DNA of 21,514 nucleotides from a virus, in IMG/VR virus record IMGVR_UViG_3300027736_000282, positions 1 to 21,514 of that record; one strand, written 5' to 3'. A model generated the notes under the pieces. It had not been told where the DNA came from, made no database searches, and worked only from the letters and a program-made list of their open reading frames with translations. The first letter of the stretch is position 1; each line of letters starts with the position of its first letter. A program made the translations under genes and the position numbers. Shown here piece after piece: positions 1 through 21,514 of this stretch.

Positions 1-326
1 CATTATCAGTTGGCGCAAACCTCACAGCAAACACGCTGACAACCCTTTACACAGTACCCAAGGGGTATTACGCAAGGGTAGTATTGCTACGGGCGGTCAA
101 TACAGGTTCGCAAAAACATATTTCTTTCAGTTGGACAGATACCTCTGCGTCTGTCACATATTCTCTTGTATTTGAAACCGCTTTAACTACTAAAACCACA
201 CAAGATTGGGGTGGTACATCATATTTTGTGATGGAAGAAGGTGACGTACTTAAAGCACAATCTGAGGCGGCATCTACCTTTTCGGTAGTAGTTACCATTG
301 AAGAAGAAGGGTTGACTAGAACATGA
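1..326 (+). CDS. small virion structural protein, 3' part (5' end outside window)
   Basis: The reading frame is open from base 3 and gives about 107 residues before the stop, so the gene starts before the window. An internal TTG at 84 is not needed as a start because the frame continues upstream with good coding character (LTANTLTTLYTVPKGYYARV). The pattern of a 'TLYTVP' opening, alternating beta-strand-like residues and a late 'EEGDVLKAQSEAA' stretch is typical of small beta-sandwich proteins encoded between capsid and connector genes in podovirus-like phages; this is remembered family style, not a search result. The stop overlaps the next start by 4 bp (ATGA), so it is translationally coupled to the adaptor-like gene. 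The exact role, whether head decoration or neck protein, cannot be told from sequence alone. Confidence 0.75.
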   Translation, partial: LSVGANLTANTLTTLYTVPKGYYARVVLLRAVNTGSQKHISFSWTDTSASVTYSLVFETALTTKTTQDWGGTSYFVMEEGDVLKAQSEAASTFSVVVTIEEEGLTRT

Positions 327-970
327 CATTCCTAGAACTTGTAAACGATGTGTTAGTGCGCCTCAGAGAGCCTGAAGTTACAACTTATAACGAAACAACT
401 TATTCAACTTTGATTGGCAAGTTTGTCAATGATGCCAAGCGTCAAGTTGAGGATGCCTTTGGTTGGAATGTATTAGTTCAAACTATTACAGTTACCACAG
501 TTGCAAACACTTCCTCCTACTCCCTGACAGGGGCTGGGCAGAAGTTCCAAGTCTTAGACGCAATCAATACCACTAGTGTTTTGGGTATGACAAACATAGA
601 TTTTGTCACTATGAACCGCAACATCAACTTGTTACCTGTGGCAACTTCAGCACCAGTTAACTATGCTTTTAATGGCGTAGATGGTAGTTACGATACAAAA
701 GTCACTCTGTATCCAGTTCCAGATGCTGTATACACAGTCAAATTCTCTTTAGCCGTACCACAAGCAACTTTGGCGGCTAACGCTACTGTGGTGCAAGTAC
801 CCGATGTTTTAGTGTCTCAAAACGCCTATGCAAGAGCATTGGTAGAGCGTGGTGAAGATGGTGGCTTGACTTCCTCAGAAGCGTATAGCCTATATAAGGC
901 AATGCTATCTGACTATATTGCTTTGGAAGGTACACGCTATCCTGATCGTGGGGAGTTTGTAGCGACATGA
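323..970 (+). CDS. phage adaptor/connector (head completion) protein
   Basis: 215 aa, starting at an ATG in a 4-bp overlap with the preceding gene. The N-terminus (MTFLELVNDVLVRLREPEVTT) is the helical opening seen in podovirus adaptor proteins (SU10-type adaptor, functionally like T7 gp11 or P22 gp4), followed by 'VNDAKRQVEDAFGWNVLVQTITV', another recognisable stretch of such proteins. The middle is beta-rich and the C-terminus is helical ('NAYARALVERGEDGG'). The expected role is a ring bound under the portal, joining it to the tail nozzle. The following gene is nozzle-like and the end overlaps it by 4 bp, which agrees with this order. Family assignment is from pattern memory; structure prediction would settle it. 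Confidence 0.65.
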   Translation: MTFLELVNDVLVRLREPEVTTYNETTYSTLIGKFVNDAKRQVEDAFGWNVLVQTITVTTVANTSSYSLTGAGQKFQVLDAINTTSVLGMTNIDFVTMNRNINLLPVATSAPVNYAFNGVDGSYDTKVTLYPVPDAVYTVKFSLAVPQATLAANATVVQVPDVLVSQNAYARALVERGEDGGLTSSEAYSLYKAMLSDYIALEGTRYPDRGEFVAT

Positions 971-2526
971 GCCAAGCAATCCAAGTCTCTAGCATAAGCG
1001 CACCAGGCTTTTACGGGTTAAACACCCAAGATTCTCCTTTGGACTTGAATCAAGGATTTGCTTTAGTTGCTACAAATTGCATCATTGACCAATATGGGCG
1101 CATTGGCTCACGCAAAGGTTGGTCAAGGGTTAATTCCTCAAGTGGTAACTTGGGTGCAAATGATGTAAAAGTTATCCATGAGTTAGTGCAACTTGATGGA
1201 ACACTAACCATATTATTTGCTGGTAATAACAAGTTATTCAAGTTAGATGGCTCTAACGCTGTCGTAGAGTTAACTTATGGTGGTGGCGGTACTGCCCCTA
1301 CTATCACGGCAAGTAACTGGCAATGTGCATCTTTGAATGGCATTACCTACTTCTTTCAGTCTGGTTTCGATCCATTGATCTATGACCCTGCGGTTAGCAC
1401 CACAACATTTATGCGTGTGTCTGAGAAGACTGGTTATGTAGGTACTGTGCCTTCTGCCAATATTGCTATTAGTGCTTTTGGTAGATTGTGGGTGGCGAGT
1501 ACAACTACAAACACATCAACCATTTCTTTCTCTGATTTGCTCTCTGGTCATGTGTGGTCAACAGGAACGGCTGGTTCTTTGAATGTAGACAGGGTATGGG
1601 CTAACGGGTCAGATGAGATAACGGGGTTGGCGGCTCACAATGGATTCCTAATCATATTTGGCAAACGTCAGATTCTTGTTTATGCCAATGCAACTACCCC
1701 ATCAACAATGTCGTTAAATGATACTGTGGGTGGTATTGGTTGTATAGCAAGGGATTCGATTCAGTCAATTGGTAAAGACATTCTTTTCTTGTCTAACTCT
1801 GGTGTTCGTTCTTTTGCTAGAACAATCATAGAAAAGTCTGTTCCTTTGGGAGACTTGTCTAAGAACATTAGGAATGACTTAATAGGTACTGTTTCAGGCG
1901 AAACATTGGCAAACATCAAGTCTGTCTACTCTGAAAAAGAAGCCTTTTACTTGTTGACTTTCCCGTCTATCAAAGCAGTATTTTGTTTTGATACACGGAT
2001 ACAACTACAAGATGGTTCACTCAGAGTTACAACTTGGGACTCTATTGAGCCAACAGCCCTTTTGTCAAAACGAAATGGTGATTTGTTGATTGGTAAGAAT
2101 GGCTATATTGGGAAATATGGAACTTACCAAGATTACGCAACCCTATATAGGTTCTTGTATTACACAAACCATGCAGACTTAGGTGATCAGAATATAACTT
2201 CTATTTTGAAGCGTTTGTCTATTGTCGTGATTGGTGGGACAAATCAAGATTTAGTATTTAAGTGGGGATTTGACTTTAAGACAAACTACTTGTCTGCAAT
2301 TGCTACCATTCCAATACAAGATGTTTACTATTATGGAATTGCAGAATACGGGGCAAATGCTACTGTAATTGCATACTATTCTGATGGAGTTGCTTTGCAG
2401 ACATTGACTGTATCTGCAAGTGGTGCGGGTAAGGTTGTTCAAACTGGTTATGAAGCAGACATCAATGGAACGGCTTTATCTATTCAAAAGATTGAGATTC
2501 AATCCAAACGTGGCAAAGTAAGTTAA
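967..2526 (+). CDS. tail nozzle / DNA-stabilization-like protein
   Basis: 519 aa, coupled by ATGA to the adaptor gene. The N-terminal half has repeating blade-like beta segments with short motifs such as 'APGFYGLNTQDSP', 'NCIIDQYGRIGSRKGW' and 'FGRLWVAST', which fit a beta-propeller or multi-strand tail nozzle protein of the kind that follows the adaptor in SU10-like and P22-like phages (P22 gp10 group). There are no membrane segments or signal peptide. It probably closes the tail tube and helps retain DNA in the capsid. The position directly after the adaptor and before the fibre gene supports a tail-tip or nozzle role. Another structural role cannot be excluded because sequence conservation in this group is low. 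Confidence 0.6.
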   Translation: MSQAIQVSSISAPGFYGLNTQDSPLDLNQGFALVATNCIIDQYGRIGSRKGWSRVNSSSGNLGANDVKVIHELVQLDGTLTILFAGNNKLFKLDGSNAVVELTYGGGGTAPTITASNWQCASLNGITYFFQSGFDPLIYDPAVSTTTFMRVSEKTGYVGTVPSANIAISAFGRLWVASTTTNTSTISFSDLLSGHVWSTGTAGSLNVDRVWANGSDEITGLAAHNGFLIIFGKRQILVYANATTPSTMSLNDTVGGIGCIARDSIQSIGKDILFLSNSGVRSFARTIIEKSVPLGDLSKNIRNDLIGTVSGETLANIKSVYSEKEAFYLLTFPSIKAVFCFDTRIQLQDGSLRVTTWDSIEPTALLSKRNGDLLIGKNGYIGKYGTYQDYATLYRFLYYTNHADLGDQNITSILKRLSIVVIGGTNQDLVFKWGFDFKTNYLSAIATIPIQDVYYYGIAEYGANATVIAYYSDGVALQTLTVSASGAGKVVQTGYEADINGTALSIQKIEIQSKRGKVS

Positions 2527-2536
2527 GGAGAAGAAA

Positions 2537-3223
2537 TTGAGTAATTACACCAAATCAACAAATTTTGCTAGTAAAGACAATTTAATTAGTGGAAACTCAT
2601 TAAAAATTGTTAAAGGTACTGAGATTGATACAGAGTTCAATGATATTGCTACGGCTATTGCTACCAAAGCAGATTTAGTATCCCCTACCTTTACTGGTTC
2701 TCCTGTGTTGCCTACTGGCACAACTGGCGTAACTCAAAGTTATGGAAACTCAACTACCGCATTGGCAACAACAGCGTTTGTTCAGGCGGCACTTGCTTTT
2801 GTCTATCCTGTTGGCTCGATATATACAAATGCTACTGTAAGCACAAACCCAGGCACTTTGCTCGGCTTTGGTACTTGGTCAGCATTTGGCGCAGGTCGAG
2901 TGATGGTTGGTTTTGATTCTGGTAATGTATTATTCGATACCGCAGAAGAAACTGGTGGTAGTGCAAATACTATTGTTGTAACCCACACGCATACGGCAAC
3001 ATCAACTGTTACAGATCCAGGCCACGTTCACTCAGTCGTGACAAATGCAGGTTCTGGTACTAATGTTGGTTTTGGAGCAAACTCTGCGGTTGGAAGTCAG
3101 AATACAGCATCTGCTACTACTGGAATTACTGTTGCAACAACAAACACTAGCACAGGTTCTTCAGGAACAGATGCTAACTATCAGCCTTACATAACTGTCT
3201 ATATGTGGAAGCGCACAGCATGA
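2537..3223 (+). CDS. tail fibre / collar-domain protein
   Basis: 228 aa starting at TTG 2537, chosen because a strong AAGGAG lies at 2525-2530 and there is no ATG nearby. The first ~50 residues contain 'GTEIDTEFNDIATAIATKADL', the short attachment motif common in phage fibre proteins. The stretch 'YPVGSIYTNATVSTNPG' at about residues 90-106, then 'FGTWSAFGAGRVMVGFD', is the classic collar/gp10-C-terminal type domain of receptor-binding fibres. Two HxH pairs (about H150/H152 and H163/H165) resemble metal-binding histidines of trimeric fibre tips. The protein is very short for a fibre, so it may be only an attachment or adaptor tip carrying another receptor-binding protein, or a complete minimal fibre. 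Confidence 0.8.
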   Translation: MSNYTKSTNFASKDNLISGNSLKIVKGTEIDTEFNDIATAIATKADLVSPTFTGSPVLPTGTTGVTQSYGNSTTALATTAFVQAALAFVYPVGSIYTNATVSTNPGTLLGFGTWSAFGAGRVMVGFDSGNVLFDTAEETGGSANTIVVTHTHTATSTVTDPGHVHSVVTNAGSGTNVGFGANSAVGSQNTASATTGITVATTNTSTGSSGTDANYQPYITVYMWKRTA

Positions 3224-3256
3224 TTGTTTTTTAAATTTGTTTACGGAAGGCAAGTA

Positions 3257-3544
3257 TTGAAAGTAGAAGTAATCAAAACCAAGAATTACGTTGTGTACTT
3301 TGAGGATGATTGTGGATTTACTTTTATTCATTGTGATTGCATGAGATGGAGCAAGACTGTTAAAAAGCAATTAAAGATTGATTTTGACAAATTGTTTAAG
3401 TTCCATAAAAAGGATATTTATGCAATACATGAAATTGGTGACGCAAAACATGAAAAGTTTATAAGTATTTTTGGTTTTGAGTATTTAAAAGATTTTGTTG
3501 GTTTAGACGGAAACGCAAGACAATTTTTTGTTAGGAGAACATAA
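3257..3544 (+). CDS. conserved small phage protein downstream of fibre gene
   Basis: 95 aa if started at TTG 3257, which has GGAAGG at 3245-3250; an upstream in-frame TTG at 3224 lacks a good ribosome site and only adds a hydrophobic stub. No signal peptide or membrane segment. The sequence is charged and aromatic ('YVVYFEDDCGFTFIHCD', 'KHEKFISIFGFEYLKDF'). The last part, a K-x-x-x-F-x-x-x-G-F pattern followed by a hydrophobic strand, resembles the C-terminal end of GNAT-fold proteins, which occur among short phage virion or fibre-associated proteins, but no acetyl-CoA loop (Q/RxxGxG/A) is visible. The function is unknown. Its place between fibre and internal virion genes suggests a late role. 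Confidence 0.7.
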   Translation: MKVEVIKTKNYVVYFEDDCGFTFIHCDCMRWSKTVKKQLKIDFDKLFKFHKKDIYAIHEIGDAKHEKFISIFGFEYLKDFVGLDGNARQFFVRRT

Positions 3545-4608
3545 TGGGAATAAGTCCAGCACTTATTGGTGGAGGAATGTCGTTAGCAGGTGGATTACTT
3601 CAGGGTAATTCTGCAAGCAATGCGGCGGGAGCATCTGCACAAGGAATGGTCGAAGCGGCACGAATAGCGGCAGAAGCGGCTAAGTTCCGTCCTGTTGGCA
3701 TAACCACTCGCTTTGGTTCAAGTAACTTTCAGTTTGACCCCAATACTGGTTATTTAACTGGTGCAGGTTATAACGTATCACCTGAATATCAAGGCTATCA
3801 ACAAACGCTTTCTAATATGCAAGGAAGACAGTTGGGTGAAGCGGAAAACGCTTACCAACAGTATCAGCCTTTGCAAGGGGCGGCTAGTGGCTTGTTTAAT
3901 CTTGGTCAACAGTATTTGGCTCAGTCTCCTGAACAAGTGGCTCAACAATACATGGCAAAGCAACAAGACTTGCTTGCTCCTAGCCGTGAAAGACAGTATT
4001 CACAATTGCAAAACCAGTTGTTTAATACAGGTCGTGGTGGTTTGTCAGTAGGTGCAACAGGGATGCGTCCAAGTGGCTCACAAGGATTGGGTGCTACAAC
4101 CCCTGAGATGGAAGCCTATTACAACGCTATGGCGCAACAAGATGCACAGTTGGCGGCACAGGCTCAACAGGCTGGTCAACAACAAGTTGCCTTTGGTGCA
4201 GGGTTGTTTGGCACAGGTGCTAACTTACTTGGAAGTTATCAACAAGGTCAAGTTGGCGCATTGTCACCATTCCAAACATCTTTGGGAGTGCAAAGTGGCA
4301 TTGAACAACTTGGACAACAACCATTGACATTGGGTGCTGGTTTAGGTGGTCAGGCGGCGGCTTATGGGGCAAATGCTGGAAGATTCTTATATGGTGGTGG
4401 AATGGGTGCGGCAGGAACTATGCAAGAAGCAAATGCTTACAACCCATACGCAAGTGCATTGATTAACGCATCTACCAATCAACAATTCCAAGGCGGTGCT
4501 AAAAACTATTTACAAGGACAAATGTTAAATGCACAGTACGGGGCAGAGAATGTGTATGGCGGATATGGCAAAGGCGTAGTTCCAACATCAGTTAACTGGG
4601 ATATTTAA
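3544..4608 (+). CDS. internal virion / DNA ejection protein (first of three)
   Basis: 354 aa, ATG at 3544 overlapping the previous stop by one base (TAATG) with AGGAG at 3533-3537. The N-terminus is glycine/alanine-rich and mildly hydrophobic (ALIGGGMSLAGGLLQG), followed by an alanine-rich helix and then a long Gln/Gly/Ala-rich region with many QQ pairs. This composition, with no catalytic motifs, is typical of podovirus ejection or internal core proteins that form a channel through the envelope during DNA delivery. It is the first of three consecutive large genes of this kind, the usual number in P22- and T7-like phages. The assignment rests on composition and position only. Confidence 0.6.
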   Translation: MGISPALIGGGMSLAGGLLQGNSASNAAGASAQGMVEAARIAAEAAKFRPVGITTRFGSSNFQFDPNTGYLTGAGYNVSPEYQGYQQTLSNMQGRQLGEAENAYQQYQPLQGAASGLFNLGQQYLAQSPEQVAQQYMAKQQDLLAPSRERQYSQLQNQLFNTGRGGLSVGATGMRPSGSQGLGATTPEMEAYYNAMAQQDAQLAAQAQQAGQQQVAFGAGLFGTGANLLGSYQQGQVGALSPFQTSLGVQSGIEQLGQQPLTLGAGLGGQAAAYGANAGRFLYGGGMGAAGTMQEANAYNPYASALINASTNQQFQGGAKNYLQGQMLNAQYGAENVYGGYGKGVVPTSVNWDI

Positions 4609-4619
4609 GGGGTAACCAA

Positions 4620-6008
4620 ATGGCAGATTCAATAGTAGGCGGTTTATTTGGTATGACTCCTGAATCATATCAACAACAACAAAATCAACAAGCATTAGCA
4701 CAGTCAGCACAATTGGCTCGAATGAGTCCTTTTGAACTTGCTAAAACAGGCGTTGGCTATGGTGCTAATCGTTTGGCAGGTGCTATCGGTGGCGCATTGG
4801 GTGCTGAAGACCCACAGTTACGCTTAATAAGCGCAAGAAATGCTGTTGGACAAAGCATTGATCCTAATGATCCTGCAACGATCCAAAGAGGCATACAACA
4901 GTTAGCAAGCATTGGTGATCAAGAAGGTGCAATGAGACTTGCTGACTACCTAAGAAAAGCACAAGGTGACTATGCTTTGATTCAGCAAAGAACTGCTGAG
5001 AAGATGACTCCAGAACAACGCAATGCTTTGGCTTATGCGGCATCTACTGGTGCGCCACAAAACTCGCCTGAATTTGGTCAAGCCTATCAAACAAAACTTA
5101 ATGAGTTAATTACAAAACCAGAAGCAACATCACCCGAGATGAAAAATGCTTATGCATTTGCTAAGTCTAAATTTGCAGTTGGTTCTCCAGAGTTTAATGA
5201 ACTTTATAGCAATGAACTAGCAAGACTGACAACAAAAGAAATTAACCCATCAATTGACAAAGTTGGCATTGCTGAATCAACTCGTGAGCCTGTTTATTTT
5301 GATAAGAAGGCAAATGAACAGTTTATTATGAAGGCAGATGCAACAGGGAAAATGGTGCGAGTTCCTTATAGTGGTGGTATTGACCAAACAACATCTAGAA
5401 CTAACCTAAGTGTTTCGCAAAAGCAAGAAGAAGAATTCTCTAAACGCAGAGGATTTACACAGGCAAATGCTATTGATGAAGCAAGTAATTTGGCTAGAGG
5501 CGGTTCACTTGCCTTGGGTTCAATTGCATCAATGAAAGAACAAGATGCTAGTGGACAGTTGTTTACTGGCCCATTGGCTAACTCGTATGTTGGTGCAACC
5601 AATCTTTTGGCTAGTGTTGGCTTGTTAAGTAAAGAGCAAACTGGAAAACTTACTTCATCACAGATTTACGACAAAAGTGCAAAAGACCTTGTTATGCAAG
5701 ATTTGGGTGGAAAACTTGGCGCACAAATATCAGATGCAGATAGAAAGTTTGTTGAAGATCGTATTCCACAACTTACAACTAGCCAAAAAGCCAGAACTGA
5801 ATTGCTTAATAAGTTAGAGGAGATTCAGCGTGGCAAGATTGACTATTATCAAAAAATGAACGCTCATGCTAATAAGTTTAACAACTTAAATACCTTTGAT
5901 TTTTCAGAGAAATATTCTGGAAATTTAACTGGTTCATCTTCTTCTACTCCATCTAAAACATCTCAATATGCTGATGATTTAGTAAACAAATACTTACCTA
6001 AAAAGTGA
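4620..6008 (+). CDS. internal virion / DNA ejection protein (second of three)
   Basis: 462 aa with AGGGG about 7 bases before the ATG. The N-terminus is Gln-rich (ESYQQQQNQQALAQSAQ), followed by 'YGANRLAGAIGGALG', a small glycine-rich hydrophobic patch seen in membrane-interacting ejection proteins, and then long predicted helices with repeated 'TPEQRNALAYA' / 'SPEMKNAYAFA' segments, which look like internal duplications. No enzymatic motif is seen. The C-terminus is Ser/Thr-rich and ends in a lysine-rich helix. The role is inferred from position between two similar proteins and from composition. Confidence 0.6.
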   Translation: MADSIVGGLFGMTPESYQQQQNQQALAQSAQLARMSPFELAKTGVGYGANRLAGAIGGALGAEDPQLRLISARNAVGQSIDPNDPATIQRGIQQLASIGDQEGAMRLADYLRKAQGDYALIQQRTAEKMTPEQRNALAYAASTGAPQNSPEFGQAYQTKLNELITKPEATSPEMKNAYAFAKSKFAVGSPEFNELYSNELARLTTKEINPSIDKVGIAESTREPVYFDKKANEQFIMKADATGKMVRVPYSGGIDQTTSRTNLSVSQKQEEEFSKRRGFTQANAIDEASNLARGGSLALGSIASMKEQDASGQLFTGPLANSYVGATNLLASVGLLSKEQTGKLTSSQIYDKSAKDLVMQDLGGKLGAQISDADRKFVEDRIPQLTTSQKARTELLNKLEEIQRGKIDYYQKMNAHANKFNNLNTFDFSEKYSGNLTGSSSSTPSKTSQYADDLVNKYLPKK

Positions 6009-6015
6009 GATAAAT

Positions 6016-7527
6016 ATGGCTACTTATGAACAAGTAATTGAAGCACTACGTAATGCAGATGCTCAAGGTAATGTTGAAGATGCTAAGGCTCTAGCAGTAA
6101 TTGCAAATGCTATGCGCCCTCAAACGGCAGAAGCACAAGTTTCTCCTACTGAAGAAAGAACTATTCCTCAAGAAATTGGTAGGCAAGCGGGTTTGGCTGG
6201 TAGGGCAATAATTACTGGGTTATCTTCTCCAGTAACTGCTATGGGTGATTTTGCTCAAGGTGCGGCAAACCTTGCAAGAATTGCAACTGGAAAACAGGCT
6301 GTACAAATGCCATTTCTTCCTACCTCTCAAGTTCAGCAAGAGGGTTTAACAGGAATGGGCTTGCCTACTCCTGAAACAACTTCTGAAAGGATTTCCCAAG
6401 TTGGAATGCAAGGCATTGCTTCATTACCAACAATGAAGCCGTTTATTCCTAGTGTTGGTACAAGTTTAGTGCGTGAAGTTCCTGCGGCTATGGTTGCTCC
6501 TATGGCGGCTCAACCCGTTGCAGAACAAGTTTACAAATTAACTGATAGTGATTTGGCGGCAACTGTTGCTGGTCTTGGTGTTGGTTATGTTGCTGGTGGT
6601 ATGGCTGGTAAGGCTGGTAGCAAGTGGGAGCAACGCGGACAACCAGTTTTGACTATGGATGAAGTTAGACAAAGAGCAACCCGTGCTTACAACAAAGTTG
6701 AGCAAGCAGGAATTGAGTTAAACCAACAAAGTTCTTTGAATTTACTTAATGACATTAAAGATAGTCTTGGTAAGGCTAGGTATTTGCCTGAAAAAGATAC
6801 TGATGTAAAGGTTGTTTTGTCTGAATTTGACAAGATTGTTGGTCGTGGCAATGTTTCATTTGGCAATGTTGACCAAATGCGTCAAATTGCTAACGACTTA
6901 AAAATGAGTAAAGAGCCAAATACACAAAGACTTGGCAGAGATATGGTTTCAACAATTGATTCTTATATTTCAAGATTAAGCCCAAATGATGTTACTTCTG
7001 GTGCTGGTGGCATTGATGAAACAGTAAAAACCATTATGGAAGCCCGTAAAGATTGGAGAAATCTAAGCCGTGCAAGCACATTGGAAGACATATTGAATGT
7101 TGCTGATGTCAAAGCAGATAATCCAAATGCAAATTTAAGTGATCTGATTAGACAAGGTTTTATTAGATTAGCGTCAGATTCTAAGAAAATGTCTGGCTTT
7201 ACTCCTGATGAGCAAAATGCAATTCGTTCTGTTTCTAAAGGTGGTTCAGTAGACCCATTGCTTAATTTTGTTAGCAAGTTTGACCCAACTAAAAGATCAA
7301 TTCTGTCAGCAGGAACTATGTTTGGCGCATATAACAAACCAGAAATAGGAGTTCCTTTAATGATTGCTGGAACTGGTGCTGATGCTATGCAAAACTTCTT
7401 GCGTCAAAGAGCCGCACAAAAGGTTTCTCAGGGATTGCTTTCTGGAACTATTCCTAAACCTCAACAAAACATGGGTTTAACTGGATTGCTGTCTGCGGCA
7501 TTTAATAGAGAAAAGCCACAGGAGTAA
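6016..7527 (+). CDS. internal virion / DNA ejection protein (third of three)
   Basis: 503 aa, 7 bp after the previous gene with only a weak GAG ribosome site. A short N-terminal helix (residues 1-35) is followed by an Ala/Gly-rich region with a hydrophobic section around residues 155-200 ('PAAMVAPMAAQPVAEQ', 'VAGLGVGYVAGGMAG') that could insert in a membrane, then a long helical region (about 210-400) rich in charged residues. This is the layout of large podovirus internal proteins. No transglycosylase signature (for example the E-S motif of SLT domains) is seen. The stop at 7525-7527 lies within the ribosome-site region of the next gene, so translation is probably coupled. Confidence 0.6.
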   Translation: MATYEQVIEALRNADAQGNVEDAKALAVIANAMRPQTAEAQVSPTEERTIPQEIGRQAGLAGRAIITGLSSPVTAMGDFAQGAANLARIATGKQAVQMPFLPTSQVQQEGLTGMGLPTPETTSERISQVGMQGIASLPTMKPFIPSVGTSLVREVPAAMVAPMAAQPVAEQVYKLTDSDLAATVAGLGVGYVAGGMAGKAGSKWEQRGQPVLTMDEVRQRATRAYNKVEQAGIELNQQSSLNLLNDIKDSLGKARYLPEKDTDVKVVLSEFDKIVGRGNVSFGNVDQMRQIANDLKMSKEPNTQRLGRDMVSTIDSYISRLSPNDVTSGAGGIDETVKTIMEARKDWRNLSRASTLEDILNVADVKADNPNANLSDLIRQGFIRLASDSKKMSGFTPDEQNAIRSVSKGGSVDPLLNFVSKFDPTKRSILSAGTMFGAYNKPEIGVPLMIAGTGADAMQNFLRQRAAQKVSQGLLSGTIPKPQQNMGLTGLLSAAFNREKPQE

Positions 7528-7530
7528 ACC

Positions 7531-8253
7531 ATTGATCCTTTCAGCCTCCTCCTCCTTGCCCAAGGCGCAGTCTCTGCCATTAAGTCAGGCTGTGCGATGC
7601 TCCATGAAGGGCGCATGGAACTGGAGGGTGCTAAGAAGACAATTGAAGGAGTCATGGCTGATGTCAAAGCCATCAAGGGAATCTGGGATTGGCTTCTTGG
7701 ACTGTTTAACCCAAAACCCAAGTCCAAGCCAGAAGACACCCCCAAGCCTCTGGCGAAAGCGAAAGCCGCTTCCAAGAAGCAACAGACTTATGAAGAAGTT
7801 GAACTACAAACCATCAATGAAGTGGGAGTCCAACTGGGCAACTTCTTTGACATACAGGCTCAATTAACCAACTACTACGCCTCTCTAGAGGCAGAATCAA
7901 AGGAACACTATGACCCAACTCAAAATACTTCTAAAAAGGCTATTGAACGTGCCTTGGTGGAACTCCAAATGGAAAACCTTGATGCACAAATTAGGGAGCA
8001 AATGACTGTTTATGCCCCTGTTGAACTGAAGGCAATCTATACAAGGTTTCTAAAAATGTATGCAAAAATTCAACAAGAGCAAGAATGGGCTAGATCAGAG
8101 GAAGTTAAGAAATTAAGACTACAAAGGTGGAAACAAGAACAAGAAGAAATATTTGTCATTGAGTTAGTAAGTGGAGGGGTTGCTGTTGTGTTTATTTCAT
8201 TGATCTTTGGATGGCTAATGTGGCAACTGCAAAACTTATCTGGTGGGTTTTAA
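7531..8253 (+). CDS. membrane-anchored late protein, probable ATT start
   Basis: The frame that later contains ATG 7597 is open back to 7528. Its only plausible earlier start is ATT at 7531, preceded by AGGAG at 7520-7524 with 6-base spacing. Starting there gives 240 aa opening with MDPFSLLLLAQGAVSAIKS, which matches the N-terminal style I remember for a common phage family (MDPFSLL.., then a helix and GCxxLxEGR). After a Trp/Leu helix ('IWDWLLGLF') comes a Lys/Pro linker, a long charged coiled coil (about residues 90-205) and one C-terminal transmembrane segment ('VIELVSGGVAVVFISLIFGWL'). The topology suggests an envelope protein acting late, possibly in lysis. No enzyme motif. The function is unknown. 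Confidence 0.7.
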   Translation: MDPFSLLLLAQGAVSAIKSGCAMLHEGRMELEGAKKTIEGVMADVKAIKGIWDWLLGLFNPKPKSKPEDTPKPLAKAKAASKKQQTYEEVELQTINEVGVQLGNFFDIQAQLTNYYASLEAESKEHYDPTQNTSKKAIERALVELQMENLDAQIREQMTVYAPVELKAIYTRFLKMYAKIQQEQEWARSEEVKKLRLQRWKQEQEEIFVIELVSGGVAVVFISLIFGWLMWQLQNLSGGF

Positions 8254-8387
8254 TCGGAGTAATGCTTTGTGTTGTCGTAGGTGCAACCTCAATGGCTTAT
8301 GTGGAGACTCTTTATATGAAGGCACAACTAAAACGAGAGATGAAAGAGTTACGCAAGTTGAAACAAGAACTGAAAGAATCTAAATGA
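8211..8387 (+). CDS. small single-span membrane protein with charged helix
   Basis: 58 codons starting at ATG 8211, overlapping the end of the previous gene by 43 bp in another frame. The product has one transmembrane segment (about residues 9-30, 'LIWWVLIGVMLCVVVGAT') followed by a strongly charged helix ('KREMKELRKLKQELKESK'). The stop overlaps the next start in ATGA, which supports translation. The layout, a short TM plus basic/coiled tail in the cassette that leads to spanin and endolysin, fits a holin, antiholin or spanin-like accessory. A shorter start at ATG 8262 would give 41 aa and lose most of the TM. No clear Shine-Dalgarno is visible before 8211, so expression may depend on coupling. 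Confidence 0.6.
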   Translation: MANVATAKLIWWVLIGVMLCVVVGATSMAYVETLYMKAQLKREMKELRKLKQELKESK

Positions 8388-8596
8388 AGTATTTATTGGT
8401 GCTTATGCTTTTAGTTGGTTGTGAAGACCGCTATCGGTATTTTTGCCAAGACCCAAAGCACTTCTCTGCCAAGCGTTGCCAACGCCCTGACTGCCAATTC
8501 ACCCAAGATTGTCCTGATTACCTCGTAGCACCTATATTGGAGAAAAACATTGTCCAAGTTCCAAATCAATCGGCTTCTGAGCCAAGAGGAAATTGA
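8384..8596 (+). CDS. small Cys-rich lipoprotein
   Basis: 70 aa, start in an ATGA overlap with the preceding micro-gene. It has a short signal peptide with lipobox L-V-G-C (Cys13), so a lipid-modified periplasmic or outer-membrane protein of about 58 residues. The mature part has four more cysteines (about 21, 32, 37, 43), enough for two disulfides in the periplasm, and a motif 'CEDRYRYFCQDPKHF' that I associate with a conserved but unassigned phage lipoprotein. It lies in the lysis cassette yet is distinct from the Rz1 homologue further on. It could be a superinfection-exclusion (receptor-masking) lipoprotein or a lysis accessory; the sequence does not decide. Confidence 0.75.
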   Translation: MKYLLVLMLLVGCEDRYRYFCQDPKHFSAKRCQRPDCQFTQDCPDYLVAPILEKNIVQVPNQSASEPRGN

Positions 8597-9047
8597 AATA
8601 CGAGTTTGGGCTTGCGTAGTCCTAATCGTAACAATCATCCTTGCTGGTATCGTGATCTTTATGCTGTATAGCCTGGCTTTCGTAGTTCAGCCTATCAAGA
8701 GTATGGCTCCGATTGACCAAGCGTTTGCCAAGATGCTAAACGACATTGTGTTATTGATTGTTGGTGGCATTGGTGGCGTAATGAGCCGTAAGGGTGTGCA
8801 GACTGTCTCTGAGAAACTATCCTCTACTGCACCACCTCCACCCCCTCCTAGCACCCCTACCCCACCCCCTACGCCCCCTAGCACCTCTACTTGGATATCT
8901 CCATCTGGCGCATTGCCTGCATGGATAAATCCTGTCTTAGACGAGGAGTGGAGAGCGCCACCACCGCCTACTACTCCACCTGACTATGTTGACCCTGAGA
9001 AAGAGAATATAGCCAATGAACGGGCTTTAGCAAAGGCTGAAACATGA
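8550..9047 (+). CDS. holin-like membrane protein with proline-rich tail
   Basis: 165 aa from TTG 8550, which has GGAG at 8538-8541; the start lies 47 bp inside the lipoprotein gene. There are two hydrophobic helices, about residues 22-47 ('VVLIVTIILAGIVIFMLYSLAFVV') and 62-78 ('MLNDIVLLIVGGIGGVM'), joined by a short loop. They are followed by a proline-rich tail with PPPPPP and 'TPPPTPPSTST', and an acidic end. Two TM helices plus a soluble tail directly before Rz and endolysin are typical of a class II-like holin. The ~80-residue proline-rich tail is long for a holin, and its function is unclear. ATGA overlap with the Rz gene. Confidence 0.65.
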   Translation: MSKFQINRLLSQEEIEIRVWACVVLIVTIILAGIVIFMLYSLAFVVQPIKSMAPIDQAFAKMLNDIVLLIVGGIGGVMSRKGVQTVSEKLSSTAPPPPPPSTPTPPPTPPSTSTWISPSGALPAWINPVLDEEWRAPPPPTTPPDYVDPEKENIANERALAKAET

Positions 9048-9508
9048 TCCCTAATCCTTGGATGATATTGGGTGCTATTTTGGTGGCTGTGAGTGTCTAT
9101 TTCTATGGACACCATAAAGGGTGGGATGAGCGTGATGCTGAGATGCAAGCAGAGATTGCTGTCAAGAACGAAGAATCCCGTGTAAAAGAGCAAGAACTTG
9201 CCAAACAATTAAATGAACAATCATCGAAACTTTTGGAGGCTAACAATGCCATTACTGAAAAACAGTCTAGTCTTGATCGTGCTATTCGTGCTGGTAGGGT
9301 GCGCCTCCCGTCCACAAGTTGCGTACAAACCAATGGAAATCCCCCCGTTGCCAGCGGAAATAGCAACCAAGCGGCAAGCGAATCTGACACAGAGACTCTC
9401 CGACTTATTGCTCAAATCGCCGCAGACGGAGACAAAGCCATTAACCAACTCAACGCCTGTATCGATGCCTACCAAGCAGTAATGGAGAAATCAAATGGTA
9501 AACGCTGA
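9044..9508 (+). CDS. inner-membrane spanin (Rz-like)
   Basis: 154 aa. One N-terminal signal-anchor helix (about residues 6-22, 'WMILGAILVAVSVYFYG') is followed by a long periplasmic coiled coil (about 28-85) with many Glu/Lys/Gln and then a Ser/Asn-rich C-terminus. This is the architecture of Rz-type i-spanins, which link to the outer-membrane partner Rz1 and fuse the two membranes in the last step of lysis. A lipoprotein gene is embedded out of frame within it (9246-9482), the classical Rz/Rz1 arrangement. It starts by ATGA overlap with the holin-like gene and overlaps the endolysin gene start by 14 bp. Two Cys in the C-terminal half may form disulfides. Confidence 0.85.
   Translation: MIPNPWMILGAILVAVSVYFYGHHKGWDERDAEMQAEIAVKNEESRVKEQELAKQLNEQSSKLLEANNAITEKQSSLDRAIRAGRVRLPSTSCVQTNGNPPVASGNSNQAASESDTETLRLIAQIAADGDKAINQLNACIDAYQAVMEKSNGKR
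9246..9482 (+). CDS. outer-membrane spanin lipoprotein (Rz1-like), embedded in Rz
   Basis: 78 aa encoded in the +1 frame relative to Rz and fully contained in it. The start at ATG 9246 has an excellent GGAGG at 9235-9239 with 6-base spacing; an upstream in-frame ATG at 9213 has none. The signal peptide 'LVLIVLFVLVGC' ends in the lipobox L-V-G-C (Cys19) followed by Ala-Ser, compatible with outer-membrane sorting. The mature part is proline-rich near its start ('RPQVAYKPMEIPPLPAEIA'), as in Rz1 proteins. Together with the surrounding Rz it would make the two-component spanin. The evidence is direct: lipobox, ribosome site and nested position. Confidence 0.88.
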   Translation: MPLLKNSLVLIVLFVLVGCASRPQVAYKPMEIPPLPAEIATKRQANLTQRLSDLLLKSPQTETKPLTNSTPVSMPTKQ

Positions 9509-10091
9509 ACAACTGCAAAAACTCCACATTGGTGCTGATTGGATGGATGCCCTGAATGAGACTTTCCAAAGATTTAACATTACTACGAATAATCAAAAAG
9601 CCATGTTTATAGGACAACTGTCGCATGAATGTGGCAACTTCCGCATCCTTGAGGAGAACCTAAACTACAAGGCGGCAACGCTAATGCGGTTGTGGCCTAG
9701 AAGGTTTCCTACCTTGGAGAAGGCTAATGAATATTCTGGAAACGCTAAAAAAATTGCAAATTCTGTCTATAGCCTACGCATGGGCAATCGTGACGAAACT
9801 TCTGGTGATGGCTATCGGTTTAGGGGTCGTGGTTGTATTCAACTTACTGGTCACTCGAATTATTTTCATGCTGGCAAAGCATTGGGGGTGGATTTTGTTA
9901 TGGAGCCTGACCTTGTTGCTACTCCTAAGTTCGCCGCCCTTACTGGAGGATGGTTTTGGTCTACCCACAACTGTAATGCTCCAGCGGATGCCCTTGACTA
10001 CACTAAAGTAACCAAGATCATCAATGGTGGCACGATAGGGTTAGATGACCGCATAAAGCACGTTCAACAGGCTCTAGCGGTCTTAGGTTAG
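9495..10091 (+). CDS. endolysin, glycoside hydrolase family 19 (chitinase-like)
   Basis: 198 aa, ATG with GGAG about 8 bases upstream. The pattern of GH19 phage lysins is clear: 'AMFIGQLSHECGNFRILEENLNY' (residues 36-58) with the likely catalytic Glu45 and a second acidic pair at 53/54, then 'GYRFRGRGCIQLTGHSNY' (about 106-123), 'LTGGWFWSTHNCNAPADA' and the C-terminal 'KVTKIINGGTIGLDDR'. It hydrolyses the glycan strands of peptidoglycan after release by the holin. There is no signal peptide, so it depends on a holin. Length is normal for the single-domain form. The gene ends the late operon, and its last bases overlap a convergent minus-strand micro-gene by 4 bp. Confidence 0.93.
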   Translation: MVNAEQLQKLHIGADWMDALNETFQRFNITTNNQKAMFIGQLSHECGNFRILEENLNYKAATLMRLWPRRFPTLEKANEYSGNAKKIANSVYSLRMGNRDETSGDGYRFRGRGCIQLTGHSNYFHAGKALGVDFVMEPDLVATPKFAALTGGWFWSTHNCNAPADALDYTKVTKIINGGTIGLDDRIKHVQQALAVLG

Positions 10092-10189
10092 TCTTTGTCT
10101 GAACTGAGGAAGAAGACTGCCACTAATACGCCAACGGCAATGGAAGCACCAAGTCCAAGCAGAACAATGATGGTTAGTAGGCTTTCCAT
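10088..10189 (-). CDS. 33-aa membrane micro-protein
   Basis: ATG at 10189 in a TGATG junction with the stop of the upstream micro-gene, with AGGA about 7 bases before it. The product is almost one transmembrane helix ('LLTIIVLLGLGASIAVGVLVAVFFL') followed by SSDKD. The stop codon at 10088-10090 overlaps the convergent endolysin stop. It is the last gene of the left-going early operon. The coupling, ribosome site and clean TM make it a credible gene in spite of its size. The function is unknown; such small TM peptides may act on the host membrane or in lysis timing. Confidence 0.55.
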   Translation of the reverse strand: MESLLTIIVLLGLGASIAVGVLVAVFFLSSDKD

Positions 10190-10299
10190 CACTTAATCCT
10201 AGTTTTAATTACATCCTCTAAGCATTTAAAGAGGGTGAATACGGCACTCAGGAAAGCAGGTGCAATCATCCCTGCTATAAAAATTAAGACTTCACTCAT
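10189..10299 (-). CDS. 36-aa membrane micro-protein
   Basis: ATG at 10299 with AAGGAA about 6 bases upstream, overlapping the end of the nuclease gene by 8 bp (ATGAGTGA). The product starts MSEVLIFIAGMIAPAFLSAVF, one transmembrane helix, then a short Lys/Arg/Glu tail ('KCLEDVIKTRIK'), giving N-out or N-in single-span topology. The stop is fused with the start of a second membrane micro-gene (TGATG). The pair fits two small co-translated membrane peptides, as in some holin/antiholin-like sets, but it belongs to an early operon, so host-envelope or superinfection functions are also possible. No family is recognised. Confidence 0.6.
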   Translation of the reverse strand: MSEVLIFIAGMIAPAFLSAVFTLFKCLEDVIKTRIK

Positions 10300-10768
10300 G
10301 GTAGTTTCCTTCAAAAGGTATTAACTCGATTTGTCTAACTGAATAATACTCCCCATTGCCTACATCAAACAAGTTCTCCTCTAACAGGAAATCCTTGCTA
10401 TTTATCCATCCAACAAGGCGAACACAAGTGTTATGTATTTCTGTCAAGACAAAAGTATCAACTGGTTTAGTGTTAGACCAGACAACAGCATTAAGATTAC
10501 CCCCAATTTTGCTTGTGCATTTAACATCTATCGTCTTACCCTTACGGGTTACTAGATCAGCACCAAACTTCCTGAAGTCACAATTTAGATCAAATGGCAA
10601 CTTGAGGAACTTGGCAACTGCATATTCGGTTATTACCCCGTTTATGGATATTTGCACACCATCTAAGGACTTATCCTGTTTGCGGTCTTGTGCGTGTTGG
10701 CTAGTAATGTGGTTGCGTAACTTACCTATGTATGTACAGACCATAATTTCTGTACTGGTAAGCACCAC
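10292..10768 (-). CDS. PD-(D/E)XK-type nuclease-like protein
   Basis: 158 aa if started at GTG 10768, which has AGGAG at 10778-10782 and leaves the upstream stop free; ATG at 10801 or 10849 would overlap the SSB-like gene and lack well-spaced sites. The core 'GVITEYAVAKFL' (Glu48), 'KFGADLVTRKGKTIDVKCTSK' (Asp71, and D81-V-K83) is the E...D...(D/E)xK arrangement of restriction-endonuclease-fold nucleases. The C-terminal part is beta-rich ('TFVLTEIHNTCVRLVGWI'). Position next to the SSB-like and exonuclease genes suggests a role in DNA processing or host DNA degradation; the substrate is unknown. The fold call is moderately firm, the function is inference. Confidence 0.7.
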   Translation of the reverse strand: MVLTSTEIMVCTYIGKLRNHITSQHAQDRKQDKSLDGVQISINGVITEYAVAKFLKLPFDLNCDFRKFGADLVTRKGKTIDVKCTSKIGGNLNAVVWSNTKPVDTFVLTEIHNTCVRLVGWINSKDFLLEENLFDVGNGEYYSVRQIELIPFEGNYHE

Positions 10769-10784
10769 ATCCACATACTCCTGA

Positions 10785-11021
10785 TTAAAACGGGATGTCA
10801 TCATCCTTGAGATTAGATGCAACTGGTTTGCTTGCTGGTGGCTGTGCATCCCGTGGAGATACTGCCAAGCCCATGAACTTGCCCGTCTTGCCTTCTTTTA
10901 TCCAAGCAGATAGCCAATATTCCTGACCATCTACCATGATATTTCCTTTGTAATCAGGGTGCTTTTCTGTGTCTTTTTTATCGTTCTTGAACAGAACCCC
11001 AGAGTTATTCATCTTTTCCAT
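10785..11021 (-). CDS. SSB-like protein with acidic C-terminal tip
   Basis: 78 aa, ATG 11021 with GAGAGG 5 bases upstream. The body ('GVLFKNDKKDTEKHPDYKGNIMVDGQEYWLSAWIKEGKTGKFMGLAVSPRD') is a short beta-rich OB-fold-like sequence. The tail ends in 'KDDDIPF', the acidic-then-hydrophobic tip of bacterial SSB that recruits partner enzymes. At half the size of normal SSB it fits small phage ssDNA-binding proteins or the DUF736-like group. It lies 1 bp after the exonuclease gene, together forming a recombination set with the annealing protein upstream. Binding of ssDNA is inferred from the tail and neighbours. Confidence 0.7.
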   Translation of the reverse strand: MEKMNNSGVLFKNDKKDTEKHPDYKGNIMVDGQEYWLSAWIKEGKTGKFMGLAVSPRDAQPPASKPVASNLKDDDIPF

Positions 11022-11022
11022 A

Positions 11023-11646
11023 TTAACCTCTCAATTGATTTAACTTATTAACTTTGTCATCCACTTCCTTGAGGAACTGAATAACCTCTCCTTCTAGTTC
11101 AGCAATGTACAAATTACTTCTAGGTACACGCTTTATGAACAACTGAAGTCCCTCTGGCATCCGTGGGTCGAAACTCACGAAATCACACCAATCACGCTCT
11201 GCACAAGCCATCTGCCATTGCATCTGATCGTAATATTTCTTTGCTACCTCGTCACCCAACAAAGTATCAATATGGGTGGCTGTATGGGGACACTTGATCT
11301 CCAAGCATCCATCATCACCTACAAGCCCGTCAGGACTAGCGGCAGACTTGAGTATGGTTGGATGGTCAATAGCACCTACCTCGTCCACCAAAATGCCTGT
11401 CTTGCCCTCGTATGCGGCTCTAGCAAAGGGTTCTTGTTCAGTACCCCACTCCATAGCCGCATTGGTGTAGGACTCAGCGACTTGGTTAGTCATGCGCTCG
11501 ACAACCAACTGTGCCATGTAGTTAGCCCTACTGGTGCTGTAACCTGACTTTGTTTTAGCAACGATGTCAGATATGCGTGATGCAGTAGCCTTGCCACAAC
11601 GCTGTGCAAACCACTCAGGCGAACCTTGGATTATTTCTTCACTCAT
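11023..11646 (-). CDS. YqaJ/lambda-exonuclease-type recombination nuclease
   Basis: 207 aa. The N-terminal 'QGSPEWFAQRCGKATASR' (residues 7-24), 'NAAMEWGTEQEPFARAAYE' (62-80), 'AASPDGLVGDDGCLEIKCP' (103-120; Asp106, Glu116, Lys118 as the metal-site D...ExK) and 'YYDQMQWQMACA' are the ordered motifs of the YqaJ viral recombinase / lambda exonuclease family. It degrades the 5' strand of double-stranded DNA ends to leave 3' ssDNA for annealing. The annealing protein (12069-12638) lies two genes upstream and an SSB-like protein directly downstream, a complete Red-like set. Start ATG overlaps the previous gene by 8 bp. Confidence 0.92.
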   Translation of the reverse strand: MSEEIIQGSPEWFAQRCGKATASRISDIVAKTKSGYSTSRANYMAQLVVERMTNQVAESYTNAAMEWGTEQEPFARAAYEGKTGILVDEVGAIDHPTILKSAASPDGLVGDDGCLEIKCPHTATHIDTLLGDEVAKKYYDQMQWQMACAERDWCDFVSFDPRMPEGLQLFIKRVPRSNLYIAELEGEVIQFLKEVDDKVNKLNQLRG

Positions 11647-11878
11647 GTTTTTCCTTTAGTTTGACTGCCATTGGAATGCAATGAGCAAAATATTTAACCA
11701 AATCAGACGCAATTTGAGGCAAGTCATTGACATACCAATACACGCCTTGATTTACTTTTACGGGTTTTGCTTTAGAAACCTTTTCAAGAAAAGAAGCAGA
11801 CAAAGTTAATCCGTAATAGCCACTTAAATCTGTTGTAGAAAAAACCTTTTTTCCATCAATAACTTTTGTATCACTCAT
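11639..11878 (-). CDS. small early protein, unknown function
   Basis: 79 aa, starts in an ATGA overlap with the upstream gene and ends 8 bp inside the exonuclease gene. The N-terminal part 'VFSTTDLSGYYGLTLSASFLEKV' resembles a helix-turn-helix-like or recruitment segment, followed by 'QGVYWYVNDLPQIASDLVKYF'; the content of aromatic residues and the pattern of a short strand pair between helices could fit a small winged DNA-binding domain. This is weak. There are no TM segments or cysteine clusters. Its place inside the recombination set suggests an accessory, perhaps to the exonuclease or annealing protein. Confidence 0.7.
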   Translation of the reverse strand: MSDTKVIDGKKVFSTTDLSGYYGLTLSASFLEKVSKAKPVKVNQGVYWYVNDLPQIASDLVKYFAHCIPMAVKLKEKHE

Positions 11879-12072
11879 GCTTGCCTCGCCTTCAGCATTG
11901 CATCTGCTATTTCGTAGGCTTGATCAGCAAATTCTTTTGGGGTTGCCTTCAGAGATGTTTCTGCCAACATTCCTTGCAATGCTTTAGCCGCAAAGTAGTC
12001 ACGCATAGACAATCCATCATGTGTTTCTTGATAAGGAAAATCCTTTATAGGAAATGCTGGAATATTACTCAT
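11875..12072 (-). CDS. conserved small phage protein (ADAMLKAR C-terminus)
   Basis: 65 aa. 'ETHDGLSMRDYFAAKALQGML' followed by 'AYEIADAMLKARQA' is a pattern that recurs in many phage genomes as an unassigned small protein; I recognise the type but know no function. It is helical, soluble and without catalytic motifs. Start ATG sits in an ATGA overlap with the annealing-protein stop; its end overlaps the next gene in the same way. A 17-codon micro-ORF at 13189-13242 ends with a similar sequence (LADAILARGQA), suggesting an old duplication of this gene's C-terminus. Confidence 0.75.
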   Translation of the reverse strand: MSNIPAFPIKDFPYQETHDGLSMRDYFAAKALQGMLAETSLKATPKEFADQAYEIADAMLKARQA

Positions 12073-12638
12073 TTCAGCACCTTCTTCTTAGCATCTTTGG
12101 CGGCAATCATTTTGGTCTGCCATGCCTTGTTTCCATCGGTAGCCGCAAATGCCTCAATGTAGATGTTCTTGAGTTCATCAACTGTTGTAGTGGCTTCTAT
12201 GGCGGCAATGTAGTCAAGCATCCGATTCTCGTCAGGAGTGCCTTCTTCTTCAACCACTTTAGAGCCTGTTGTAGCGTCTAACGCATCATGCTCAACAATG
12301 TGTAGCACCGACACCCAAAGGTAGCGGGAAAGGTAGGTTTGCACAGCACCAAGGTTTTGCACTTCATGGCAACCTTTGAGGGCGGCTGAAGACATTGGGC
12401 TTGTGAAGACAATGATTTCGTCAGGCTTCTCAGTATTGACAACAATAAACTCAGCAATCTCTTTTCCAAAGCGGATGATGGAAGTAAGACCTACCTCGTT
12501 AAATATCTCAATTGCGGGGATTACGAAATCGCCTAACTCAAAATAGTTGTAGCCAGCAAACTTGTTGTGACCAGACTTCTTGAGGGCTTTTGTGTGGAAC
12601 TTGGCTCTAGCCTCATTCAGTTTTTGATATACATTCAT
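12069..12638 (-). CDS. ERF/Sak-type single-strand annealing protein
   Basis: 189 aa with AAGGAG before ATG 12638. The opening 'VYQKLNEARAKFHTKALKKSGHNKFAGYNYFELGDFVIPAIEIFNEVGL' has the features of the ERF superfamily core (aromatic GYNYFELGD, then a helix). The following strands and 'GCHEVQNLGAVQTYLSRYLWVS' correspond to the conserved 'GAxxTYxRRYxL' motif of Erf/Sak proteins. The C-terminus from about residue 125 is an acidic linker plus helical domain. It anneals complementary ssDNA made by the exonuclease downstream. Family call rests on the two motifs. Confidence 0.87.
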   Translation of the reverse strand: MNVYQKLNEARAKFHTKALKKSGHNKFAGYNYFELGDFVIPAIEIFNEVGLTSIIRFGKEIAEFIVVNTEKPDEIIVFTSPMSSAALKGCHEVQNLGAVQTYLSRYLWVSVLHIVEHDALDATTGSKVVEEEGTPDENRMLDYIAAIEATTTVDELKNIYIEAFAATDGNKAWQTKMIAAKDAKKKVLK

Positions 12639-12829
12639 TAGTAACTCCTTTTTAAATATTCACTATGTTTAACTTGCTGTTCACCTATCCAATGACTGAG
12701 CATAACCAGATCATTCTGTATTGCGCTTATGTCTTGGATGAATCCATCATACTTGCTGTTCAAGCATTTCTTGTCTAGGGTTTTCACCGATTGTTCTATC
12801 CTCATAAGAATGGTTGAGTAGTCGTTCAA
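12638..12829 (-). CDS. small helical early protein, unknown function
   Basis: 63 aa from TTG 12829, chosen because GGAG lies 6 bases before it and the TTGA overlap fuses it to the upstream stop; a further TTG at 12841 adds four residues. The product is predicted to be two amphipathic helices ('YSTILMRIEQSVKTLDKKCL', 'QDISAIQNDLVMLSHWIGEQ') and could form a coiled coil. The stop TAA shares bases with the ATG of the annealing-protein gene (TAATG). No family recognised. It may be a small partner of the annealing protein, inferred from coupling only. Confidence 0.65.
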   Translation of the reverse strand: MNDYSTILMRIEQSVKTLDKKCLNSKYDGFIQDISAIQNDLVMLSHWIGEQQVKHSEYLKRSY

Positions 12830-13017
12830 AAGTATCTCCAAATGGCTACTGCAATCATGCCAAGAACAGCAATCAATGCAAACAAAACGGGTAAGTCGTG
12901 TATGTTTGGCGCGCTGTAAAACGGCCCTTCAATAAGGTTTTCGTTCACATAATCTTTTGGGTAGGCTTCACGCAAAGAACGTGGAAACATACGGGTTGTT
13001 GGGTTGAAATCATCCAT
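12826..13017 (-). CDS. small membrane protein, C-terminal anchor
   Basis: 63 aa, ATG 13017 with AGGAG about 7 bases upstream, overlapping the previous gene by 8 bp. The N-terminal 'RMFPRSLREAYPKDYVNENLIEGPFY' is soluble and matches a motif style frequent in phage small proteins ('fPRSLxEAfG'). One C-terminal transmembrane helix ('LPVLFALIAVLGMIAVAIWRYF', residues 42-63) ends at the last residue, so the soluble part probably faces the cytoplasm (tail-anchored). Function unknown; an early membrane-acting protein is plausible. Confidence 0.72.
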   Translation of the reverse strand: MDDFNPTTRMFPRSLREAYPKDYVNENLIEGPFYSAPNIHDLPVLFALIAVLGMIAVAIWRYF

Positions 13018-13192
13018 TTAAAATCTCCTGTGCAATTTCTTGTTTACAGTCGTTATCAAGATACTTGAACTCGACAAAGTGGTTCTCTTGGCAACAGCCA
13101 ATCTTCTCGCCCTGTGGTTGCAAGCAGTAGCAACAATAATAGACGTTAGATTCGTCTTCATAGATTGCTTGTAGTTCGTCTTGTATTTTCAT
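13010..13192 (-). CDS. small Cys-rich (zinc-binding-like) protein
   Basis: 60 aa from ATG 13192, with AGGGG about 5 bases upstream; a longer frame to 13237 exists but has no ribosome site and would cover the micro-ORF. Cysteines are arranged CCYC then CC ('YYCCYCLQPQGEKIGCCQENHF'), which suggests a compact zinc-binding knuckle, plus one more Cys near the C-terminus. The N-terminus is acidic. The start lies in an ATGA overlap with the 17-codon micro-ORF. Could bind a host protein or nucleic acid; no family recognised. Confidence 0.68.
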   Translation of the reverse strand: MKIQDELQAIYEDESNVYYCCYCLQPQGEKIGCCQENHFVEFKYLDNDCKQEIAQEILNG

Positions 13193-13242
13193 GCTTGTCC
13201 CCTTGCTAGGATTGCGTCTGCTAGTTTGACTTTGCAAGTCAT
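13189..13242 (-). CDS. 17-aa micro-ORF with strong ribosome site
   Basis: ATG 13242 has a perfect AAGGAG 6 bases upstream, overlaps the previous stop in ATGA, and its own stop overlaps the next ATG in ATGA. Product: MTCKVKLADAILARGQA. Its last 11 residues look like the C-terminus of the 65-aa protein at 11875-12072 (IADAMLKARQA). It is either a real peptide or a decayed gene kept as a translational relay between its neighbours. The coupling and ribosome site are direct evidence of translation potential. Confidence 0.5.
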   Translation of the reverse strand: MTCKVKLADAILARGQA

Positions 13243-13496
13243 GTCTTACTCCTTAATGCTTGAACAGGTGTAACCCACATTGATGCAACATTCCCTGACG
13301 ATGGGTCTTGGTCATACACCCAAGGTAATTCAGCATCTCGAACGTTAGGGGTGGCGTGTCGTGGAGGTGTCGGCTTGTAGATTTTAAATGCCACAGGCTC
13401 ACTCTGCTCACGCTCTTGATTCATTGCCCAACGAATAGCATCACGGGTGCTTGCATGGCCTTGGATAGCCATCTCAATAATTTCATCTTGTGTCAT
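13239..13496 (-). CDS. small early protein, unknown function
   Basis: 85 aa. The N-terminus 'MTQDEIIEMAIQGHASTRDAIRWAMNQERE' is helical and resembles the opening of many unassigned phage early proteins (MTQDEIIEMAR..). The rest, 'EPVAFKIYKPTPPRH...ELPWVYDQDPSSGNVASMWVTPVQAL', is of the kind found in small phage proteins that carry a 'EPVA...W' segment. No catalytic or membrane signature. ATGA overlaps at both ends. Function unknown. Confidence 0.7.
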   Translation of the reverse strand: MTQDEIIEMAIQGHASTRDAIRWAMNQEREQSEPVAFKIYKPTPPRHATPNVRDAELPWVYDQDPSSGNVASMWVTPVQALRSKT

Positions 13497-13636
13497 TTTG
13501 CCTCCAGCACTTTAATGCGTTGCTCAAGTTTGGCAACCAATGCTTCTAGGTCTTTGATACGATCTAACAGCATATCCTTGTATGTGTAGTCGCTCTTGCG
13601 GTATGGGGCTTCCACCCCAATGGTTTTTCTAATCAT
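13493..13636 (-). CDS. 47-aa coiled-coil protein
   Basis: ATG 13636, with GGAG about 6 bases upstream (GGAGTTAATATG); stop in an ATGA overlap with the next gene. N-terminal 'RKTIGVEAPYRKSDYTYKDM' is followed by a clean leucine-heptad helix ('LLDRIKDLEALVAKLEQRIKVLEAK'), so it is likely a small dimer or oligomer. Such short coiled-coil proteins are common in phage early operons; no specific function is known to me. It fills an interval otherwise without a gene in this tightly packed operon. Confidence 0.7.
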   Translation of the reverse strand: MIRKTIGVEAPYRKSDYTYKDMLLDRIKDLEALVAKLEQRIKVLEAK

Positions 13637-13660
13637 ATTAACTCCTATCTGTTAAAAATA

Positions 13661-13960
13661 TTAACTTTTCATCGCTCTCACAAATGCGGCAAAACTAGCG
13701 GCTGTGTCCCCAAAAGGTAACTTAGCCAACTCGACTGCCACCTCTTCTAACACATCATTACGAATAAGTAACGGATCATTACTAACTGGTAACGAGCGTA
13801 GATTCTCTGTCAAATCCCTGACCAATGCCCGTTGAATACTGCCATCTGTAACACCAGTAGAAATCTTGCGTTGTTCAGCAAGGTAGGTACTATTTCTAAT
13901 CTGATCAGTCACATCATCAAACTCTAGTTCATCAAAGGCTTCGTCAAGTTTGTCGTTCAT
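13661..13960 (-). CDS. acidic helical early protein, unknown
   Basis: 99 aa. The first 20 residues are strongly acidic ('DKLDEAFDELEFDDVTDQ'), which may mimic DNA or bind a basic host protein. The remainder is helical ('QRALVRDLTENLRSLPVSNDPLLIRNDVLEEVAVELAKLPFG'). It ends 'DTAASFAAFVRAMKS'. No recognised family, TM or cysteine cluster. ATGA overlap with the upstream gene. The acidic start could suggest an inhibitor role, but this is speculation from composition. Confidence 0.68.
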   Translation of the reverse strand: MNDKLDEAFDELEFDDVTDQIRNSTYLAEQRKISTGVTDGSIQRALVRDLTENLRSLPVSNDPLLIRNDVLEEVAVELAKLPFGDTAASFAAFVRAMKS

Positions 13961-14148
13961 TCTCTAACCCTCATTGTGTCAACAATGTTTTGCGCTAAGT
14001 GCTGGTCTTTCACCATGTTAAAGATGATGCTTGCAATAACATCTCGTTCATGCTCTTGCCCAAGATCAAACGCATTGCTCATGCCTGTAACTGTGTTCTC
14101 GTTACAAGCCGCCATGCGTAAGTGTTGAACCATCTCTGCTTTTGTCAT
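13957..14148 (-). CDS. small early protein, unknown
   Basis: 63 aa, ATGA overlaps on both sides. Sequence 'KAEMVQHLRMAACNENTVTGMSNAFDLGQEHERDVIASIIFNM' is helical; it reads like the small unassigned phage proteins with a 'G(x)ERERxxxA' segment. No motif allows a function. It is the second gene of the left-going operon. Confidence 0.68.
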   Translation of the reverse strand: MTKAEMVQHLRMAACNENTVTGMSNAFDLGQEHERDVIASIIFNMVKDQHLAQNIVDTMRVRE

Positions 14149-14426
14149 ACGCTAATTTCTTCCCATTCTTTTCGCCATTGCGTTGTTATGTCTCGCATCT
14201 CATCACTTGCTTTGTTCTCGCAATGGTTATATTGCTTCTTGCTTATATCATAAGAAATGTGCTTATCTTGCTCGTCAAATACGGCAAAGTCAACCTCGTA
14301 GTCATCGCTGTGGTCAGCGTCTAACTCATCGCCTGGACTCAGGATGTCAAAGCATACTAAGCACTCGCCAATGCCCTCTAAGTAGACACAAATCTCATGT
14401 TTAAAGTCACTAGGTTTTACCGACAT
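14145..14426 (-). CDS. first gene of left-going early operon, acidic protein
   Basis: 93 aa from ATG 14426, with AAGGAG 5 bases before it; an in-frame GTG two codons upstream is inside the ribosome site spacing and unlikely. The protein is acidic and beta-like in its first half ('HEICVYLEGIGECLVCFDILSPGDELDADHSDDYEVDFAVFD') and ends in a helix with Trp residues ('TTQWRKEWEEISV'). There are two close Cys (about 23 and 26). First genes of such operons often encode host-takeover factors or regulators, which is inference from position. No family recognised. Confidence 0.72.
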   Translation of the reverse strand: MSVKPSDFKHEICVYLEGIGECLVCFDILSPGDELDADHSDDYEVDFAVFDEQDKHISYDISKKQYNHCENKASDEMRDITTQWRKEWEEISV

Positions 14427-14548
14427 ATTCACTCCTTTTTAAGTTGGTAAGAGGATTGTCAATGATTAAAAAAGGCTTGTGAACTAGGACAAACCCTATA
14501 TTGACAAACTAAATTTAAGTATAGGATTGCTTGTCAAAAGGAGACTAC
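14427..14548. promoter_or_regulatory. divergent early control region
   Basis: A 122-bp non-coding stretch between divergent operons. It contains three copies of the heptamer TTGACAA or its complement: TTGTCAA at 14456-14462, TTGACAA at 14501-14507, TTGTCAA at 14531-14537. They alternate in orientation and two are part of the longer GGATTG(CT)TGTCAA-like context. They can act as -35 elements and also as repressor half-sites. Candidate plus promoter is listed separately; on the minus strand -35-like TTGACA occurs but I see no convincing -10 at correct spacing. Confidence 0.6.
14501..14527 (+). promoter_or_regulatory. possible promoter for right-going operon
   Basis: Perfect -35 TTGACA at 14501-14506 and a weak -10 TAGGAT at 14522-14527, spacer 15. 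The ATG of the next gene is at 14549 with AGGAG 7 bases upstream, so the leader would be very short (about 15 bases). The short spacer suggests it needs an activator or is weak. Confidence 0.45.
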
Positions 14549-14923
14549 ATGGAACTAAAGCAACAACATATTTCAATTCTCAAGAGGTTGGCGCATGGCG
14601 CATCATCTATGAAACGCTTTACCGACAAGGATACAGAAGTTGGAAACCAAGGATTTCACTATCTGCGTTATTTAAACGATCTTCAGAACTTTGGGCTTGC
14701 GTTGGAGATTGATGAAGTTTGGCATATCACGGGGTTTGGGGTGGCTAAGTTGGCAGAACAAACTCCACGGGTTAACAAGGATAGAGTGGCGGCTGGAACT
14801 ACGACAGAAACCTATGATGGGGCAGACCTGAAACATGGTGGCAACAGGGTAGGTGCATCAGATTTCCTTAAATATCCTAGTAAGTTTGGGGACAATCTGG
14901 TATTGCCCAGAGTTTCCCTATAA
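14549..14923 (+). CDS. winged-helix-like protein, possible regulator
   Basis: 124 aa, ATG 14549 with AGGAG. Residues 1-75 ('LKQQHISILKRLAHGASSMKRF', 'FHYLRYLNDLQNFGLALEIDEVWHITGFGVAKLAEQ') have the helix/helix/wing pattern of small winged helix-turn-helix domains ending with the '..WHITxxGxxxL' hairpin. The C-terminal tail ('YDGADLKHGGNRVGASDFLKYPSKFGDNLVLPR') contains a 'Y.G.EL....G....R....PS..G..L.YP' pattern seen in other phage proteins of unknown role. As the first gene of the right-going operon and next to the divergent promoters, it could regulate the switch. No DNA-contact motif can be proved by eye. Confidence 0.65.
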   Translation: MELKQQHISILKRLAHGASSMKRFTDKDTEVGNQGFHYLRYLNDLQNFGLALEIDEVWHITGFGVAKLAEQTPRVNKDRVAAGTTTETYDGADLKHGGNRVGASDFLKYPSKFGDNLVLPRVSL

Positions 14924-15012
14924 TTGTTTGAAACACGGCTAGATACGAAGTCATGAGCGTATTGAAAAGAGAACAGACCCCTCCTGCCGAGGTTTCTTTC
15001 AAGGGTCGAATC

Positions 15013-15765
15013 ATGGGTCTGAAAACAATGCACTACTACCAGTTCAATATTGGGGACTATGCTTCCCACACACGGCACTTAAATGTCATAGAAGATTGCG
15101 CCTATCGCAGGTTGCTGGACTTCTACTATCTCCACGAAAAGCCGATAAAGCACCAAGACATTGCTCGGCAGATCAACATGAGAGAGTATGAACAAGAGGT
15201 CTTATCTGTCCTAAATGAGTTCTTTTTGTCATCAGAGGATGGCTTTGTAAGTCCACGGGCTAACAAGGAAATTGAGCATTATCACTCGAAGATTGTCCAA
15301 GCATCAAAGGCTGGTAAAGCGTCTGCTGAACGGAGGTTCAACGGGCGTTCAACGGGCGTTCAACCAACCAATAACCATAAACCAATAACCATTAACCATA
15401 AACCAAAGGTAGAGAGCACAAGAGGCTCACGCCTCTCTCCTGATTTTTGCTTAACAGAAGATTGGAAAGACTTTTGCCAACAAGATAGACCTGACCTTAA
15501 CCCGTCTAAAGTGTTTGAGACATTCAAAGACTATTGGGTAGCCAAGGCAGGTCAACAAGGGGTAAAGTTGGATTGGTTTGCTACATGGCGTAATTGGGTT
15601 AGAAGTCAGAATCAAGCCCCTGTAAACAAAGCAGACCAAGTGTTTACGACTGTGCCAAGCCGATTCGAGCGTGATCCAGCCTTGATTGATGTGGAAAACA
15701 GGTTAAAACAAGGCGTTCCCATGCCACCTGAGATTAAGTTGGCCTTAGAAAGGTTACGCAAATGA
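15013..15765 (+). CDS. DUF1376-type replication initiation protein
   Basis: About 250 aa. Start ATG 15013 is preferred for AAGGG 7 bases upstream; ATG 14953 (270 aa) and 15028 are alternatives, and the domain itself begins at 'MHYYQFNIGDY' (15028). 'YYQFNIGDYASHTRHLNVIEDCAYRRLLDFYYLHEKPI' is the DUF1376 signature, a winged-helix-like domain found at the start of phage replication proteins. A linker with an 11-bp tandem DNA repeat and the 'NNHKPITINHKP' region (about codons 118-131) follows, then a C-terminal helical domain ('EDWKDFCQQDRPDLNPSKVFETFKDYWVAKAG...WFATWRNWVR') resembling primosomal or lambda-O-like DNA-binding proteins. It probably recruits a helicase at the phage origin. Confidence 0.83.
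   Translation: MGLKTMHYYQFNIGDYASHTRHLNVIEDCAYRRLLDFYYLHEKPIKHQDIARQINMREYEQEVLSVLNEFFLSSEDGFVSPRANKEIEHYHSKIVQASKAGKASAERRFNGRSTGVQPTNNHKPITINHKPKVESTRGSRLSPDFCLTEDWKDFCQQDRPDLNPSKVFETFKDYWVAKAGQQGVKLDWFATWRNWVRSQNQAPVNKADQVFTTVPSRFERDPALIDVENRLKQGVPMPPEIKLALERLRK
15336..15406 (+). repeat. iteron-like tract inside the initiator gene
   Basis: Two tandem perfect copies of GTTCAACGGGC (15336-15346, 15347-15357) and a partial third at 15358-15364, followed by AT-rich direct repeats TAACCATAAACCAA at 15372-15385 and 15393-15406 (21 bp apart). The 11-bp unit is not a multiple of three, so the repeats act at DNA level. Lambda-type origins lie inside the initiator gene and use such iterons; origin function is inferred. 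Confidence 0.55.
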
Positions 15766-16613
15766 ACTCATTTTTAATAAAAGACGCCACCTGCATTAGT
15801 TTTTCAGGCGGTAGAACCTCCGCTTATATGCTGTGGAAGGTTTTACAGGCTCACGATATGAGCCTACCAAATCAAGCAAAAGTGATATTTTGTAACACAG
15901 GCAAAGAAGAAAATGCCACTTTAGACTTTGTAAACCAATGCTCTAAAGAATGGGGTGTTGAGATTACATGGCTAGAGTTTGCCGTTGAAAATGAGGAAAA
16001 AATCTCAAAAGTTGTCAATTACGAGATTGCAAGCAGAAATGGTGAGCCGTTTGATGCTGTAATAAATTGGTATCAACCCGCCTTGCCAAATGGAAGGGCT
16101 AGATACTGCTCTAGCCAAATGAAAACCAGAACCATGCACCGACATTTAAAGTCGCTGGGTTGGACAGAGTGGGACTCATTTATTGGGATTAGGGCAGATG
16201 AACCAAGGAGAGTGGCTAAATTTAGGGCTAATCCTCACCCTGAAAGGAAATACGAGACAGTTTGTATGCCTTTAGTCCCAATCGGGGTTTCGTCAAAAGA
16301 AGTCGGTAATTTTTGGGCAAACCAAACTTTTGACTTAGAACTGCCCAACATAAACGGAAAAACAATGCACGGAAACTGCGATTTATGTATGCTAAAACCA
16401 AAATCTCAGGTTTTGAGTTTGATAAAAGAAAAGCCAGAAAGAGCGTTGTGGTGGATGAAACAGGAGGCAGAGGCCGCCAAAAGATGCCACGGAGATGGGA
16501 AATTCTTTGCCATAGACCGCCCAAGTTATGCCCAAATGTATAAATACTCATTTGAACAAGACGATATGTTTGACCAAAATGAAGAAGGCATATCCTGCTT
16601 TTGCGGGGATTGA
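15762..16613 (+). CDS. PP-loop / PAPS-reductase-family protein
   Basis: 283 aa, ATGA overlap with the initiator gene. 'CISFSGGRTSAYMLWKV' (residues 11-27) is the PP-loop of adenine-nucleotide alpha hydrolases with T in place of the usual D (SGGxDS). 'AKVIFCNTGKEENATLDFV' and 'GRARYCSSQMKTRTMHRHL' match the phage branch of PAPS-reductase-like proteins. Cys pairs in 'GNCDLCMLK' (about 208-211) and a terminal 'CFCGD' could bind Fe-S or zinc. The family includes sulfur-transfer and DndC-like enzymes; phage members have no established function known to me. Substrate is unknown; a role in nucleotide or DNA modification is possible. It is too unlike assimilation CysH to assume sulfate reduction. Confidence 0.8.
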   Translation: MNSFLIKDATCISFSGGRTSAYMLWKVLQAHDMSLPNQAKVIFCNTGKEENATLDFVNQCSKEWGVEITWLEFAVENEEKISKVVNYEIASRNGEPFDAVINWYQPALPNGRARYCSSQMKTRTMHRHLKSLGWTEWDSFIGIRADEPRRVAKFRANPHPERKYETVCMPLVPIGVSSKEVGNFWANQTFDLELPNINGKTMHGNCDLCMLKPKSQVLSLIKEKPERALWWMKQEAEAAKRCHGDGKFFAIDRPSYAQMYKYSFEQDDMFDQNEEGISCFCGD

Positions 16614-16614
16614 A

Positions 16615-16857
16615 ATGACATTAAATGATGCCAGAAAACACCTCGACAGACTCAGAGAAGGTCATCTCATGCCCGTGGCTCTCACAACTCAAGCCTTACT
16701 CGTCACAGGAGACATTCCTCGAATATCTCACCCAACACTATGCTCTGATAGCAATGAATCCACAGACGATAGAGATTGCGAGATACAGAACCAAGGAATT
16801 GAAAGCAGATTTTCCTACTCTAGGTATCTTGGTAGCACAACGAATAAAGGAACTTAA
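16615..16857 (+). CDS. small phage protein overlapping the next gene (frame A)
   Basis: 80 aa from ATG 16615, one base after the PP-loop gene stop. The N-terminal 34 residues ('MTLNDARKHLDRLREGHLMP' and then 'VALTTQALLVTGDI') match a known type of small phage protein with a helix-helix pattern ending TGD(I/L). The last 45 residues are low-complexity and lack such character, because the same DNA encodes the protein in the +1 frame (16625-16873). So the conserved function is likely in the N-terminal part, with a tail imposed by the overlap. Confidence 0.6.
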   Translation: MTLNDARKHLDRLREGHLMPVALTTQALLVTGDIPRISHPTLCSDSNESTDDRDCEIQNQGIESRFSYSRYLGSTTNKGT

Positions 16858-16873
16858 AAATGCAATGCCCTAA
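16625..16873 (+). CDS. small phage protein overlapping frame A (frame B)
   Basis: 82 aa from ATG 16625 (ATGATG), nested in the previous gene in the +1 frame and continuing 16 bp past it. The C-terminal part ('LEYLTQHYALIAMNPQTIEIARYRTKEL' and then 'KADFPTLGILVAQRIKELKN') is well formed and resembles unassigned phage proteins near resolvase genes. The N-terminal 20 residues look filler-like (PENTSTDSEKV). No good ribosome site precedes ATG 16625, so it may depend on translation reinitiation from the neighbouring start 10 bases upstream. Both frames appear to be real in part. Confidence 0.6.
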   Translation: MMPENTSTDSEKVISCPWLSQLKPYSSQETFLEYLTQHYALIAMNPQTIEIARYRTKELKADFPTLGILVAQRIKELKNAMP

Positions 16874-17090
16874 GTGTCAATCAGATAAAAATAGGATTAC
16901 CGAGACAATCCAACATGAGGAATTCACATATCGCAGAAGAATGTGCAATATGTGCTTCACCCTTTTCAGGACAAAGGAAGAGGTATACAAAGGGGTTTTA
17001 CCTCAGAAGCCCCGTAGACTGATTAAGGCTGAACCGAAAGAGTATCAAAAGCACTTTGCGACAGACTTGCTTAAGAGGTTTTGGAAATGA
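16860..17090 (+). CDS. NrdR-like zinc-ribbon protein
   Basis: 76 aa with AAAGGA before ATG 16860. 'MQCPKCQSDKNRITETIQHEEFTYRRRMCNMCFTLFRTKEE' has four cysteines (3, 6, 29, 32) in the arrangement of the N-terminal zinc ribbon of NrdR (CPxC..RRRxCxxCxxxFxTxE). The ATP-cone domain of NrdR is absent; instead there is a basic C-terminal half. It probably binds DNA or RNA polymerase-like partners, possibly as a small regulator. ATGA overlap with the resolvase gene. Confidence 0.8.
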   Translation: MQCPKCQSDKNRITETIQHEEFTYRRRMCNMCFTLFRTKEEVYKGVLPQKPRRLIKAEPKEYQKHFATDLLKRFWK

Positions 17091-17566
17091 TTTACATAGG
17101 AATCGACCCTGGCTCAGTGTCTGGGGCTGTTGGTGCTGTGATGTCCAATGGAGATTATTTGGACTCATTTATGATTTCTCATCAAGACAAACACGTGTTG
17201 CCAATGGTCTTTAAGAACATGATTCTCCGCTTGGTAGACCCAAAAGAAGGGGCTGAAATCTGTTGCGAATTAGTCCATTCAATGCCTAATCAGGGTGTGG
17301 CAAGCACATTTCAATTTGGTAGGGCTGTGGGAGTCATTACAGCAGTTTGCACCCTCACAAATTACCCGTTGCACATGGTGTCACCCCAGCGCTGGAAACG
17401 CCATTATCACCTATCAAGCGATAAAAACGAAGCCCTAGATTGCGCTCGTATGCTATGGCCTGACGCACCATTGAAAAGAAAGAAAGACATAAACATAGCA
17501 GAATCACTCTTAATCGCTGAATATTGGCGGGACTGTATCAATGGAAAAACCAGAGATAAAGCATAA
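17087..17566 (+). CDS. RuvC-like Holliday junction resolvase
   Basis: 159 aa from ATG 17087 (ATGA overlap, AGAGG upstream); a TTG at 17081 is less likely. 'MIYIGIDPGSVSGAVGAV' with Asp7 is the first RuvC motif; 'CCELVHSMPNQGVASTFQFGRAVGVI' has Glu61 and the conserved Q-G-V...FGRA(V)G stretch of the phage RuvC-like group; 'SPQRWKRHYHLSSDKNEALDCARMLWP' and the final 'KDINIAESLLIAEY' supply the last acidic residues. It cuts branched DNA, as needed with the recombination set and for packaging. Motif order and length fit the family. Confidence 0.9.
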   Translation: MIYIGIDPGSVSGAVGAVMSNGDYLDSFMISHQDKHVLPMVFKNMILRLVDPKEGAEICCELVHSMPNQGVASTFQFGRAVGVITAVCTLTNYPLHMVSPQRWKRHYHLSSDKNEALDCARMLWPDAPLKRKKDINIAESLLIAEYWRDCINGKTRDKA

Positions 17567-17756
17567 TTTAATTAGATTCTCAGAGAAAGAGCGGGAGATT
17601 ATGCGAACCATTGGCGGCGGTAATCTTTCGGAGGGCGCACGAATATGCGTAATGTGGGGCGCACATTGTTGGAATTTAGGGCTGAATACTGAGATGGATT
17701 TGAAGCATATTGGATTGGTTACAGTTTCAACGACTGACCAACACCCCAACGAATAG
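17541..17756 (+). CDS. small protein, possible helix-type DNA-binding domain
   Basis: 71 aa beginning inside the resolvase gene (26 bp overlap). 'HNLIRFSEKEREIMRTIGGGNLSEGARICVMWGAHCWNLGL' resembles short ribbon-helix-helix type sequences (strand, then helix with 'NLSEGARI'), known in phages for small DNA-binding proteins. The last 20 residues are unstructured. The RHH call is weak. Confidence 0.6.
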   Translation: MEKPEIKHNLIRFSEKEREIMRTIGGGNLSEGARICVMWGAHCWNLGLNTEMDLKHIGLVTVSTTDQHPNE

Positions 17757-17827
17757 GGTAAATAAGCGATTTAAAGCCCCTACAAGCGATTATTTTGGGC
17801 TTGGCATACATAGAAGAAGGGTAAGGC
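17757..17827. other. 71-bp intergenic region with inverted and direct repeats
   Basis: Contains AAGCGATT at 17764-17771 and again at 17784-17791 (20 bp apart), and the inverted pair AAGCCC (17774-17779) / GGGCTT (17797-17802), which could form a weak 6-bp hairpin with a 17-base loop. It may be a weak terminator or regulatory site. No reading frame. Confidence 0.35.
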
Positions 17828-18289
17828 ATGGCAAGAGCGTTTGAAAAGAGCAAAAATCGAGAAAACAGGCTCAAAATATACGGGCAAAGATATGAGCGTC
17901 ATTGGTCTAGCCGTGTTGGTTGTTTTTATTGCGGTGATAAGTGGACAGAATTAGACCATTGCCCGCCCTTATCTTGGTGTGAATCAAAAGAGCATAAATG
18001 GTTTAAACAGCGAAAAATCGGGTTTTACTTGGTCAATTCATGCACCGATTGCAATAGGGCTTTATCTGATAGAGGGCTTTTCACTTTACAGGAACGGGCT
18101 GATTTCATACGCAAAAGACTAGAAAACAAGGCCGAAAAAATTGTTTTGTGGACTAAAGAGGAAATCAAGGAAATGAGCGAGAGATTTCAAAAGACCATAT
18201 TAGCCCGTCAAACCCTACAAAATACCCTCTTAGAACGCCTCTGGTTCGCTCAGGAACTGCAATTCAGGGCTGAGGATTTCCCTGAATAA
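17828..18289 (+). CDS. HNH-like nuclease protein
   Basis: 153 aa with an AAGGGTAAGG ribosome-like site before ATG 17828. 'GCFYCGDKWTELDHCPPLSW' (C32xxC35 ... D43-H44) and 'FYLVNSCTDCNRALSDR' (N70, C72, C75-N76) form a CxxC/DH/NxCxxCN pattern of the HNH superfamily, with zinc-binding Cys pairs. The C-terminal half is helical. In phages this class serves packaging, homing or general nicking. A free-standing (homing-like) role is possible but there are no flanking duplications. It is the last gene of the right-going operon. Confidence 0.75.
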   Translation: MARAFEKSKNRENRLKIYGQRYERHWSSRVGCFYCGDKWTELDHCPPLSWCESKEHKWFKQRKIGFYLVNSCTDCNRALSDRGLFTLQERADFIRKRLENKAEKIVLWTKEEIKEMSERFQKTILARQTLQNTLLERLWFAQELQFRAEDFPE

Positions 18290-18330
18290 ATAGACCCTAC
18301 ATTGAAGGGCTTAGAAGGGCTTAAAAATAG

Positions 18331-18356
18331 GCAAAGAAAAACCGCCCGAAGGCGGT
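18331..18356 (-). terminator. intrinsic terminator, left-going operon from 20.9 kb
   Basis: On the minus strand a stem ACCGCC / GGCGGT closed by the stable TTCG tetraloop is followed at once by TTTTT. This is a textbook rho-independent terminator lying 20 bp past the stop of the last gene (18377). In plus direction no T-tract follows the stem. Confidence 0.9.
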
Positions 18357-18376
18357 ATTAAGTGAGTGCTTACTAA

Positions 18377-18694
18377 CTAACTAAATGCTGATTCTGGTAT
18401 TTCATGGGTGAATTTATTTGTAGGGGTTGCCTTAAATTCATAGTAAGCCAAATATTCCCGTTCTCCCGTTTCAGGGTTAACAGTCCAAGCATTAGCAAAA
18501 TATTGCCCATCTACTTCGTCCCGCCAGATAACAAAATCATTCTCGCCTTTGGCTATACAGTCTTCGGAAGCATTTGGGCAGTAGTTTAAAAAGTCTTGCA
18601 AAGCCTCTTCTGGTGTCCCCATGTCAGGCACTCCAAGAGGGCTATTGTCAAATTGAGACTCAATTATTTCAATGTCAAAAAGTTGATATTTCAT
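18377..18694 (-). CDS. small protein of second early operon, unknown
   Basis: 105 aa, ATG 18694 with AAAAGGTGAAACC upstream. 'KYQLFDIEIIESQFDNSP' is followed by 'PEEALQDFLNYC' and 'NDFVIWRDEVDGQYFANAW', a soluble alpha/beta sequence with many aromatic and acidic residues. I do not recognise a family. It is the last gene before the terminator at 18331. Confidence 0.7.
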   Translation of the reverse strand: MKYQLFDIEIIESQFDNSPLGVPDMGTPEEALQDFLNYCPNASEDCIAKGENDFVIWRDEVDGQYFANAWTVNPETGEREYLAYYEFKATPTNKFTHEIPESAFS

Positions 18695-18705
18695 GGTTTC
18701 ACCTT

Positions 18706-18759
18706 TTATTTGCGTTTTAACAGAATTTGCAAGATTATCCCAATAATTGCATAAATCAA
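18706..18759 (-). CDS. 17-aa membrane micro-ORF
   Basis: TTG 18759 overlaps the previous stop in TTGA, with AGGGG 6 bases upstream, and reads MIYAIIGIILQILLKRK, a short hydrophobic helix with a basic end. The stop lies 11 bp before the next start. The layout parallels the TTGA-coupled start at 12829. The peptide is very short, so it may also be chance. Confidence 0.4.
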   Translation of the reverse strand: MIYAIIGIILQILLKRK

Positions 18760-19031
18760 AATATGCCCCTAAATTGCTCTAATGTGAGATAACGGGCAAA
18801 ATATTCATCTCCCAATTTTCTAAAGCAAGCATAAAGAGGGTAGCCCTCTGCATTGTCGCTATGTGCTTCACCTACTAAAAAAGCCCGTCTAATCATTGCC
18901 CTTGGCGGCACACATTCGAGCATCTCCCAGTACATTTTTTCGGTTGTATCTATCCATTCATTCGGCTTTGCTTCCATAGCATCCCAAAGGGGTTGCCACT
19001 CTAATAGGCTGTTTTCTTGGGTTGTATTCAT
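18756..19031 (-). CDS. conserved small phage protein (FLVGEA motif)
   Basis: 91 aa. 'WEMLECVPPRAMIRRAFLVGEAHSDNAEGYPLYACF...YFARYLTLEQFRGIF' matches a recurring phage/plasmid type of small protein: 'xxPPxxmxxxaFLVGEp...YxxF...Y....LTxxQF'. It is probably a soluble alpha/beta domain. The molecular function is not known to me. ATGA overlap with the upstream gene; TTGA overlap with the micro-ORF downstream. Confidence 0.72.
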   Translation of the reverse strand: MNTTQENSLLEWQPLWDAMEAKPNEWIDTTEKMYWEMLECVPPRAMIRRAFLVGEAHSDNAEGYPLYACFRKLGDEYFARYLTLEQFRGIF

Positions 19032-19321
19032 GCTGTAACTCCTTCAGTCAATTCGTTGATACGCTCGCACAAGTCCCGCAAGTTATAGCATTGGAAAACA
19101 ATACCGCCGCCATATTGTTTATTGTGGAACTTACGCCCGCCCAACTGTTTAGCCCTTGTGAGTGCCTGAGCGTATTTATCATTTATCAATCGGCCTTGTG
19201 CATCCCATCCCATAGTGATGGCGGCCTCTTCGTCTGTGTTTAGGTTTAAGTAGTGGCATACATAACGGGGATTTCCGTTAACGTCATTTTTTACCCGTGT
19301 GAAGTTATTTTCTTTAATCAT
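19028..19321 (-). CDS. small protein of second early operon, unknown
   Basis: 97 aa, ATG 19321 with the operon motif TTTTTTAAAATAGGTGTAAATATG-type leader (AGGTG about 6 bases before the start). Sequence 'NNFTRVKNDVNGNPRYVCHYLNLN' starts beta-like and is followed by helix 'KYAQALTRAKQLGGRKFHNKQYGGGIVFQCYNL', a mix typical for small alpha/beta phage proteins. No family recognised. It follows the attenuator/terminator-like element at 19337-19360. Confidence 0.7.
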   Translation of the reverse strand: MIKENNFTRVKNDVNGNPRYVCHYLNLNTDEEAAITMGWDAQGRLINDKYAQALTRAKQLGGRKFHNKQYGGGIVFQCYNLRDLCERINELTEGVTA

Positions 19322-19336
19322 ATTTACACCTATTTT

Positions 19337-19360
19337 AAAAAACCCTAGTCAATCACTAGG
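19337..19360 (-). terminator. terminator/attenuator after the clamp-like gene
   Basis: On the minus strand CCTAGT / ACTAGG form a 6-bp stem with a 5-base loop, followed by GTTTTTT. It overlaps the left end of the repeat at 19350-19393. In the other copy of the repeat the same arm pairs differently and no T-run follows, so only this copy looks able to terminate. Some read-through is expected because genes continue downstream without an evident new promoter. Confidence 0.65.
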
Positions 19361-19393
19361 CCATAAACCCCTATTTCTAAGGGTTTACAGTCT
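19350..19393 (-). repeat. 44-bp hairpin repeat, copy 1
   Basis: Nearly identical to 20083-20126, with differences limited to four consecutive bases in the hairpin loop. The stem is at 19364-19387: on the minus strand TAAACCCTTA, loop GAAA, TAGGGGTTTA, i.e. ten pairs including one G-U that can form only in minus-strand RNA. The loop here is of GNRA type. Confidence 0.85.
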
Positions 19394-19399
19394 CAGGGA

Positions 19400-20029
19400 T
19401 TAAGCCGTTGCCTTCTCAGTTTCTACGGCCTTTGGAACATAGCACCATTGTGGAATTGTTGCACCAGTTCCGTCACGCATTGGCATGATTACCCCTATAA
19501 AATTACTCACGCCGATATTGACTAAGGCACTTTGGTTGCCCCGTTGCAAAATGGATACAGTAGGGATCGCGCCTTTTTTGCTCTCTTTTATATCTTGCGC
19601 CGCTTGGTGAAATGCTAAAACGTATTCAGGGTTATAGCAAGCGGGCGCAATATCATCATCTTTTAAGACTAATGGCAATACCCTATCACAATCGGGAAAT
19701 GTCCCGTCAATGGCTTGGAATGTATGCTCGCCGTCTGGTGTGATTACATGGATTTTGAAACCGTCAACTGTAAAGTGTAGGATTTCATTGGCATTTTTAA
19801 CAGTCCCGATTAGAGACTTTATTGCATCATTGCCAATGGTAACGGCGTTTTGTGGCTTAGTTTCGTCATCTATCAACAATCTGCCCATGATGTGCCCATT
19901 TGTTGATTCTAGATAAGTGCCCCGATTATTTTGCACTACATGGATACCTTGCAAGTAATAACGTATGTCTTTAATTGCACTAAAACGAGACAATGCTTTT
20001 AATTGTTTGCGGAGAATTGTAAATTTCAT
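19400..20029 (-). CDS. short DNA polymerase sliding-clamp-like protein
   Basis: 209 aa from ATG 20029 (AGGTG, 6 bases upstream). 'KFTILRKQLKALSRFSAIKDIRYYLQGIHV' and 'YLESTNGHIMGRLLID' resemble the beta-clamp domain signature (xxxDIRYYLxGxx..xxATDGHRL) found in phage DnaN-like proteins; 'GTFPDCDRVLP' matches the clamp segment '..FPDxxxxxP'. At 209 residues it is clearly shorter than bacterial DnaN (about 366 residues), so it probably has two clamp folds and would need trimerization or another oligomer to encircle DNA, or it is a decoy of the host clamp. The gene is flanked by the 44-bp hairpin repeats. Confidence 0.7.
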   Translation of the reverse strand: MKFTILRKQLKALSRFSAIKDIRYYLQGIHVVQNNRGTYLESTNGHIMGRLLIDDETKPQNAVTIGNDAIKSLIGTVKNANEILHFTVDGFKIHVITPDGEHTFQAIDGTFPDCDRVLPLVLKDDDIAPACYNPEYVLAFHQAAQDIKESKKGAIPTVSILQRGNQSALVNIGVSNFIGVIMPMRDGTGATIPQWCYVPKAVETEKATA

Positions 20030-20082
20030 AATTGACACCTATTAAAGAAAATTAAGCATAGGCAAACCCATGCCCCTAATGA

Positions 20083-20126
20083 CAATCACTAGGCCATAAA
20101 CCCCTAAAATTAAGGGTTTACAGTCT
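20083..20126 (-). repeat. 44-bp hairpin repeat, copy 2
   Basis: Same element as 19350-19393 upstream of the clamp-like gene. The stem at 20097-20120 has loop ATTT on the minus strand instead of GAAA. A second stem follows (20075-20093): CCTAGTGA, loop TTG, TCATTAGG, eight pairs with one G-U. No T-run follows, so it would not terminate. Confidence 0.85.
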
Positions 20127-20131
20127 TATGA

Positions 20132-20329
20132 CTAATTATTGTTTGAAGTGATTTTGCAATATTCAACCCATTCATCATGTGTCATTTCCTTATGTGCTTC
20201 AAAGGTAACACCATTTATAGTTACTTTTTGCAAGATAAATGCATCAGTTGCCCCATTGGGCACGCCATTGGACAAATAGGGTTTATGGGAGACAATGCGA
20301 CCAGTTGATAAAAGAATATCGGTTTTCAT
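20132..20329 (-). CDS. small protein of second early operon, unknown
   Basis: 65 aa from ATG 20329 (motif TTTTTAAAAGGTGTTAATTATG-like, AGGTG). Sequence 'KTDILLSTGRIVSHKPYLSNGVPNGATDAFILQKVTINGVTFEAHKEMTHDEWVEY' starts with beta strands and ends in a helix. I do not recognise it. The stop is directly before copy 2 of the hairpin repeat. Confidence 0.65.
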   Translation of the reverse strand: MKTDILLSTGRIVSHKPYLSNGVPNGATDAFILQKVTINGVTFEAHKEMTHDEWVEYCKITSNNN

Positions 20330-20356
20330 AATTAACACCTTTTAAAAAGTTAAAGA

Positions 20357-20551
20357 TTATTCTATTGTGGCAGTAGTTACCCATTCAGCCCTGTCACCAT
20401 TCCAGGTTACATCTGGCAATGTAATTTTGTAGTGCTTAACTACTTGCATAACGTCATCATAGTTTTTTTTGTAATCGCACAATGGTGAACCTTGGTGCAT
20501 TAGTATCCATTTCCTATCATTTGAGTAAGATAAATGAGTTTTATAGTCCAT
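20357..20551 (-). CDS. small protein of second early operon, unknown
   Basis: 64 aa from ATG 20551, chosen for the operon leader TTTTTAATAGGTGTTACAAATG (AGGTG). Sequence 'DYKTHLSYSNDRKWILMHQGSPLCDYKKNYDDVMQVVKHYKITLPDVTWNGDRAEWV', a small alpha/beta protein with several aromatic residues. No family recognised. Confidence 0.65.
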   Translation of the reverse strand: MDYKTHLSYSNDRKWILMHQGSPLCDYKKNYDDVMQVVKHYKITLPDVTWNGDRAEWVTTATIE

Positions 20552-20563
20552 TTGTAACACCTA

Positions 20564-20659
20564 TTAAAAAGTTAAACAATCAAAGTATGCAAGCAGTAGG
20601 CAAACCCATGCTATACAAAAAACAAGGCCACCAAGGGTATCAAATAAAAATTGTCGCAT
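20564..20659 (-). CDS. 31-aa membrane micro-protein
   Basis: ATG 20659 preceded by the operon motif TTATTAATAGGTGTTAACTATG-like leader (AGGTG), direct evidence of a start signal shared with six larger genes. The product has one transmembrane helix ('LGGLVFCIAWVCLLLAYF') with three Cys, and the stop runs into the leader of the next gene. A 15-bp identical stretch (GCATGGGTTTGCCTA, coding A-W-V-C-L) recurs at about 20059-20073 just upstream of the clamp-like gene. Confidence 0.6.
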   Translation of the reverse strand: MRQFLFDTLGGLVFCIAWVCLLLAYFDCLTF

Positions 20660-20671
20660 AGTTAACACCTA

Positions 20672-20863
20672 TTAATAATTATTGTTTACAAAGTCTGATA
20701 AATCACCAATTATCATATCTAAGGTAGAACCCTTGGAGATATGCAACTTTAAGAGTTTGACAAAATCAGAGTTTTCTAGCAATAGGTAAGGGCTTACAGT
20801 TGTAACGTCTGCTATTTGTCCAAGGACAAAAGACATATCGAAGTCAGTAGTTTGATTTTGCAT
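20672..20863 (-). CDS. first gene of second left-going operon, unknown
   Basis: 63 aa from ATG 20863, with the leader TTTTTAATGGGTGTGAATATG (GGGTG). An upstream ATG or TTG would add a hydrophobic stub with no ribosome site. 'DMSFVLGQIADVTTVSPYLLLENSDFVKLLKLHISKGSTLDMIIGDLSDF' is an acidic helical sequence. First genes of such operons are often regulators or host-takeover proteins, but nothing shows it here. Confidence 0.65.
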   Translation of the reverse strand: MQNQTTDFDMSFVLGQIADVTTVSPYLLLENSDFVKLLKLHISKGSTLDMIIGDLSDFVNNNY

Positions 20864-20936
20864 ATTCACACCCATTAAAAAGATTATTAAAAGAGACACT
20901 CTTGCGAGCACTTAATACTATGCACATACCATGCCA

Positions 20937-20945
20937 ATTCTAGCA
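20937..20945 (-). promoter_or_regulatory. extended -10 promoter element
   Basis: On the minus strand TGCTAGAAT is a full extended -10 (TGnTAnAAT) in an AT-rich setting, about 75 bases before the first start at 20863. The matching -35 (TTTATT at 17-bp spacing) is poor, which is acceptable for extended -10 promoters. Confidence 0.5.
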
Positions 20946-20989
20946 TTTATAAAATATCTAATAAAATCAAGCACTTAGAGAAACTTAAC

Positions 20990-21017
20990 ATAATAAGTAT
21001 GCACCTACATTGTGCAA
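20990..21017 (-). promoter_or_regulatory. possible promoter covered by an operator dyad
   Basis: On the minus strand -35 TTGCAC (21017-21012) and -10 TATTAT (20995-20990) with 16-bp spacing. The dyad site at 21001-21015 lies over the -35 end and spacer, so protein binding there would block polymerase. It would read leftward into the operon starting at 20863. Confidence 0.5.
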
Positions 21018-21165
21018 GCATTATCACTATATAAAATCATGCACTAACTTCGTGCGTTACCTACTATATATACACCAACATGGTGCATAGACTAACTCTA
21101 TCGGTTTACTTTGTGTGATAGTTGGAATATATCGAAAGGTTTTATAGGTTGCACTGGTATGGTGC
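21001..21165. promoter_or_regulatory. array of GCAC-N7-GTGC dyad sites (operators?)
   Basis: Full dyads: GCACCTACATTGTGC (21001-21015), GCACTAACTTCGTGC (21041-21055), ACACCAACATGGTGC (21072-21086), GCACTGGTATGGTGC (21151-21165). A right half-like TTACTTTGTGT sits at 21106-21116. Start-to-start steps are about 40, 31, 30 and 49 bp. The 15-bp size fits a homodimeric repressor, but no known operator matches by memory. Confidence 0.75.
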
Positions 21166-21177
21166 ATCACATCTATA

Positions 21178-21300
21178 TGCGAACGATTCTCATTTGCAAT
21201 TACTTAATGCTAGTAGTTCTCATTCGCGTTTACCTTAATGCGAGTGATTCTTATTTGTGTTTGGCTAGTTGCTATTGATTCTCATTTAGATTTGTATGGG
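21178..21300 (+). repeat. four tandem degenerate ~31-bp repeats
   Basis: Units start at 21178, 21208, 21239 and 21270 (steps of 30, 31, 31 bp). Each begins TGC, has a core near (G/A)TTCT(C/T)ATT at about position 9-17, then a T-rich part. Units 1-3 are imperfect palindromes around TTC (e.g. GCGAACGA TTC TCATTTGC, six of eight pairs). No spacers lie between the units. They could be iterons or binding sites of a second protein. Confidence 0.75.
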
Positions 21301-21329
21301 GGGGAGGGGGTAGTCGTGCTGTGTAATAT

Positions 21330-21352
21330 TTGTGGGAGCCTCCTACCCACAA
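21330..21352. other. hairpin TTGTGGG...CCCACAA
   Basis: Perfect 7-bp inverted repeat with a 9-base loop. No T-run follows on either strand, so it is not a usual terminator. It stands right after a G-rich run (21298-21310). Confidence 0.5.
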
Positions 21353-21447
21353 GAAAAGGTAAATTAGCCTTTTTAAGATAAGACTAGATAATTGGTAGCA
21401 AAAATAGGGGAGCAGTAAAGTACAGACGTAGCAAGGCAGTCGTAGAT

Positions 21448-21467
21448 ATTCTCATGGTCTTGAGAAT
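21448..21467. other. hairpin ATTCTCA...TGAGAAT
   Basis: Perfect 7-bp inverted repeat with a 6-base loop, followed by CCCT/AGGG arms at 21468-21480. The core TTCTCA is the same as in the 31-bp repeats, so the same protein could bind here. Confidence 0.45.
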
Positions 21468-21514
21468 CCCTGACTTAGGGTGGGTGTCGTTTATCGTACA
21501 GAGTTAAGTTAGTC

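Follow-up and report, generated by a model that had tools for sequence, protein, structure and literature searches.

What do two nearly identical RNA hairpins do on either side of a sliding-clamp gene in a phage operon? The question is raised by a tailed-phage fragment, a virus record of 21,514 bases (this whole stretch is called the window here), in which small early-type genes stand in a row on the minus strand near the right end. The reading we favour, to which we assign a probability of about one half, is that the hairpins could represent an RNA switch inside phage operons, an attenuator present here in two copies, and that this element probably controls whether the following gene is turned on.

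Two copies of a hairpin element around the clamp gene

An earlier note on this DNA had described 44-bp repeats flanking the gene. These are found at 19350-19393 and 20083-20126; they are identical at 40 of 44 positions, the only difference being four adjacent loop bases, and a self-search of the record recovers copy 2 at E = 1.9e-13. Both copies fold on the minus strand, as had been described, into a stem of 10 bp that closes a 4-nt loop and contains a single U·G pair (stem 1), and no shuffled sequence was as stable as the strand around either copy (z-scores in Table 1). The hairpins that follow stem 1 also agree with that description, with 6 bp and a T-run in copy 1 and 8 bp and no T-run in copy 2. 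In copy 1 this hairpin 2 reads CCUAGU-GAUUG-ACUAGG, followed by GUUUUUU. Copy 2 has an extra third hairpin, GCAUGGG-UUUG-CCUAUGC followed by UUAAUUUUCUUU, which a simple terminator scan recognises as terminator-like (20075-20054), as it does hairpin 2 with the U-tract of copy 1; in L062 the stem of this third hairpin stays paired despite a change from CCUAUGC to CCCAUGC. The real unit exceeds 44 bp and spans about 19337-19399 in copy 1 and 20054-20131 in copy 2, where the CM match covers 20069-20126 (58.5 bits, E 5.4e-10).

Table 1. Features of the two element copies and their neighbouring genes, in window coordinates.
Feature	Position	Strand	Basis
Beta-sliding-clamp-like protein, commonest neighbour of the element	19400..20029	-	PHROG 947 processivity factor, 7.8e-11
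TreK-like small protein (Phage_TreK, PF24229), gene after copy 1	19028..19321	-	Pfam E 8.9e-22
Small early gene, family F18, before copy 2	20132..20329	-	Element neighbour comparison
Element copy 1 (class A core), between clamp and TreK-like gene	19338..19393	-	CM 72.5 bits, E 4.6e-13; fold z -3.1
Copy 1 strand a (6 nt past the clamp stop codon plus AGACUG)	19388..19399	-	a:b covariation across the family
Copy 1 stem 1 (10 bp, 4-nt loop)	19364..19387	-	U19380·G19371 wobble, pair 8
Copy 1 hairpin 2 (6 bp; 5' arm = strand b, 3' arm = strand c)	19344..19360	-	Fold, terminator scan, pair covariation
Copy 1 U-tract (6 U), directly past hairpin 2	19337..19342	-	Sequence; terminator-like scan match
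Element copy 2, between gene 20132-20329 and clamp	20054..20126	-	Fold z -4.0
Copy 2 stem 1 (10 bp)	20097..20120	-	U20113·G20104 wobble
Copy 2 hairpin 2 (8 bp, without U-tract)	20075..20093	-	Fold
Copy 2 third hairpin and U-rich tail (terminator-like)	20054..20075	-	Terminator scan, fold

By its predicted fold the gene bracketed by the repeats is a sliding clamp: in the PDB, the predicted structure (pLDDT 81) is matched best by beta subunits of bacterial DNA polymerase III (E 2e-11). Translation likely starts with the ATG at 20029, since the GTG in frame at 20038 falls within the Shine-Dalgarno region. The ORF also matches PHROG 3007 (RusA-like Holliday junction resolvase) over positions 19400-20038 (E 1.4e-27); set beside the predicted fold, the RusA-like name of this PHROG, which has been copied into many phage records, looks wrong for the clamp protein.

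A near-identical start region (AATAGGTGTnAAnATG) is common to genes of the operon (20327-20348, 20549-20570, 20657-20678 and 20027-20048) and is present even at genes without the hairpin element. The minus strand at about 20564-20659 encodes a hydrophobic peptide of 31 amino acids (MRQFLFDTLGGLVFCIAWVCLLLAYFDCLTF), which appears conserved in L001 and L002, where it is located just ahead of the clamp region; the third hairpin of copy 2 repeats part of the DNA that encodes this peptide (GCATGGGTTTGCC). Elsewhere in the window lie a PAPS-reductase-like phage gene (15762-16613; PHROG 424, E 3.1e-46) and a DUF1376 gene (14953-15765). The window capsid matches that of cyanophage A-4L at about 32% across 76% of its length and the terminase those of Rhizobium phages at no more than about 34%; these two comparisons yielded no host assignment.

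A recurrent RNA with a covarying stem

The repeats are not a private duplication around the clamp gene, as they could seem from the window. At least 119 viral DNA stretches contain the element, beside many different neighbours, as found in IMG/VR with the pattern AGACTG-NN-AACCC-(5..16)-GGGTT-NN-TGGCC, which does not demand the U·G wobble. It is present in 15 of 16 long contigs tested, with one to four or five class A copies each, nearly all of them within one region; 13 of these 15 contigs have at least 10 gene families in common with the window and form one broad group, and the remaining two belong to a more distant one. Among loci fetched for the TreK-like protein without selection for the element, the CM scored above 50 bits in only seven besides the window, and the element therefore marks a phage group, not a gene family. 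Clamp loci fetched by the protein alone had, where sequence was available, a class A or class B element or a related hairpin pair beside the clamp.

A known Rfam RNA was considered and rejected: the 4227 models of Rfam 15 gave no match in the window at the gathering cut-off, the best sub-threshold match being mir-879 with 22.3 bits against a cut-off of 90. Searches of phage isolates returned only short partial matches to the element (E 0.1-5), megablast with 11.5 kb of the window returned none, and literature queries, some of them possibly too strict, retrieved no earlier description. In 84,980 bacterial species genomes there were two matches, in a Bradyrhizobium MAG and in Microbacteriaceae, which is about the number we estimate to arise by chance for 21 fixed bases; the one that was inspected lacks the usual hairpin 2. 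Judged from these sequence searches, the element is an uncatalogued structured RNA that recurs in a large group of uncultured freshwater phages.

When the fetched DNA was scanned with AGACTG and TGGC fixed and the stem left free, 213 stems of at least 8 bp were obtained and hardly any of 4-7 bp, compared with no stem of 6 bp or more in the same scan of shuffled DNA. Unrelated stem sequences were included, for example AAGGGCA/UGCCCUU and UAGUCCA/UGGACUA. The bimodal outcome and the unrelated stems together indicate that AGACUG and UGGCCU flank a stem of free sequence. In 39 diverse sequences (a MAFFT alignment of members picked for perfect stems) a 15-pair model has 92.9% of cells paired against 78.3% after shuffling, with changes on both sides in 12 of the 15 pairs. 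The covariation score of this set is 0.446 against 0.180 for shuffled alignments and was reached in 0 of 500 shuffles, a significance that is overstated because the element copies are related by descent. Controls with a slid structure brought pairing down to 23-64%. The covariation result was repeated on 101 distinct CM matches, the alignment of which is fitted to the model.

Pair 8 of stem 1 is a U·G in 27 of 29 distinct stem sequences (compared over the first eight pairs), whereas pairs 1-7 are wobbles in only 0-14% of them. Since the retained U·G pairs on the minus-strand RNA only, this strand is the one under selection, in line with what the earlier note had proposed; uncompensated stem mutations, which it had named as contrary evidence, were not seen in relatives. 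That the wobble is kept while the other pairs vary is good evidence for selection on the RNA and for readout of something beyond stability. An N4-type DNA-hairpin promoter or another DNA-binding site is disfavoured, because the wobble exists only in the minus-strand RNA and the stem sequence is free.

Two pairings that compete for one strand

A long outer helix had been missed in the window; it and the terminator-like hairpin compete. Three strands are involved: strand a, a few nucleotides past the upstream stop codon plus AGACUG; strand b, (U)GGCCU and the next 4 nt, immediately 3' of stem 1; and strand c, the 3' arm of hairpin 2. Pairing of a with b gives one long hairpin that encloses stem 1, and pairing of b with c gives a short G+C-rich hairpin followed by the U-tract. 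The two are mutually exclusive because the bases of strand b are the 5' arm of hairpin 2.

Natural variants of AGACUG:UGGCCU replace A3·C by G-C (AGGCU..GCCU), A-U (AGACUG..UGGUCU) or U-A (AUUCUG..UGGACU), and the position-4 C-G by A-U (AGAAUG..UGUCCU). Position -1/+6 of the outer helix (before AGACUG and after UGGCCU) is U-A in 120, C-G in 27 and A-U in 2 of 174; copy 1 of the window has a G before AGACUG and hence a G-A mismatch there. Further out, -3/+8 is paired in 131 against 100 expected and -4/+9 in 106 against 72, with no pairing excess at -2/+7 (109 against 112 expected). In a reduced set of 63, pairing across the five flank pairs amounts to 76%, against 59% when shuffled (0/500). One base of strand b is complementary to both a and c in 156 of 173 cases at position 6 and in 121 of 154 at position 8. 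The a-b-c bases change together as U-A-U, C-G-C and A-U-A; in this count only a:b is a free test, because b:c pairing was demanded by detection, and the other b:c pair counts rest on the CM-fitted alignment or on the MAFFT alignment of perfect-stem sequences.

Folding of transcripts cut before strand c gave the outer helix in 134 of 147 copies, while full-length folds of the 147 were divided into 50 with the outer helix and 97 with hairpin 2. Strand a of window copy 1 pairs with strand b in the nascent-length fold, as an antiterminator-like helix, and at full-length equilibrium this copy is almost entirely in hairpin 2 (P outer 0.02). Covariation for both a:b and b:c argues for an antiterminator/terminator-like switch, and the view that the element can adopt two mutually exclusive pairings sharing one strand is well supported by the comparison.

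Class B, collected with a separate pattern from 25 stretches, consists of CUAGGGU, an 11-bp stem, CACCUAGG, a loop and CCUAGG, directly past TAA. In all 16 distinct copies the stem is 11 bp long and three strands are again complementary to one another; nearly all have a similar U·G close to the apex, and class B precedes the same gene families as class A (clamp, ArdC-like and others). Ahead of the clamp at L001:4930-5003, a hairpin pair of unrelated sequence has three UGCA strands that could compete, although this is a single example. We argue from the same competing design in unrelated sequences that the competition matters. Variant elements with AGCCTG (a C·C mismatch) and a longer hairpin 2, in L040, L094 and L240, suggest further subclasses.

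A candidate attenuator at early-gene junctions

An upstream reading frame ends within 60 nt of the element in 153 of 168 distinct copies, with TAA as the stop codon in 140 of the 153, and AGACUG starts 2-7 nt past this codon in 146 of them. In 164 of the 168 copies a gene on the same strand comes next, and its start lies 75 nt (median) past AGACUG. This places the element within operons and not at their ends. With the next start codon this close there is no room for a promoter past the hairpins, and a promoter scan gave chance-level results (12 found, 11.2 expected). After hairpin 2 the frequency of T is 0.84, 0.92, 0.90 and 0.58 at positions 2-5 (background 0.285), with a mean of 4.0 T in six positions. 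T is also frequent (0.77) upstream of the Shine-Dalgarno site, and T-richness is thus not exclusive to termination. An AGGTG-type Shine-Dalgarno and a U-rich stretch directly past the element are common to the copies.

A member of the clamp family is the flanking gene in 82 cases (45 upstream, 37 downstream); other flanking families are ArdC-N-like, GP88-like, TreK-like, DUF7222, DUF7249 and unnamed ones. For a common upstream gene followed by different next genes, both phages have the element in 69 cases and only one has it in 59; for a common downstream gene preceded by different upstream genes, the corresponding counts are 46 and 14. The lower retention when the next gene differs hints that the element belongs to the downstream gene, as a leader would.

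Taken together, we propose that the long a:b hairpin would form first in the nascent RNA and let RNA polymerase pass. If a ribosome that terminates at the stop codon, 2-7 nt upstream, were to cover strand a, or if a putative factor did not hold the long hairpin, b would pair with c and part of the transcripts would end ahead of the next gene's ribosome-binding site. From ribosome footprints, a ribosome terminating at the upstream stop is expected to cover most of strand a. Some factor may read the long hairpin, to judge from the fixed wobble and from the A·C and U·G/G·U pairs conserved in the outer helix, and the benefit of such a switch would be the dosing of early genes such as the clamp. 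Counting against an attenuator are the many copies with only 3-4 U after hairpin 2, the dependence of copy 2 on its third hairpin, the almost complete preference of copy 1 for hairpin 2 at full length, its G-A mismatch, and the missing pairing excess at -2/+7. In a narrower version, which we regard as tentative and rather unlikely, a trp-attenuator-like logic would act on full-length genes, so that a ribosome finishing an early gene covers strand a and forces the terminator hairpin.

The weak U-tracts and the conserved non-canonical pairs would also be accommodated if the long hairpin were a binding or cleavage site, at which a phage RNA-binding protein, an RNase III-like enzyme or another nuclease cuts the polycistronic early mRNA between genes. 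New ends would then be protected, and hairpin 2, its terminator look being incidental, would mainly cap the 5' end of the next message. Consistent with this are the near-invariant U·G in otherwise differing stems and the location of the element exactly between a stop codon and the next ribosome-binding site. However, the complementarity of strand b to both a and c and the T-peak directly past hairpin 2 are left unexplained, and the long helix, at about 16-20 bp, is near or under the usual length of an RNase III site. We consider cleavage or binding possible but doubtful.

The spacing of 2-7 nt from the stop codon and the shared Shine-Dalgarno and U-rich stretch would equally suit a translational insulator, in which the hairpins block just-terminated ribosomes from sliding to the next start and keep the next Shine-Dalgarno unpaired. 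Any stable hairpin would do for this, and neither the wobble, nor AGACUG/UGGCCU, nor two competing pairings would be needed, which makes an insulator unlikely.

Exchange of early genes offers a further explanation, in which the element would be a recombination linker, a short common sequence like the promoter-stem-loop cassettes of T4-type phages. The clamp is joined via the element to at least 10 different next-gene families and at least 9 preceding ones. Clampless relatives with one element exist, as the earlier note had anticipated (the element joins F10 to F15, F20 to F8, and F9 to F4, F8, F12 or F3), and in phages with only one neighbour in common homology stops at the element. However, partner switching at element junctions (0.50 and 0.40) compares with 0.46 and 0.69 at nearby element-free junctions and 0.42 and 0.41 at far junctions of the same phages, all from crude gene calls. 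A recombination hotspot is not supported, as control junctions switch as often or more, and the suggestion that the direct repeats specially drive gain or loss of the gene did not hold up. Mosaicism is general in these phages, and the element does not stand out as its cause. A DNA linker would moreover not explain the stem covariation and the U·G wobble, and we judge it very improbable. Equally improbable is a plain intrinsic terminator whose upstream hairpin would be mere decoration, which would account for hairpin 2 with its U-tract and for the scan match of copy 1 but not for the same-strand gene that nearly always follows without promoter room after the U-tract, nor for the complementarity of strand a and the wobble.

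In trp-type attenuators the terminator arm has a competitor in a strand near a stop codon, and a ribosome positioned at that stop would tip the balance towards the terminator. The element likewise has a strand near the stop codon that competes with a terminator-like arm; unlike trp-type leaders, it has no leader peptide or regulatory codons, and the upstream frame is a full gene, of many different kinds. In BglG/SacY/LicT systems the RAT, an imperfect antiterminator hairpin with unusual pairs, shares bases with the 5' foot of an intrinsic terminator, and only one of the two can form at a time (PMC3369936, PMC9981650); ribosome-governed antiterminators are also mentioned (PMC3369936). In the element, too, an imperfect antiterminator-like hairpin overlaps the 5' foot of a terminator-like hairpin. 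In contrast, the RAT belongs to a 5' leader, and the protein that reads it is known and under sugar control, whereas the element follows a stop codon inside operons and its stem sequence is free save for one wobble.

The ESAS of cluster K mycobacteriophages are conserved 17-bp inverted repeats just upstream of the SAS of several small genes (PMC3203893). They resemble the element as repeated inverted repeats ahead of small phage genes, but they keep their sequence, whereas the element has 29 distinct, compensated stems and a terminator-like hairpin in addition. Two adjacent phage hairpins also recall HK022 put RNA, which influences termination; the put sites are few in number, exert their effect on polymerase at distant terminators and are not known to have an overlapping terminator, whereas the element has an overlapping terminator-like hairpin. 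PeSL cassettes of T4-type phages are reportedly repeated stem-loops between interchangeable early genes, as the element is, and are said to include a promoter; in the element the next start is too close for a promoter, and partner switching is not in excess. The PeSL papers of Arbiol et al. 2010 and Comeau et al. 2014 are cited within PMC4177764 and PMC5931544. By the sequence or promoter that defines ESAS and PeSL, the element is neither; it would work like an antiterminator/terminator attenuator with a putative terminator.

The element is a strongly covarying RNA with a testable two-state design at early-gene junctions, that of the replication clamp included. If the attenuator proposal is true, it would be a portable regulatory joint that moves with interchangeable genes, and it would point to a factor (ribosome position, or a protein of phage or host) able to recognise the wobble at its set height in a helix of free sequence. 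If the trp-like logic also applied, transcription of the next gene would depend on how heavily the previous gene is translated, a self-adjusting dose chain through interchangeable early genes. The attenuator, if it works as proposed, would also represent a compact modular part for setting the ratio of adjacent operon genes.

Follow-up and report, generated by a model that had tools for sequence, protein, structure and literature searches.

A predicted NtrC/sigma-54 control region as one module of an exchangeable cassette in uncultured phages

Introduction

The present analysis deals with a 21,514-base IMG/VR virus record, referred to below as the window, in which a cluster of inverted repeats (dyads) precedes a left-going operon. 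With a probability of about three in four, these dyads form an NtrC enhancer array through which a glnAp2-type sigma-54 promoter is predicted to drive the left-going early genes, the whole representing one module of an exchangeable cassette. A widespread group of uncultured phages appears to possess such a glnA-type NtrC/sigma-54 switch, swapped with iron, SOS, aromatic-catabolism and replication-initiator sites, and the arrangement of these motifs suggests that the phages may read the nutritional or stress state of their host before switching genes on. If true, the host states monitored by a phage, and the evolution of that input, become directly testable. Control of phage genes by host nutrients is already known from cyanophages and their NtcA and PhoB sites; neither NtrC/sigma-54 control of a phage nor a cassette swapping the sites of several host regulators was found in the open-access papers that were searched.

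The Dyad Cluster of the Window

Three exact copies of GCAC-N7-GTGC occur in the window (21001-21015, 21041-21055 and 21151-21165), against 0.31 expected, together with a fourth copy at 21072-21086 which deviates by one mismatch, and the clustering put forward in the original prediction is thus borne out. All of the exact copies lie inside a single 165-bp span, and none of 300 Markov-simulated genomes displayed three exact copies within 170 bp. The cluster is real, far beyond chance and restricted to one place of the genome. Start-to-start steps of 40, 31 and 79 bp separate the successive dyads; the first two agree with the steps near 30-50 bp initially described and the last one does not.

The frequency of the dyads along the genome and their conservation in relatives had been proposed as checks. 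They are confined to one genome place, but their conservation is uneven, since they are missing from L004 and L005, the two relatives whose DnaN-like gene is most similar, and kept at a fixed spacing in many others, a distribution that fits an exchangeable module. When viral contigs were searched for pairs of GCAC-N7-GTGC dyads separated by 10-40 bp, most of the matches were estimated to be due to chance, and the result was set aside.

NtrC-Type Boxes and Sigma-54-Type Promoter

Once extended to 17 bp, the dyads match the enteric NtrC site TGCACC-N5-GGTGCA, the consensus of which is given as TGCACCAnnnTGGTGCA (PMC8743547; also PMC4987338). The elements of the region are listed below, the distances of the box centres being counted from the predicted start of transcription at 20910:

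20672..20863, minus strand: first gene of the left-going operon, with an ATG at 20863 (GTG at 20911 in the ORF list)
20921..20936, minus strand: sigma-54-type promoter TGGCATGGTATGTGCA, with GG-N10-GC spacing, facing the left operon
20965..20977, plus strand: IHF-consensus site AATCAAGCACTTA (WATCARNNNNTTR), between the promoter and the NtrC-type boxes
20990..21017, minus strand: weak sigma-70-like TTGCAC-16-TATTAT, overlapping NtrC-type box 1
21000..21016: NtrC-type box 1, TGCACCTACATTGTGCA, centre at -98
21040..21056: NtrC-type box 2, TGCACTAACTTCGTGCG, centre at -138
21071..21087: NtrC-type box 3, TACACCAACATGGTGCA, centre at -169
21150..21166: NtrC-type box 4, TGCACTGGTATGGTGCA, centre at -248

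The promoter sequence TGGCATGGTATGTGCA shows two mismatches to TGGCACGNNNNTTGCW, which equals the score of E. coli glnAp2 in the scan, and the -12 element is GTGC rather than TTGC in most members. From the predicted transcription start at ~20910, a 5' UTR of about 47 nt would precede the first left-going gene, the ATG at 20863 being preferred because an SD-like AGGTG/GGGTG recurs before the ORFs of the left operon. No PHROG family was found for this first gene, and an Rfam search of 20850-21514 gave no match.

In E. coli K-12 glnA, used as a positive control, the identical scan retrieved NtrC boxes at -108 and -140. Compared with the opposite strand of the glnA -140 site, box 3 of the window is changed at 2 of its 17 bases, and box 2 departs from the consensus at 3 of 12 positions. 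Many sigma-54 promoters have their bEBP sites at an upstream distance of ~70-150 bp (PMC3844500); two of the boxes of the window (-98 and -138) fall within this range and the other two lie further upstream. The region resembles E. coli glnA (glnAp2 type) with respect to its 17-bp boxes (about -98/-138, compared with -108/-140), its GG-N10-GC promoter and its short leader, but it differs by the occurrence of four boxes instead of two, by an IHF-consensus site lying between boxes and promoter, and by the position of the putative array, which precedes the early genes of a phage.

Taken together, the NtrC-type boxes and the sigma-54-type promoter support the earlier view that several regulatory sites form an array serving the left operon. 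The GCAC half-sites reported toward the first gene are indeed present, three in number (20908, 20922 and 20971); the one at 20922 is part of the -12 element of the sigma-54-type promoter and the one at 20971 falls inside the variable middle of the IHF-consensus site. This latter site occurs at one offset in 12 of 12 subtype-1 relatives, the subtype of the window (0.23 expected by shuffling), with the specified bases kept and the N4 positions varying; the 12 sequences are kin, and count as support rather than as 12 independent events. The IHF-consensus site is absent from subtype 2.

As for the TTGCAC-16-TATTAT promoter originally proposed, its letters are present (minus strand, 21017-20990) but score only 8/12 as a sigma-70 site. 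No sigma-70-type site of the region reached 9/12 in the scan, and a sigma-70 left promoter was rejected on this threshold, sigma-70-like sites occurring at chance level in the -560..-300 interval. The adjoining AACTTAACATAATA is conserved in subtype 1, and it is a matter of speculation that the overlapping weak site would parallel glnAp1. About one third of the relatives devoid of the sigma-54-type promoter exhibit, on the same side, a sigma-70-like CTGGCA/TTGGCA-N16-18-TATA, a conserved form limited to part of the relatives.

The Candidate Partner of the Dyads

According to the original prediction, a repressor or an autoregulated initiator of the phage itself would control the left operon through the dyads, the candidate being the protein at 14549 (encoded at 14531-14923). 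Clustered dyads with variable centres that overlap a possible promoter would suit a regulator of this kind, and the candidate protein is small. However, the dyads correspond to the NtrC consensus, stand at glnA-like distances and co-occur with a sigma-54-type promoter, a tie which a phage repressor leaves unexplained, and Fur-, LexA- and PaaR-like sites take the same place in relatives. Relatives that have the dyads and relatives that lack them encode homologues of the 14549 protein, and none was found in G003, a contig with NtrC-type boxes. This candidate, the only regulator covered by the comparison, was not found wherever the dyads are, and the proposed pairing is not supported. It is unlikely that the dyads serve a phage repressor as operators, and the explanation as a whole is improbable.

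The sigma-54 activator domain PF00158 was not found in 13 records, nor was an integrase in 12; these records may be fragments. With no activator of sigma-54 seen among the 13 records, the partner should be the host NtrC, which is the parsimonious choice. Searched in prokaryotic genomes, the conserved G-rich element that lies beyond the array returned four matches in unrelated contexts, attributed to chance by inspection, and pointed to no host.

Co-Occurrence of Boxes and Promoter in Relatives

Apart from the contigs fetched by the promoter core, relatives of the window were collected with three queries: the DnaN-like protein (19400-20038), which retrieved six viral contigs, the conserved G-rich element TTGTATGGGGGGGAGGGGGTAGT, which retrieved 25, and TerL, which retrieved more than 591, the set being reduced to 80. 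Motifs were counted in 75 non-redundant stretches and compared with shuffled sequences; the relatives share kinship and the counts are not fully independent samples. Leftward sigma-54-type promoters number 28 versus 1.0 in shuffled sequences, whereas opposite-strand sites remain at chance level (1 versus 1.3), and NtrC-type boxes number 71 versus 4.2, the sigma-54 and NtrC totals being inflated by some stretches fetched through the promoter core. The counts of the other site types are 53 Fur-like sites with at most 4 mismatches (0.25 shuffled), 24 LexA-like CTGT-N8-ACAG (0.8), 19 PaaR-like CCGACCGACCGGTCGG (0.0) and 144 copies of the TetR-like dyad TTAGTGNNCACTAA (3.45).

Among 54 non-redundant relatives selected independently of the promoter, NtrC-type boxes occur in all 6 that possess the sigma-54-type promoter and in 4 of the 48 that do not (Fisher p = 8e-6). 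In contigs fetched by the promoter core alone, the boxes mostly occupy fixed offsets, namely 84/124/155/234 in subtype 1 and 75/106-115/137-146 in subtype 2. A box lies within 270 bp upstream in 25 of 31 such non-redundant contigs (0.31 expected), compared with 0.027 boxes per 270 bp elsewhere in these contigs; the six box-less ones may be chance matches to the promoter pattern. Subtype 2 keeps promoter and boxes on either side of a divergent spacer, and its NtrC-type boxes alternate with the TetR-like dyad. In several sigma-54-type contigs of this subtype, all of the NtrC-type boxes have one mismatch.

Proposed Mode of Action

The motifs themselves, their spacing and co-occurrence, the swapping among relatives and, for the records searched, the lack of a phage-encoded activator are read directly from the sequences; that proteins bind there, that nitrogen matters and that the operon is activated is predicted. 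Under nitrogen limitation, and in a host equipped with NtrC, sigma-54 and IHF, dimers of NtrC-P would occupy all four boxes and assemble into an oligomer at the sites 98 and 138 bp (and further) ahead of the start; with the DNA bent at the IHF site, this activator would open the host sigma-54 RNA polymerase waiting at 20921-20936. From a start near 20910, transcription would proceed leftward, the left operon presumably firing when the host is short of nitrogen.

The Exchangeable Cassette

In the contigs examined, the stretch extending from the first left-going gene to the G-rich element varies strongly between shared flanks. The NtrC array would represent one module of this variable cassette, which occupies a fixed genome position, ends at the G-rich element and, in related phages, would offer sites to other regulators, e.g., Fur, LexA, PaaR, DnaA or the protein recognizing the TetR-like dyad. 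Beside the NtrC-type boxes, the cassette of the window comprises four Fur-like boxes standing 30-31 bp apart:

21176..21194: Fur-like box 1, TATGCGAACGATTCTCATT
21206..21224: Fur-like box 2 (degenerate), AATGCTAGTAGTTCTCATT
21237..21255: Fur-like box 3, AATGCGAGTGATTCTTATT
21268..21286: Fur-like box 4 (degenerate), GTTGCTATTGATTCTCATT
21292..21314, plus strand: conserved G-rich element, TTGTATGGGGGGGAGGGGGTAGT, bounding the variable cassette

With 3, 5, 3 and 5 mismatches, respectively, to the 19-bp consensus AATGAGAATGATTCTCATT, this tandem array is close to the Fur consensus, and binding of Fur is predicted from this similarity. Neither these boxes (21176-21286) nor the sigma-54-type promoter figured in the earlier reading of the region. 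By blastn, 21176-21286 matches the T5-like phage bobsandoy (78% over 70 bp); a plasmid search with the Fur-like stretch gave no match.

Depending on the relative, the cassette combines Fur-, LexA-, PaaR- and TetR-like sites, e.g., LexA-like in L148, PaaR-like in L132 and TetR-like in L141, with a spacing that is fixed within each type. A strict 31-bp lattice common to all of the site types was rejected, the Fur-like sites being 30-31 bp and the LexA-like ones 18 and 32 bp apart. Fur, LexA and PaaR are known mainly as repressors. The TetR-like dyad builds arrays of up to seven copies in L141 (between 157 and 12 bp to the left of the G-rich element) and L214, and is interspersed with the NtrC-type boxes in L165 and other members of subtype 2. 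In L170, L179 and L191, a perfect NtrC-consensus box, TGCACCTACTTGGTGCA, is located amid Fur-like boxes. Exact DnaA boxes occur in the cassette of 8 of the 75 relatives; five or six of them are found 560 bp left of the G-rich element in L268 and L273, at the place of the Fur- or LexA-like sites of other relatives. The window contains no DnaA box TTATNCACA.

The tandem units of ~31 bp adjoining the G-rich element could evoke a replication origin whose iterons bind a phage initiator. The iterons of one initiator should match each other, but even close relatives have entirely different units here (Fur-, LexA-, PaaR- or TetR-like), and this, together with the lack of a DnaA box in the window, makes an origin very improbable indeed. 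The accumulation, in a short stretch, of many sites for different host regulators, varying between relatives, might also be explained by a decoy array which titrates the host NtrC, Fur, LexA and PaaR and disturbs the host responses. Four to eight sites per injected genome are nevertheless few in comparison with the copy numbers of the regulators, which are typically well above this figure, more sites becoming available after replication; moreover, titration does not need a sigma-54-type promoter at fixed distances, and a decoy appears quite improbable.

Comparison with Known Systems

The closest known counterparts are promoters of cyanophages: these phages carry NtcA sites (PMC3037559), and PhoB binding has been demonstrated for some promoters of cyanophage S-PM2d (PMC10976474). 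As is predicted for the window, sites for a nutrient-stress regulator of the host precede phage genes. Unlike the NtcA and PhoB sites, which are dispersed genome-wide, the sites considered here would involve NtrC with sigma-54, and those of several regulators stand side by side in one exchangeable cassette. The PaaR operator ACCGACCGGTCGGT of the Burkholderia cenocepacia paa genes (PMC2770484) is a palindrome matching the CCGACCGACCGGTCGG dyads of some relatives; these PaaR-like sites are present in relatives and not in the window, and their binding is predicted only.

A likeness with respect to site types concerns two non-coding regions of phage T5:

AY543070 9140-10149: annotated T5 injection stop signal, iss
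AY543070 6098-6228: T5 stretch between the divergent pre-early promoters, at ~6.1-6.2 kb

The T5 signal has been described as repeats, palindromes and DnaA boxes with an unclear mechanism, and no Fur or LexA sites were listed (PMC13250531, 2026). In the present scan, DnaA boxes occur in the iss together with several Fur-like boxes and a single LexA-type box. Over T5 1-100000, 5 of 7 Fur-like boxes lie in the iss, and the iss and the 6.1-6.2 kb stretch between them account for the two LexA-type boxes and for every exact DnaA box. The iss-like regions of Eps7 and bobsandoy resemble the T5 iss, and the Fur-like stretch of bobsandoy matches 637 phage records. Like the cassette, the iss and pre-early regions are non-coding and harbour tandem Fur-, LexA- and DnaA-type sites. 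Unlike the window, the iss showed no convincing NtrC-type box or sigma-54-type promoter, and DnaA boxes are missing from the window, though exact ones occur in 8 of 75 relatives; the T5 iss lies in a terminal repeat, and the likeness discussed here is one of site types.

These similarities recall the proposal made for the T5 iss, i.e., a roadblock or landing pad on which host proteins pace the entry of DNA, their identity mattering little. The interchangeable site types, the DnaA arrays of L268 and L273, and the composition of the T5, Eps7 and bobsandoy regions would all agree with such a role. However, it presupposes that the cassette lies at the genome end entering first, it finds no DnaA box in the window, and it leaves the sigma-54-type promoter and its spacing unexplained, so that a DNA-entry function can hardly be considered probable. 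A broader and rather doubtful extension, offered tentatively, is that the cassette could be the exchangeable host-state sensor of this phage group, kept at one position and reading nitrogen (NtrC), iron (Fur), DNA damage (LexA), aromatics (PaaR) or growth (DnaA) to time early genes or entry, the injection-stop and pre-early regions of T5 perhaps being the same device. What makes up the T5 injection stop signal would thereby receive a concrete interpretation open to testing.

Sequences Adjoining the Cassette

Beyond the G-rich element, relatives encode TerS and TerL. In the window (21292-21360) as in relatives, the very conserved G-rich element is followed by a hairpin of the GTGGGAGCCTCCTACCCAC type, and the two together possibly constitute a packaging site. 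Further to the right, about 90 bp (21425-21514) are nearly identical in L004, and an unrelated conserved block takes their place in L005 and L006.
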